DNA of 55,793 nucleotides from NCBI GenBank assembly GCA_018052735.1, contig JAGPMT010000015.1, positions 1 through 55,793 of the forward strand. The letters run 5' to 3'. The number at the start of each line of letters is the position of its first letter. Position 1 is the first letter of the stretch. The DNA is from Phycisphaerae bacterium (GTDB lineage Bacteria > Planctomycetota > Phycisphaerae > Sedimentisphaerales > Anaerohalosphaeraceae). Both the position numbers and the translations under genes were made by a program. Below the pieces are notes generated by a model. That model made no database searches and was not told the DNA's origin. It saw nothing but the letters and a program-made list of their open reading frames with translations. Positions 1 to 55,793 of the stretch are shown piece after piece.

Positions 1-85
1 GGTTGGAACAAACTTTACACCCGCCGACAGCCATTGGCAAAATACTTAACATTCCTGAAAGAACCGCATGCGGCAGAATATTCAT

Positions 86-1003
86 TTACTGTGTCCGGTT
101 CAGCAGCTCCCTTGCCAGCTGCCGCAGGATATCAGCCTGAGGGCCGAAATCCTCAACGGCAGCGATTGCCTGACAAGTCAGCTTTTCAAAAATTTCACGT
201 GATTTTTCTGTACCGACCAATGCCGGATAAGTCAATTTCCCCTGAGCGGCATCCTTGCCGGCGGTTTTTCCCAGCTGGGTGCTGGTGGCTGTAATATCCA
301 GCAGGTCGTCAGCAATCTGAAAACCCAGACCAATTTTCATTCCATATTCCAGCAGCGTCTGAATCTGGCGGTCGGACGCCCGGGCAGCAATCGCCCCCAA
401 GGCCGCCGAAGCAGCAAACATCGCACCCGTTTTGTTGGTATGAATGTATTCCAGCGAAGCCAACGTGCCGCCGGTATTGGCATACTGCATATCAGCCGCC
501 TGTCCGGCTATCATCCCCGACGGTCCTGCCGCCCTGCTGAGCGTTCGAATCATCCGCACAGCAATCTCGGCATCCTCTATCTTTTCCGACAAGATTTCAA
601 AGGCCAGCGTCAGCAGCGCATCGCCGGCCAGAATCGCCGTGGCCTCATCAAACTGTTTATGGCAGCTTGGCCGCCCCCGCCGCATATCATCATTATCCAT
701 CGCCGGCAGATCGTCATGAATCAGCGAATAGGTATGTACCATCTCCACCGCAGCCGCAGCAATCTGTGCATCGCGGTTGAGCTTGCTGGCAACGGTTTCG
801 CATGTCCACATCACCAGAGCTGCCCGGATGCGCTTGCCCCCGCTTTGAAGCATATAGTCCATCGCCTCCCGCAAACGCACCGGGATTCTGTCCTGCTGGC
901 CCAGCAGTTCAGCCAGCACTTGGCCTGTCAGGTTTGCTTTGTCTGCCAGCGATGCCTTAAATGTTTCTGGATTGTTCTGGTTTTGTGAAGTTTGAATATC
1001 CAT
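86..1003 (-). CDS. ispA: Polyprenyl (farnesyl/geranylgeranyl) diphosphate synthase
   Basis: This 305-aa protein is a trans-isoprenyl diphosphate synthase. The family condenses isopentenyl diphosphate with allylic diphosphates in the cytoplasm to make C15/C20 precursors for quinones, carotenoids and undecaprenol. The first Asp-rich motif is DDLPAMDNDD at residues 97-106. The second is the ADDLLDI stretch at 231-237, followed by the typical GKTAGKD and GKLTYP segments. SGGKRIR (54-60) is the substrate-binding loop. The length matches IspA-type short-chain enzymes. The start ATG is preceded by an AGGAT-like ribosome site. The gene points out of the left edge and its operon partners are not visible. 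Chain length (C15 or C20) cannot be fixed from sequence alone. Confidence 0.93.
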   Translation of the reverse strand: MDIQTSQNQNNPETFKASLADKANLTGQVLAELLGQQDRIPVRLREAMDYMLQSGGKRIRAALVMWTCETVASKLNRDAQIAAAAVEMVHTYSLIHDDLPAMDNDDMRRGRPSCHKQFDEATAILAGDALLTLAFEILSEKIEDAEIAVRMIRTLSRAAGPSGMIAGQAADMQYANTGGTLASLEYIHTNKTGAMFAASAALGAIAARASDRQIQTLLEYGMKIGLGFQIADDLLDITATSTQLGKTAGKDAAQGKLTYPALVGTEKSREIFEKLTCQAIAAVEDFGPQADILRQLARELLNRTQ

Positions 1004-1184
1004 CTGTGTCTATCCTGTCAGAAATTCCTGCAAATTATTATATTCCGCTGAAAGGATATTAACAGCAAAAACAACTGATTTTTTACCAGATATGCTCCCT
1101 CGATAAAGTACTGGCGACACCGATTTCTCTTGTATCCAGCAGAAGAATCTGTTATCCTTTTAGCAATTACAATAAAATCTCACA

Positions 1185-1532
1185 ATGCAGAAGCAATCTC
1201 GAATACGTTTTTTCTGCGGTATGCTGGCCGTTCTGGTGTTTGCACAAGGACTAGCGGATGGCTTGGAGGATTCTTTTTTAAAAAACCATAAACTTCCGGC
1301 CGCACCTTATGCCTTTAATGACGACTATATCTCTCCAGTTTATTGCGACTCGGCAAGTTTCCAGACGCGCAGTCAAAACCTGTCTCACCAAGTTTGGGCT
1401 TATAATGCTTGCTATGTGTTTGCACGTTTTCAAGCCAATATACCCCTAACTATTTCCAATTATTGGTTACCTCGGCACGTCAAAATCAATCCCACGTCCC
1501 TTTTAGCACTCAATTGCATGCTCAACGTGTAA
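1185..1532 (+). CDS. Hypothetical secreted protein, possibly frameshifted
   Basis: I do not recognise this 115-aa reading frame. It begins with a plausible signal peptide (basic start, then a hydrophobic run GMLAVLVFAQGLADG at about residues 12-26) followed by a short polar region. The last ~40 residues read poorly as protein. In the next frame an open stretch runs on to a TGA near 1566 with more ordinary composition (for example QRVISPDSQHCIVR). A single-base shift near 1420-1450 is therefore possible. No clear ribosome site precedes the ATG. It is upstream of a TPR protein on the same strand. It could be a degraded exported protein or no gene at all. Confidence 0.35.
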   Translation: MQKQSRIRFFCGMLAVLVFAQGLADGLEDSFLKNHKLPAAPYAFNDDYISPVYCDSASFQTRSQNLSHQVWAYNACYVFARFQANIPLTISNYWLPRHVKINPTSLLALNCMLNV

Positions 1533-1634
1533 TCTCTCCGGATTCCCAACATTGTATTGTTCGCTGAAACGGCAATTTGCTGATTGCTGTTTACGAAAAA
1601 GGTGCAAAAAACTGTTTGGTTATCAGGAGATATT

Positions 1635-2102
1635 ATGTCATCAACACATGTTTCTTTACAGGACAAAATTGGATACATTCGAGAGCTTTTAAGTTCAGAC
1701 CAAACCGAAAAGGCCCTGCTGTTTATTGATAAAAACGGCACTCAGAATCAGGAAATGAAAAACGCCCTCGGCGTATGTCTGATGCGTGCAGGCCGTATCG
1801 AGCAGGCCGTCACTGTGCTGCGGGATTTGGTATTTCAAAACCATATCTGCATCCCTGATGAGACTCCGCCGCTTTATCAGGCCAACTACGCTACGGCATT
1901 GCTTCTGCAGAATTACAATCAGATGGCCATCGAAATTATTAAAAGAATTCCTGTCAACTCTCATCCGTATGTCGCACAACTGCATCAGGCCATAGGCCAA
2001 TGGCAAAAATCCCTGCCTCTTCTGCGTCAGATGCAGTGCCTGCTGGGTCTATACCCTTCGGGCTGCCGTGTGCCTATGGATTTCAAGCCCGGGTGTATAT
2101 AG
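1635..2102 (+). CDS. Small TPR-like protein
   Basis: This 155-aa soluble protein has helix-turn-helix repeats of the tetratricopeptide type, for example MKNALGVCLMRAGRIEQAVTVL, followed by a second pair around NYATALLLQNYNQMAIEII. TPR repeats mediate protein-protein contacts, and no catalytic motif is visible. I chose the ATG at 1635 over an upstream TTG at 1584 because a CAGGAG ribosome site sits about six bases before it. The last ~25 residues (PSGCRVPMDFKPGCI) do not look like TPR and may mark a truncation or frameshift. No function can be assigned. Confidence 0.6.
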   Translation: MSSTHVSLQDKIGYIRELLSSDQTEKALLFIDKNGTQNQEMKNALGVCLMRAGRIEQAVTVLRDLVFQNHICIPDETPPLYQANYATALLLQNYNQMAIEIIKRIPVNSHPYVAQLHQAIGQWQKSLPLLRQMQCLLGLYPSGCRVPMDFKPGCI

Positions 2103-2164
2103 TTGATGTTTTCAAATGTAAAAATGTTGGATACAATTGCCAACTGAATAAAGGATAATAAACA

Positions 2165-2809
2165 ATGACTGCAGCAATAACCAATCATCTCAAGCGAAGG
2201 ATTTTGTCGGGATTCTTCGTAGTATTGCCGCTGTTTATAACGGCGGTTATCCTGAAATTTCTTGTAGGCATTATTACGGACATGCTGTCACCTGTGCTGC
2301 TTTGGATATTCCTCAATATTCCAGTCTGGATTAAAACACATGTATCGCTGGCAATTCTTATTGCGGCCATCTACCTGCTGGGATTGACAACCGGACATCT
2401 TGCCGGCCGCTGGCTGGTGAATCGAATTGATCAGATGCTTCTTAGCATTCCTTTTCTGAATGCCATTTACGGCTCATCACGGGATGTAGTCCGGATTTTC
2501 CTGAATCCTGAACGGCAGGCGGCATTTAAAGAAGTGGTTCTGGTTGAATTTCCCGCCCCCGGTCTGGGAGCATTCGGATTTATCACCGGCCAAATCATCA
2601 ATCCGGAAGGCCAATCCTGCTACAAAGTTTTTATCCCCACAACCCCAAATCCCACAACGGGTTTTCTGGAAGTGATTGAACAATCGCGGGTAATCCGCTG
2701 TCCAATGACTGTCGAAGAGGGCATCAAAATAATTATGTCAGGAGGAATTCTCGGCTCTGAAACACTCCAGCCGAAAATCAACTCTATGGAGAGAAAACAG
2801 GAGACATAA
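2165..2809 (+). CDS. DUF502 family membrane protein
   Basis: This 214-aa protein belongs to the DUF502 family. It has two N-terminal transmembrane segments (about residues 15-40 and 58-78). A cytoplasmic part carries the family signature: an IPFLNAIYGSSRDV segment, then FIPTTPNPTTGFL and a C-terminal VEEGIKIIMSGG. The biochemical role of the family is unknown. It ends four bases before the antiporter gene, so the two are probably co-transcribed. The start is supported by an AAAGGAT ribosome site. Confidence 0.88.
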   Translation: MTAAITNHLKRRILSGFFVVLPLFITAVILKFLVGIITDMLSPVLLWIFLNIPVWIKTHVSLAILIAAIYLLGLTTGHLAGRWLVNRIDQMLLSIPFLNAIYGSSRDVVRIFLNPERQAAFKEVVLVEFPAPGLGAFGFITGQIINPEGQSCYKVFIPTTPNPTTGFLEVIEQSRVIRCPMTVEEGIKIIMSGGILGSETLQPKINSMERKQET

Positions 2810-2813
2810 AAAA

Positions 2814-3773
2814 ATGATTCTTGCCGGGCTTTTAATCGGAGGTCTTGTATTCTTGTATGCAGGGGCTGAACTGCTGGTCAAGGGAGCTGTCGCTATCGCT
2901 CAGCGTCTGGGAGTCGGACCGCTGGTAATCGGGCTGACCATTGTGGCATTCGGCACGAGTATGCCGGAGCTTGTAGTCAGCATACAGGCGGCACAGGATG
3001 GCGCGGGCGACATCGCTGCTGCCAATGTTATCGGATCCAATATTTTCAACATTGCCTTGATTCTGGGACTGGCGGCTGTTATTTGTCCGATTCGCATCAC
3101 AGCACAGCTTGTCAAGGTCGATATTCCGATTCTGATTGGTGTTTCTCTGCTTTGCATTCTTCTGCTGGCCGACCGGCATCTGTCTCGATTGGAAGGGGCT
3201 TTTCTGTTTGCGGGCATTATTGCCTATACCGTTTTTGCCTTTTATCAGGCCCGTCAAAAGCCCCCTCAAACCGTTCTTCAAGAGGTCGAACAGATGCTCA
3301 GCCGCCAGAAAACCAGTCAACTGACACCGTTCGGACTTCCAGCAGCAGGGGCAATAGCTGGAGGGTTGGTTCTTCTGGTAGCCGGTTCAAAAATGCTGGT
3401 CAGCGGCTCTGTCCGGCTGGCACATCTGCTGGGATTGTCAGAAGCAATTATCGGCCTGACCATCGTCAGTGCCGGAACCAGTCTGCCCGAATTGGCCACT
3501 TCGATTGTTGCGGCGGTGCGTCGTCAGCCCGATATATCTGTCGGGAATATTATTGGTTCCAATATCTTCAATATTTTAGCAATTTTAGGACTTTCCTCCT
3601 TACTGATGCCGTACTCTGCCCCGGGCATCACCAATGTTGACCTGTGGGTTATGACGTCTATCACCGCACTTTGCCTGCCGCTGATGTGGAGCCGCTTTAT
3701 TCTGTCCCGTCTGGAAGGCGGTTTTATGCTGATCTGTTATGGAATCTATCTGGCCTATTTATGGCCTAAATAG
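2814..3773 (+). CDS. Calcium/sodium antiporter (CaCA family, YrbG-like)
   Basis: This 319-aa inner-membrane protein has about ten helices and the two inverted alpha-repeats of the CaCA exchanger superfamily. The first repeat has IGLTIVAFGTSMPELVVS followed by NVIGSNIFNIALILGL. The second has IGLTIVSAGTSLPELATS followed by NIIGSNIFNILAILGL. The Glu in each GTS(M/L)PEL motif and the Asn/Ser of GSN form the ion-binding site in this family. The length is normal for the bacterial YrbG/NCX type. It exchanges Na+ or H+ for Ca2+ across the inner membrane. The ion preference is inferred from the family. Confidence 0.92.
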   Translation: MILAGLLIGGLVFLYAGAELLVKGAVAIAQRLGVGPLVIGLTIVAFGTSMPELVVSIQAAQDGAGDIAAANVIGSNIFNIALILGLAAVICPIRITAQLVKVDIPILIGVSLLCILLLADRHLSRLEGAFLFAGIIAYTVFAFYQARQKPPQTVLQEVEQMLSRQKTSQLTPFGLPAAGAIAGGLVLLVAGSKMLVSGSVRLAHLLGLSEAIIGLTIVSAGTSLPELATSIVAAVRRQPDISVGNIIGSNIFNILAILGLSSLLMPYSAPGITNVDLWVMTSITALCLPLMWSRFILSRLEGGFMLICYGIYLAYLWPK

Positions 3774-3871
3774 CCCTTGTCCAGAGTGCGGCAGGTGCTT
3801 AAGAGGCTTGCAAAAGAAGTGCAGCTGCATCCGGAATTTTACTATCGCCAAACCGTCGGCTTTCCAGTAAA

Positions 3872-4837
3872 ATGCCTGCCTGTCAGTCAATGAACTCTAT
3901 GTCAAGCAAAACACAAAAAATTCTGATTCTGGGGGTGACAGCGTCGGGTAAAGGTGCATTGGCCCACGAGCTGGCCTCTGCGCTGGGCGGAGAAATTATC
4001 AGCGTCGATTCAATGAAGGTCTATCGGCGAATGGATATCGGTACGGCCAAACCGCCTCTGGAAAAACGCCGGCTTATTCCGTACCACCTGATTGATGTTG
4101 TTGAACCCAGCGATTCGTTCAGTGTGGATAGATTTCTTAGTCTGGCCGAACAGGCTGTTGCGGATATCCAGAGCCGCCAAAAATCCGTAGTAGCTGTCGG
4201 CGGAACAGCGATGTATATCAAAGCGCTGCTGTATGGACTGTTTGAAGGACCGGGAACTGATGAAAATATTCGACAAAAGCTGAAGCAGCAGGCCGCCGCC
4301 GAGGGGCTGGAATTGCTTCACAAACGGCTGGCGGCAGTGGATGCCGAGGCCGCCGGCCGGATACATCCTAATGATGAAAAACGCATTATCCGAGCGCTGG
4401 AGGTGTTTGAACTGACAGGAAAACCGATATCGCATTTCCAAAAACAATGGAACACGCCGCATCCGCCCGAAGGCTGGCAGATATTCGGCTTAAGACGACC
4501 GAAGGAAACGGAAAACCGACGGATGAATGCCCGCGTAAAGAGAATGGTTGACCAGGGATTGCGCGAGGAAGTTGCGGCCCTGCTGGCCGAGCCGAAACCG
4601 CTGAGCAAACAGGCCTCGGCCGCCATCGGCTATGCAGAGATGATTGCACATTTAAAAGGACAGATAGACTTGGATGAAGCCGTCGAGCAAATCAAAATCA
4701 ATACCCGCCGCTTTGCCAAAGCCCAGCGAACATGGTTCAAAACATTCCGCGGCATCCGCTGGCTTGACATTGAACAAGAGGGCACTGTGCAGACCATACT
4801 GGAAAAAGTGCTGGAGTTAATGGATACACAAGTATGA
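3872..4837 (+). CDS. miaA: tRNA dimethylallyltransferase
   Basis: MiaA transfers a dimethylallyl group to A37 of tRNAs that read UNN codons. Visible family blocks are VDSMKVYRRMDIGTAKP, PYHLIDVVEP, VGGTAMYIKALLYGLFEG, HPNDEKRIIRALEVFELTGKP and a C-terminal NTRRFAKAQRTWFK. The P-loop at residues 21-28 reads GVTASGKG: the usual Ser/Thr after the Lys is Gly, which is odd for a nucleotide-binding loop. The sequence has three candidate starts (3872, 3890, 3899). The shorter ones would place the P-loop nearer the usual distance from the N-terminus, and none has a clear ribosome site. The gene overlaps mnmA by four bases (ATGA), so the two tRNA-modification enzymes are translationally coupled. Confidence 0.92.
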   Translation: MPACQSMNSMSSKTQKILILGVTASGKGALAHELASALGGEIISVDSMKVYRRMDIGTAKPPLEKRRLIPYHLIDVVEPSDSFSVDRFLSLAEQAVADIQSRQKSVVAVGGTAMYIKALLYGLFEGPGTDENIRQKLKQQAAAEGLELLHKRLAAVDAEAAGRIHPNDEKRIIRALEVFELTGKPISHFQKQWNTPHPPEGWQIFGLRRPKETENRRMNARVKRMVDQGLREEVAALLAEPKPLSKQASAAIGYAEMIAHLKGQIDLDEAVEQIKINTRRFAKAQRTWFKTFRGIRWLDIEQEGTVQTILEKVLELMDTQV

Positions 4838-5946
4838 ATCACTATAAATTGGAATTGATTTCTTCGCATATTGCACCGTGGGAGCCTAAGAACAGCCTGT
4901 CCCGTCAGATAGCTGTGCTGATGAGCGGCGGTGTTGACAGTTCCGTTACAGCCCATTTGCTGCATCAGGCCGGCTGGGACGTGCTGGGCATTACAATGCG
5001 CATCCCCACAGTCTGCCGCACTGATAAACGGGGCTGCTGCGGAGCAGAAGCAGCGTATGTGTGTGCCCAGCTGAAGTTGCCCCACTATTTCGTGGATGTA
5101 ACTGCTCCGTTTAACGAGTTGATTATCGACCGCTTTCGCACTGAATACCGCAGGGGGCGAACTCCAAATCCCTGCGCTGACTGCAATAGGCTTTTGAAAT
5201 TTACCCTTATGTGGGATTTGGTAGAAAAAGAATTCGGCATTCGGCATCTTGCCACCGGACACTATGCCCAAGTATTGCACACCCCCCATGGACCGCGCCT
5301 TCGGCGGGGACACCATCACGCAAAAGATCAAAGTTATTTCCTATACGGCATCCCGCGGCGGCGGCTGGCTGATTTTGTACTCCCGCTGGGGCAAATGACC
5401 AAAGAGGAGGTTCGCACAATCGCCCGAAACATCGGCATCGGCGTAGCGGAAAAATCCGAGAGTATGGAACTTTGTTTTGCCGGCGAAGGCAATTATCGCG
5501 CTGCTCTGCTTGAAGGGGATAAACCCGGCAACCTGCTGGATATCCGCGGCAACATCATCGGTACGCACAAGGGCATTGCCCATTACACTCTGGGCCAGCG
5601 GCGCGGTCTGCACTATGCAGCAGGAAAACCAGTCTATGTAGCAGGCATTGACGCCGAACACAATACCGTCACTCTGGGTACGCGTGAAGAAATCAGCCAC
5701 ACGATCATAACAGCCGGCGAAGTCAATATCCTCATCCCTGAACAGATTAAGACCGGTCAAACACTTTTCGGCAAACTTCGCTCATATGGCCCCGTGCATC
5801 AATGCCAAATCACAGAATTTGATGACATTCATCTGACCGTCCGATTTGAAAAACCTCAGTTTGCCCCCTGTCCCGGGCAGAAGCTGGTTCTCTATAACAC
5901 CGACGAAGACATCGTCGCCGGCGGAACTATTGAAGCGTTTCAGTAA
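4834..5946 (+). CDS. mnmA: tRNA-specific 2-thiouridylase MnmA
   Basis: This 370-aa enzyme thiolates U34 at C2 in tRNA-Lys/Glu/Gln, using ATP and a persulfide relay. The PP-loop is SGGVDSS at 31-37. The catalytic Cys is C114 in TPNPCADCN, and the second active-site Cys is C214 in ESMELCF. The segments ATGHYAQV, DQSYFLYGI and HYTLGQRRGL are family blocks before the C-terminal beta-barrel. A ~24-residue N-terminal extension precedes the PP-loop. A CCGAEAAYVC segment replaces the usual linker. The start overlaps the miaA stop as ATGA. Confidence 0.94.
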   Translation: MNHYKLELISSHIAPWEPKNSLSRQIAVLMSGGVDSSVTAHLLHQAGWDVLGITMRIPTVCRTDKRGCCGAEAAYVCAQLKLPHYFVDVTAPFNELIIDRFRTEYRRGRTPNPCADCNRLLKFTLMWDLVEKEFGIRHLATGHYAQVLHTPHGPRLRRGHHHAKDQSYFLYGIPRRRLADFVLPLGQMTKEEVRTIARNIGIGVAEKSESMELCFAGEGNYRAALLEGDKPGNLLDIRGNIIGTHKGIAHYTLGQRRGLHYAAGKPVYVAGIDAEHNTVTLGTREEISHTIITAGEVNILIPEQIKTGQTLFGKLRSYGPVHQCQITEFDDIHLTVRFEKPQFAPCPGQKLVLYNTDEDIVAGGTIEAFQ

Positions 5947-6121
5947 CACTTCTGCCGCCTTCCGAAATCGCCCCTAAAATTCCACAATTTTTTCTTTCTG
6001 CGGCAGGCCGTCCAATTACGGTGCCAAATAAAAATATATAAATGGTATAAGGTTTATCGTGTATCCAGCCGAATGCCTTTGGATTGGACATTTGTAAAAG
6101 AAAAACATATAATGGCTGATT

Positions 6122-7489
6122 ATGACTCAAGGCGGTAATAATCTGTTCAGCGAAGGAGAGCGGAAAGCTCTGGAAAAGCAGGCACCGCTGGCAGTACGGA
6201 TGCGTCCTGCTGTACTGGACGAATTTGTTGGACAAGAACATTTTGCCGGTCCCGACAAGCTGCTGAGGCGAATGCTCGAAGCAGGCAATGTTACCAGTTT
6301 AATTTTCTTCGGCCCGCCGGGAACCGGCAAAACGACTTTGGCACGCATTGTTGCCGGCTCAATTCAGGCAACCTTTCATTATCTCAGCGCACCGGCGGCT
6401 TCGGTAAAAGATGTACGAGATATCATAGCACAGGCTACCGACCGGCTGCTGACCAGCAAACGCAAGACTCTGCTTTTTATCGATGAAATCCATCGTTTTA
6501 ATCGTGCCCAGCAGGATGTATTGCTGGATGATGTTGAAAACGGCATCATCACGCTTATTGGAGCAACAACAGAAAACCCGTATTTCAGTGTGAATTCCCC
6601 TCTTATTAGCCGCAGCACTGTATTTGAATTTCAGCCGCTTAGCAAAGATGCCATCTTGACCCTGCTTGGCCGGGCACTGGCCGATAAGGAAAAAGGGCTG
6701 GGCAAAATGGCTGTTGACGCCGACCCAGAGGCGCTGGAATTTCTGGCAGAAATCTGTGACGGCGATGCGCGGAAAGCCCTGACCGCTCTGGAAGTAGCTG
6801 TAATGTCTCAAGCCCGCAGTAGTACCCCTATCAAACTGACTGTTGAGATTGCCAAAGAGTCCGTACAAAAAAAGGCCATCGCCTATGACGGCACGGGTGA
6901 TACACATTATGATCTTGCCAGCGCTCTGCAGAAATCGATGCGGGGCTCGGATCCGGATGCCACAGTGTACTGGCTGGCACGAATGATTGCAGGAGGGGAA
7001 GATTTGCGGTTTATCGCCCGGCGAATCGCAGTTTGCGCAGCAGAAGATGTGGGCAATGCCGATCCTACTGCGACAATTTTAGCGGCTTCAGCCTTGCAGA
7101 TTGCCGAATTTGTAGGCTTTCCCGAGGCGCAGCTTCCGCTAGCACAGGCGGCTATTTATATTGCTTGTGCACCCAAATCCAATGCCTGTGCAAACGCCAT
7201 TTGGCAGGCCGTATCGGATGTGCAGTCGGGCAGGACTATTCCTGTGCCGCCTCATTTGCGGGATGCTCACTACGCCGGAGCTAAAAAACTCGGTCGCGGT
7301 TTGGATTACAAATATCCCCATCAATCACAGACAGGATACGTAGAACAAGACTATCTTGGTCAGAAACTGGAAAAACCTTATTATCGGCCCAAAAATATCG
7401 GCAGAGAAAAAATCATCGCGGAATATTTACAAAAACTCAAAAATCAGGTACAACAGTATCAGCGGCAGGCAGAATCCGAAACGGACTGA
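6122..7489 (+). CDS. rarA: Replication-associated recombination protein A (AAA+ ATPase)
   Basis: This 455-aa clamp-loader-like AAA+ ATPase acts at stalled replication forks. Walker A is GPPGTGKT (64-71), Walker B is FIDEIHRFN (119-127) and sensor 1 is GATTENP. The C-terminal MgsA/RarA tetramerisation region contains [19 protein letters not shown] and ends with a YYRP...E block, as usual. Length and order match RarA. It stands alone 175 bp after mnmA. The intervening sequence shows no gene or strong terminator. The downstream gene follows within 20 bp. Confidence 0.95.
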
Positions 7490-7507
7490 CAATTAAGGTA
7501 ATTCAGG

Positions 7508-8080
7508 ATGGATAAAAGCGCATTGCGGCAGAAGCTCAAACAGCAGCTGATGCAGATGAGCAGGGAAGAGATCATCGCCAAAAGCAAAATAATCTGCGAT
7601 TATGTAATAGGATCGGAGGTGTTCCAGAAGGCATCGGTGGTAATGGCGTTTTTGTCTCTGCCGCATGAAGTCGACACCACGCCGCTGATTTTGGCTGCTT
7701 GGCAGCGCGGCAAAACAGTAGCGGTGCCGAAAATTTCGTGGCAGCAGCGCCATATGATACCCGTAGAGATTGCCTCTTTGGAGACAGGTCTGAAAACCGA
7801 TGAGCACGGCTTGCGGAATCCCATCGGCGGCATACCTGTCCCATTTGATGAAATTGACTTGGTGATTACGCCGGGATTGGGGTTTGATGCCGAAGGCAAT
7901 CGGCTCGGCCGGGGCGGGTCTTACTACGACAATTTTTTTACCAGCAATAAAATCACTGCTGCCCGCTGGGCTTTGGCCTTCAGCCACCAAATATGCCCGG
8001 CAATACCCCATGACGACAGTGATGTGCCGGTAGATGCGGTGGTAACTGAAAACGGAATTATCCTATGTAAACGAAACTGA
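7508..8080 (+). CDS. 5-formyltetrahydrofolate cyclo-ligase
   Basis: This 190-aa enzyme uses ATP to convert 5-formyl-THF to 5,10-methenyl-THF in the cytoplasm, rescuing inactive folate. The hallmark is the C-terminal block ITPGLGFDAEGNRLGRGG followed by SYYDNFF, close to the family consensus PGLaFD..G.RLGyGgGyYD. The N-terminal basic helix KSALRQKLKQQL is also typical. The gene lies 18 bp after rarA, so the two are likely co-transcribed. The downstream transpeptidase gene starts 14 bp later with a strong ribosome site. Confidence 0.93.
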   Translation: MDKSALRQKLKQQLMQMSREEIIAKSKIICDYVIGSEVFQKASVVMAFLSLPHEVDTTPLILAAWQRGKTVAVPKISWQQRHMIPVEIASLETGLKTDEHGLRNPIGGIPVPFDEIDLVITPGLGFDAEGNRLGRGGSYYDNFFTSNKITAARWALAFSHQICPAIPHDDSDVPVDAVVTENGIILCKRN

Positions 8081-8094
8081 TAAGGAGGTCTATT

Positions 8095-9303
8095 TTGACA
8101 GCACGAGAATATCGGCCTTATCCTACACGCAAACAGCAGAAAGACCGCACTTTTCGGATCATTGCCATAGCACTGATTGTTCTGATTGCGGCGGCTGTAA
8201 TTTTCATCCAGCAATGGAAAAACAAACAGCCCCACTCTGTTCCGGATGAGGTACAGAAGGTTTCACTCGACAACGTTCTGCCGGCTAAGCCGGCAGCTGC
8301 GCCGGCCGAGCCGCAGCGTGTTCTTAATCCATCGGTGGCGCTGAAAACAGAATCCGTCCCGCCTGCAGTTCCTTCGCCGACACCCGCTGAGCCGGCCAAA
8401 ACCGCTGTCTCTGGAACAGCAGTGCCGACAGAATCGGTCAAGCCGGCTGAACCGGCGGCTGTACCCAAGCCGGCAGAAACGGTAACAACCGTTCAGATTC
8501 CGCAGGATGTTCTGACAGCCGCCAGTGCCGATACGGGACAAACCAGTGAAAAAGCCAAGGAAATTATCAAGCAGGCAACTGAGCTTCGGGATGCCGGAAA
8601 GGTCATTTCCGCCCGTGATTTGCTCAATGACGCACTGAATATGCAGTTAAGTCCGGTGATTCGTTCGGCTGTAAAACTGGAATTGTCCAAACTGGCGCAA
8701 AAATGGCTCTTCAGTCCGCAGATATTTCCCGATGACAAACTCACCGGCCAGTATTTGGTGCAGCCCGGCGATTTGCTTCAGGATATCGCCAGAGACCATA
8801 AAGTCCCCTTTGAGATTCTGATGGAAATCAATGGCATTTCGCGTCCGGAACTCTTGCAGGCAGGCAAAAAAATCAAGGTCATCAACGGTCCCTTTAATGT
8901 AGTAGTTTACAAGAAAAGTTTCACCATGGACCTGTATCTGCAGAACAAATACATTAAAACCTACCGTGTCGGATTAGGCAAAGAAGAGCACGAAACGCCT
9001 GCCGGCCGCTGGCGAGTAGCCAAAGGCGGCAAGCTCATCAAGCCCACCTGGACAGATCCCGACACCGGCAAGCGTTATCTGGGAACAGACCCCGATTACC
9101 CGTTGGGGTCGCGCTGGATTGCCATCGAGGGGATCGATGAAAACACCCGAAACCGGACAGGCTTTGCCATTCATGGAACCAAAGAGCCGGAAACCATTGG
9201 AACGCGTTCTTCCCGGGGGTGCATCCGGCTTCATAACGGCGAAGTAATTGAAGTGTATAATCTGTTGTATCCGGGCATTTCAGAAGTATTAATTGAGGAA
9301 TAA
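8095..9303 (+). CDS. L,D-transpeptidase with LysM domain (YkuD family)
   Basis: This 402-aa envelope protein has one N-terminal transmembrane anchor (about residues 22-42). A long Pro/Ala-rich linker follows (to ~150), then a helical segment, a LysM peptidoglycan-binding domain (about 218-262) and a C-terminal YkuD catalytic domain. The catalytic signature is His360 in FAIHGTKEP and Cys376 in SRGCIRLHN. Such enzymes form 3-3 peptidoglycan cross-links or attach proteins to peptidoglycan. The start is a TTG, chosen because AAGGAGG at 8082-8088 lies seven bases upstream and no better ATG exists. This suggests a classical peptidoglycan wall. Confidence 0.92.
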   Translation: MTAREYRPYPTRKQQKDRTFRIIAIALIVLIAAAVIFIQQWKNKQPHSVPDEVQKVSLDNVLPAKPAAAPAEPQRVLNPSVALKTESVPPAVPSPTPAEPAKTAVSGTAVPTESVKPAEPAAVPKPAETVTTVQIPQDVLTAASADTGQTSEKAKEIIKQATELRDAGKVISARDLLNDALNMQLSPVIRSAVKLELSKLAQKWLFSPQIFPDDKLTGQYLVQPGDLLQDIARDHKVPFEILMEINGISRPELLQAGKKIKVINGPFNVVVYKKSFTMDLYLQNKYIKTYRVGLGKEEHETPAGRWRVAKGGKLIKPTWTDPDTGKRYLGTDPDYPLGSRWIAIEGIDENTRNRTGFAIHGTKEPETIGTRSSRGCIRLHNGEVIEVYNLLYPGISEVLIEE

Positions 9304-9368
9304 AAGCCGCTGCAGCCCTGTTCATACAGGACATCCTGCAAATTTATCAGGACAGCTTCAAATACGAG

Positions 9369-10241
9369 ATGATAAGGAAAACACTCAACCATAGAAATAT
9401 CCGCTACTGGGCGCTCATTGTTTCGGTGGGTGTGCATTCAGCGGCGCTGGCATTTTTTACCAGCGTTAGGTTGTCCGGCCGCATTTCGCAGGCAGCTGTG
9501 AAACCTGCTATCTCGCTGCAGGCCATTGAGCATATTGTTCAGGAATCCGGGCCTCGCCCAAAACCACAGGTCGAGCCGATCCATACTGCTGCCGCACCCT
9601 GTGAAGAGCAAAAGCCGCCCATGCCGTCTCCTGCCGATTCTGCTGTGCCGGCCCAGCAATCCCAGCTGCCATCCGAATCAGCGGCACAGCCGACCGTGCC
9701 GAATGAGGTGGAGTTTTTCGGCCAAAAAAGCATCGTCCAGCGTATCTGTTATGTTGTGGACTGTTCCGGCAGTATGCACGGCCAAATGTACCGTGTACGG
9801 GAGCAGCTGAAAGAGTCCATCCTTAAACTCACTGCGCATCAGGCTTTTTGTGCAGTTTTCTTTATGAACGGGCAGACAATTCTGGCTACCGGCCAGGGGC
9901 AGCTCCAAGCCGCAACAGTACCTGCCAAATTGCAGGCGCTGAACCTAATTGAATCGGTTCGGCCGGCCGGTTCGGCCAATCCAGCCGCAGCACTGCGTTA
10001 CGCCATGCAGCTAAAAGATGCATCCGGCAGCGGTCCCGAACTTATTTATTTCTTAACCGACGGATTTGACTTTAACCTGCCGCAGTCTGCCCATTTTGCC
10101 GACGAGTTTACGCAGATGCATCAAACGCTTGCACCCGCTGCGGTCGTGCATGCAATCGGCTTCTGGCCGCAGCCGCAGGACCGCAAAACGCTTCAGCAGC
10201 TTGCTAACAGCACCGGCGGGGAATATATTGAAGTTAAGTAA
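9369..10241 (+). CDS. VWA-domain protein with TonB-like N-terminus
   Basis: This 290-aa protein begins with a membrane anchor (IRYWALIVSVGVHSAALAFF, ~11-30) resembling the start of TonB/TolA proteins. A Pro-rich periplasmic linker follows, then a von Willebrand factor A domain. The MIDAS motif DCSGS starts at D131, and the domain also contains a TDGFDF segment. VWA domains bind partner proteins through a divalent metal. It is directly followed by ExbB- and ExbD-like genes. An energised membrane complex in which this protein takes the TonB/TolA position is a reasonable inference. No biochemical role is known to me. Confidence 0.85.
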   Translation: MIRKTLNHRNIRYWALIVSVGVHSAALAFFTSVRLSGRISQAAVKPAISLQAIEHIVQESGPRPKPQVEPIHTAAAPCEEQKPPMPSPADSAVPAQQSQLPSESAAQPTVPNEVEFFGQKSIVQRICYVVDCSGSMHGQMYRVREQLKESILKLTAHQAFCAVFFMNGQTILATGQGQLQAATVPAKLQALNLIESVRPAGSANPAAALRYAMQLKDASGSGPELIYFLTDGFDFNLPQSAHFADEFTQMHQTLAPAAVVHAIGFWPQPQDRKTLQQLANSTGGEYIEVK

Positions 10242-10318
10242 ACAATCGTCATCAAAAAACAACCAGTAAATTTCTGATAAAGTGCGGCCATATCCGCTTG
10301 AAATATTAGGACAACAGG

Positions 10319-11125
10319 ATGTTTTGGAATGCAGAACAGGTCGTTTTAGGGCAAGCTGAACCTACCCAATCGGCAGCAACGCTGTATCATCAATTTTTTA
10401 CTGCCGGCGGTCCGATTGTATGGTTTATCCTGCTGCCGATGTCAATTTTTACCCTGTATTTAGCTATTGATCTGCTGATTGTTATTCGCCGCAGCCGTCT
10501 TCTGCCGCCAGCCATTAGCAGCGACATTGCAACGTACGCAGTCCGGTACGGCATTGGCGCTTTGTCAGGCCGTTTATCGGGGCAGCCAGACCTGCTGAGC
10601 CGTTCGCTGCTGCGGGCATTGGAGCGCAGCCGGCAGTTCGGCGGGCAAGTTGAGTCCATTCATCAGTTTGCCGCTGAAGCCCTTCAAGAGCAGGGCATAA
10701 GTCTTTTACGGAAAGCCCAGTGGTGTCAGATTATCGGCTCTGTGGCTCCAATGGTCGGCCTGTTCGGCACTGTTTACGGGATGATACGGGCGTTCAATCT
10801 GCTCGGACAGGGCGGGGAAGGTCCCCGCTATGAGCTGCTGGCCGAGGCTATTTCGATTGCCCTTGTTACAACCTTCTGGGGCCTGCTGGTAGCAATTCCG
10901 GCGCTGTTTGTGTACGGCGTTTTTCAAACACGCATCGAGGCGTTTGTAAGTGAGGCAGCAACGGAACTGGAAGCTCTCCTGGGACGCATCTTCGAAACCA
11001 GCGGCATCTTCCAAAACGAACTCGGCCGACAGGAATCCTCGGCTGCTCAGACCAAAAAAATGCCGGATAAAAATCCCAGCCGGCCGAGCTCCCAGCAAGC
11101 GCTGACCGCTGAGGTGCAGAAATGA
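10319..11125 (+). CDS. MotA/TolQ/ExbB proton channel family protein
   Basis: This 268-aa integral membrane protein has three helices in the ExbB/TolQ arrangement: one near residues 30-52, and two in the C-terminal half (IGSVAPMVGLFGTVYGMI and SIALVTTFWGLLVAIPALF). The GLFGTVYGM block is the family signature. With ExbD it forms a proton-driven motor that powers a periplasmic partner, here probably the VWA protein encoded just upstream. It overlaps the exbD-like gene by four bases. The 60-residue C-terminal tail is polar and basic. Confidence 0.92.
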   Translation: MFWNAEQVVLGQAEPTQSAATLYHQFFTAGGPIVWFILLPMSIFTLYLAIDLLIVIRRSRLLPPAISSDIATYAVRYGIGALSGRLSGQPDLLSRSLLRALERSRQFGGQVESIHQFAAEALQEQGISLLRKAQWCQIIGSVAPMVGLFGTVYGMIRAFNLLGQGGEGPRYELLAEAISIALVTTFWGLLVAIPALFVYGVFQTRIEAFVSEAATELEALLGRIFETSGIFQNELGRQESSAAQTKKMPDKNPSRPSSQQALTAEVQK

Positions 11126-11580
11126 AACGCCTTTTGCTGCACAATCGACCTTTTGAAACTGAACTGTTCGACATGACACCCGTTATTGATGTAGTCTTTC
11201 TGCTGATTATCTTCTTTATGCTGGTCTGTCAATTTATTGCTGCTGAACAGCTCAAGGTCAGTCTGCCGGACCAAATTAAAACCGCCCAGCCGCAGGAGAC
11301 TGCCGCCAATCTTCCTCTAACCATTACGGTTCTGCCTGCATCGGAAGGCCGGATTCTCTGCGCTGTCGGAAGCCAGAAGCTTGCCGATGTGCAAGGTGAG
11401 GATCTTGCCCGTCTGATTTGTGTAGCTGTGGATGAATCGCTTGCAGCTCATGCAGGAGGCAAGACCGTTCATCTCCGCTGCGACAAATCCATTCAGTTCG
11501 GGCAAATCAAGTATATTCTGTCTGGCATTGCCCAAAGCCGCGCTGACAACCTTGACTGGGCTGTACTGACCGAACCCTAA
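11122..11580 (+). CDS. ExbD/TolR family biopolymer transport protein
   Basis: This 152-aa protein has one N-terminal transmembrane helix with the family signature DMTPVIDVVFLLIIFFMLV (residues 17-35). The Asp in PVIDVVF is the proton-carrying residue in ExbD/TolR. A small periplasmic domain follows. The gene overlaps the ExbB-like gene (ATGA), which indicates translational coupling. With the VWA gene it forms a three-gene energy-transduction cluster. Confidence 0.92.
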   Translation: MKRLLLHNRPFETELFDMTPVIDVVFLLIIFFMLVCQFIAAEQLKVSLPDQIKTAQPQETAANLPLTITVLPASEGRILCAVGSQKLADVQGEDLARLICVAVDESLAAHAGGKTVHLRCDKSIQFGQIKYILSGIAQSRADNLDWAVLTEP

Positions 11581-11601
11581 CAAACCCCTCCTTGACCCGT
11601 T

Positions 11602-12843
11602 ATGTATGAGCTTGTCACAATCTGCATATCTCTGGGCCTGTTGGCTTTTCTGCTGCATCTCAAGATGCGGCTGGGACGGGCCATGCTGCTGACTGCATTT
11701 GCTTTGGCTGTGCTGCTGGGTACAGCACCGCATATGCTTTTGCAAACAGCTGCCCAAGAATGGAAAAGCAAACCGCTCGGTCAGACAACAGGGTATCTGT
11801 TTGTATCACTGACTACCCTGCTGACATTTGTAAATATATTGGGGATTGCCCTGACGCACACAGGCATATCCCAGCGGCTTCTGCCGTCGATACAGGGGCT
11901 GTTCCGCAGCCGGCGGGCAGCTCTGGCTTCTATTCCGCTGATGATGGGAATGCTGCCCACGCCCGGGGGGATTATGCTGTCGGCGCCAATGGTGCGGCAA
12001 TTAGGCGATCAAATCGGCATCGAGCGCAGCCGTCAGGCAGCATTAAACTATCTGTTTCGTCACCAATGGGAGTCCGTCTGGCCGCTGTTTCCGGCCGTCC
12101 CCCTTATACAGGGAATGCTCGGCATAAGCGCAGCAGATCTGGTGCTGCACAATCTGCCGATTATGCTGTGCGGTACAGCGGCAGGCATTATTTTTCTTCT
12201 GCTGCCGGGGCTGCCGCCCAAGCAGATTGATATCAGACAGGAACGGTTTACAGACAATTTGGCCGGCTTTCTGCATGCCTTTTGGCCGATCGGCATAACA
12301 GCCCTGCTGTATGCAGCAGCAGGAATTACTCCAGCAGCAGGCATCATCGCCGTAACGGTTCTTTTCCTGATTCTTCACAAGGTCCGGTTCAAACAGTGGG
12401 TTGCCATCTTCAAATCAGGAATTGAATTTGATGTGGTTCTGCTTATTCTCGGGGCGCTTTTGTTTAAGCTTATCATTGAGTCCAGCCGCTCGGTGGACGC
12501 TGTGGTTTCTTTTCTGACGGCAATGCATGTGCCGCCGTTGTTTCTGGTGTTTTTTCTGCCGTTTTTGGTGGTATTTTTGACCGGCTTAACAATGCCCACA
12601 GCGGCTATTACTTTCCCATTTTTGGTGCCCTTTATCGGCACCGGTCCCGCAGCCAAGCTGGGCATTGAAACACTTGCCTTTTCGGGGATCATCTGCGGAC
12701 TTGCAATGACTCCCATTCATTTATGTCTGTCGCTTTCGGCAAGCTATTTCGACACCTCATTGCTGCGCATCATAGGCCGTATGGCAGGCCCGATTGTTTC
12801 CATTGCTGCTGCCGGCGCTGTTATGGCGCTGATGGCTGGCTGA
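11602..12843 (+). CDS. DUF401 family integral membrane protein
   Basis: This 413-aa protein is very hydrophobic, with about ten to eleven predicted helices. It carries the DUF401 blocks MLPTPGGIMLSAPMV and NYLFRHQWESVWPLFPAVPL and a second-half LTMPTAAITFPFLVPF. The family resembles permeases of the ion-transporter superfamily (two-fold repeat, Pro-rich discontinuous helices), but its substrate is unknown. The gene starts 21 bp after the ExbD-like gene and is probably the last of that operon. No clear ribosome site is visible. Confidence 0.85.
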   Translation: MYELVTICISLGLLAFLLHLKMRLGRAMLLTAFALAVLLGTAPHMLLQTAAQEWKSKPLGQTTGYLFVSLTTLLTFVNILGIALTHTGISQRLLPSIQGLFRSRRAALASIPLMMGMLPTPGGIMLSAPMVRQLGDQIGIERSRQAALNYLFRHQWESVWPLFPAVPLIQGMLGISAADLVLHNLPIMLCGTAAGIIFLLLPGLPPKQIDIRQERFTDNLAGFLHAFWPIGITALLYAAAGITPAAGIIAVTVLFLILHKVRFKQWVAIFKSGIEFDVVLLILGALLFKLIIESSRSVDAVVSFLTAMHVPPLFLVFFLPFLVVFLTGLTMPTAAITFPFLVPFIGTGPAAKLGIETLAFSGIICGLAMTPIHLCLSLSASYFDTSLLRIIGRMAGPIVSIAAAGAVMALMAG

Positions 12844-12919
12844 ATTCAAAAGTACCGCTTGGTACCGGCGGCTGGAGATAGTCCCCCAGTCACGCTTCGA
12901 CAGCCTATCCAGTCAAAGA

Positions 12920-13522
12920 CTACTTGGCCGGAATTTTAATTTTAGAACCGACAACTAAAGTGCTGTCTTTCTTTAATTGGGGATTGAGTGCCAAGATTTC
13001 TTCATACCGGACACCGCTGCCAAGCTGCGATGCGGCGATTTTCCACAAACTGTCGCCCTCTTTAACAACATATTCAACTGCTGCTGTCTTTGGCGCTGCG
13101 GGTGTCAAACCGGCTCCGCTGCCGGCAGCAGAAACAGGCGAAGCAGAGGTGGATGGCTGTGAGGCCGCAACAGCAGATGTCTGCGCTTCTTCCTGACTTG
13201 TCTTATCCGCTTCCTTTGCCGGACGCTGCGCTTCGGCCTGAAGACGAGCAAGTTCAGCTGTTGCGCGAGCCAGATCATTCCGGGCTTGAGTAATCGTGCT
13301 ATTGGCCCGGCTCAATTCGGTCTTGAGCCGTACTATTTCTCCCGAAGCCCGCTGAAGAGCATCCTCCGACTCGGTTTTTGTCTGCTGCATCTTTAGTTGG
13401 AGTTCTTCGATGGTTTTGGCGCTTTGGGAAAGTTTGGGTTTCATAATCAGAACACCCGCTCCCACACCGATACCGGCACAAATCAGTGCGATTATACTGA
13501 CCGCTGCTACCTGTTGTTTCAT
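12920..13522 (-). CDS. LysM-domain protein with membrane anchor and coiled coil
   Basis: This 200-aa envelope protein has an N-terminal transmembrane helix (residues 5-27) and a coiled coil (~33-95, ending in ARATAELARLQAEAQ). An Ala/Ser/Pro linker follows, then a C-terminal LysM domain (VEYVVKEGDSLWKIAASQLG through VVGSKIKIP, ~149-198) that binds peptidoglycan glycan strands. The start is supported by an AAGGAAG ribosome site. It is the last gene of a minus-strand group behind the prepilin-like and pilT genes. No catalytic domain is present, so a structural or spacer role is likely. Confidence 0.88.
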   Translation of the reverse strand: MKQQVAAVSIIALICAGIGVGAGVLIMKPKLSQSAKTIEELQLKMQQTKTESEDALQRASGEIVRLKTELSRANSTITQARNDLARATAELARLQAEAQRPAKEADKTSQEEAQTSAVAASQPSTSASPVSAAGSGAGLTPAAPKTAAVEYVVKEGDSLWKIAASQLGSGVRYEEILALNPQLKKDSTLVVGSKIKIPAK

Positions 13523-13617
13523 ATATTTGCTTCCTTAAAAAAGATAATAACAAGCCGGAATTGTACCCTCCTTTTATTCAGAAATCAACAGATATAATTA
13601 GCGCAAATTCGTCAATC

Positions 13618-14250
13618 TCAAATATCTTCTGCCGGCCATTCAAATCTATACTCGGCCGTCCATTTCCGGTCAGTCGTGATAGTAATGCATCCGACAGCGC
13701 TGTAGTCCGAACACAGCCAACCAAGCAGATATGCAGTCCCCTCTTCCTGAACTGACCCGACAGAACCTTCTTCTGTTTTACAATATTGTCCTCTGGCAAT
13801 AAAGAACAGACGGCTTTTGTCTTTTCCCGCAGCATCTTCGTATGTCTTGGATACGCTGATATTGCCCTTCATCACCGCATTGATTTGGAAGTTTGTTGGG
13901 CCTTCGGTCCACGTACCGTTCCATTGGGCCACGATACGGCCATCTGTTTCAAAAGCCGCTGTAATCCGGCCGCGCGGAGATTGATTGCGGCTGACGGCAG
14001 CGGTTCTTTCAAACGGCCTGTCTATCTGGGCCTTGGGGGGACTGGGCATAGGAATACTCTGTCCCGGCCCTGCCAGCAGGTCCTCCAGAAGCCACGGCCG
14101 CTGCTCGAATGCCGCCGGCCGGCTGCTCTTGGGTTCGGGGGCAACAAAAACATCGATCTGCACAAAATACAACAGCATCAGAATGGCCGCTGCTATCAGT
14201 ACAACCAGAAGTGCAAATCCCCTATATTGCTTCTTCCTGCCTGTCATCAT
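13618..14250 (-). CDS. Hypothetical prepilin-like membrane protein
   Basis: I do not recognise the family of this 210-aa protein. Its N-terminus (MMTGRKKQYRGFALLVVL followed by more hydrophobic residues) has a short basic leader ending in RG and a hydrophobic helix. This resembles type IV prepilin or pseudopilin starts, although the usual Glu at +5 is replaced. The rest is a soluble, probably periplasmic domain with beta character and several Cys residues. It lies 12 bp downstream of the pilT fragment on the same strand, which supports a link to pilus or type II secretion machinery. Confidence 0.55.
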   Translation of the reverse strand: MMTGRKKQYRGFALLVVLIAAAILMLLYFVQIDVFVAPEPKSSRPAAFEQRPWLLEDLLAGPGQSIPMPSPPKAQIDRPFERTAAVSRNQSPRGRITAAFETDGRIVAQWNGTWTEGPTNFQINAVMKGNISVSKTYEDAAGKDKSRLFFIARGQYCKTEEGSVGSVQEEGTAYLLGWLCSDYSAVGCITITTDRKWTAEYRFEWPAEDI

Positions 14251-14262
14251 CGGTTTGATGTT

Positions 14263-15129
14263 TCATTCGTAGTTTGACAGCACCCTCTTGGCGCTTTCGG
14301 CACTGATAAGGTTGGCCTCCAGCAGCGCCCCTACGGATTCGGCCATGGTACACATTCCGTATCTTTTGCCCGTATCAATAACTGTACGCAGATGATAGCC
14401 GCCGCGGTGGCGGATAATGTTTTTAACGCCGGCGGTATTAATCATGATTTCACACGCTACGCGCTGTCCGCCGCCAATCAGCGGAATCAGCTCCTGATGA
14501 ATAATCCCTTGGAGAGTTTCTGCCAGCAGAAACCGAATGGTGTTTTCGCTGTCTTCCGGGGCGTAGCTTAATAACCGTTCTATCATCTTGTCAATGGAGA
14601 TGATATGCAAAGTCGAAATCACCAGAATGCCGGTTTCAGCCGCTGTCAGTGCAATCTTAATGGTCTCGTAATCCCGCATCTCCCCAATGGCAATTACATC
14701 CGGATCCTGCCGCAAAGCCGCCCGCAGACCGCTGGAAAACGAGGCGGTGTCGCGCCCCACCTCCCGCTGACGAACAATTCCCTTTTTGTTGGCATGCAGA
14801 TACTCAATCGGATCTTCAATCGTGACGATGTGCCGTTTTTGATGCTCGTTGATAAAATCAATCATTGAAGCCAATGTAGTTGTTTTGCCTTGGCTGGTGC
14901 TGCCGGTAATCAGAATGAGCCCTTTTTCCTTTTGCGCCAAGCTCTTGACAACCGGTGGCAGAAACAGTTCATCCGGAGGCCGGGGAGTGCCGTCCAGCAC
15001 ACGAATTGTTGCACCAACCGTACCATTGAAAAAACCCACATTAATGCGAAACCGCGATCCGTGATAAGCCAGCATCAGGTCAAAATCCAGCTGCTGCTCG
15101 AACTTGCGAATTTGTTCTTCTGTCAGCAT
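14263..15129 (-). CDS. pilT: PilT-type retraction ATPase, C-terminal ATPase part (split gene)
   Basis: This 288-aa frame holds the ATPase domain of a PilT-like hexameric motor, which powers type IV pilus retraction at the inner membrane. Walker A reads GSTSQGKTTT. IVTIEDPIEYLH is the Asp-box and LRQDPDVIAIGEMRDYETI is Walker B. STLH is followed by IIS instead of the usual TN. The C-terminal TGKRYGMCTMAESV block is typical. The protein starts at MLTEEQIRKFEQQLDFDL, which in intact PilT is preceded by a ~60-residue N-terminal domain. That domain is encoded just upstream in another frame (15289-15131). The TGA of the upstream piece and this ATG are separated by one base (TGAAATG). Confidence 0.85.
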   Translation of the reverse strand: MLTEEQIRKFEQQLDFDLMLAYHGSRFRINVGFFNGTVGATIRVLDGTPRPPDELFLPPVVKSLAQKEKGLILITGSTSQGKTTTLASMIDFINEHQKRHIVTIEDPIEYLHANKKGIVRQREVGRDTASFSSGLRAALRQDPDVIAIGEMRDYETIKIALTAAETGILVISTLHIISIDKMIERLLSYAPEDSENTIRFLLAETLQGIIHQELIPLIGGGQRVACEIMINTAGVKNIIRHRGGYHLRTVIDTGKRYGMCTMAESVGALLEANLISAESAKRVLSNYE

Positions 15130-15130
15130 T

Positions 15131-15289
15131 TCATAGCATATCTGGCGGCTTTTCCGGCGTTAAAATTTCCTCCGTCACCGGTTTAAGCTTGCGCCCAATA
15201 CGAAACTGCACCGGTGCACCGGCACAAATGTGTATATCCGTAGCATGCTGGGCGATGGCAAAATCAAAAAGTTGATTGCGGTTTTGCAT
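15131..15289 (-). CDS. PilT N-terminal domain fragment (other half of split pilT)
   Basis: This 52-residue open frame matches the start of PilT proteins: NQLFDFAIAQHATDIHICAG corresponds to the conserved 'LL..A...GASDLHL..G.PP..R..G' block. It continues APVQFRIGRKLKPVTEEIL to TPEKPPDML and then TGA. The ATPase part resumes one base later in a different frame with the sequence expected next. Either one base was gained (or two lost) near 15130-15145, or the two parts are made as separate, coupled polypeptides. A GGAAAAAG stretch precedes the ATG. An in-frame TAG upstream fixes the longest possible start. Confidence 0.7.
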   Translation of the reverse strand: MQNRNQLFDFAIAQHATDIHICAGAPVQFRIGRKLKPVTEEILTPEKPPDML

Positions 15290-15427
15290 AAGCTTTTTCC
15301 CATTGACAACGCTCTAATTATACTCCATGCCGACCTAAAAGACAAATCCAATCCATTTCAACTGTTTAACCTTCAAGATGCATATCCCTTATGCCGCATC
15401 AAAGAATTGGGGCTGAATAAAATAAAA

Positions 15428-15454
15428 AACGGCTGTCTGGAATTGACAGCCGTT
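15428..15454 (-). terminator. Rho-independent terminator of trigger factor gene
   Basis: A perfect 10-bp inverted repeat (AACGGCTGTC / GACAGCCGTT) with a 7-base loop is followed, on the minus strand, by a T-run (complement of the A-rich 15421-15429). It lies 58 bp after the tig stop codon and separates tig from pilT. Confidence 0.85.
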
Positions 15455-15512
15455 TAGAAAGTTTTTGCCAATAGTTGAATTGCGATCAGTAAATCTCCAG
15501 AATTCTTTTCTG

Positions 15513-17006
15513 TTATTCGTCGGTCTTGTCTGCCTTTTTGGAACGTTTGGACTCGGTTTTCTTCCGCTCCTGAACAACTTCTGTTTCCTCATGGCCTGTT
15601 TCCTTTTTGCGGGCGGGTTTTCGGGCAGACTTCTTCGGTGCCGGCTTCTTAAGCTTTTCCGGCTCGACCTCGCGGATTTTTGCGGTTTCGAGTATTTTGG
15701 CAATGCATTTTTCTTCCCGTACCTGTAACGCAAACTGTGCCAGCGATCCATCGCGGATAAGTTCTTCCCGCATCTTTTCCGGCCGACGCCCGCGCAGCGC
15801 AGCCACATAAGCAATATGCCCGTTGATTTCCTCTTCTGTTGCTGTAATTCCGTATTTATCGGCAATCTTGTCGAGAATAAAATACAACTTGAGCTGGTCG
15901 GCAGCATGCTCTTCCGAACCGGCCTTGAGCTGTTCCATTTGCTCATCTATCTGCTGGCGTGTCATACCCTGCATCAGCATATTGGTATACTGCCGCTGCA
16001 GAATCGAGAGGGACTGTTCGGCTACTACCGCTTCCGGCAGTTCAAAGTCCGTATTCTCACGGAGATAGGCATAAACTTGTTCACTCATTGCCGCACGTGC
16101 CTGACGTTCGGCACGAGCCGAAAGCTGCTCGCGGATGTTTTCCTTCAGCTCGTTTTCATCTGAAACGCTAAACCGGCTGAAGAACTCGCTGTTCATTTCG
16201 GCAGGCTCGAGCTTTTTGACCTCCTTAACGGTAATAGTCAGATCGACCTTCTTGCCGCGGTATTGCTCATTATAAAAAGTAGCAGGCACTTCGACTGTGG
16301 TTTTCTTTTCGGTACCGCTGACAGCTCCCACCAGCAGCGCATCCAAACCGTCCACAGGCACTGCTCCAACAAAACCAGTCCGACGGACAGAAATCTCAAT
16401 GTTATCGTATTTGTCATGTTCAGGACTGCCTTCGGTAACAAGAATTACATCGGCCACCACCCGGTCTCCTTCTGCGGCAGGTCCGTCTTTGGGAATCCAC
16501 ACGCCGGCCTGCTTGCGCAAGCTCATCAATTCCTCCTCAACGCGTGCATCGGTAATATCTATTTTGGGCTTTTCAATTTCGATGCCTTCTAACTCCGGCA
16601 GGTCGAATTCCGGACGAACTTCAACCTCAAATTCAAACTTCATCGGCCCTTCTTCCGGCAGTTCAACCTTCTCATGGTCAATATCCGGATCCCGCAGAGC
16701 ATCAATTTTATTATCTTTCAAGGCCGCTTCGCTGGCTTCGGCCATCAATTCCAGCTTGACTTGCCGGCTGATATCTGTTCCAAATCGTTTCTCCAAAAGG
16801 CGAATTGGGGCTCTCCCCTTGCGAAAACCGGGCAAGATGGCCTCTTTCCGAAGTTCCTTATATTTTTCATCCAATTTATCGTGTACAACTTCGGCCGGAA
16901 TCTCAATCGCAACTTTTTTCTTGCACGGGCCGGCATCGCTGACAGTAACTACGTTGGGTATTTTTTCTTTGGTTTCTTCCGTTGTCTGGGTATTTTCCTG
17001 CGCCAT
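15513..17006 (-). CDS. tig: Trigger factor (ribosome-associated chaperone)
   Basis: This 497-aa chaperone and peptidyl-prolyl isomerase binds the ribosome exit tunnel. The ribosome-binding signature is GFRKGRAP at residues 60-67, the counterpart of the GFRxGKxP motif. A FKBP-type domain follows (~175-265), and then the long helical C-terminal domain. The protein ends with a ~50-residue Lys/Arg/Glu-rich tail (KKPAPKKSARKPARKK and onward) beyond the usual end, probably disordered. An AGGAAT ribosome site precedes the start. It lies downstream of tRNA-Gly on the same strand and ends at the hairpin terminator at 15428-15454. Confidence 0.95.
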   Translation of the reverse strand: MAQENTQTTEETKEKIPNVVTVSDAGPCKKKVAIEIPAEVVHDKLDEKYKELRKEAILPGFRKGRAPIRLLEKRFGTDISRQVKLELMAEASEAALKDNKIDALRDPDIDHEKVELPEEGPMKFEFEVEVRPEFDLPELEGIEIEKPKIDITDARVEEELMSLRKQAGVWIPKDGPAAEGDRVVADVILVTEGSPEHDKYDNIEISVRRTGFVGAVPVDGLDALLVGAVSGTEKKTTVEVPATFYNEQYRGKKVDLTITVKEVKKLEPAEMNSEFFSRFSVSDENELKENIREQLSARAERQARAAMSEQVYAYLRENTDFELPEAVVAEQSLSILQRQYTNMLMQGMTRQQIDEQMEQLKAGSEEHAADQLKLYFILDKIADKYGITATEEEINGHIAYVAALRGRRPEKMREELIRDGSLAQFALQVREEKCIAKILETAKIREVEPEKLKKPAPKKSARKPARKKETGHEETEVVQERKKTESKRSKKADKTDE

Positions 17007-17223
17007 TGATTTATTCCTAACTGCTTGTTATTTTGTAGTTTATAAAAATAAAAAAGGCCGGCGAACACAATTCGACGACCAAAAGCATCCCAAAACCCTT
17101 TCGGGCTTTACAAACGCTTATGCGACCAGCGCCAGGCCACTTTCAGCCGATACCTCGCAAAAGCTATGTCAATTTTTCAAGTACTTCTTTAACGCTTTAC
17201 AACACTTAAATTCGTTTCAAAAA

Positions 17224-17295
17224 AGCGGGTGATGAGATTCGAACCCACGACATTCACGTTGGCAACGTGACGCTCTACCACTGAGCTACACCCGC
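17224..17295 (-). tRNA. tRNA-Gly (anticodon GCC)
   Basis: The minus strand folds into a full cloverleaf. The acceptor is GCGGGTG/CACCCGC. The D-stem is GCTC/GAGC. The anticodon stem is TCACG/CGTGA with loop TTGCCAA, giving anticodon GCC. The T-arm contains GGTTCGAAT. The discriminator base is T, and no CCA is encoded. It sits about 215 bp upstream of tig, same strand. Confidence 0.96.
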
Positions 17296-17391
17296 ATTAC
17301 GAACCCCATACTATACATACTCCTGCACCAATTTCAACCCCCAAGCACAATTTTTTGAGATTTTTCTTTCTTTAAGTCCTCTAAACAGCCT

Positions 17392-17416
17392 TTGCCCCTT
17401 GCAGGGGCAATTTTTT
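17392..17416 (+). terminator. Orphan rho-independent terminator
   Basis: TTGCCCC (17392-17398) pairs with GGGGCAA (17404-17410) around a 5-base loop, followed by six T on the plus strand. No plus-strand gene lies upstream in this 470-bp intergenic stretch (17296-17765), so it either ends an unannotated small transcript or is a relic. Nothing else clear is visible in the stretch. Confidence 0.6.
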
Positions 17417-17765
17417 ACTTTATCGAAGGTAAAAACTTGAAAAGCCAAAGGCATCCCATCCCTAAGCCGAAAACGCATAAGCAGGGAATAGCACATATAT
17501 TGGTCTTTACCTATCCGCTATGTCTGCATACTATATAATCTAACCAATTAAAAAATCACAAAGGCTTCAAATTGGCATAAATGACGCCGTTTTCGAAAAG
17601 TTTGGGAACTCTTCCAGAAACACTTTGGCCGCTTGTTTACACCCCATACACATATTTTCAATCCCACAACAAAATCAAATTCAATTGGACAATAATTGTT
17701 GTTGAAAAGGCGGCTCATGCTGTATAATCAGCGTGTAAAATAGATGTTACCGGAAGGGCAGCATT

Positions 17766-19052
17766 ATGGTCAAACCGTTTTTTGATCTGCAGGCACACCA
17801 AACCACGGTTAAAACGGAAGTCATCGCTGGATTTACCACCTTTTTGACGATGGCTTATATCATCTTTGTCAATCCTAATATTCTGGCCGAAGCGGGGATG
17901 GATAAATCCGCCCTCATCGCCGTTACCTGCCTTGTTACGGCCGTTTCCACCATCGCCACAGGCCTTTTGGCCAATGCTCCCATCGCTATGGCACCGGGGA
18001 TGGGACTGAACGCCTTTTTCGCTTATACTTTGGTTCTAACCCGTCAAGTTACTTGGCAGACCGCTTTGGCCGTTGTATTTTTATCGGGTTTATTCTTTCT
18101 GATTCTCACCTTGGCCGGACTTCGCAAAAAGCTGGTGGAAGCCATCCCCCAATCGCTGACTGCCGCTATCTCCGTCGGCATTGGACTGTTTATCACCTTC
18201 ATCGGTCTGCAGAATCTCGGCCTTATTGTTGCGCATCCAGTAACGCTGGTAACTTCGGCACACTTAACGCCTACCATTCTTGTGGGTCTGGCCGGCTTGG
18301 CTGTCATGATAATTTTTGAAATGCGGCGGATTCCCGGTGCCCTGCTGATTGGAATTGCATTTTCAACCGCTCTCGCGGCGCTGTTGGGGTATATCAGCCT
18401 GCCGCAGAAGCTGGTTTCGATTAATATAAACATCCTGCCGACAGCATTCAAGATGGATTTTGTCGGTGCTTTGAAATGGGGGATGTTTTCGAGCATTTTT
18501 ACGCTGATGTTTATTGATATGTTTGACAGCATCGGCACTCTGCTGGCGGTTGCCCCGCAGGCGAAGCTGGTAGATGCCGGCGGGAAATTCGAGAAACTGG
18601 ATCGGCTGTTGACCATTGATGCGGCCGCCACAATGTTTGGTGCTGTCTGCGGCACATCGACCACCACCTCTTATATCGAATCTGCAGCTGGAATTGCGCA
18701 GGGCGGCCGGACCGGCCTGACTGCGGTAGTAACAGGGATTCTGTTTCTTGCAGCAATGCTGTTTGTGCCGCTGGCAGGCATTGTGCCTAATTATGCAACA
18801 GCGCCGGCGCTGATTATGGTTGGCCTGTTTATGACGCGGCAGATACGCCTGATTGATTTTTCCGATATGCAGCAGGGACTGCCGGCATTTATTATTATGG
18901 TGATGATCGCTCTAAGCTACTCTATCAGCACAGGACTGGCTTTCGGTTTCATTACCTATACGCTGATTGAGATCCTGACGGGAAAATTCCGTAACATCAA
19001 GCCGGCAATGTGGGTTATTGCCGTTCTATCGGTGTTATATTTCTGCGTTTAG
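17766..19052 (+). CDS. NCS2 family purine permease (AzgA/PbuG-like)
   Basis: This 428-aa inner-membrane transporter has about 12-14 helices. It belongs to the NCS2 subfamily that imports adenine, guanine or hypoxanthine with protons. Family blocks visible are TEVIAGFTTFLTMAYIIFVNP near the N-terminus, APGMGLNAFFAYT, FIDMFDSIGTLLAVA and a GTSTTTSYIESAAGIAQGGRTGLTA segment. No purine riboswitch was seen upstream. A CGGAAGGG ribosome-like site precedes the ATG. It is not part of an obvious operon. Confidence 0.93.
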   Translation: MVKPFFDLQAHQTTVKTEVIAGFTTFLTMAYIIFVNPNILAEAGMDKSALIAVTCLVTAVSTIATGLLANAPIAMAPGMGLNAFFAYTLVLTRQVTWQTALAVVFLSGLFFLILTLAGLRKKLVEAIPQSLTAAISVGIGLFITFIGLQNLGLIVAHPVTLVTSAHLTPTILVGLAGLAVMIIFEMRRIPGALLIGIAFSTALAALLGYISLPQKLVSININILPTAFKMDFVGALKWGMFSSIFTLMFIDMFDSIGTLLAVAPQAKLVDAGGKFEKLDRLLTIDAAATMFGAVCGTSTTTSYIESAAGIAQGGRTGLTAVVTGILFLAAMLFVPLAGIVPNYATAPALIMVGLFMTRQIRLIDFSDMQQGLPAFIIMVMIALSYSISTGLAFGFITYTLIEILTGKFRNIKPAMWVIAVLSVLYFCV

Positions 19053-19175
19053 ACAAATTAAAGAGTAAAACAGTTCGGATTTTAATCGGTGTTTTGCTAT
19101 TGGTTTTATGCAAATCTTGGCGGATTTTTTCGGATTTTAAGACGCATGAAAGCAAAACAGCAGGGAGGATTTTTT

Positions 19176-19640
19176 ATGATGCTGAAGGTTACAAGTTCGG
19201 CATTTGAGCACAATGGAATGATTCCGGCTCAATACACCGCCGACGGCGAAGATATTTCACCTCCGGTTTCTTGGGAAGGTCTGCCGGAAGATACGCAAAG
19301 CATCGCGTTGATTTGTGACGATCCCGACGCTCCAATGGGGACATGGGTGCATTGGCTGGTATGGAATATCCCGCCGCAAATGACAGGGCTGGCTGAGCGT
19401 TTCCCGACCGATGCTCAGTTAGACAGCGGGATTCGCCAAGGCATAACCGATTTCGGCCAAAGCGGTTACGGCGGACCGGCGCCGCCGTCGGGCACACACC
19501 GGTACTTCTTCAAAGTCTATGCCCTCGATACAATGTTAAATTTGCCGGCGCAGGCAGACAAGCGTCAGCTGGAAAAAGCAATGAGCGGTCATATTCTGGC
19601 TAAAGGCGAGTTGGTGGGCAAATACTCCCGCAGACGCTGA
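19176..19640 (+). CDS. YbhB/YbcL family PEBP-like protein
   Basis: This 154-aa protein belongs to the phosphatidylethanolamine-binding protein superfamily. Its blocks are IPAQYTADGEDISPPVSW, LICDDPDAPMGTWVHWLVWNIP and YGGPAPPSGTHRYFFKVYALD, which build the anion-binding pocket. Bacterial members have no firmly known role. I chose the ATG at 19176 because GGGAGG lies about seven bases upstream. An upstream ATG at 19146 in the same frame lacks a ribosome site. Confidence 0.9.
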   Translation: MMLKVTSSAFEHNGMIPAQYTADGEDISPPVSWEGLPEDTQSIALICDDPDAPMGTWVHWLVWNIPPQMTGLAERFPTDAQLDSGIRQGITDFGQSGYGGPAPPSGTHRYFFKVYALDTMLNLPAQADKRQLEKAMSGHILAKGELVGKYSRRR

Positions 19641-19652
19641 TAAGGTGCAGAA

Positions 19653-20786
19653 CTAAAAAGCCAGATAGGGCTTGGCTTTTGCCAAGAGCTTTCCGGCCAG
19701 TCCAATATCTTCAATGCAGCAGATGCGGCCAGAGCGGCGCTGTTGGAGGATGCGGTTGACGGCTGCTGGACCTAGACCGGGTACACGGAGAAGCTCGAAT
19801 TTATCGGCATGGTTGATATCAACAGGGTAAAAATCGGGGTGCATCTTTGCCCACGTCGTTTTGGGATCTTCAGTCAGCGAAAGCCGCCCATGGGCATCGA
19901 AAAGAATCTCGCTGTCCTTAAAACCGTATTTTCGCATTAAAAAATCAACCTGATAAAGCCGATGCTCACGGGTCAGGATGTCCTCTCGACTGGCGGCCTG
20001 CTCGGCAGGCAAATCCGGACTGCCCAAACCCTGCTGATAGGCGCTGAAATAAATGCGATCCAGTTTCAGCCGCTCATACAGGCCGCCCATATATCGGACA
20101 ATCTGCCGGTCCGGTTCACCGGCAGCCCCGACGATAAACTGCGTCGTTTGCTTAACCCTGTGCCAGCGGGACCCCCGGGCAGTCAATCTGCTGATATGCT
20201 TTATTGGCTCGATAATGTCCCGTATATAATCTTTTCGGCTGGACACTTTGGACAAATATTCGGCACCCGGGGTTTCAATATTAAGCGATACCGCCGAAGC
20301 CAGAGACACGGCCTCATTGATAGCCGGAATGCTGGCACCGGGAATAATCTTCAAATGAATATAGCCCCTAAAGGCATGTCTGTTGCGCAGCAGACGGGCA
20401 ATCGCATTGATGCGTTCCATTGTGGAATCGGCAGTACCGATGACTCCGGAACTCAAAAAAAGCCCGAAAACCTTGCCCTGATTATAATAATCCAGAAACA
20501 GGCGGACTATTTCATCCGGCGACAGACTGCATCTGCGTATGTCTTGATTTTCACGCAGCGGACAGTATTTGCAGTCGTTGGAACAGACATTGGACATCAA
20601 TACCTTAAATAAACTGGCCCTGCCGCCGCTGGCGAGAGTTATAGGGTAAATCCATTTGCCCTCGCTGCTGCGTCTGCGATGCTCATCTTTGGTTGAGCCG
20701 CAGGCACAGGCCAAGTCATACTGGGCATCAGCAGAGAGAATCTTAAGTTTCTCGATGGTATCAGGTTTGCGGACAATTACTGTCAT
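19653..20786 (-). CDS. Putative DNA modification/repair radical SAM protein
   Basis: This 377-aa protein matches the radical SAM family usually found beside a SAM-linked uracil-DNA-glycosylase-like protein. The 4Fe-4S cluster ligands are C68, C72 and C75 in VCSNDCKYC. An additional Cys-rich start (ACACGSTKDEH, residues 27-36) is also typical. The C-terminus has a helix-hairpin-helix DNA-binding motif (LLRVPGLGPAAVNRILQQRR), supporting a nucleic-acid substrate. The usual glycosylase-like partner is not next to it. The neighbours are a PEBP protein and aconitase on the other strand. Confidence 0.85.
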   Translation of the reverse strand: MTVIVRKPDTIEKLKILSADAQYDLACACGSTKDEHRRRSSEGKWIYPITLASGGRASLFKVLMSNVCSNDCKYCPLRENQDIRRCSLSPDEIVRLFLDYYNQGKVFGLFLSSGVIGTADSTMERINAIARLLRNRHAFRGYIHLKIIPGASIPAINEAVSLASAVSLNIETPGAEYLSKVSSRKDYIRDIIEPIKHISRLTARGSRWHRVKQTTQFIVGAAGEPDRQIVRYMGGLYERLKLDRIYFSAYQQGLGSPDLPAEQAASREDILTREHRLYQVDFLMRKYGFKDSEILFDAHGRLSLTEDPKTTWAKMHPDFYPVDINHADKFELLRVPGLGPAAVNRILQQRRSGRICCIEDIGLAGKLLAKAKPYLAF

Positions 20787-21010
20787 TAATCTATTTTATC
20801 CCAATGTCTGCACCTTCATTCAACTTGCTCTTTGTAATTCTATCGGCATTCTGCCGGCAAAAGCAATCCCCGATGCGGCAGTTTTTCCCATTTTTTCCGG
20901 GCTTTTTACAACCATCACAAATTACTGCTGAATCTTGTATCTGGAGCCATTTTGTGATAAAAAGAGCTATTGTAACTGAATATAGATGGAACCAATTTAA
21001 GGACAGAAAA

Positions 21011-22987
21011 ATGCCAAACACCCTGACCTATAAGATTTTACAGAAGCATTTAGTTGAAGGGGAACTGAAAGCCGGTCAACCTATTGGAATACGAATAGAC
21101 CAGACGCTTACTCAAGATGCAACCGGCACGACAGCTTTTCTGCTGTTTGAATCAATGGGAATTGCCCGCGTGCAGACAGAGCTTTCAGTCAGCTATGTGG
21201 ATCACAATATGGCCCAGTTCGGGCCGGAAAACCATAACGACCACCTCTATCTGCAAACCGTTGCAGCCAAAAGCGGTGTTTACCATTCGCGGCCGGGCAA
21301 CGGCATTTGCCATCAGGTCCATCTGGAGCGATTCGCCCGGCCGGGAGCGACACTGCTGGGAAGCGACTCTCATACGCCTACCTGCGGCGGCATGGGAATG
21401 CTGGCCATCGGGGCCGGAGGCCTTGATGTAGCAGTGGCAATGGGTGGCGGGCCGTTTTATCTGACCTGCCCTAAAGTGATTGGTGTAGAACTGACCGGCC
21501 GGCTGCCGGACTGGGTCAGCGCCAAAGACGTGATTTTGAAATTGCTGAGCATCCTGACGACTAAAGGCAATGTCGGCTGTGTTGTGGAATACTTCGGCAG
21601 AGGCGTCCAGACGCTGTCTGTGCCCCAGCGGGCCACAATTACCAATATGGGCGCCGAACTTGGTGTTACCACCAGCATCTTCCCCAGCGATGAGCGCACC
21701 TTGGAGTTTCTGGAACTTCAGGAACGCGACGATGTCTATGTTCCTCTGTCGGCAGACCCGGAAGCCCCGTATGACAGGGTCATTCAAATAGACTTGTCAG
21801 CGCTGGAGCCGATGGCGGCCTGCCCGTCATCGCCGGATAATATAGCGCCGGTTTCGGAAATTGCGGGCCGCAAGGTTCATCAGGTTATTATCGGAAGCTG
21901 CACGAATTCCAGCTATATGGATGTGATGATGGCGGCTAAGACCCTTGAAGGCCGCAAAACCGACCCAATGGTCGAATTTGCCATTGCTCCCGGAAGCCGG
22001 CAGGTACTGGAAATGATAGCCGACAACGGTGCTCTGACAACCCTGATAGCCGCTGGTGCACGCATTCTCGAATCGGCCTGCGGACCATGCATCGGGCAGG
22101 GATTTTCTCCTGCCGACGGCACGGTAACCTTGCGGACATTCAACCGCAACTTTGCCGGACGTACCGGAACACCCGGCGACCAGTGCTATCTGGTCAGCCC
22201 TGAAACAGCTGTGGCTTCGGCCATTATGGGCGAGATTACCGACCCGCGCAATTTGAAAAAAATGATGGGCATTGCTTATCCGCGAATCAAAATGCCCAAG
22301 GCATTTCTCATTGATGACAGTATGATTGAAAAACCGGTTTCTTTAGACGAAATCAGCCGGGTTGAAGTGGTGCGGGGACCGACCATTGTCGTGCCGGAAT
22401 CACCCCGGCCGCTGCCGGAGCATCTGACCGGACAGGTATTGCTCAAATGCGGCGATAAAATTACAACCGACCATATAATGCCTGCCGGTGCATTTTTAAA
22501 ATACCGCTCGAATGTCCCCCAGTACAGCAAATACGTATTCAACTGCTTTAACGAGGAAGGCAAGCCGACCTTTGCCGAACGGGCAATGGCCTTAAAAAAG
22601 CAGGGTATTGGCGGCATTGTCGCAGCCGGCGAAAGCTACGGTCAGGGTTCCAGCCGTGAACATGCGGCCTTATGTCCGATGTATCTGGGTGTTCGAGTGA
22701 TTTTGGCCAAATCTATTGAGCGTATTCATAAGGCCAATTTAATTAACTTCTGCATTGTTCCTGTTGAGTTCTCCAATCCCGATGATTATGAAGCGATTCA
22801 CCCTGATGATATTGTGGAAATTCCAGATCTGCTGGCCGCCATTAAGCTGAGGGACACACTTGTTGTTCTGAATAAAACGGCAGGAATTGAAATTAAAGGC
22901 AAATTGACCCTGTCCCACCGGGACCGGGATATTCTGCTGGCCGGCGGACTGCTGAGCTACACCCACAAGAAAGCAGTAGCCCGATGA
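21011..22987 (+). CDS. Aconitate hydratase (Aquifex-type, short form)
   Basis: This 658-aa enzyme interconverts citrate and isocitrate in the TCA cycle. The 4Fe-4S ligands are C297 (IGSCTNSS) and C357 and C360 (ACGPC). Other active-site blocks are SDSHTPTCGGMGM, the NRNFAGRTGT loop, ITTDHIMPAGAF and GESYGQGSSREHAA in the swivel domain. The length fits the short putative aconitase family rather than AcnA/AcnB. The open frame extends further upstream (to 20804). I chose the ATG at 21011 because AAGGA lies seven bases before it and the family block begins there. It overlaps the next gene by four bases. Confidence 0.93.
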   Translation: MPNTLTYKILQKHLVEGELKAGQPIGIRIDQTLTQDATGTTAFLLFESMGIARVQTELSVSYVDHNMAQFGPENHNDHLYLQTVAAKSGVYHSRPGNGICHQVHLERFARPGATLLGSDSHTPTCGGMGMLAIGAGGLDVAVAMGGGPFYLTCPKVIGVELTGRLPDWVSAKDVILKLLSILTTKGNVGCVVEYFGRGVQTLSVPQRATITNMGAELGVTTSIFPSDERTLEFLELQERDDVYVPLSADPEAPYDRVIQIDLSALEPMAACPSSPDNIAPVSEIAGRKVHQVIIGSCTNSSYMDVMMAAKTLEGRKTDPMVEFAIAPGSRQVLEMIADNGALTTLIAAGARILESACGPCIGQGFSPADGTVTLRTFNRNFAGRTGTPGDQCYLVSPETAVASAIMGEITDPRNLKKMMGIAYPRIKMPKAFLIDDSMIEKPVSLDEISRVEVVRGPTIVVPESPRPLPEHLTGQVLLKCGDKITTDHIMPAGAFLKYRSNVPQYSKYVFNCFNEEGKPTFAERAMALKKQGIGGIVAAGESYGQGSSREHAALCPMYLGVRVILAKSIERIHKANLINFCIVPVEFSNPDDYEAIHPDDIVEIPDLLAAIKLRDTLVVLNKTAGIEIKGKLTLSHRDRDILLAGGLLSYTHKKAVAR

Positions 22988-23535
22988 GTACCAGCACGAT
23001 TATTACCGTCTTTGGCACAAGCAAAACCCAGCCGGGCGAGCCGGAGTTTGAAACGGCTAAGATACTGGGGCGGCTCTTGGCAAAAAAGGGATTTACCATC
23101 GCCAACGGCGGCTACAGCGGTACAATGCTGGCTACAGCACAAGGAGCAGCCGAAGCAGACGGACAGGTTATCGGCGTTACCTGCCGGGCATTCAAACGCG
23201 GCAAAGCCAATCCTTATATCAGTCGGGAAATTCAGACAAACAGCTTGACCGAGCGGCTTGCTATACTGGTTGAACTGGGCAAGGCCTATATTGTATTGCC
23301 CGGGGGAACGGGGACGCTGCTGGAGCTGGCAGATGTCTGGGAACATAAAAATAAAGGATTTTCAAATGCAGAAAAACCCATTATACTGATGGGGGCATTT
23401 TGGAAGCCGCTGCTGGAAATGATGGGCCGGGCAGATGCCGAAAGTCTGCGTTCGGTTGACTATGCTGAAGGTCCCGAAGAGGCCGCAGCGATAATAACGG
23501 CAAAACTCAGCACAAAGCAGGTCGATTATGCCTAA
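22984..23535 (+). CDS. LOG/TIGR00725-like Rossmann-fold nucleotide-binding protein
   Basis: This 183-aa protein has the lysine-decarboxylase-like Rossmann fold of the LOG family. The signature is VLPGGTGTLLELADVW, equivalent to PGGxGTxxE, plus ANGGYSGTMLATAQGAAEA near the N-terminus. Some LOG proteins release cytokinin bases from their riboside monophosphates. Most bacterial members are better described as nucleotide 5'-monophosphate phosphoribohydrolases. It overlaps aconitase upstream (ATGA) and the next gene by eight bases, so these genes form a tight operon. Confidence 0.85.
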   Translation: MSTSTIITVFGTSKTQPGEPEFETAKILGRLLAKKGFTIANGGYSGTMLATAQGAAEADGQVIGVTCRAFKRGKANPYISREIQTNSLTERLAILVELGKAYIVLPGGTGTLLELADVWEHKNKGFSNAEKPIILMGAFWKPLLEMMGRADAESLRSVDYAEGPEEAAAIITAKLSTKQVDYA

Positions 23536-24349
23536 AAAATTATATTGCTTGTTTTTTATAATAATTTTCAGTTTTGCATCCTTGGCTGCTGACCAAGATG
23601 CAAAATCTGCCGTCAAAGAAGCTGTTGGGGTCAGTGTAGTTGATGACGGCTTTCTTGCCGACGGAGTCGAAGGCTGGGCCAAAAAAGAGACCTCTTCTGG
23701 AGTGTGGTCTTTTGTGCCGGAAAAAATGATTGATGCCGGCGGAGGAAAAGTTATTGCTTCCGGACAGCCGGTACAGATGCTGCCCTGTGCTGTTCTGGAA
23801 CAGATAGTCAAACTGGCTGGGCAAAACAAACAACTCCAGATTCGCCTATGGGCTGTGTTTACGAAATACAAATATGCAAATTATCTTTACAGTGTCTATT
23901 TTCTCCCGATTCAAGACCAATCCCCCAAGCCACCGGCGGAAAGCCAAACACCTGCTGGGACGCAGCACAAAGCGGCACAGCCGGAAGATTCGATTATTCC
24001 TGAAGAAATACTTGCCCAGATTAAATCAACTCGAACACCTGATTTGAAAAAATTCCAGCAGATTGCTCAGGTAACTGGGGACGTTAATCTCATAGGACGG
24101 ACAGGTTATCTGATTGAACAAAACGGTAAACGGTATTTTCAGCCAGATGGATTCGGAATGAAGATTGACAGCCAGCCGCTTCTGCTGCTGCCCAATGAAG
24201 CCCGTCAGACAACCGAACGGCAGCTTAATCTAACACCCGGCCGGCAGCGATACAGCGTTTCCGGGCTGATTACAACATTCGAGGGGCAGCGGTATCTGCT
24301 GCTTCGGAGGGCTATCCGGACTTATACGCATGGAAACTTTACCCCCTGA
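23528..24349 (+). CDS. Hypothetical exported protein
   Basis: I do not recognise the family. The 273-aa protein has a signal peptide (KKLYCLFFIIIFSFASLAA, residues 3-21, cleavage probably after SLAA). The mature part has two similar-looking halves. Each contains a segment about a form of a qualifier followed by LLP/MLP: ASGQPVQMLPCAV near residue 80 and DSQPLLLLPNEA near 220. These may be weakly related beta domains around a Pro-rich linker (~130-155). It overlaps the LOG gene upstream and hisD downstream, so it is made in the same operon. A periplasmic role is likely. Confidence 0.65.
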   Translation: MPKKLYCLFFIIIFSFASLAADQDAKSAVKEAVGVSVVDDGFLADGVEGWAKKETSSGVWSFVPEKMIDAGGGKVIASGQPVQMLPCAVLEQIVKLAGQNKQLQIRLWAVFTKYKYANYLYSVYFLPIQDQSPKPPAESQTPAGTQHKAAQPEDSIIPEEILAQIKSTRTPDLKKFQQIAQVTGDVNLIGRTGYLIEQNGKRYFQPDGFGMKIDSQPLLLLPNEARQTTERQLNLTPGRQRYSVSGLITTFEGQRYLLLRRAIRTYTHGNFTP

Positions 24350-25664
24350 GCTGAGATCGATGAACTTTGACAATATTCTGCTTCGAACAACGGATGCCGA
24401 TTATGCCCAGCGGCTTGAGCGTTTGAAGGCCGAACACTCTATGAGCGGTTTTCTCCAAAGCCGCGGTCAGCTGATTCAAACTGTTCGCAATATCGTTGCT
24501 GATGTTGCCAATCGCGGCGATGCAGCTGTGGCCGAATACACCGAAAAATTTGACAAGGTCAAACTACAACCGGCAGAGTTCAGAATACCGGCAGAGGAGC
24601 TGAAAAAGGCCTACGAGCAGTTGGACAGGCCGCTGCTTAAATCGCTCAAAAAAGCTATAGCGAATGTGCGGAAATACCAGAGCGACATATTTATCGGCAG
24701 GAAAAACCGTTATCCCGGCATCCGCTATATGCCTCTGAAACGTGCGGCGCTGTGCATACCCGGCGCCAGTGCCCCCCTGCCCAGCACTGTGATTATGACG
24801 GCCGTGCCGGCTCAAGCAGCAGGTGTTCAAGAGCTGGCTGTTTTCAGTCCGCCGCGCTATAATGGCAGCATTCACCCCGTTATTCTCGGCGTGTGCTGTG
24901 AATTGCGCATAGCAGAGGTTTATCGCATTGGGGGGGCACAGGCGGTGGCTGCTGCGGCTTACGGAACCCAAACCATCCGCAAGGTCGATAAGATCGTCGG
25001 TCCCGGCCATGATGTAGTGCAGCTGGCCAAGAAAGAGGTTTTCGGGCTGGTTGATATTGATTCCTTTGCAGGCCCCAGCGATGTTCTGATTGTCGCCAAT
25101 GACAAGGCCGATCCGGCATGGGTGGCAGCGGATATGCTCAGTCAGGCCGAACACAATCCCGGTGCAGGGCTGGTCGTAACCGATTCACTGGACTTTGCAC
25201 GCAAGGTCTTGGCTGAATTGGGCAGACAATGTGCCGCCTTAGACCGTGCCGAGGCCGCAGCCAGATGCCTGATGGATTACAGCGCTGTTGTTGTGTGTGA
25301 ATCAATGGAGGCGGTTATTGACTGGGCCAATGATTTTGCCGCCGAACACTTGCAGGTGCAGTGCGGCCGGCAAAGCAAGGCTATCAGCAAAAAACTCATC
25401 AACGCAGGAGCCATCTTCATCGGCCCTTATTCTCCGGTCGCTGTCGGGGACTACTGGGCAGGTCCCAGCCATACACTGCCAACCCGACAGACCAGCAAAT
25501 TCTTCAGTGCACTGACCAGCAACGACTTTGTCAAGTCCACCAGCATTATCGAATACAACCGGCAGCAGTTAGAAGATGCCGCCGATGACATTGTGCGGCT
25601 GGCCCGGATCGAAGGTCTTGACGCTCACGCCAAAAGCATCCAGAAACGGCTGAAAAGGCCGTAA
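24330..25664 (+). CDS. hisD: Histidinol dehydrogenase
   Basis: This 444-aa Zn/NAD enzyme catalyses the last two steps of histidine synthesis (histidinol to histidine). Family blocks are YVPGG-equivalent CIPGASAPLPSTVIM, RIGGAQAVAAAAYGT, KIVGPGHDVVQLAKKEV, DSFAGPSDVLIVA, SQAEHNPGAGLVVT, FAAEHLQVQ and DYWAGPSHTLPT. His and Glu residues in SQAEHNP/AAEHL are the catalytic pair region. An alternative ATG at 24360 removes ten residues and may be the real start. The gene overlaps the upstream hypothetical gene by 20 bp. No other his gene is in the window. Confidence 0.93.
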   Translation: METLPPELRSMNFDNILLRTTDADYAQRLERLKAEHSMSGFLQSRGQLIQTVRNIVADVANRGDAAVAEYTEKFDKVKLQPAEFRIPAEELKKAYEQLDRPLLKSLKKAIANVRKYQSDIFIGRKNRYPGIRYMPLKRAALCIPGASAPLPSTVIMTAVPAQAAGVQELAVFSPPRYNGSIHPVILGVCCELRIAEVYRIGGAQAVAAAAYGTQTIRKVDKIVGPGHDVVQLAKKEVFGLVDIDSFAGPSDVLIVANDKADPAWVAADMLSQAEHNPGAGLVVTDSLDFARKVLAELGRQCAALDRAEAAARCLMDYSAVVVCESMEAVIDWANDFAAEHLQVQCGRQSKAISKKLINAGAIFIGPYSPVAVGDYWAGPSHTLPTRQTSKFFSALTSNDFVKSTSIIEYNRQQLEDAADDIVRLARIEGLDAHAKSIQKRLKRP

Positions 25665-25704
25665 TCTTTTTTCCCCCAATGGGTAGAAGTAACGGCGGAA
25701 CAAC

Positions 25705-27432
25705 TTATCCGTCACTAACCTGATAGCCTGCCTGCTCCATGCGAATATGCTTCTTAAGCCCTTTGGCAGACTGGAAGGCATACTCGCGGTCTGCCTGCAG
25801 TACCACAGTATGCCCATCGACAGTCAGATTCAATGTTAGTTCAGGCTGGCGCTGATGAATAATATTGGCTAATGTGATTGCTTTTTCCAGTCCGTCGCCG
25901 GTATTGTAATTGGCAACCTCATCCGGCTGGGCAAGACGAGGGCCTTCGTAAATCGACTCATCCGGCAGACTGCAAAGCTGCTGATACACATCTGGAATAT
26001 CAGAATCCCGATATTTTTCAATGGAAACCGGCGATCGCTCGAGGGCTGCTTTCATGAAGGGTCTCCAATCGCACCGCGTCATATCGCGATAGGCATAAAA
26101 CGCCAAATCGGCCGTGATGTTTCTGGAACGCATGGAATCCAAATACTCGGCAATCTGCTGGCGGTTCCACTCCGGGCTCAGTTTAATCGGCTCGGTTTTT
26201 TGATATGTTTTATCCACAGCCGGCAGCTTGGGCTCAATTTTGAGAAAATCAGCCATTTCACTAACACAGGCTTCGGCGTCCTGACCGGTATAGGGGGCAA
26301 TAAACCGAGCCAGCTTCAGCCGATCAGCAGACGATTGAATATCAATCTTTTCATACTGGATAAAGGCCATCAGCTGCTCGCAGCAGATACGGCCGGGATA
26401 GGGGTAAACCATAAAGTCATCTTCTGAGACTTCTTCAAGCAGTTTTTCAAAGGTCTCATCATAAATCCGAAACTTGCTGCCATGCTCATAGCCGAAAAGA
26501 TTTTCGGCCTTTACAAACATCCGCTCGCCTCGCCGATGCCGGCAGAACTGGAAATATTTCTGATATTTGCCGCGTGAGCGGAGAAAATTGGCAAGGTTGA
26601 GATGATTCAGCTCCGTTTGGAGATAATCGGACAGCCGCCGGCAGAAATGCTGATAGCGCTGGGGGTCGATTGTGGCCTGCTGGTAAAAGCAGTGGATATA
26701 ACCTGTATGATGCGCAACAATAGTAATCTGCTCGTTGCGAAGCGCCCGCTGGGCCTTGTCGGAAATCTCTGTGCCGTTAAACCACATCGATTTTGTAACC
26801 AGCCGGCGGTTGTTGGTAATAATACCGTCGCTGACATCAAAAAAGTTCTGGGAGTGCAGCGGCGTCAGCACCATATAGATATCTTCCAGACTAAGTCCAC
26901 AGACAATAAAAGCAGCCGCTGCATACAGGGCCGAAAGAGATACACACTCCCCAGCCCCGACAGCATACCCTTCTTTGCGGCGGAAGGCGTTCATGGCTTC
27001 CACAGTTTCTGTTTTCCAGTAGGGAATCACATCGCCGTCGTATTGGTCCAGCCCGAAGTGGCGGCGTATATCCACATCAAAATAATAGGAATCGCCCGTA
27101 TAGCCGAACAGGGCATTGCTGCGGGCGATGTCATCGGGAGACAGGAAATCCTTAAAGCGGCTTAATTCAACATCCTTGCGCGTCAGTCCCCATGTTTGGA
27201 GGTCCAGATTAAATTCATATTCATCCATTACATACTGGCGCATGCGCATCAGGCGGCGATAGATATTTTTGCCTTCCAGTTTTTTGAATGCCGGATCCTC
27301 TCGCCAGCGCCAGATAACCGGACTCATGATATTGGCCAGCACCAGTGCATACATCAGCTCGGGAAAAACAAACACTTCCATATCCGACAGGGTAATCGCC
27401 GAGCTGTATTTTTCCAAATCCTGCTGATTCAT
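25705..27432 (-). CDS. Conserved hypothetical protein, possible transglutaminase-like fold
   Basis: This protein is 575 aa and not assigned to a family by me. The open frame extends further upstream into the neighbouring GTPase gene. The ATG at 27432 is preferred because AAAGGAACAGG precedes it and it lies 13 bp after the GTPase stop. A Cys in GAGECVSLSALYAAAAF (C163) and a His thirty residues later in LTPLHSQNFFDVSDG (H193) recall the Cys-His spacing of transglutaminase-like cysteine proteins. The expected Asp position is Asn (ITNNRRLV). No signal peptide is visible. A region near 370-480 is rich in charged helices. Coupling to the GTPase suggests a shared function. Confidence 0.55.
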   Translation of the reverse strand: MNQQDLEKYSSAITLSDMEVFVFPELMYALVLANIMSPVIWRWREDPAFKKLEGKNIYRRLMRMRQYVMDEYEFNLDLQTWGLTRKDVELSRFKDFLSPDDIARSNALFGYTGDSYYFDVDIRRHFGLDQYDGDVIPYWKTETVEAMNAFRRKEGYAVGAGECVSLSALYAAAAFIVCGLSLEDIYMVLTPLHSQNFFDVSDGIITNNRRLVTKSMWFNGTEISDKAQRALRNEQITIVAHHTGYIHCFYQQATIDPQRYQHFCRRLSDYLQTELNHLNLANFLRSRGKYQKYFQFCRHRRGERMFVKAENLFGYEHGSKFRIYDETFEKLLEEVSEDDFMVYPYPGRICCEQLMAFIQYEKIDIQSSADRLKLARFIAPYTGQDAEACVSEMADFLKIEPKLPAVDKTYQKTEPIKLSPEWNRQQIAEYLDSMRSRNITADLAFYAYRDMTRCDWRPFMKAALERSPVSIEKYRDSDIPDVYQQLCSLPDESIYEGPRLAQPDEVANYNTGDGLEKAITLANIIHQRQPELTLNLTVDGHTVVLQADREYAFQSAKGLKKHIRMEQAGYQVSDG

Positions 27433-27445
27433 AAAACCTGTTCCT

Positions 27446-28441
27446 TTATCCAAAATGAAGCTCGATAATCTCCTTGTCGGAAAGCACATGTTCGCGCGGC
27501 ACATTCTGGCCGTCGTGAATACCCGGCGCATTCCAAGCGCGGGCGGTTTTAAGTTTTTCAGCCAACTGGCGATGGATATGACAGGCCAGATCATACACTG
27601 TTGCGCCGCGCTTGAGCGTAAAGGGTTCTTTGAAGTCGGGTTCGGCACCGGGTTTTTTGGCATAAATCCGCACCACATCCAGCATTTCAAACAGACGCCG
27701 CATCAGGGTATCAAGCCCCTGCCGCAGTTCGGCTGATACGGCAATATACTCAAACGGGCGCTGGGTTAATTCCTTGAGTGTTTCCAGCGTTCCGGGCGGA
27801 GCGATATCGGCTTTCGCTGCCAGCACAAATGTTTTGCGCCCCAGACGATACTCCCGGCTGTCGGGATTGGCCGCCGCTTCATCGAGAATCAATTCGTGGG
27901 AATCCAGATACCGGAGGCAGACGTCCATCTGTTCCAGAACATCGGCAGATAAATCAATAACAATCGCCAGCAAATCCGCCCCGCGCAGGGTATTGACAAG
28001 TCCTGAGGGGGCATAATCGGCAGTTATCGGAGGGGTATCAACAAGCTGAATCGGAACATCCTCAAACATCGCCATTCCGGGCACGGGCTTGTCTGTGGCA
28101 AACGGATACGGTGCTACCGTTACCGGAGCATGGGTCAGGGCTGCCAAAATCGAGCTTTTGCCAGCATTGGGCATTCCAATCAAAGCGGCCTGTCCAGCAC
28201 CGCTGCGGGGAATGTGGAAAATATCGCCGTGCCTGCTGCCGCTCCTTTTGCTTTCGCTTTCCAGCGCCTCTTTCAATTTGCTCATTCGGCGCTTGATATC
28301 CGCCTGCATATGCTCGGTTCCTTTGTGCTTGGGAATCTCCCGAAGCATTTCCTCCAGCGCCAAGAGCCGTTCCTGGTCTGTAGCGGCGGCCTTATACTGT
28401 TCTTCGGCCTTTTTGTATTGCGGTGTCAGATTTGCAGGCAT
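27446..28441 (-). CDS. DRG/Obg-type GTPase with TGS domain
   Basis: This 331-aa GTPase resembles the developmentally regulated GTP-binding (DRG) group. It has the N-terminal helical region with the IPKHKGTEHMQADIKRRMSKLK block, then the G domain. The G1 motif is IGMPNAGKSS (88-97), G3 is VDTPP and G4 is AAKAD. A C-terminal TGS domain (~255-331) ends at EIIELHFG. DRG proteins bind ribosomes in archaea and eukaryotes. The bacterial role is unclear. G4 reads AKAD rather than NKxD, so the guanine-binding Asn is absent. It lies just upstream of the transglutaminase-like gene. Confidence 0.82.
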   Translation of the reverse strand: MPANLTPQYKKAEEQYKAAATDQERLLALEEMLREIPKHKGTEHMQADIKRRMSKLKEALESESKRSGSRHGDIFHIPRSGAGQAALIGMPNAGKSSILAALTHAPVTVAPYPFATDKPVPGMAMFEDVPIQLVDTPPITADYAPSGLVNTLRGADLLAIVIDLSADVLEQMDVCLRYLDSHELILDEAAANPDSREYRLGRKTFVLAAKADIAPPGTLETLKELTQRPFEYIAVSAELRQGLDTLMRRLFEMLDVVRIYAKKPGAEPDFKEPFTLKRGATVYDLACHIHRQLAEKLKTARAWNAPGIHDGQNVPREHVLSDKEIIELHFG

Positions 28442-28562
28442 ATCGTAATTGTCAATGAAAAATGTCAGATTACTCCATTGATTCGGCTACTTTTCTATTA
28501 TATGAAAAAAAACCTACCGTGTAAACCTGCATTGAACAAAATATCACAAATCAGCCGAGACT

Positions 28563-29318
28563 TTATCTCAGAATAATCTCTTCCGGCTGGGAAAGACAAT
28601 TGGGGGGAAGCATTCGGAGCAGTTGATTAACGAACGCGTGTGTGCCGATGGCCGCCGGCGTATGGGCATCGGAACCATAGACCAGCTTGACGCCGGCGTC
28701 CAACGCAATCTGATAAATCCGGTGCCACTGGCTCTGCCAGTATGCCGGCAGACGGCTGCCGGTCAGTTCATTTAATTCCCAAGCAATATGATTACGGGCT
28801 GAAATCTCTGCGGCTTTGCGCATCACTTGCAAGCCGTACTCAAAATGGATATCCAAGTCCATACAAGCCGCCAGCATGCGACCGGGATGGGCCAATGTAT
28901 GAACCGCCGGATTGCTGACGATTCCCAGCAGCGAACTTTCCCAGACCTGCAGAAACGTTTTTTCATCCAGCCGGCGGTCATCGGGCGAGCGGGGGTAGTG
29001 GCCTTGGGTCGGCACATAATGGAAGCCGGCAATCACATAATCCAATCCCTCGAAGACATCCGTAACCAGCCGTCCATCGGTATAGTCGGCGTCTACATCT
29101 ATCTCTGCACCGATATAGACCCTGCAGCGCGGCTGACAAGTCCTCACTTCCTTTCGGATTTGCTCAATGCCAAACATATCAGCCGGTTCGTAAATATGGT
29201 CGGTAATTGCAATCGCTGACAGCTGCAGCTCATCAGCCCGCCGGCAGATGACCTCGACCGTCATTTCCGGGGCATGACCGCAATATTCAGTATGAATATG
29301 CAAATCGTAACCAATCAT
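28563..29318 (-). CDS. PHP-domain metal-dependent phosphoesterase
   Basis: This 251-aa protein has the PHP fold. Metal-binding motif I is DLHIHTEYCGHA (with HxH) and motif II is ITDHIYEP. Later His/Asp ligands are in VHTLAHPGR and GSDAHTPAAIG. The family includes histidinol-phosphatases and other phosphoesterases, and the substrate here is unknown. The ORF can extend to 29348, but the ATG at 29318 overlaps the MFS stop as ATGA and begins close to the motif, so I prefer it. It is the last gene of the purC operon. A role as the histidinol-phosphatase for hisD is possible but unsupported. Confidence 0.87.
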   Translation of the reverse strand: MIGYDLHIHTEYCGHAPEMTVEVICRRADELQLSAIAITDHIYEPADMFGIEQIRKEVRTCQPRCRVYIGAEIDVDADYTDGRLVTDVFEGLDYVIAGFHYVPTQGHYPRSPDDRRLDEKTFLQVWESSLLGIVSNPAVHTLAHPGRMLAACMDLDIHFEYGLQVMRKAAEISARNHIAWELNELTGSRLPAYWQSQWHRIYQIALDAGVKLVYGSDAHTPAAIGTHAFVNQLLRMLPPNCLSQPEEIILR

Positions 29319-30472
29319 CTTTTTCCACTCACAAACGCCAATATCCATGCGGCCAGAAAACCGACTGGCACACAGAACAAAATCGGTCCCGTTCCGAAGC
29401 GATGAGCGGCCGGCCCCAGCTGCATCGGCAATAGGCAGGCCGCCAGCCAGATACCGCCGACAATGAATCCCATCCGTCTGCCCAAGTTCGGCCCCCTGCT
29501 GTTACGGGCGGCGCTGATCATCAGCGGATAGGCCCCGTAGCAGAAAAATCCGCCCACGCAAAGCAGCCCTGCGGCCCAACTTCTGTCTGCAAGCAGCAGA
29601 TACGCTCCAACAAAGGGGGTACCGACCGCCAACATCCATTCAATTAATTTGATTTCTCCATACCGGTCGGCCCATCGTGCCACAATAATGCCGCCGATGC
29701 CCCCGGCCATGCTGAACAGCGACACCGCCACTCCGCCGACCGTTAGATCCGTACCGATTTCATTAAGCCGCTGCGGCACAATCCACATCAGCACCTGTAC
29801 AGAGCAGGCTGATAAAGTCGCAATCGCCATCACCAGCCAAAAAGAAACATACAGATTGGAGCTCTGCGCCGCCCTGCGGGAAGCTTCATCGCTTTCTACA
29901 GCCAGCCGAACACGAAAGCAAAGCGTCAGCACCAGCACTCCAAGCGAAGCGGCACAAAACGGAATTATACTGAAAAGTCCCCACATCTTAAACAAGTGGG
30001 TGCTGCCCCAACCTCCTGCGGCAAATCCGATAACGCCGCCGGCCATAAAAACCGCTGAACCGAGGGCCGAAGAAATTCCATTGAGCCGATGCACGGCCCG
30101 CAGAGCTTCCGGGTGAGTCATTCCAACGCCCAAGCCGCTCAGCACAGCAATCAGCGAAAGCCAAACTAGTACTATGGAATTTTTAGGGACTGCCGTAAAC
30201 AGCAGAATGGAACAAACCAGAATTAATCCGCCATATAGAAAGAAGGGCTGCTGCCGGTCGGGGCGCAAATGGCCGATAAGCACTTGAATGCCGTTGGCTG
30301 ATACGAGAAATGCGGTCAGCAGAATCCCGCCGGCGGCCACACTTAAATGAAACGACTGCTGAAGCCCGGGTAATACGGTGTGCATTAAACCGGGGAATGC
30401 ATCCAGCACGAAATGAGCCGCTGTCAGCACCATCAACTGTATCCATTGCTTATGCTGCTGGTCGGTATGCAT
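29315..30472 (-). CDS. Major facilitator superfamily transporter
   Basis: This 385-aa membrane protein has about twelve helices and an MFS layout: an N-terminal TM bundle, a central loop near residues 190-210, and a C-terminal bundle with a RWADRYGEIK loop that resembles the conserved MFS cytoplasmic loop. The substrate is not evident. It starts two bases after the ABC ATPase stop and overlaps the PHP gene, so the three are translationally coupled. Its position next to a lone ABC ATPase is not a normal ABC system. Confidence 0.85.
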   Translation of the reverse strand: MHTDQQHKQWIQLMVLTAAHFVLDAFPGLMHTVLPGLQQSFHLSVAAGGILLTAFLVSANGIQVLIGHLRPDRQQPFFLYGGLILVCSILLFTAVPKNSIVLVWLSLIAVLSGLGVGMTHPEALRAVHRLNGISSALGSAVFMAGGVIGFAAGGWGSTHLFKMWGLFSIIPFCAASLGVLVLTLCFRVRLAVESDEASRRAAQSSNLYVSFWLVMAIATLSACSVQVLMWIVPQRLNEIGTDLTVGGVAVSLFSMAGGIGGIIVARWADRYGEIKLIEWMLAVGTPFVGAYLLLADRSWAAGLLCVGGFFCYGAYPLMISAARNSRGPNLGRRMGFIVGGIWLAACLLPMQLGPAAHRFGTGPILFCVPVGFLAAWILAFVSGKR

Positions 30473-30474
30473 AG

Positions 30475-31260
30475 TCAGTTGTCAATCCGCAGCAGGAATT
30501 CGGCGCCCTGCCTGAAAACACTGCAGGGGTAATCAAACAACTCACTCATCCGGCGGCTGGTAATAACATCGTCAGGCTCGCCAACGGCCAAAACCTGACC
30601 ATTTTTCAGCAATAAAACCTGCTGAATCCAAGGATCGATTTCTTCGATATGATGCGTTACAAGAATGATTGTGGGGGCATTGTCCTGCCGAGCCAACACT
30701 GCCAAATCATTCATAAACCGCTGACGAGCTGCGGGATCCAGTCCGATGCAGGGTTCATCCAAAATCAGCAATTTCGGCTCGCACACCAATGCCCGTGCTA
30801 TCAGCACTTTCTGCATCTCGCCTTGGGATAATGTTCCATAATCCTGATGGGCGATCGAATCGGCACGGAGCTTTTTGAGCATATCCAGCGATTTGGCAAA
30901 TTCTTCCGGGCTGATTTGGCGATACAATCCAATCGAGGCATCCAGTCCGGAGGCAACCACCTCAACAGCCAGATCCTGCATAGGCAGCCGCTGGGTCATC
31001 GCCGAGCTGACCCACCCAATGAGCTTCCGCAGCCGGCCGATATCACAGATGCCGAATCGCTCGCCTAAAACACGAACTGTTCCAAACGTCGGCCACTCGT
31101 AGCCGGTCAATATTTTCAGCAATGTCGTTTTGCCGGAACCGTTGGCGCCGAGCAATGCCCAGTGTTTTCCGGCTTCAATTCGCCATGACACATCGGACAA
31201 AATCATTCTCTTTTTACGGCAAAAGGTAACTTTATCCAGCTCTACAACCGCAGGCGTCAT
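30475..31260 (-). CDS. ABC transporter ATP-binding protein (stand-alone, YlmA-like)
   Basis: This 261-aa ATPase subunit has Walker A GANGSGKT (38-45), signature LSQGE (143-147, instead of LSGGQ), Walker B LLILDEP (163-169) and H-loop THH. No permease or binding-protein gene lies beside it. Lone ATPases of this type are found for molybdate-like and other unresolved functions. The start lies three bases after the purC stop. It is in the operon purC-ABC-MFS-PHP. Confidence 0.87.
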   Translation of the reverse strand: MTPAVVELDKVTFCRKKRMILSDVSWRIEAGKHWALLGANGSGKTTLLKILTGYEWPTFGTVRVLGERFGICDIGRLRKLIGWVSSAMTQRLPMQDLAVEVVASGLDASIGLYRQISPEEFAKSLDMLKKLRADSIAHQDYGTLSQGEMQKVLIARALVCEPKLLILDEPCIGLDPAARQRFMNDLAVLARQDNAPTIILVTHHIEEIDPWIQQVLLLKNGQVLAVGEPDDVITSRRMSELFDYPCSVFRQGAEFLLRIDN

Positions 31261-31263
31261 AAT

Positions 31264-32163
31264 CTATTCCGCCGGAATAAATTTCTTGCCGGTTAGCCGC
31301 TCATAGGCCTCAATATATTTGGCGCTGGTTTTGCTGATAATATCGTCGGGCAAAACAACACCGGGACCAGATTTATTAAAGCGGATTTCTTCGAGATAAT
31401 TTCGTACAAACTGCTTATCAAAGCTTTCCTGTTCGCGTCCGGGCTGGTATTTATCCGCCGGCCAGAAGCGGGATGAATCCGGTGTAAGCACCTCATCAAT
31501 AAGGATAATCCGGCCGTCAATCAAACCCCACTCAAATTTTGTATCGGCAAGCAGAATGCCTTTGGATGCAGCATATTGGCCTGCTTTGGTAAAGATTTCG
31601 ATGCTCTTGTCGCGTATATATTCGGCCGTTTCCATGCCGACCAGTTTGACACAGGCATCAAAATCGATGTTTTCATCGTGCGTGCCGATTTCCGCCTTGG
31701 TTGAGGGAGTAAAAATTGCTTCCGGCAGTTTTTCACACTGTTTGAGTCCTTTTGGCAGTTTGATTCCGCAGATGGTCCCATTCTGCTGGTATTCTTTCCA
31801 CCCTGAGCCGGTAATATAGCCGCGAACAATGCATTCAACAGGTAGTACTTTGGTCTTTTTCACAAGCATACTGCGTCCTGCCAACTGCTGCGGATAATTA
31901 GAAAACGGGGCAGGAAAATTTTCTACATTATCGCTGATAAGGTGGTTCTCGACCACGCCAGTCAAGAAATCAAACCAAAATTTCGATATTTGGGTAAGCA
32001 CTTGACCCTTATAGGGAATTCCAGACTTCATAACGACATCAAAAGCGCTGATGCGGTCCGATGCTACAATCAGCAGTGCATCACCCAAGTCGTAAATATC
32101 CCGAACCTTGCCGCGTCGGCATTGGACTCCTTTAATGTCTGTCTGTAATACTACATTGGCCAT
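31264..32163 (-). CDS. purC: SAICAR synthase (phosphoribosylaminoimidazole-succinocarboxamide synthase)
   Basis: This 299-aa enzyme joins CAIR and aspartate with ATP in purine synthesis. Family blocks are [27 protein letters not shown] near the N-terminus, [18 protein letters not shown], and [15 protein letters not shown] toward the C-terminus. Length and order fit the longer bacterial type. The start has a GGAGTT ribosome-like site. It is the first gene of a four-gene minus-strand operon. The 265 bp upstream (32164-32429) hold no gene. Confidence 0.95.
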
Positions 32164-32400
32164 CGCCTAACTCCAGTACTGATATGTGATACCTTTTGTG
32201 TATTTTCACGAACCGCACGCCTTACTATATTCAATAATCCAGAATATGCAATTGCAATCTGGCTTAACACAAGAGAATCAATCTTTCCAGCAGCATGAAG
32301 CCGTAATGTTATTGTCTATGCCGATAACCAATCGAGCTGAAAGCAAAGAATTTTGATAAATTTTTTATAAAAACACAAGAGACAATCTATTCTGGATGAT

Positions 32401-32406
32401 TATAAT
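32401..32406 (+). promoter_or_regulatory. Candidate -10 element (TATAAT) of the kinase-epimerase operon
   Basis: A consensus TATAAT lies about 25-30 bp before the start of the shikimate-kinase-like gene. A convincing -35 element is not visible (a GAGACA lies 16 bases upstream). The 5' leader would be very short. Confidence 0.35.
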
Positions 32407-32429
32407 ACGTTTATGCTAAGACGGCATAA

Positions 32430-32960
32430 TTGAGGATGAAGCATAAATCAAATATTGTATTAATCGGGATGCCGGGAAGCGGCAAAAGTACTATAGGAGT
32501 TCTTTTAGCCAAAAGACTGGGTATGTCTTTTCTGGATACGGATGTACTGATTCAAGCCCATTGGGGACGGAGTCTGCAGGAACTGATTCAATTGCACAGA
32601 ATGGAGGGTTTCTGCCGGATTGAACAGGAGTATGTGCGTTCGATAAATGCGGTAAACACCGTTATTGCTACCGGCGGCAGCGTCGTGTATTATAAGGATG
32701 CAATGCAAGCACTTGGAGTAAACGGCTTGATTGTTTATCTGCGACTACCGCTGGAGCCTTTACAAAAACGCTTGGGGGATTTGAACCTGCGAGGCGTCGT
32801 ATTTGAACCGGGTCAAACGCTGGCGGCTTTGTATGCCAAACGGATACCGCTGTATGAACAATGGGCCGATATATCCGTTGACTTGAACGGCCTTAATCAC
32901 GAAGACAGCGTCAAGGCCATTCTTGATAAGCTGAATGCAGCAAAACGAAAGGAACATTGA
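32430..32960 (+). CDS. Shikimate-kinase-like P-loop kinase
   Basis: This 176-aa kinase has Walker A GMPGSGKST (~14-22), the LDTD segment that carries the shikimate-binding Asp in AroK, FCRIEQEY (Arg in the substrate region), ATGGSVV where AroK normally has GGG, and RIPLYEQWADI with the C-terminal Arg. The lid LRGVV is present. Most likely it phosphorylates shikimate in the chorismate pathway, but the GGS change and the operon partner (a sugar-acid epimerase-like gene) leave room for another small hydroxy-acid substrate. Two starts are possible (TTG 32430, ATG 32436), neither with good ribosome-site spacing. Confidence 0.75.
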   Translation: MRMKHKSNIVLIGMPGSGKSTIGVLLAKRLGMSFLDTDVLIQAHWGRSLQELIQLHRMEGFCRIEQEYVRSINAVNTVIATGGSVVYYKDAMQALGVNGLIVYLRLPLEPLQKRLGDLNLRGVVFEPGQTLAALYAKRIPLYEQWADISVDLNGLNHEDSVKAILDKLNAAKRKEH

Positions 32961-32962
32961 TA

Positions 32963-34207
32963 ATGAAACTGGAAAAATATTCGATGGGTATAGGCGACCG
33001 CTTCGGTCATCAGGGCAAGGCTCAGTTATCAGCACTGATAACGGCTAAATCCGAAGGCATTCATGTCATCCCGGTCTGGAATAAATCCAACCGGGAACAC
33101 AGCATCATTGGCACAGTACCTGCCGATACACGTGCGGAAGCGGAAGCTGCAACGGCCGCTATGGGCTGGACAGATGCCTATTATGTGGATGCCGACCATA
33201 TCAATCTGAATAATGTAACCCCGTTTATCGCCTGCAGTGATTTTTTTACATTGGATGTAGCAGAAGCTATCGGCAAGCCCTGTGATAAGGCCGCACTTGA
33301 CAAATTTGTCCGCAGGCACAGCAACCTGACAGGACAGCTGTCTTTTGACGGGATTGAGCAGACTTTTGATATAACCGAGGACATCATCCGTCGCATCGGC
33401 TCAAAATACCTTTTCGCCGTTCAGGAAGCCGGCCGGATTTATCGCCATCTGGTCTCGGCCAAAGGACAGGGAAATTTCATTACAGAAATTTCGATGGATG
33501 AAACCGACACACCGCAAACACCGCTGGAGATGCTGTTTATTCTGGCAGCTGCTGCCGATGAAGGCATCCCTGTCCAAACCATCGCACCGAAATTTACTGG
33601 CCGCTTTAATAAGGGTGTGGATTATGTTGGTGATATCGAACAGTTTGAAAAAGAATTTTTTGCCAATGTAGCGGTCATTGCATATGCGATTCGCCAGTTC
33701 GGCCTGCCGGATAATCTGAAGCTGAGCGTCCATTCCGGCAGCGACAAGTTTTCCATTTACGAACCGATACGCCGGGCGCTGAAAAAATTCAACTGCGGCC
33801 TTCACTTAAAAACGGCCGGAACAACGTGGCTGGAGGAACTGATCGGGCTGGCAACCGCCGGCGGCGATGGCCTAAAGATTGCCAAAGAGGTGTACGCCAA
33901 GGCCTATGCAAAAATGGATGACTTATGTGCCCCTTACGCAACCGTCATTGATATCGACAAGCACATGCTGCCCTCACCTCAGGAGGTTTACGGCTGGGAC
34001 GGGCTGACCTATGCGGCAGCACTGAAGCATGACCCGAAATGTGAATTGTATAATCCGCATCTGCGTCAGCTCCTGCATGTCGGCTATAAGATTGCCGCAC
34101 AGATGGGCAACCGCTACCTTGACGCTCTGGCCGAGCACGAAGATATCGTCGCTGCCTGTGTCAAAGAGAATATCCTCACACGTCATATCCGACGAATCTT
34201 TATTTGA
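32963..34207 (+). CDS. UxaE-like tagaturonate epimerase family protein
   Basis: This 414-aa protein resembles the UxaE family, metal-dependent enzymes that epimerise D-tagaturonate to D-fructuronate in uronate breakdown. Recognised blocks are YYVDADHINL, EISMDETDTPQTPLEM, GRFNKGVDYVGDIEQFEKE, LSVHSGSDKFSIYEPI and LHLKTAGTTWLEEL, which carry the conserved His/Asp/Glu metal ligands. I prefer the ATG at 32963 over the TTG at 32957 because AAAGGA lies nine bases upstream. It directly follows the kinase gene. No other uronate genes are visible here, so the true substrate may differ. Confidence 0.75.
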   Translation: MKLEKYSMGIGDRFGHQGKAQLSALITAKSEGIHVIPVWNKSNREHSIIGTVPADTRAEAEAATAAMGWTDAYYVDADHINLNNVTPFIACSDFFTLDVAEAIGKPCDKAALDKFVRRHSNLTGQLSFDGIEQTFDITEDIIRRIGSKYLFAVQEAGRIYRHLVSAKGQGNFITEISMDETDTPQTPLEMLFILAAAADEGIPVQTIAPKFTGRFNKGVDYVGDIEQFEKEFFANVAVIAYAIRQFGLPDNLKLSVHSGSDKFSIYEPIRRALKKFNCGLHLKTAGTTWLEELIGLATAGGDGLKIAKEVYAKAYAKMDDLCAPYATVIDIDKHMLPSPQEVYGWDGLTYAAALKHDPKCELYNPHLRQLLHVGYKIAAQMGNRYLDALAEHEDIVAACVKENILTRHIRRIFI

Positions 34208-34622
34208 TCGGTCCGCCGATTTCAACAATTCGTACTTCGTAAAAAGTTTCAGCAATGCGATAAAAATCTCTCTGCGCTGCTAAAATGTTAACTCCAATTT
34301 TGGAGGGGGCAAATTTGCTGAAAGTTCTATATTTATCGCGGCTTGCATCTCTCATCCATCGGCCGGCGACAAAGAAATGAAGTCATTGCAAGTCGATGCT
34401 AACGCGGCCTAAAGGGTGCCATCCTGTCAAAGTGAAAATCGCCAGAAGTGCAAAAATGGCAGAAATAAGACCTTTTCTTTCCTGCTTGTAATTACTATAA
34501 GATATTGCATATAAATGAGTTATAGTAAATTTTTATTTTTTGGCACAGCATTTGTAATATTGAAAAACGAGTCGTAAAAAAGAAAAAAAACAACCATTTA
34601 TTGAAAGAAAGGGGTGAGTGCT
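34208..34622. other. Gene-free region upstream of hsp20
   Basis: About 415 bp with no supportable gene. The right part is A/T-rich and contains the candidate sigma-54 promoter at 34541-34556. I see no riboswitch or strong hairpin in the rest. Confidence 0.5.
34541..34556 (+). promoter_or_regulatory. Candidate sigma-54 (-24/-12) promoter for hsp20
   Basis: TGGCAC followed five bases later by TTGTA gives GG and GT separated by exactly ten bases, as in the RpoN consensus TGGCAC-N5-TTGCA except C to T at -12. It lies about 67 bp before the Hsp20 start. A matching element with the same deviation occurs at 53836-53851. No activator site was identified. Confidence 0.45.
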
Positions 34623-35141
34623 ATGGTCTTTCACGAAATGGTACCTTGGAAAAAAGACAGACGCAACGTTAAAGTCCGAACTGAACAGGATGAATTTCCT
34701 CTGATGAGTCTGCAACGCCGCATGAACCGATTGTTTGACGATTTCTTCGGTGATTTTGGTGACTTTTCTCTCAGTCCTTTCCGGTCACTGGCACGCGGAG
34801 CAAATGAATTTATACCTCGGATAGACGTGACGGAAAACGACACCGAGATTACAGTTACCGCTGAGCTGGCCGGAATGGATGAAAAAGACATCGAAATCAC
34901 ACTTCAGGACGACGTGCTGACCATCAAAGGGGAAAAGAAGGCCGAACGCGAAGAAAAAGATGTCAATCGCTATCTGTGTGAACGGTCTTACGGCTCGTTC
35001 TGCAGAGCGATTGAGCTGCCTGCGGAGATACAGCAGGATAAGATTGAGGCCACCTGTAAGAAAGGAATTTTAACGGTACGTCTTCCCAAAACTCCTGCCG
35101 CTCAATCGAAAGCCAAAAAGATTGAGGTCAAAGGCGAATAA
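34623..35141 (+). CDS. Hsp20/alpha-crystallin small heat-shock protein
   Basis: This 172-aa chaperone has the alpha-crystallin domain (about residues 65-160): PRIDVTENDTEITVTAELAG, then VLTIKGEKKAEREEKD, FCRAIELPAEI and the GILTVRLPK motif. A C-terminal tail follows with the KKIEV motif where an I-x-I/V anchor is usual. It holds unfolding proteins for refolding by Hsp70. The start ATG is preceded by AAAGGGG. It lies just upstream of the region containing the Hsp70-like operon. Confidence 0.94.
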   Translation: MVFHEMVPWKKDRRNVKVRTEQDEFPLMSLQRRMNRLFDDFFGDFGDFSLSPFRSLARGANEFIPRIDVTENDTEITVTAELAGMDEKDIEITLQDDVLTIKGEKKAEREEKDVNRYLCERSYGSFCRAIELPAEIQQDKIEATCKKGILTVRLPKTPAAQSKAKKIEVKGE

Positions 35142-35149
35142 CTACACAG

Positions 35150-35186
35150 GGGTCATGGCAGCCGTTTGGCTGTCATACCCTTTTTT
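35150..35186 (+). terminator. Rho-independent terminator after hsp20
   Basis: The stem is GGGTCATGGCAGCC (35150-35163) against GGCTGTCATACCC (35168-35180) with one bulged C, and the loop is GTTT. Six T follow. It ends nine bases after the hsp20 stop. Confidence 0.9.
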
Positions 35187-35381
35187 GTTTTTTCCCGTTA
35201 TTTCGACATTCTATATTCTGTATTTTCTGAATTCTGCACAGGAATATAAAAAAATAATTCTTTCTTCTGAGGGTGGATGGTATAATGTGCACTCACGGAT
35301 GTCCAGCTTAATGTCTAATAGCGATGCTCATGCGAATTATTTATCAGATATTGAACAAATAACTATTGCGAACAATCTGTA

Positions 35382-37268
35382 ATGGCAGACAACAATACTA
35401 TACCCAATGGCGTATCTTCATTGCCGGTTAAATCATTTATGACAGTCGGTCCCACCCTGCATTACAGTCATTCCCATGTACACGCCATGTGGGGAATAAC
35501 CGTTTTTGTATTTGTCATCGTTTGTTATTTTTGGAATCAGATTCAAATCGGAGGACCGGTATCGATTGATCCGATGGAGCTGGCCGATACATCCTTATTT
35601 CGTTTAGGCCAAATTGTCGTACGCCCGATCAGTATTTATGAGTATCCGTGGCATATTATTGTCTTGGGCACATTAATGGGCATTCTGGCAGTCGCTCCGG
35701 TATTGGTCTCGCAATTATACAGCTTCCGATATTCCCTTCCGCTGGTGCTGAGCATCTTTTTTATCGGACAGCTCTATTTGTTCAGCGGATTTGTTTTGGT
35801 CAGCTGCCTTGCAGCGGCCTGCCGGCCGCTGCGGTTTCGGTCCCGTATTGTCGCGATAGCTCTGTGCATGGCTCCGCAGCTTATTTACTGGGCGGTTTGG
35901 GGAGGATATCCAACTGCAGATCCGGTGCGGTGGGGCTTTTCATTCGCCCCTTGGATTTATGCCTGGCTGGCGGCTCTGGCTCTGGCGGGACTGGTTTTGG
36001 GGATCGGGCATTTTACGCGCTATCGACCGGGATTGATCGGATTAGTGAGTCTGGTGTTTCTGGGTACGGCATTCGGAGTTTTTCAAAAGCATATCGGCTT
36101 TTCGGAAATGGATTACCAGCGGTATGTAGCAGGTAATAATCCTGAAGATGCCCCGGAGTTTCATGAGCAAAGCCTGTCTGCAACACTGGACCGAGTTTTA
36201 GAAGATGAGTCTTTGCGGAGCTATTTGAAGGGGCAATTCTACCCAACGGATGAACCGATTCTGCTTCGTCAGAAACTTAAAGAAGAGATTCAAAGTCTGC
36301 TGCTGCTGGATCGCTGGCCGGAATGGTTTGGACGGAAAATGCCGGACGAACTTAAGTATCAAACCAAGCGGCGCGCTTTGCGATATGAATATGATCAGTT
36401 TATCAACCGCTGGCCGAACAGCAAGCGTATTCCGATAGCGCTGTACTTCCGTTCCCTGCTGTCCGAATACCACCCGGATACGCGTGCGATTGCATCAAAG
36501 GAGATTCTCCGGTTCTATAAGGATTATCCATTCCCCGAAAATCTGCTGGGCTGGCAGGAATTGTTCGAGCAGTATCCGCAAAGTCCTGAATCGCTTGAAG
36601 CCCGCTGGCGGATAGCTATGCATGCGGCCGGCAAAGGGAACTTCGAAAAAGCCAATGAATATTGTCAGGTTGCTTTGGCAATGATTCGAGAACAGCTTGA
36701 CCGTTTTCCCGGACCTGGCATAACCGAGCAATCAGACTCCATTTTTGCCGCTTTCCAAAAGCCTTCTCCTACTGTTATGACTCCGTTTAAGCTTCGTGAA
36801 CTTCAGATGCGGTTTCGAAAACTGCAGATCCGCATCAGCAAAGAAAATCGCGGAGATACCCCTCAGGCACAACAGAATCTGGCACAATTTGTCCTGCTTA
36901 ATCCTTATTCTGCCGATTACGCCAACCGGCTGGAGGATCTTTTTAAATCAATGCCGCAGGAAGACGGCTTGCGGGACAACATTCTTCTCGAAAAGGCGAT
37001 GTTGGAAATTGACCCGTTGCGGCGCTGTCAGTTACTAAACGAAGTGGTCAAACAATATCCCGATCGAGACGCCGGCATTCAGGCACAATACGAGCTGGGA
37101 CTGCTCAAAGTCCAGATGTGGAAGAAACCGGAAACGTCAGATGAAACAAAAAAGCAATTAGCAGCCGAAGCCCTTGCTTTATTGAGCGCTTTTGCAGAAA
37201 AATATCCAGATAGCCCTTATACAGAACAGGCCAAAGCACTTCTGGAAACCTTGCCAAAATTGGAATAA
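35382..37268 (+). CDS. Hypothetical membrane protein with C-terminal TPR-like region
   Basis: I do not recognise this 628-aa protein. Its N-terminal ~240 residues hold about six to seven transmembrane segments. A long soluble helical region follows, with repeats typical of TPR/Sel1-like scaffolds (QFINRWPNSKRIPIALYF, LFEQYPQSPESLEARWRIA, FAEKYPDSPYTEQAKALL), where 'YPDS' type turns are the giveaway. Such repeats usually bind partners. No clear ribosome site precedes the ATG. It is followed 273 bp later by a GrpE-like membrane protein, suggesting a shared envelope function, but the gap makes co-transcription uncertain. Confidence 0.65.
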   Translation: MADNNTIPNGVSSLPVKSFMTVGPTLHYSHSHVHAMWGITVFVFVIVCYFWNQIQIGGPVSIDPMELADTSLFRLGQIVVRPISIYEYPWHIIVLGTLMGILAVAPVLVSQLYSFRYSLPLVLSIFFIGQLYLFSGFVLVSCLAAACRPLRFRSRIVAIALCMAPQLIYWAVWGGYPTADPVRWGFSFAPWIYAWLAALALAGLVLGIGHFTRYRPGLIGLVSLVFLGTAFGVFQKHIGFSEMDYQRYVAGNNPEDAPEFHEQSLSATLDRVLEDESLRSYLKGQFYPTDEPILLRQKLKEEIQSLLLLDRWPEWFGRKMPDELKYQTKRRALRYEYDQFINRWPNSKRIPIALYFRSLLSEYHPDTRAIASKEILRFYKDYPFPENLLGWQELFEQYPQSPESLEARWRIAMHAAGKGNFEKANEYCQVALAMIREQLDRFPGPGITEQSDSIFAAFQKPSPTVMTPFKLRELQMRFRKLQIRISKENRGDTPQAQQNLAQFVLLNPYSADYANRLEDLFKSMPQEDGLRDNILLEKAMLEIDPLRRCQLLNEVVKQYPDRDAGIQAQYELGLLKVQMWKKPETSDETKKQLAAEALALLSAFAEKYPDSPYTEQAKALLETLPKLE

Positions 37269-37541
37269 TCCGTTCTTAGATTTGCAGGTGATTTTGATCT
37301 TTATCGGACGTTTTTTGCTGTTCTCAATATTTCTTACCCATCAATCTTTTCTTTTACGTTTAAATTATTCCGCTATACAGCACATAACATCTTTATTTAG
37401 AATAAGTTACATTTCTGCCAAGCAAGCCCTTTTTCTTTGCTTTATAGATAAGGTTCTGGCAAGGCCCAATTTGACCGATACATAAGCGTAACGTAAATTT
37501 TAAAGGTACAGCGATGGTTTTCCTGTTAGGCATTCAGCATA

Positions 37542-38939
37542 ATGAGTAGAAAGACATGGGTAGTCTGGGCTTTGATTTTGCTGCTGCCCGGCGCAGTCGG
37601 GCTGAGTACTTACTGCGTCCAGAAAAATACCTGGCAGGAGCGTATTGTTCAGGCCGCAAAGGCCGACTCGCAAGACTCCGCCGGCTCAGACTATCTGAAA
37701 ATCTATGAAGAATGGTCCAATCTGCCGGCAGAAGAAAAAGCCAATAATCCGTGGGGTTACAACCTCTATGGCGGAGCGGAAATTCGCAATCGGCTCAAGG
37801 AAGGACAAACCAACCGCCTGCTTCGAGATCTTCCGAAATTGGCCAAAGGATTAACGGACTATCCTGATGAACTTATTGAGAATTTGTATGGTCCGAACTG
37901 GCAGGAGGAAGTAGAGCGATACAAGACCGCTCTAAATCGCGGGGAAATACTTTTAATGGGTTCCATCTTTCTGCTGGCCTGCGGAGGTCTTATTCTAAGC
38001 GCTACAGCCGCCAAATCGCTGGTTTCGGTTCTCCTTGGCAAATCCGAAAAGAAGAAAGAAGATGCCTACCCGCCTTTATCTCCGGAAGAAGCACAAACAG
38101 CTGCCGGCAAAGTCAATATCGATAACATTTCAAATAAGGAAAACCGGGAAAAAACACCCGCTTTTGAAACACCCCAAGTCACTTGCAGGAAAGCAGAAGA
38201 TACGGAACAATCATCTGACCTATGCCCTCAGACATCCAGCAGACAAAACGCCAAAGCCGACAGCACTGAAGGCTATTTTAAAACATTTCGGAAATCATCC
38301 CCTACAACTGCGGCAGACAGCGGTACAAAAGAAACAGCTCTCCCGCTGGCGGCATTGTCACAAAAAGCCCTGTATAATCAGCCTAAGAAGGATTCCTACT
38401 TCGGATGGGCGGTAGAAATGGAAACCCCTGCGCCCTTGGAATCGCTGATGACAACCGAACCATTGACCCGTGAGCTGACCGAGCTGACGGAGGAGGTCTC
38501 AGCCATTCGGCAGTTTGCAGCTCAGCAGCAAGATCAGATGCGCAAGCTTCAGGACGGCTATGACTGGGTGATTATCCGGCGGTTCTGTCTGAGAATTATT
38601 CGCAGCATCGATAATATCGAGGACCGAATGGCAGCGCTGGATTCTACCCAGCAAGAAACGGCAGCCTGCCTGCAGGATATTCGGGATGAGCTGGTATTTG
38701 CACTCGAATCCAGCGGGATTGAGCAATTTGAACCGGATTTGAATATACCGTACAAAGGGCTTGAAAAATATGCGGAAGCGGTTCGTCAGCGGATTCCGAC
38801 AGATAATCCCGAACTGGTCGGCTGCATCGCCCGTGTCGTTCGTCCGGGCTATCAATATTTAGTTAATGATGACAATGTTAAAATTGTTCGCTGCGCACAG
38901 GTTAATCTCTACGAAGCCAAACAAAACTTACAGGAATAG
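37542..38939 (+). CDS. Membrane protein with C-terminal GrpE-like region
   Basis: This 465-aa protein has a transmembrane helix at residues 5-24 and another at about 136-160. A low-complexity linker (170-300) follows, then a C-terminal region (~305-465) that resembles GrpE: a coiled coil, then SIDNIEDRMAALDSTQQETA, ELVFALESSGIEQFEPDLNI and GCIARVVRPGYQYLVNDD, where GrpE has 'GV...GY.l.dRvlRPA.V.V'. GrpE releases ADP from DnaK. A DnaK-like gene starts five bases later, which supports this reading. The likeness is by eye and needs a profile search. It would put an Hsp70 cofactor at the membrane, which is unusual. Confidence 0.6.
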   Translation: MSRKTWVVWALILLLPGAVGLSTYCVQKNTWQERIVQAAKADSQDSAGSDYLKIYEEWSNLPAEEKANNPWGYNLYGGAEIRNRLKEGQTNRLLRDLPKLAKGLTDYPDELIENLYGPNWQEEVERYKTALNRGEILLMGSIFLLACGGLILSATAAKSLVSVLLGKSEKKKEDAYPPLSPEEAQTAAGKVNIDNISNKENREKTPAFETPQVTCRKAEDTEQSSDLCPQTSSRQNAKADSTEGYFKTFRKSSPTTAADSGTKETALPLAALSQKALYNQPKKDSYFGWAVEMETPAPLESLMTTEPLTRELTELTEEVSAIRQFAAQQQDQMRKLQDGYDWVIIRRFCLRIIRSIDNIEDRMAALDSTQQETAACLQDIRDELVFALESSGIEQFEPDLNIPYKGLEKYAEAVRQRIPTDNPELVGCIARVVRPGYQYLVNDDNVKIVRCAQVNLYEAKQNLQE

Positions 38940-38943
38940 GAAT

Positions 38944-40488
38944 ATGAGCACAATAGCGGGAATTGATTTAGGAACCACCCTTTCTGCCCTGGCCCGTCTC
39001 AACGGCATCGGGCGTCCGGAAATCGTGCCAAACAGCGAGGGCGAGCGGATTACGCCTTCGGCGGTGTATTTTGATGAAGAAGAAAACGCCATCCGCATAG
39101 GTCTGGAAGCCATCAACTGCCGCCAGCTGAATCCGGAACGGGCTGTTCGATGGATTAAACGGCATATGGGTGATCCTGCATGGAAGAAAACCATAGACGG
39201 CCGTGACTGGACGCCTCAGGAAATTTCCAGCTTAATCCTCAAAAAACTGAAGCAGGACTGCTCCGTCGAAGGCGAAATCAAAGATGTGGTCATTTCCGTG
39301 CCGGCACACTTTGATGAGACCCGCCGCAAAGCTACGATGGATGCAGGAACTTTGGCCGGTCTGAATGTTATCGGGATTATCAATGAACCTGTGGCTGCAG
39401 CCCTGTATTATGCCACAACCCAGAAAGTCTGCGGCAGGGTAATGGTGTATGACCTCGGCGGCGGCACTTTTGATGTAACCATTCTGGATGTGGACGGCTC
39501 ATCGATTGATATCGTCTGCAGTCAGGGCGATCATGCGCTGGGCGGTGTTGATTTTGATAAGAAAATCATTGAGATGTTTGAAGATGCGTATCGAAAAGAG
39601 TACCGCACAGAACTGATTCAAAATGAGCAGGACCGTGCCAAGTACGAAGATGAGGCCGAAGACATCAAAAAGACACTGTCGCGGCGAAATGTTGTACGGA
39701 AAATTCTCTACGGACCAGCCGGCTCAATGCGTGTTGAAATTACCCGTCAGCAGTTTGAAGAGGCCGTCGAGCCGCTGATGGCGCGGATTGAAATCCTGAT
39801 TGAAGTGGCATTGGAAGAAGCGAAATGTTCTGTAAAAGACATTCAAAAAGTTCTGCTGGCCGGCGGCAGCACACGGATGCCGATTGTGCAGCAGCGGCTG
39901 GAAAAGAAATTCGGTTATCCGCCTGAAATCGCTGTCAATGTCGATGAATGCGTAGCACTGGGGGCAGCTATTCATGCCGGCCTGACGCTGCTGCGGGACA
40001 ATCCCCAGAAGGTCCCAGCCGGGATCGCTGCCGGATTAAAGGAAATCCGTCTTAAAGATGTATGCAATCACAGCTACGGCACAATTTGCGCCCCCATTGA
40101 CGAAGCAACAGGACGGCATGTCATTCGCAACAGCATCATCCTCAAAAAGAACACCCCCCTGCCCTGCGAAGCCACGCAGACGTTCTATACGATGTCAGAC
40201 GGTCAAACCCAACTGGAGGTAACCATCACGCAGGGCGAAGATGAAGACCCTGATTTTGTCAATAAAATCGCAACGGAAATCTTTGAACTTCCGCCCAATC
40301 GGCCGGCTAACAGACCTATTCACGTGCGCTACAGCTACGATGTCAACCAGCGGATGCACTGCCGGTTTCTGGACGAAGAATCCGGTCGCACCCTGGATGT
40401 CGAATTCTGCGCTGGAGGCAACGGTCAGATGAACCGCATCAATATAGAAAGGTCCGCAGAGGAACTCAGCTCATATAAGGTTCAGTAA
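38944..40488 (+). CDS. DnaK-like Hsp70 protein, short form
   Basis: This 514-aa chaperone ATPase has GIDLGTT (6-12), VVISVPAHFDETRR, IINEPVAAALYYA, VYDLGGGTFDVTILD and LLAGGSTRMPIVQQ, all Hsp70 nucleotide-binding blocks. The C-terminal part (~380-514) is shorter than in DnaK. It has a beta-type substrate-binding region (RNSIILKKNTPLP, DGQTQLEVTITQGE) but lacks the full helical lid. The start ATG at 38944 has AGGAATAGGA before it. The open frame extends upstream to 38866 but the block begins at 38944. It belongs to the HscC-like atypical Hsp70 group by length. Its partners are the GrpE-like gene upstream and a TerB-like gene downstream. Confidence 0.85.
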   Translation: MSTIAGIDLGTTLSALARLNGIGRPEIVPNSEGERITPSAVYFDEEENAIRIGLEAINCRQLNPERAVRWIKRHMGDPAWKKTIDGRDWTPQEISSLILKKLKQDCSVEGEIKDVVISVPAHFDETRRKATMDAGTLAGLNVIGIINEPVAAALYYATTQKVCGRVMVYDLGGGTFDVTILDVDGSSIDIVCSQGDHALGGVDFDKKIIEMFEDAYRKEYRTELIQNEQDRAKYEDEAEDIKKTLSRRNVVRKILYGPAGSMRVEITRQQFEEAVEPLMARIEILIEVALEEAKCSVKDIQKVLLAGGSTRMPIVQQRLEKKFGYPPEIAVNVDECVALGAAIHAGLTLLRDNPQKVPAGIAAGLKEIRLKDVCNHSYGTICAPIDEATGRHVIRNSIILKKNTPLPCEATQTFYTMSDGQTQLEVTITQGEDEDPDFVNKIATEIFELPPNRPANRPIHVRYSYDVNQRMHCRFLDEESGRTLDVEFCAGGNGQMNRINIERSAEELSSYKVQ

Positions 40489-40503
40489 CGCCGATTCACT
40501 CGA

Positions 40504-41631
40504 ATGAGCAGCATTTTTCAAACAATCTGTTTGGCAACAGACGGTTTAGCCCGCTTCAGACGGGCGTGGCCGCACTTCAGCAAGCTGTTTGACCGGTACA
40601 AATTTGCGTGCCGGGTTGACCTGATAACCGATGAAACGAAGCCGGCTACTCAAGACCGATTCTTTCAAGTGCAAATGACCGGCCGCATACCTGTGCCGCA
40701 GGATCAGTATGATACCGATGTGCGCATCGAAATACGGGATATCACCGACGGCCGGAATCAATGGTCGCCGATACTCAGTACCGATGACCGCTACCGCAGC
40801 GGGGAAAATCCGGTTTTCTGCTTTCAGACCTCCAACGGCATCGTCCCTCATAGAAATGCTGTCTTGGCCGGCTGGGCCTTAGTGGAGCGCATTCCCTGTC
40901 ATATTCTGCGGTTTGCATACCGGGGTCGCCGCAAGCTGCTGTTTGTGGTTTCAATTCTTTCCGCCCAAACAGGTCAGGTGCTGACAGCCGATCAGAGGAC
41001 AATGGAATACGTCTCTTACTGTGACGGGTATCAAGAACTTCGAAGCCGCCGTCTTGCAGCGCTGCGTTCGAGCGTTGAACTGGCCGTTGCCGTTGTCTCT
41101 GAGATTTCGGAGGAAATGACAGCCCTGCTGACGGCTTGGCTTGGACACCGTGCATCCATTTTTATGTCCCAAGAAGAAGCGGCAACAACAGTACAAGCCA
41201 TTAAAAACCAGAAGGAACAGTTGTCTGTCCAGCAATCCTGCCAGCCCCTTCTGGCCTTCGGCGACAATACAGACCGCTACGGAGCAATAGAGCTTATGCT
41301 TCGAACGGCCGGATTGGAAAACCGTCTGAGCAGGACCGTCTTTATGCATCTGGCGCAAACGGCAGAACTTCTGGAGATTCCGCAGAATCGCTTTTATGCG
41401 ATGGCACAAAAAATCCTCTTGTCATCCGGCTGCATAGTCGAAGATCCCGCTCAGCTGCTCGGGCTGTCAGAAGAAATGGAAGAAAGGGCATTTCTCAAAC
41501 GGATTAATGAAGAATACCGGAAATGGAATGCCCGCGTTACGCATTCTGACAGCCGGATACGACATCAAGCAGACCAGATGCTGACACTGATTGCCCGACT
41601 TCGCAGTCAGCATTTTCAGCACTGTTCATAA
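40504..41631 (+). CDS. Hypothetical protein with TerB-like helical C-terminus
   Basis: This 375-aa protein is not in a family I can name firmly. The first half is beta-rich (QDRYRSGENPVFCFQTSNG). The second half is helical and has a segment (FMHLAQTAELLEIPQNRFYAMAQKIL) like TerB-type helical domains. The end reads RINEEYRKWNARVTHSD...ADQMLTLIARLR, reminiscent of a J-domain-like or DjlA-type tail but without an HPD motif. It begins 15 bases after the DnaK-like stop. Its place suggests it is the third partner, possibly supplying the client or stimulating ATPase activity. This is inference. Confidence 0.55.
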   Translation: MSSIFQTICLATDGLARFRRAWPHFSKLFDRYKFACRVDLITDETKPATQDRFFQVQMTGRIPVPQDQYDTDVRIEIRDITDGRNQWSPILSTDDRYRSGENPVFCFQTSNGIVPHRNAVLAGWALVERIPCHILRFAYRGRRKLLFVVSILSAQTGQVLTADQRTMEYVSYCDGYQELRSRRLAALRSSVELAVAVVSEISEEMTALLTAWLGHRASIFMSQEEAATTVQAIKNQKEQLSVQQSCQPLLAFGDNTDRYGAIELMLRTAGLENRLSRTVFMHLAQTAELLEIPQNRFYAMAQKILLSSGCIVEDPAQLLGLSEEMEERAFLKRINEEYRKWNARVTHSDSRIRHQADQMLTLIARLRSQHFQHCS

Positions 41632-41670
41632 TCCTCCAATCGATAGCGATTCTATCCAGCCCGCCATTGG

Positions 41671-43632
41671 CTACTGCAGAGGCCAATCGTCGGTCCGAAA
41701 TGAAGAGGCAGGCAGACCGGCCTTGTTGAAAAGCGAACCGACAACCCAATTGCTCCAGCCGTACCGCACGGCAGCAGGTTTCTCTATCACTTCACTGCTG
41801 ACCAATACTGTATTTCCATCAATAACGGCCTGTGCGGGGACAAAGTTCTTGTCCGGACCGGCAATCATAAAATCCCTTAAATCACCGTCTCGGGCGGTTA
41901 ATCCGTCATCAGCATAATCAAAGAAAATGCGGATTTTCCCGTCTTCGACCTTCATTTTCTTGTATATGGGGCCGGAATAGACAATATCTTTTCTCCCATA
42001 AATCTGTGCCAATGCCCAGCGGGCCAGACGGTCGCCCACATCCTGTTTGTTTTTGGGGTGGATATCCATCTGCTGGCCGATATCAAGCGTAACCGCCATC
42101 CCTACATTCGGCAAAGCTTTCAGCGTCATCATTTGTGCCTCGCGAACAGCTTGGCTGCATGTCTGGTCATTGTATTGGTAGGGTGCAATCTGGACATAAT
42201 AGAACGGAAAGTCCCCTTGCCCCCATTGCTTCCGCCAATCTGCTATCATTGCCGGAAACAGCGTTCGGTAGAGAATCGGATCGTAGCAGTTCGACTCACC
42301 CTGATACCAGATAGCGCCGGCAATGCGGAATCCAACAAACGGTGCTATCATTGCATTATACAGAGCCGTCGGTGTATTCTGGCTGAATACAGAAGTGTCT
42401 GCTGGAACAGCCGGCACAGCCGTTGAGGAGCTGATTTTGTATTTCCACGTATGCGCTACCGTCGCACAGGTTTTGACATCGGCGCCCGGCGGACCAATTC
42501 GCAGATCCTCCTGCTGACCGGTAAAACCGCCTTCATAGCCGGTATCAATTACACGAACGGCAATGATGTTTTTGCCAACCCGCTGGGCGGCAACGGGGAC
42601 TTGATAGACGCGGGGCTTGTTGTAGCCGAAGGTCGTGCCGAGATTGACTCCATTAAACCAGACCGTGGCAATATCATCAATAGGGCCTAAATGCAGTTCC
42701 ATACTGGTGCGTGCCCACGAGGGCGGCAGATTTGTTGCTCGGCGAAACCAGACAATCCCGTCGACAGATTCCAGCTCCGTGCCGGTCCAGGGAGACGGCA
42801 ATTCCATCTCTTTCCAGCCGGAATCGTCCAAGTCCGTCCGAAACCATTCTTCCTGAATCCCTGTATCCATCGCTGCAATTTTTTCTTCCCAAGCTTTCAG
42901 GGCCTCTTCATAAGATCTCTGTGCAGATGCCTTCCAGTCAGGACTGCCGAGATGTTCAATCTGCTGTTTAAATGCCGGAAATCGCAACAGGGCCTCTTTA
43001 CTGGCCCAGGCCTCGGCAACTGTCCCGCCCCAGCTGGTAGAAATAAGTCCGACAGGCACATTCAATTCTTTATGCAGCTTCTGTCCAAAGTAATAAGCCG
43101 TCGCAGAAAAAACAGCAGCTGTTTGAGGCGAGCAAATCTGCCAGCTCCCTTCGACGTCGGTCTGGGGTGTTTCGGCAACCGCTTTTTTTACAGTAAAGAG
43201 GCGGATTTGCGGATAATCTGCTTTGGCAATATCTGCATTTACGGCCTCCGAACGCAGCATTGCCATCGTAAATTCCATATTCGATTGTCCTGAACAAATC
43301 CACACTTCTCCAATGAGAATATCTTTGAGCACAAGCGTATTTCGGCCGGCAATAGTCAGGGTGTATGGACCGCCGGCACGGGGGGTTTTCAATTTCACAC
43401 GCCAGCTGCCATTTTTATCTGCACGTACTGATTTAACCGACTTGGTCCAATCTGCACTGACGACAATTTTTTCACCCGGTTCTGCCCAGCCCCAAACAGT
43501 CGCATCCGCATTCTGCTGCAGAACCATCCTGTCGGCAAAGAATGCCGGCAGTTTTACCTCTGCATGCAGAAATGGAATTGCCGCAATGAAAAAAAATACA
43601 AGCAATGCAGTTTGAACTTTTGTGCTTTTCAT
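41671..43632 (-). CDS. Sialate O-acetylesterase (SGNH-type, exported)
   Basis: This 653-aa secreted esterase has a signal peptide (residues 1-24, ending ...FLHA). The nucleophile is Ser117 in VWICSGQSNMEF. The other SGNH block is GAIWYQGESN, and a D-x-H-like pair occurs in DIHPKNKQDVGDRLARWAL. A carbohydrate-binding beta domain is inserted (about 220-400, contains WFRRATNLP and WFNGVNLG). It removes O-acetyl groups from sialic acids or related sugars in host- or algal-derived glycans, in line with a polysaccharide-degrading lifestyle. The gene lies head-to-head with the rRNA locus and is not in an operon. Confidence 0.92.
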   Translation of the reverse strand: MKSTKVQTALLVFFFIAAIPFLHAEVKLPAFFADRMVLQQNADATVWGWAEPGEKIVVSADWTKSVKSVRADKNGSWRVKLKTPRAGGPYTLTIAGRNTLVLKDILIGEVWICSGQSNMEFTMAMLRSEAVNADIAKADYPQIRLFTVKKAVAETPQTDVEGSWQICSPQTAAVFSATAYYFGQKLHKELNVPVGLISTSWGGTVAEAWASKEALLRFPAFKQQIEHLGSPDWKASAQRSYEEALKAWEEKIAAMDTGIQEEWFRTDLDDSGWKEMELPSPWTGTELESVDGIVWFRRATNLPPSWARTSMELHLGPIDDIATVWFNGVNLGTTFGYNKPRVYQVPVAAQRVGKNIIAVRVIDTGYEGGFTGQQEDLRIGPPGADVKTCATVAHTWKYKISSSTAVPAVPADTSVFSQNTPTALYNAMIAPFVGFRIAGAIWYQGESNCYDPILYRTLFPAMIADWRKQWGQGDFPFYYVQIAPYQYNDQTCSQAVREAQMMTLKALPNVGMAVTLDIGQQMDIHPKNKQDVGDRLARWALAQIYGRKDIVYSGPIYKKMKVEDGKIRIFFDYADDGLTARDGDLRDFMIAGPDKNFVPAQAVIDGNTVLVSSEVIEKPAAVRYGWSNWVVGSLFNKAGLPASSFRTDDWPLQ

Positions 43633-43883
43633 CGGCTGCTTCCTTTCCTAAAAAAGTGACTCGCTTATTATATCCACAACTACTGCTGCAGAAATAATTT
43701 ATACACTATTTATAAAATGTCAACCAACGGGTGGATTTTCTGGAAGTTTCGTATGGTTGGGAAGTTTAGAATTTTTTAGTTTTTTTCTTGTATTCTCCAT
43801 ATGGATTAGGTAGTATTTCGGCCCTCGATGCTTTCGGCGGTCCTAATAAGAGAAAAATTTTTGAAAAAATCAAAAATTTTTAG

Positions 43884-43912
43884 TTGACGAATAAAAAATA
43901 ACACGTTAAATT
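43884..43912 (+). promoter_or_regulatory. Candidate rRNA promoter
   Basis: TTGACG (43884-43889) and TAAATT (43907-43912) are separated by 17 bases. A/T-rich UP-element-like sequence (AAAAATTTTT on both sides of a short spacer) lies directly upstream, as is usual for rRNA promoters. The -10 is a weak match (4/6). Confidence 0.5.
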
Positions 43913-44023
43913 ACTTTTTTCGGGCCGATGAAAGCGGACAAGTGAAGACGAAAAGTTGGGGCTTGGCCGTTTTTTGTTTCCCTGAATGGGATAGCGGTTA
44001 ATGAAGGCCCAATATATCGGAAA

Positions 44024-44035
44024 GCTCTTTGAAAA
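44024..44035 (+). promoter_or_regulatory. boxA-like antitermination sequence
   Basis: GCTCTTTGAAAA resembles the boxA (TGCTCTTTAACA) found in rRNA leaders, where NusB/S10 bind to prevent early termination. It is about 230 bp before the 16S gene. Confidence 0.55.
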
Positions 44036-44040
44036 GTTAA

Positions 44041-44068
44041 CAGTTGGTGCCATAAGCTTAAAAGCAGC
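44041..44068 (+). other. 5' strand of 16S processing stem
   Basis: CAGTTGGTGC and CTTAAAAGCAG in this leader pair with GCACCAACTG and CTGCTTTTAAG downstream of 16S (45855-45876). They form the long helix that RNase III cuts to release pre-16S. Confidence 0.8.
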
Positions 44069-44252
44069 GAGGCGTAGGAACCAAGTCTTTCACGACATTT
44101 GAGACTTGGATTTCCTTAAAACCAAATTGGTGTGATAAACCATCCGGTTTATACCGGAGCGGAATCACTTGGTTTGTCTTGCTGCGTGAGCGAGATTTTA
44201 AGTTGATTCCAGAGATGCAGGATACCGTTGCTTGCAACGGATTCTACAATAC

Positions 44253-45792
<1,540 letters not shown>

Positions 45793-45854
45793 GATAACTT
45801 AGACCCCGCCGGAGCAGCAGTGCTCATAACGGCGGGTGAAGTCAGACGTTTCGA

Positions 45855-45876
45855 CTGCTTTTAAGTGCACCAACTG
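45855..45876 (+). other. 3' strand of 16S processing stem
   Basis: It pairs with 44041-44068 (CTGCTTTTAAG and GCACCAACTG). The same sequence recurs at 50427-50448 after the truncated 16S copy. Confidence 0.8.
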
Positions 45877-45888
45877 TGACCCTAAAAA

Positions 45889-45918
45889 GGCCCTGCTCAC
45901 AAAGCAGGGCCTTTTTTT
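45889..45918 (+). terminator. Rho-independent terminator of the 16S transcript
   Basis: GGCCCTGCT pairs with AGCAGGGCC around a 5-base loop, followed by seven T. It is only ~100 bp past the 16S 3' end, which shows that 16S is a separate transcription unit here. Confidence 0.92.
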
Positions 45919-45995
45919 GTGCGCTGAACCATAAAAAATCCCTATTAAAGCCGATTTTATAGGCGATAAATCAGAGTGGGTATATTTCCTGCTTT

Positions 45996-46025
45996 TTGCT
46001 AATTGTGCAATAAGGCCGATAATAT
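45996..46025 (+). promoter_or_regulatory. Promoter-like element shared by both post-16S genes (copy 1)
   Basis: TTGCTA and TAATAT separated by 18 bases. The same pair with the same spacing is at 50569-50598 upstream of the second secreted-protein gene, although bases in between have diverged. Confidence 0.4.
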
Positions 46026-46155
46026 ATTATATCTGCCGCTCTATAGCGGTCGCCGGACTGGTCTGCTTATTTTTGCCAGTCCGGCATTTGGAAGAACCGA
46101 AAAAAGGTTGAAAACCATAAGGAACGAGGGTATTTTAAGCAGGAAAGGGAAAACT

Positions 46156-49100
46156 ATGAAGGCAGCGTTTTTGATTTTGTGCACGGGGGCGGTTGTTTGT
46201 ACAGTATCGGCGGGGACAATCTCATTGGTTGCGGATACGACATTACCCGATCCGAACGATGAAATCACTATCTGGGTTCAGACCGATGAGCCATTGATGT
46301 GCCTGGGTCTTGCCGTTTATGTAACTGGAGATGCGGCGATTACAACGGCCATGAGTGAAGCCGATTGTGCCGCTTTCGGTTGGGACAACGGTTGGAATTC
46401 TGACCCCTACATCGATCCAAACGGTTGGATTTACTTAAGCGGCGTCCGCTGGGTATCTGACGCCAACGATATTGTCAGCTACTTCAAATTCCGCTATTAC
46501 AGCGGACAGGTTTCCGTTTATATCGATCAAGAGAACAGCATAGGTTTCAGTTGGGACGGAAATACTGTTACATACTCAACTCTTTCAATTGAAACGCTTT
46601 TGTTCGGAGAGCCTACAGAATCACAGTTACAAGAATCCGATTCCGAGGAAACGGCTATTGATGATGACCCTGTCCCCAATGTTTCCGCGCCAAAGCCAAA
46701 ATCACTTGAGGAATGCATCTCACGGACTGCCTATTTCAATGATGAAAAAACAACTTCATCGGTCGAATCTTTAAACGAGTTTGCAAATCACAAACAAAGA
46801 CGTGAAACAGCTTTTCTGGAACAAAGCATTTCTTTGTCAACAGAGCAATCACAAAATGAAGCTGTTTCTGAACTTCGTGAAACACTCTTGGAATCGCCGG
46901 AATCGGTAATTGAAGTAAGTCCCGGCAATGTACCGACAGTCTGGACAAAGGATAACACCTATCATGTGACTGGTACGGTCGTGCTGCCGCCCGCCTGTTA
47001 TTTTGAACCGGGCGTCCATGTTTCCAGAGCACCAAACTCACGTATGGTCAGCGACTCAGTTTTTCCGCCAATCATGTGCGGTACGCCGGAAGAAAAAATT
47101 TGGATGTATCCCGATGCCGATCCGTATTACTACGGACATTATGTTTCCGGCATTGAATACACCGACTTGGCAGGTACACTTGAGATGAGACACGTTATTA
47201 TAGAGGGCGCTTATTACGGAGTCATTTTTGAGAATTGCACGTTCAATAACGACATACATGATTTATACCTTTTCAACAACGTCTATGGAATATACGCCGA
47301 CGGCAATGAGGACCTTAAATTCTCTCTTATTCTTGCGGTCGGAAATTACTATACGGGCATTGAAGTTTATCTCGAAGCAGGCTGCGACATCAAGATAACC
47401 CAATCAACCATCGATTATTCCCCGTGGGATGGAATTATCATTGCAGGAACCGTCCAAGCGACAGATTGCACTGCGATAGTTGCTAATACTGCAATCACGC
47501 GATGCGGGCTCGGGCCAAATCCTTACGCATACGGTGTTCAGACATTTGGGTATCTGTATGCCGCGATATATGGGATGGGCTATTATGGAAACAGTAATGA
47601 CAATCCGGCAGGGTTTATCGAGTATTACGATGTACACGCTCCATCCCTGCCCTATGAATCAAACGGAACATTGTTAGGCAGTCACTATCTCAAGAAAACC
47701 AGTCCCTTTTACAATGGCGGCGTTGGATACGTCACTGAAACGCCGCAGATTTTGATATGCACAACAAGTACAGACAACACCCCTTTAACCGGTGTCCTGC
47801 CAATCGGATTTTGTTATGCTATCGACCCAAATTTTACAAACGAAGGATTGGGCTATGTACTTGAAACGGATGTCGACAACAGTAAAGGTGTTGATTTTGA
47901 GGACTTCGCGGCAATCAGCAAGTACTGGTTACTCGATTTAGACCCGAATAGCTTTGACCCGAACAGCGTAGATCCAAACGATATTGACCCTCATGTCTGT
48001 GATTTTGACGGCAACAAGATAATTGATATTGGTGATCTCATCAAGCTGTCAGAGGAATGGCTGCAATTCGGGTCGGGTGTTCCGCAGTTGGCTTTGCTCC
48101 CAGATAATGACCCCAACGGCAACGGGCAATATACGATTCTCTCAAATAGCATTGAATTTTCATTGGTCAATCAGATGGAAGGATACGACTATTATCTTTT
48201 CAGAGACGGTCATTATATCAGTAAGTTCAAGGGCAATGTCGATCTTGCTGAAACCAGTTATGCGAGCGATGATACGTTCAAGGCAGTCAACGGCCAGCAT
48301 CGGTATCGTGTTGCGGCGTGCAGTCGAAACGAAAGATTGACCGTTGTCAGCAAGGCTATGCCTTATGAGTTGTCAAATACATTACACGGAGTTGTATCAA
48401 GCAAAGTCTATGACCCGAATCATCCGTACATTATATCGGGATTTAACAACAGCGCCGAACTTATAATTTTCAAGCTGTTTAATATGGAAGAGGCGGTTGT
48501 TTGGGACGCAAATATCCCGTCAGGCAGTTTCAGCCTTACAATTGACCCGAATGTGTTCTATACGCCACTTGTCACTGTTCCGGCAATGATAAACCCATAC
48601 TGTACCTATCTTTTCACAAACCCTGAAATCCAAATGCTTATGCAGGGAGCCACCAGTTTTGAAGATGCGCCCGGTTGGAGTAGCACTATTGTTGAGAAGT
48701 TCAATATCAGAACATGGCGAAACAGAGGCACTAAGTCTTTGCTTATAGCGCCTAACAGCGGCATATTCAGGGCCAGAGCGACTTCAAATCATGCATGGTG
48801 TCAGGCCATGCGCAACAGGAATCTTGTCCCGATTACAGGATTGTTCGGTGATGCCGCAACCCGTGAAGCGCAGGACTTTATGTTCAACGATCCCTCTCTG
48901 CGTTCAATCCGAATAAACACCCACGGAGCATTTCAGATTCGTGCAGGTGGTCGTACTGTCAGAAGAACAGTATATGAACTCGGAGACGGAACACTATGCT
49001 TTTCATGGATCGCTTCAGCAAATCAGAATCCGCCAAATCCCGCCGATTTCCTCCCCGGTGATTATGAACAAACAGGGTACAGCATTAGAAGCGCTCGTAA

Positions 49101-49518
49101 CTGGAGTGCTCTGCCGTACCTTTATGTGGATGCGGATTTTTGCGCAAGCGGACGTGCCAGAATGCCTGACGCATACTATAAAGACATCTGTGATGCGCCG
49201 GAAGGTTCCGGTTATTACAATGATGATGATTTCTGGAACGGGATGGATATGGCTCGATGGGGCTTTGATATTAGGCCAATGGGTGAAACCAGACGCCGGA
49301 TATATCTTGGATGGTACACCGATTCAGGGGACAACATGTTGGGGCTTACAGGACTCAATAATTGGTATATGGCCTTTTATGCAAGTTGGGGAAAAGAAAC
49401 AAATCCTCAGCCGTATTATGGCGCCCATTCTCACGCGACAACTTCAACAACCCGCGGCCCGGAAGTCCATCGGCAAAAGACATATTGCGGTAATTCAAAC
49501 AGTTACCTGAGTAATTAG
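46156..49518 (+). CDS. Secreted multi-domain dockerin-like protein with caspase-like C-terminus
   Basis: This 1120-aa protein starts with a signal peptide (MKAAFLILCTGAVVCTVSAG) and a beta domain like those in other planctomycete surface proteins (~20-140). An acidic linker follows, then a right-handed beta-helix (~255-470) and a dockerin-like pair of Asp-rich loops (DVDNSKGVDFEDF and CDFDGNKIIDIGDLIK, ~573-640). Near the C-terminus, His923 in INTHGAF and Cys996 in VDADFCASGR, followed by an IYLGWYTDSGDN segment, resemble the His/Cys dyad of clan CD peptidases (caspase/clostripain/gingipain fold). The ATG at 46156 has AGGAAAGGGAAA before it. The sequence is more A/T-rich than its neighbours by eye. 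A secreted adhesive or processing role is likely. Confidence 0.75.
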   Translation: MKAAFLILCTGAVVCTVSAGTISLVADTTLPDPNDEITIWVQTDEPLMCLGLAVYVTGDAAITTAMSEADCAAFGWDNGWNSDPYIDPNGWIYLSGVRWVSDANDIVSYFKFRYYSGQVSVYIDQENSIGFSWDGNTVTYSTLSIETLLFGEPTESQLQESDSEETAIDDDPVPNVSAPKPKSLEECISRTAYFNDEKTTSSVESLNEFANHKQRRETAFLEQSISLSTEQSQNEAVSELRETLLESPESVIEVSPGNVPTVWTKDNTYHVTGTVVLPPACYFEPGVHVSRAPNSRMVSDSVFPPIMCGTPEEKIWMYPDADPYYYGHYVSGIEYTDLAGTLEMRHVIIEGAYYGVIFENCTFNNDIHDLYLFNNVYGIYADGNEDLKFSLILAVGNYYTGIEVYLEAGCDIKITQSTIDYSPWDGIIIAGTVQATDCTAIVANTAITRCGLGPNPYAYGVQTFGYLYAAIYGMGYYGNSNDNPAGFIEYYDVHAPSLPYESNGTLLGSHYLKKTSPFYNGGVGYVTETPQILICTTSTDNTPLTGVLPIGFCYAIDPNFTNEGLGYVLETDVDNSKGVDFEDFAAISKYWLLDLDPNSFDPNSVDPNDIDPHVCDFDGNKIIDIGDLIKLSEEWLQFGSGVPQLALLPDNDPNGNGQYTILSNSIEFSLVNQMEGYDYYLFRDGHYISKFKGNVDLAETSYASDDTFKAVNGQHRYRVAACSRNERLTVVSKAMPYELSNTLHGVVSSKVYDPNHPYIISGFNNSAELIIFKLFNMEEAVVWDANIPSGSFSLTIDPNVFYTPLVTVPAMINPYCTYLFTNPEIQMLMQGATSFEDAPGWSSTIVEKFNIRTWRNRGTKSLLIAPNSGIFRARATSNHAWCQAMRNRNLVPITGLFGDAATREAQDFMFNDPSLRSIRINTHGAFQIRAGGRTVRRTVYELGDGTLCFSWIASANQNPPNPADFLPGDYEQTGYSIRSARNWSALPYLYVDADFCASGRARMPDAYYKDICDAPEGSGYYNDDDFWNGMDMARWGFDIRPMGETRRRIYLGWYTDSGDNMLGLTGLNNWYMAFYASWGKETNPQPYYGAHSHATTSTTRGPEVHRQKTYCGNSNSYLSN

Positions 49519-49529
49519 AGGGAACAGCG

Positions 49530-49997
49530 ATGAAGCAAATAACAGCTATTTTATTGTTGTCGGGCTTATGTATTCTAAGTTCATGTACCAAAGAAGAAGA
49601 TACGGCAAAAGATTTGGCTCGAATGAAAAACTGCCGAGAACTGGTATTTCTACATAACGACGATTACCATGGCAAACCGAAAACCGTTTTTGCTAAAATT
49701 ACGGAACAGGAAAAAATAGATAACATACTTCTTGCCATGAAAAATTCTGAACCTTATGCACCCGCATTGCCGCCTCTGCTTGTATATTCTATCAGAGGCG
49801 TTGGGAAAAACGGTGCAACAAAGCAGGTTAAATTCACTTGGTCGGATGATGCAAAGGCGGTCTTATTTAGCGATAGCCGATCTAAGGATGCCTATCAGCT
49901 TTTTGTGGAGTACAGTATTATCGACCCTTCTGCACCAGTGATAATCGGATATCCTGATCTTAAGGAAGGCGAAGAATTAGAACATGTGAAGAATTGA
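49530..49997 (+). CDS. Small lipoprotein of unknown function
   Basis: This 155-aa protein has a lipobox start (ILLLSGLCILSSC, Cys19) and so is probably anchored in the membrane by lipidation. The mature domain has an alternating charged/hydrophobic pattern (VFAKITEQEKIDNILLAM, QVKFTWSDDAKAVLFS) with no motif I recognise. It begins 11 bases after the large dockerin protein with GAGGGAACAG as ribosome site, so it is coupled to it in an operon. The gene ends nine bases before the truncated 16S begins. Confidence 0.7.
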   Translation: MKQITAILLLSGLCILSSCTKEEDTAKDLARMKNCRELVFLHNDDYHGKPKTVFAKITEQEKIDNILLAMKNSEPYAPALPPLLVYSIRGVGKNGATKQVKFTWSDDAKAVLFSDSRSKDAYQLFVEYSIIDPSAPVIIGYPDLKEGEELEHVKN

Positions 49998-50005
49998 GAG
50001 TTTAC

Positions 50006-50364
<359 letters not shown>

Positions 50365-50460
50365 GATAACTTAGACCCCGCCGGAGCAGCAGTGCTCATA
50401 ACGGCGGGTGAAGTCAGACGTTTCGACTGCTTTTAAGTGCACCAACTGTGACCCTAAAAA

Positions 50461-50490
50461 GGCCCTGCTCACAAAGCAGGGCCTTTTTTT
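50461..50490 (+). terminator. Duplicated 16S terminator
   Basis: Same hairpin as at 45889-45918 (GGCCCTGCT/AGCAGGGCC plus T-run), here after the truncated 16S copy. Confidence 0.85.
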
Positions 50491-50568
50491 GTGCGCTGAA
50501 CCATAAAAAATCCCTATAAAAGCCGAATCTTATAGGCGACAAATCAGAGTGAGTATATTTCCTGCTTT

Positions 50569-50598
50569 TTGCTAATTGTTTAATAAGGCCGATAATAT
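50569..50598 (+). promoter_or_regulatory. Promoter-like element shared by both post-16S genes (copy 2)
   Basis: TTGCTA and TAATAT, 18 bases apart, about 60 bp before the ATG of the second beta-helix protein. It is the counterpart of the element at 45996-46025. Confidence 0.4.
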
Positions 50599-50656
50599 TA
50601 TAATTGCATGCAAATAATGGGGGTTCGGCCTGCATAATAATAAAGGAGGCAGAAGT

Positions 50657-53626
50657 ATGAGACAGTGGGGTCATTGTTATATTTTCACAGTAAGTGTGCT
50701 GTTTTTATCTCTTTCAGGACATCTTTACGGCAAAATCATCTATGTCAATAGCAATGCCGGCGGCAGTCAGGACGGGGCCAGTTGGCATGACGGTTTTTTG
50801 ACCATTACAGCCGCCATTAATGCCGCCGACTACAACGACCAAATCTGGATTAAAGAAGGCGTTTATCAAGAACGGATTCATATTCCAGATGGTGTAGCTC
50901 TGTATGGGGGCTTTGCCGGGACAGAAACCGACTTGTCCCAGCGAGATTATAACACATACATGAGCATTATTGATGCCCAGTACACGGGCATCACCGTAAC
51001 GATTGACAACAGCGCCGACTCCACCACCCGGCTGGATGGGTGTGCGGTCATTCGGGGCTATGGTATTCACGGCGGCGGGATTAAAATCATCGGCTCGGCC
51101 CCAACCATTGTCAACAACCTGATTATCTATAACAAAACCGACGGCGCTGGTGCCGGCATCTCCGTTTGGGGATTTAAGGTCGTCCCCCCTGTTGAAGTCC
51201 CGTACATCGGCAGCAATGTCATCGTCGAAAATCGCTCCGGCAATGATGAAGGAGACGGGGGCGGCATCGCCGTTATCGGTTCATCCCCGTTTATCATCGG
51301 CAACACATTTCTTCGCAACGAGGCCACGCGCAACGGCGGGGCCATCGCCTGCTGGCGCAGCAGCCAGCCGCTGATTGCCTACAACTATATCTTCGCCAAC
51401 TCGGCCAGCACGCCGGTCAATTATTATACCGACTACATCACCGAAACCGACGGCGGCGGGGCCATTTTCGCCTCTTCGACCGACCTGGACGGCTGGCCTA
51501 TCCCCGATTCGGTGGCCGCTCCGGAAATCTACAACAATGTCATCGCCGCCAACGCCGCCTTCAAGGGCGGCGGCATCTGCGTTATCAATTCCATCCGCAC
51601 CGATTTGGGTGTGGCCGAAATCATCAACAATACTATTGTCTCTAATCAGGGAGCCGGCATTTATTGGTCCAACACCACCCCCACTATCGTCAACAATCTG
51701 ATTGCGTATAACACCATCGGTCTGCATCAATATGTATTCGGCTTAACCGGCTGCGACATTCGGGCTAATTGCGTGTACGGCAACCAGACACAAAACGACA
51801 CACTGGATTATGTGGGTCTGTCCAGTCAGACCGGCATCGACGGCAATATCAGCGCTGCCCCCCTGCTGGCCGATTACCGGTTCGGCAAGCTGCATCTTCA
51901 GCCCGGCTCTCCCTGCATCGATGCGGGATTATCGGCGGTGATCGATGCAAGCTGGACAGACGATATCGACGGGCAGGACCGCATCCAAGGCGGCAGCGTG
52001 GATATTGGCGCCGATGAATCAGACGGTACGCTGTGGGATACCGATCACCCTATCATTCGCGTCAAACCGGACGGCAATGATGCGGCTGGCGGACAAAGCT
52101 GGGCAACCGCAAAAAAGACGATTGGGGCGGCTCTTGCCGCGGTGCAAAACAGCGGGGGTGAAATTTGGGCCGCCGCCGGAACATACCCGGAACATATCAA
52201 TCTGTCGGCGTATGTGTATCTTTACGGCGGTTTTGCGGGCAATGAAACGGAGCGGTCGCAGCGAAATGTCGTCGCCAACCCGACCATTTTGGATGGGACG
52301 GGAACGCCGACGATTGTAACAATTCTCAACGCCGGCTACTTGGTCTGCGCCTTAGACGGCTGGACGGTTCAGAACGGCGGCGTTTATACAGATGGGAATC
52401 CCTTTGCGGTGGTTGGAGTGCAGGGCATCGGCGGCGGCATTTATATGCGGGTCGCCTCGCCGCTTATCGAGAATAATACGATTCAGTACAATTCATTAGG
52501 GACGCCCTATGCGGCATACTTTGCCCGCGGCGGCGGCATCGCCTGTTTTATGGGCTATCCGATTATTCGCGATAATGTCATTCGGTGGAACGAAACTCTG
52601 ACTTTTGACAGTTGGGGCGGCGGGATTTACTGCAACCTGTCCGGGCCGTGGATTGAAAACAACCTGATTACACAGAACCACTGTGGACGCGGGGCAGCCA
52701 TTTACGGCTATGTTTCGACGCCGCTGATTAAAGGCAATACCATCATCGGAAATCAGATGTATGCGCTGCCGCCGGTTTACATGGGTTCGCCGGAAGGAGC
52801 AGTGGATTTGAACTTATGTCCGGCGTTTGTGATTGAAAACAACCACTTTAAGAACAATCAGGCATCTGTTGGGGCGGCGATTACATTGGCCAGCAGCGAT
52901 TGGGGAATCATTCGCAACAACCTCTTTATCGATAATATCGCTTATGACGTCTCCAGCATGGCCGGCGGCAGCGGCGGCGGTATTTACTGCATCAACCCGC
53001 AAAACCCAACCGGTACGCTGTCTATCCTGAACAACACCTTTTCGGGCAATACCGCCACGCATCTGTTTTATGGTGAGCGCGGCGGCGCGATTGCGCTGCA
53101 ACTGCTGTCCGAAAACGTACTGATTGCCAACAACGTGATGGCCTTTAACTCATCGGGCATCTGGCTGGATTCGTCAAGGCCCTATCTGCCGACGCTTTTC
53201 TCGAATTGCTTGTACAACACCGGCAGCAATTATGTAAACCTGCCGGCAGGCGCCGGCGACATTATGCAGGACCCGGGCTTTGTCAATCGCACAGCCGGCG
53301 ACTATCGGCTCAGACACGATTCAATCTGCATCAATGCGGCCAACCCGAACCTTGCAGACATCGGTTCTGCCGACATGGACGGTCAGCCGCGGATTCGCTA
53401 CGGCCGGGCAGATATAGGAGCCTTTGAGGTCTTCCCCATCGCCGGAGATTTTGAGCCGGACGAGGACGTGGATATCGCCGACTTAGCCTGGATAGCTGCC
53501 CGCTGGCTCCAAACATCCTGTACCTGCCCCGGCTGGTGCGGCGGAGCTGACCTGAACAAAGACGGCACAGTGGGGCTGGCAGATATTGTGCTGGCCGCCG
53601 ATCACTGGCTGGCCCATAAGTTCTGA
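50657..53626 (+). CDS. Secreted double beta-helix protein with dockerin-like tail
   Basis: This 989-aa protein has a signal peptide (ending SLSGHLYG), then two tandem right-handed parallel beta-helix domains (about 25-455 and 470-915). Each begins with a similar block: IIYVNSNAGGSQDGASWHDG ... LYGGFAGTETDLSQRD, and IRVKPDGNDAAGGQSWATAK ... LYGGFAGNETERSQRN. The end carries two dockerin-like Asp-rich loops (DEDVDIADLAWIAARWLQ and DLNKDGTVGLADIVLAADHWL). Such proteins bind or cleave polysaccharides and can be attached to surface scaffolds through dockerin-like ends. AAAGGAGG sits six bases before the ATG. The first helix region is shared in style with the protein upstream. Confidence 0.9.
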   Translation: MRQWGHCYIFTVSVLFLSLSGHLYGKIIYVNSNAGGSQDGASWHDGFLTITAAINAADYNDQIWIKEGVYQERIHIPDGVALYGGFAGTETDLSQRDYNTYMSIIDAQYTGITVTIDNSADSTTRLDGCAVIRGYGIHGGGIKIIGSAPTIVNNLIIYNKTDGAGAGISVWGFKVVPPVEVPYIGSNVIVENRSGNDEGDGGGIAVIGSSPFIIGNTFLRNEATRNGGAIACWRSSQPLIAYNYIFANSASTPVNYYTDYITETDGGGAIFASSTDLDGWPIPDSVAAPEIYNNVIAANAAFKGGGICVINSIRTDLGVAEIINNTIVSNQGAGIYWSNTTPTIVNNLIAYNTIGLHQYVFGLTGCDIRANCVYGNQTQNDTLDYVGLSSQTGIDGNISAAPLLADYRFGKLHLQPGSPCIDAGLSAVIDASWTDDIDGQDRIQGGSVDIGADESDGTLWDTDHPIIRVKPDGNDAAGGQSWATAKKTIGAALAAVQNSGGEIWAAAGTYPEHINLSAYVYLYGGFAGNETERSQRNVVANPTILDGTGTPTIVTILNAGYLVCALDGWTVQNGGVYTDGNPFAVVGVQGIGGGIYMRVASPLIENNTIQYNSLGTPYAAYFARGGGIACFMGYPIIRDNVIRWNETLTFDSWGGGIYCNLSGPWIENNLITQNHCGRGAAIYGYVSTPLIKGNTIIGNQMYALPPVYMGSPEGAVDLNLCPAFVIENNHFKNNQASVGAAITLASSDWGIIRNNLFIDNIAYDVSSMAGGSGGGIYCINPQNPTGTLSILNNTFSGNTATHLFYGERGGAIALQLLSENVLIANNVMAFNSSGIWLDSSRPYLPTLFSNCLYNTGSNYVNLPAGAGDIMQDPGFVNRTAGDYRLRHDSICINAANPNLADIGSADMDGQPRIRYGRADIGAFEVFPIAGDFEPDEDVDIADLAWIAARWLQTSCTCPGWCGGADLNKDGTVGLADIVLAADHWLAHKF

Positions 53627-53912
53627 GCCTGTTACCAAATTGTAATGTTGTTACAAAACTGCAACTGACGCCTAAGTCTCTGTTTGTTAAAAACTTCAAT
53701 CCTCTGCCTCCGCCGGTCTGTTACTAAACAGTAACAGGGGCATTTGTTTTCAAGGCGATTGATTTTTGTCCGGCCATTCCATAACTTCTTTTTTTCAAAG
53801 AGGTTATACAATTCTTTCCGGTTTTTTTATAGGTCTGGCACAGCCGTTGTTATAGGAAATACAGAAACGCAGATTTGAAAATAACGCTTACAAGTGAAAA
53901 CAGGACAACAAC
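53627..53912. other. Intergenic region with repeated TGTTAC motifs
   Basis: Three similar blocks begin with TGTTAC at 53630, 53649 and 53719 (general form TGTTAC-N-AAA-N2-G-N-AA). A fourth weaker one lies near 53685. The last forms a perfect inverted repeat (CTGTTACT/AGTAACAG). They could be a protein-binding site array or a terminator hairpin for the upstream gene. Beyond these the stretch holds the candidate sigma-54 promoter at 53836-53851 and little else. Confidence 0.5.
53836..53851 (+). promoter_or_regulatory. Candidate sigma-54 promoter upstream of the receiver-like gene
   Basis: TGGCAC and TTGTT with the exact GG-N10-GT spacing, about 62 bp before the gene at 53913. It is nearly the same sequence as the element before hsp20 (TGGCACAGC in both). 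Confidence 0.45.
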
Positions 53913-54311
53913 GTGTGCCAGATTTATTCGACCATTTTAATTGTCGCAGCACAGGACAAAGCCCAAGCACTTCAGGAATTGCCGCTTCGGCTGCTGATGA
54001 TGGACACCGGCAAAGAGGCCATTCAATGTCTGCGGGAAGAGCAGATCGACACGGTGGTGAGCCGGTGGAATCTGGTGGATATGCCCGAAGGGAAGCTGTT
54101 GGAGAAAATTACGGCCGCACGTTCAAAAATTCCGACTGTGGCCTTCATCGAGCCGGGCAATCAGGAACAGGAAATTATGGCCCGCAGTCTGGGCGTCAGT
54201 GCTATCTTAAGCGACGACATTGATGATGACTACTTTCGAAGTACGGTCTGTCAGATTCTGCACATCGAAGATATTGCAGCGGTATCGGTAGCAGCAGTCG
54301 AGGTGCAGTAA
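53913..54311 (+). CDS. Degenerate response-regulator receiver (pseudo-receiver) protein
   Basis: This 132-aa protein has a CheY-like fold: beta1 STILIVAAQ, a helix, beta3 DTVVSRWNLVDMPEG, beta4 IPTVAFIEPGN and beta5 GVSAILSDDID. The expected phospho-acceptor Asp at the end of beta3 is Arg51 (VVS-R-WN). The Thr/Ser of beta4 is replaced by Phe/Ile, and the Lys of beta5 by Asp. The acidic pair of beta1 is also missing. It therefore cannot be phosphorylated in the normal way and probably acts as a fixed binding domain. The start is a GTG and no other domain is present. It lies just before the structured repeat array. Confidence 0.75.
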   Translation: MCQIYSTILIVAAQDKAQALQELPLRLLMMDTGKEAIQCLREEQIDTVVSRWNLVDMPEGKLLEKITAARSKIPTVAFIEPGNQEQEIMARSLGVSAILSDDIDDDYFRSTVCQILHIEDIAAVSVAAVEVQ

Positions 54312-54341
54312 TTAAAAAGTGAATACCTGAGGATACGAAGG

Positions 54342-55022
54342 TTGACAAGCTTCATCTTCCATTCTCCTCTCACACAGCGCTGGGCAAGACGGTCAGTGAT
54401 CAGGCAGTTGAGCCCAGCACGACAATAACCGCGGCCTATGCCGCGACGCTATAGAACGGTGTTGTTTGACAATTGAATAGCAAAAGAAGCTTAACGAAAC
54501 TTCTTCATCTCTCTCCTTTCTCGCAAGGGCCTCATCACCCCTTGCACCGCTGGGTTTGGCGGCCGGTGATCGTGCGGTTGAACCCGGCAGGACAATAACC
54601 GCGGCCTATGCCGCGACGCTATAGAACGGTGTTGTTTGACAATTGAATAGCAAAAGAAGCTTAACAAAACTTCTTCATCTCTCTCCTTTCTCGCAAGGGC
54701 CTCATCACCCCTTGCACCGCTGGGTTTGGCGGCCGGTGATCGTGCGGTTGAACCCGGCAGGACAACAACCGCGGCCTATGCCGCGACGCTATAGAACAGT
54801 GTGTTGTTTGACAATTGAATACGAAAGCAAAGAGCTGAAAACATTCTTTTCATCTCTCCTATTCTCCAAGCTGGGTAAGACGGCTGGTGATCTCTTTGGC
54901 CAGTGATCGGGCTGTAGTACCCAGCCGGAATACAATCATCCCCTTTGCGGGGATGCTTATGATACGGCTGCCGGCGACGGTGCGTGCCGGCCGGAGCGGA
55001 GGGCAATGCGGCAGCTCTTTTT
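54342..55022 (+). ncRNA. Tandem array of a ~170-bp structured non-coding element
   Basis: Four units begin at about 54342 (short), 54466, 54636 and 54808. Units 2 and 3 are nearly identical. Each holds a stem GCTGGG...CCCAGC/CCCGGC, the spacer (A/G)GACAATAA, a second hairpin and a GCTATAGAACGG-like sequence. Paired bases change together: unit 1 GCTGGGC/GCCCAGC, units 2 and 3 GCTGGGTT/AACCCGGC, unit 4 GCTGGGTA/TACCCAGC. The second stem is CGCGGC/GCCGCG in units 1-3 but ATCCCC/GGGGAT in unit 4. An extra hairpin GCAAGGG/CCCCTTGC is present in units 2 and 3. Such compensation is what selection on RNA shape produces. I do not recognise a known riboswitch or RNA family. The strand is inferred from the T-rich end. 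Confidence 0.7.
54967..55022 (+). terminator. Terminator-like hairpin at the end of the array
   Basis: GCTGCCG (54967-54973) pairs with CGGCAGC (55009-55015), with an inner GCCGGC stem. TCTTTTT follows. It overlaps the end of unit 4 and could terminate the array transcript. Confidence 0.6.
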
Positions 55023-55071
55023 ACTCAGGATGCGGCTTTTCGGAGGAGGAAAGCATTCCTGTATTTATTAA

Positions 55072-55113
55072 GGGGCCGGCATCAAGATCACTGGCCGATT
55101 TTGGGCCGGCCCC
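55072..55113 (+). repeat. GC-rich hairpin, copy 1 (before PEP-CTERM gene)
   Basis: GGGGCCGGC pairs with GCCGGCCCC. The loop and right arm (ATCACTGGCCGATTTTGG and onward) are identical to the copy at 55749-55789 after the gene. A mild T/C-rich stretch follows. Confidence 0.85.
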
Positions 55114-55192
55114 ATTCTTCTTTTCGGCAGTAAACTGCTGTATGCAGAGTATGGATAGAACCAACAACATTATTTTGTGGGAGGAAAGAAAA

Positions 55193-55732
55193 ATGAACAA
55201 ATGGACCGTACTTATTTTGGCTGCGATGGCTGCAGCGGCGTGTGTTCCGGCCGAGGCCGGATTGAAAATCTATGTCAACATCGGCAACGGCTTGTGGGCA
55301 GATTATCCGGACAGCAAGATAACCATTCACCCCAGCGACGTCATTCAAGTGGGCATCATCGATACTGACGGCACGGGCGGAACCGGCGATTTGGCTTTGG
55401 GCATTGCTGTGGGAGCTGCCAGCGGCAGTCTGGATATCAGCCAGGCCGTTTTGTCCGAAGGGGTCAGCGCTGTGCTGACTACCAGCGGAGCCGAACAGTG
55501 GGGAATGCAGTCTCCCTTTGTATCGCTAACCAATACAACCCCGCAGGGAGCGGGCGGCTGGCTTATTCAAAAGATGCTTTTTCACTGTGATGGGCCGGGC
55601 GATGTAACAATCGCTTTGGTAGATAACAACGGCAATATCGTGGATGCACAGGTCATTCATCAGACACCCGAGCCGGCAACGCTGGTGCTGCTGGGATTGG
55701 GCGGGCTGGTTTTAAGAAAGGTTCGGGCGTAA
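55193..55732 (+). CDS. Small PEP-CTERM sorting-domain protein
   Basis: This 179-aa secreted protein has a signal peptide (MNKWTVLILAAMAAAACVPAEAG), a beta-rich mature domain (LKIYVNIGNGLWADYPDSK...) and a C-terminal PEP-CTERM signal: TPEPATLVLLGLGGLVLRKVRA, that is Pro-Glu-Pro, a hydrophobic helix and a basic end. The exosortase system cleaves and sorts such proteins to the surface. No exosortase lies in this window. The mature domain resembles the N-terminal domain of the 1120-aa protein. The ATG at 55193 is chosen for the GGGAGGAAAG ribosome site. The longer open frame upstream overlaps the structured array and is not coding. Confidence 0.92.
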   Translation: MNKWTVLILAAMAAAACVPAEAGLKIYVNIGNGLWADYPDSKITIHPSDVIQVGIIDTDGTGGTGDLALGIAVGAASGSLDISQAVLSEGVSAVLTTSGAEQWGMQSPFVSLTNTTPQGAGGWLIQKMLFHCDGPGDVTIALVDNNGNIVDAQVIHQTPEPATLVLLGLGGLVLRKVRA

Positions 55733-55748
55733 TTCTGCAGGACTTTAC

Positions 55749-55789
55749 GGGGCCGGCTAAAAATCACTGGCCGATTTTGGGCCGGCCCC
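55749..55789 (+). repeat. GC-rich hairpin, copy 2 (after PEP-CTERM gene)
   Basis: Same GGGGCCGGC/GCCGGCCCC hairpin as at 55072-55113. It lies 17 bp after the PEP-CTERM stop and probably serves as its terminator. The window ends just after it. Confidence 0.85.
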
Positions 55790-55793
55790 CTCT

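Follow-up and report, generated by a model that had tools for sequence, protein, structure and literature searches.

A tandem structured RNA family beside a receiver-like gene in Planctomycetes and its predicted pairing with PEP-CTERM ribosome-binding sites

The receiver locus and its four-unit array

The window, that is, the whole stretch of 55,793 nucleotides that was analyzed, carries near its end four related units between a receiver-like gene and a PEP-CTERM gene, as the original prediction had described. Tandem Repeats Finder returned a single array with a period of 170 and a score of 778, and a covariance model (R2) placed the unit starts at 54363, 54533, 54703, and 54854, a spacing of 170, 170, and 151. 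From 5' to 3', each unit (U1 to U4) consists of a pyrimidine-rich strand, a hairpin P1 (GCTGGG...CCCAGC), about 11 nt of linker, a second hairpin P2, and an AU-rich tail. The features are listed below (SD, Shine-Dalgarno sequence; RBS, ribosome-binding site).

53835-53851, + strand: predicted sigma-54-type -24/-12 promoter, CTGGCACAGCCGTTGTT, about 78 nt before the receiver start codon (consensus score 21.0 of 24)
53913-54311, + strand: putative pseudo-receiver gene, 132 aa, the constant partner of the arrays (homologs, Pfam REC, structure model)
54349-54378, + strand: U1, candidate anti-RBS strand GCTTCATCTTCCATTCTCCTCTCACACAGC (duplex energies on the genome's own PEP-CTERM initiation regions)
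54379-54456, + strand: U1, P1 (54379-54418), linker, P2 (54430-54445), and AU-rich tail (R2 match 54363-54456, 54.3 bits, E=4.9e-13)
54499-54524, + strand: U2, candidate anti-RBS strand ACTTCTTCATCTCTCTCCTTTCTCGC, antisense of GAGAAAGGAGAGAGATGAAGAAG (SD, AUG, Lys-Lys; duplex energies)
54523-54545, + strand: extra hairpin GCAAGGG...CCCTTGC between the U2 anti-RBS strand and P1 (sequence)
54549-54626, + strand: U2, P1 (54549-54588), linker, P2 (54600-54615), and tail (R2 match 54533-54626, 57.3 bits, E=7e-14)
54669-54694, + strand: U3, candidate anti-RBS strand, identical to that of U2 (sequence)
54719-54796, + strand: U3, P1 (54719-54758), linker, P2 (54770-54785), and tail (R2 match 54703-54796, 57.4 bits, E=6.7e-14)
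54840-54869, + strand: U4, candidate anti-RBS strand AACATTCTTTTCATCTCTCCTATTCTCCAA, antisense of SD-ATGAAAAGAATG (duplex energies)
54870-54967, + strand: U4, P1 (54870-54925, loop enlarged), linker, replaced P2 (54937-54955), and tail (R2 match 54854-54967, 46.4 bits, E=8.3e-11)
55072-55113, + strand: intergenic hairpin with a 7-nt loop, ACUGGCC, complementary to the P1-loop sequence GGCC(A/G)GU of units (fold -29.4 kcal/mol, loop unpaired)
55193-55732, + strand: PEP-CTERM gene, candidate target, RBS GGGAGGAAAGAAAAATGAAC (PF07589, 22.2 bits versus a cut-off of 20.7)
55749-55789, + strand: second ACUGGCC-loop hairpin, 3' of the PEP-CTERM gene (sequence; contig C55 ends at 55793)

P1 is formed by GCTGGGC and GCCCAGC in U1, by GCTGGGTTTGGC and GTTGAACCCGGC in U2 and U3, and by GCTGGGTA and TACCCAGC in U4. 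P2 joins CGCGGC to GCCGCG in U1 through U3 and is wholly swapped to CATCCCC and GGGGATG in U4, where pairing is kept, in line with the claim that two stems keep pairing while their bases change. A spacer and one strand had also been called constant; this holds for U1 through U3 but not for U4, which has GGAATACAAT and GCTTATGATACGG. The extra hairpin occurs in U2 (54523-54545) and U3 (54693-54715), and U1 and U4 are without it. Folds in the window were only moderately better than those of shuffled sequence (z-scores of -2.7, -1.0, -1.4, and -2.9). U1 and U4 are divergent, but the four units alone prove little because U2 and U3 are nearly identical. A second array was found in the same genome in contigs C43 and C51, with the same repeat at their contig ends. 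A DNA search found no scattered unit copies in this genome, and there was no match in the plasmid collection.

The reading of 53913-54311 as a pseudo-receiver gene is supported by profile and model. Its product matched Pfam REC at E=0.00098, short of the curated cut-off, its AlphaFold model (pLDDT 84) resembled CheY-like folds with Spo0F (6ifh) as the best PDB match, and the alignment reads R at the phospho-Asp position. Directly upstream of the operon lies a gene for a 989-aa right-handed beta-helix protein (PF13229; 50657-53626). The window also holds a full 16S gene (44253-45786) and partial small-subunit rRNA matches (49972-50192 and 50211-50345), the latter a possible second 16S copy, divergent or truncated.

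A structured RNA family of one planctomycete order

A covariance model built from 23 units matched 71 of the 161 genomes of the order, so the family is not confined to this locus. We take the order to be Sedimentisphaerales (Phycisphaerae), judging from the names of the relatives (uncultured Phycisphaerae, one labelled Sedimentisphaerales). Samples of the wider groups were searched with strict filters: 5 of 392 genomes across the phylum were positive, all from the window's own family, and a refined model was positive in 52 of 396 genomes across the class, all inside the order. No family member outside the order was found among these sampled genomes. Rfam gave no match over the window array or 12 related loci, and relaxed thresholds yielded chance-level matches alone, which agrees with the prediction that no known RNA class was present. 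ANTAR-type hairpin pairs were set aside as well, the P2 loops having no fixed six-base pattern when read from the alignment.

Covariation was assessed in three alignments. When the 23 units were aligned without reference to structure, 11 of 16 pairs had changes on both sides (29 cells versus 8.6±2.4 when shuffled), and RNAalifold recovered the same two helices, P1 and P2. Across 127 units, in an alignment fitted to the structure, 97.4% of cells were paired and 249 had changed on both sides, versus 55±15 when shuffled. When 100 non-redundant units were aligned with MAFFT, blind to structure, the top three covarying column pairs were P2 pairs, and ten P1/P2 pairs scored above the maximum of ten column-shuffled controls. 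So did a few pairs inside the pyrimidine strand or between it and P1, probably owing to shared ancestry. P1 and P2 are under selection as RNA structure, as had been proposed from the window, and the units are a real structured RNA family, previously uncatalogued, within one order of Planctomycetes.

A DNA search of relatives recovered arrays behind the same receiver-like gene, homologs of which were present in 63 of the 161 genomes. Most examined homologs were adjoined by units, with the layout kept and the sequence very different. Most units occur in tandem next to a pseudo-receiver gene. In most relatives the array flanks this gene, on one side or on both, behind a sigma-54-type promoter; at most receiver loci the predicted -24/-12 site (CTGGCACGCCATTCGCT and similar) lies 70-110 nt before the receiver start, and where units precede the receiver (L045, L047, L051, L054, and L056) the best-scoring site is found 433-695 nt 5' of it. 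Genes for sigma-54 activators (Sigma54_activat, PF00158) adjoin the operon in several relatives, and none stands directly 5' of the receiver in the window. No sigma-70-type promoter was found near the array. Promoter and activator genes together are consistent with a predicted sigma-54 operon. Runs of PEP-CTERM genes are often among its neighbors. At L066 and L081 the array ends, as read from the sequence, at a strong terminator-like hairpin and T run, followed by an unrelated gene.

Several units without a receiver gene stand near other regulator genes, which counts against the antisense reading proposed below. At L173, L174, L176, L179, L180, and L187, such units lie about 190-460 nt behind genes resembling LuxR/FixJ-type response regulators, an identity given by reading the sequence. 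Four others (L175, L178, L186, and L188) have strong predicted -24/-12 promoters, scoring 22.5-23.5 of 24, and precede a family of 250-257 aa proteins.

Complementarity to PEP-CTERM initiation regions

The pyrimidine strand that precedes P1 lies outside the stems and shows complementarity to the SD-to-AUG region of PEP-CTERM genes. In U2, CTTCTTCATCTCTCTCC is antisense to GGAGAGAGATGAAGAAG, which comprises a Shine-Dalgarno sequence, AUG, and two Lys codons, a typical PEP-CTERM start. We compared the genome's own 24 PEP-CTERM initiation regions with those of 155 other SD-bearing genes, all called crudely from ORF and SD strength. Duplex energies were -22.3 versus -14.3 for the U1 strand (p=9.7e-11) and -21.1 versus -12.3 kcal/mol for the U4 strand (p=2.4e-11). 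The difference shrank to -1.0 (U1) and -2.9 (U4) with shuffled strands, and composition alone was rejected on this basis; part of the effect is nevertheless compositional, since the initiation regions of PEP-CTERM genes are rich in purines. In U2 and U3, the 30 nt immediately 5' of P1 did not discriminate PEP-CTERM genes because the anti-RBS strand there sits further upstream, before the extra hairpin. A longer U2 segment separated PEP-CTERM from other SD genes (p=1.9e-4), and the U2 strand was predicted to pair with one of the genome's own PEP-CTERM genes (L131) at its initiation region, with a duplex energy of -31.4 kcal/mol. With the window strands and the second array pooled, the AUC in the same genome was 0.91 (p=5.8e-11). 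Of the 72 duplexes predicted for the window strands, 70 spanned SD to AUG.

Three genomes showed strong complementarity: the window's own (G000), G071 (main units, p about 1e-6), and G010 (p between about 1e-5 and 1e-2). It was weak in G039 and fell short of significance in G113. The effect in the first three survived controls with purine-rich genes and with genes starting Met-Lys/Arg. Each genome's strands separated its own PEP-CTERM genes best in cross-genome comparison, and the minimum of the mean pairing energy fell in the start-codon window in five of five genomes (-24.3 in the window's own genome versus about -11 elsewhere). The 16S tail sequence did not discriminate PEP-CTERM genes from others, and generic anti-SD action was rejected on this result. 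Complementarity to predicted target RBSs in G000, G071, and G010 goes beyond chance and composition, and such complementarity in a strand outside the stems points to antisense action in trans.

The PEP-CTERM gene in the window is not among the best targets, with duplexes of -12.7 to -18.0 kcal/mol with U1 through U4. A named-genome search with its protein returned no relative, and the same search with receivers gave relatives. Sigma-54-type promoters were not enriched directly 5' of PEP-CTERM genes (0 of 24 in the window's own genome, and 0 of 14 and 0 of 19), so a link from sigma-54 to these genes would have to pass by way of the array.

One group of loci has P1 loops with GGCC(A/G)GUGAUC and an intergenic hairpin with an ACUGGCC loop. 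This hairpin was present in 7 of 7 loci with the P1-loop motif and absent in 18 of 20 without it, a count that ignores relatedness, and some PEP-CTERM leaders repeat the sense motif. GGCCRGU and ACUGGCC may form a second contact, loop to loop. The contig stops right after the second hairpin copy (55749-55793), so further PEP-CTERM genes may lie beyond it; a search of the genome gave no third copy. A cassette-like string was seen at L031 (2388-4999) and L068, in which PEP-CTERM leaders and hairpin trailers are near-identical and about 930 nt apart, and the coding cores of successive PEP-CTERM genes are unrelated.

Proposed antisense action, alternatives, and known systems

From the computed family, structure, covariation, genomic context, and complementarity, we infer that the array is transcribed and cleaved and that its effect has the sign of repression, and consider it fairly probable that the array encodes sigma-54-driven antisense RNAs that occlude the RBSs of PEP-CTERM mRNAs. 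Firing of the -24/-12 promoter would yield one transcript with the pseudo-receiver gene and several tandem units, which would probably be cut in the AU-rich tails into single small RNAs. Each would expose its pyrimidine strand (anti-Shine-Dalgarno and anti-AUG), followed by P1 and P2 as stabilizing hairpins, and the strand would pair with the SD-to-start-codon region of many PEP-CTERM mRNAs and block translation. One promoter could in this way switch off the exported surface proteins of one family as a group. Some relatives may use the module in cis, with a leader unit immediately 5' of PEP-CTERM start codons. The effect on PEP-CTERM translation could also have a sign other than repression. 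Hfq was not found in 8 genomes (incomplete MAGs), and the same search was positive in 5 of 14 control genomes; an Hfq-dependent sRNA was rejected on this result, and any pairing must proceed without Hfq or with another helper. Because simple antisense action would not need the conservation of P1 and P2, that conservation suggests that they may bind a protein or have a processing role as well.

One alternative is a protein sponge. P1 and P2 would bind an RNA-binding protein, possibly the pseudo-receiver, that is also bound by the single units in PEP-CTERM leaders, and the array would titrate it as CsrB does CsrA. Sponge RNAs of the CsrB/RsmZ type titrate a regulator by multicopy hairpins, and those of CsrB carry GGA loops for CsrA. 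The units, also hairpins in many copies, could likewise titrate a regulator, but they do not share the GGA loops. The conserved paired hairpins, with their fixed purine linker and AUAANNAUA tail, the multicopy arrays adjoining one protein gene, and the single cis units that G112 and G113 carry ahead of PEP-CTERM genes are consistent with titration. However, titration leaves unexplained why a strand that is not part of the hairpins fits the PEP-CTERM RBSs of the very genome that carries it, and the receiver is a plain CheY-like fold in which no RNA-binding domain was seen by Pfam or in the structure model. We regard the sponge as unlikely.

The same cis units bear on a second alternative, a tandem leader or riboswitch whose pyrimidine strand closes onto a downstream RBS and regulates the genes behind the units, with or without a ligand. 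In G112 and G113, only 6-19 nt separate the ends of seven single units from PEP-CTERM-type start codons; of the seven reading frames behind them, one enters masked sequence and two close with variant sorting tails. Of 6 leaders folded, 2 had the pyrimidine strand paired to the RBS region, and some arrays continue into PEP-CTERM genes. The cis units partly rescue the leader idea and are also compatible with the sponge. In contrast, most arrays flank the receiver gene, on one side or on both, and some stop at a terminator-like hairpin with an unrelated gene behind it, so riboswitch-like elements before a surface protein gene, as originally predicted, are not the rule; the proposed link to PEP-CTERM genes itself is supported. 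The P1 loop varies in length and sequence with no conserved aptamer-like core and does not look like a ligand aptamer. A riboswitch is mostly not supported, as a conserved aptamer in the 5' leader of a regulated gene was not seen, most units lie outside such leaders, and the G112 and G113 units fit in position only. Control in cis as the main function appears improbable. A third alternative, in which the hairpins are incidental to a DNA repeat, mobile element, or recombination site, might be favored by the tandem copies and by the near-identical intergenic stretches of successive PEP-CTERM genes at L031, which suggest copying or recombination. It is extremely improbable, being largely refuted by the covariation of paired bases, the fixed strand-P1-linker-P2-tail order across very divergent sequences, the fixed promoter, and the lack of scattered copies in the DNA search of the window's own genome.

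The antisense reading can be extended, tentatively and with some doubt, to a single module that serves both as a cis lock before single PEP-CTERM genes and as a tandem trans antisense switch for the whole surface-protein family, with a sigma-54-type promoter, without Hfq, with the pseudo-receiver as a dedicated partner, and with a loop-loop contact (GGCCRGU with ACUGGCC), in one branch, to intergenic hairpins of PEP-CTERM gene strings. The family is new, has no Rfam entry, and belongs to a phylum in which we found little on small-RNA regulation. Antisense action by arrayed RNAs would link a sigma-54-type promoter directly to all members of a PEP-CTERM surface-protein family, in genomes in which no Hfq was found, and the strands appear to follow their targets across lineages. 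The pairing prediction is specific enough for a test by one mutation and a compensating partner.

Sigma-54 (RpoN) has been tied to PEP-CTERM surface proteins in floc-forming proteobacteria, where the PEP-CTERM gene itself depends on RpoN1 (PMC9850573); here, unlike in that system, none of the genome's own 24 PEP-CTERM genes scored with a sigma-54-type promoter. Partial coverage of the literature returned no report joining PEP-CTERM, sigma-54, and small RNA, and none on Sedimentisphaerales and PEP-CTERM. The rhizobial anti-SD RNAs SmelA075 and SmelA099 also have repeated hairpins and an SD-complementary strand, with stems that vary and an anti-SD motif that stays, but theirs is a generic anti-SD motif, CCUCCUCCC, in hairpin loops (PMC3927594). 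The strand here is mostly outside the stems, 5' of P1, covers the AUG and the first codons as well, and differs between lineages in step with its predicted targets. The P1 loops of some units are CU-rich but lack CCUCCUCCC.

A close likeness is to CcsR1-4 and ccaF1 of the CIN1 locus in Rhodobacter sphaeroides, with a DUF1127 RNA-binding partner and an RpoHI/RpoHII promoter (PMC10253847, PMC8625941). In both systems, here as predicted from sequence, an alternative-sigma promoter drives a small-protein gene together with several homologous tandem RNAs that come from the 3' UTR. The putative partner here has a CheY-like pseudo-receiver fold instead of DUF1127, the promoter is of the sigma-54 type, and units also occur upstream of the partner gene and as cis leaders. 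Since both the CCUCCUCCC loop and the DUF1127 partner are absent, the family is not a member of the CcsR/cuckoo-type anti-SD RNAs. On the best reading, the array would work like the alphaproteobacterial CcsR RNAs but is unrelated to them.
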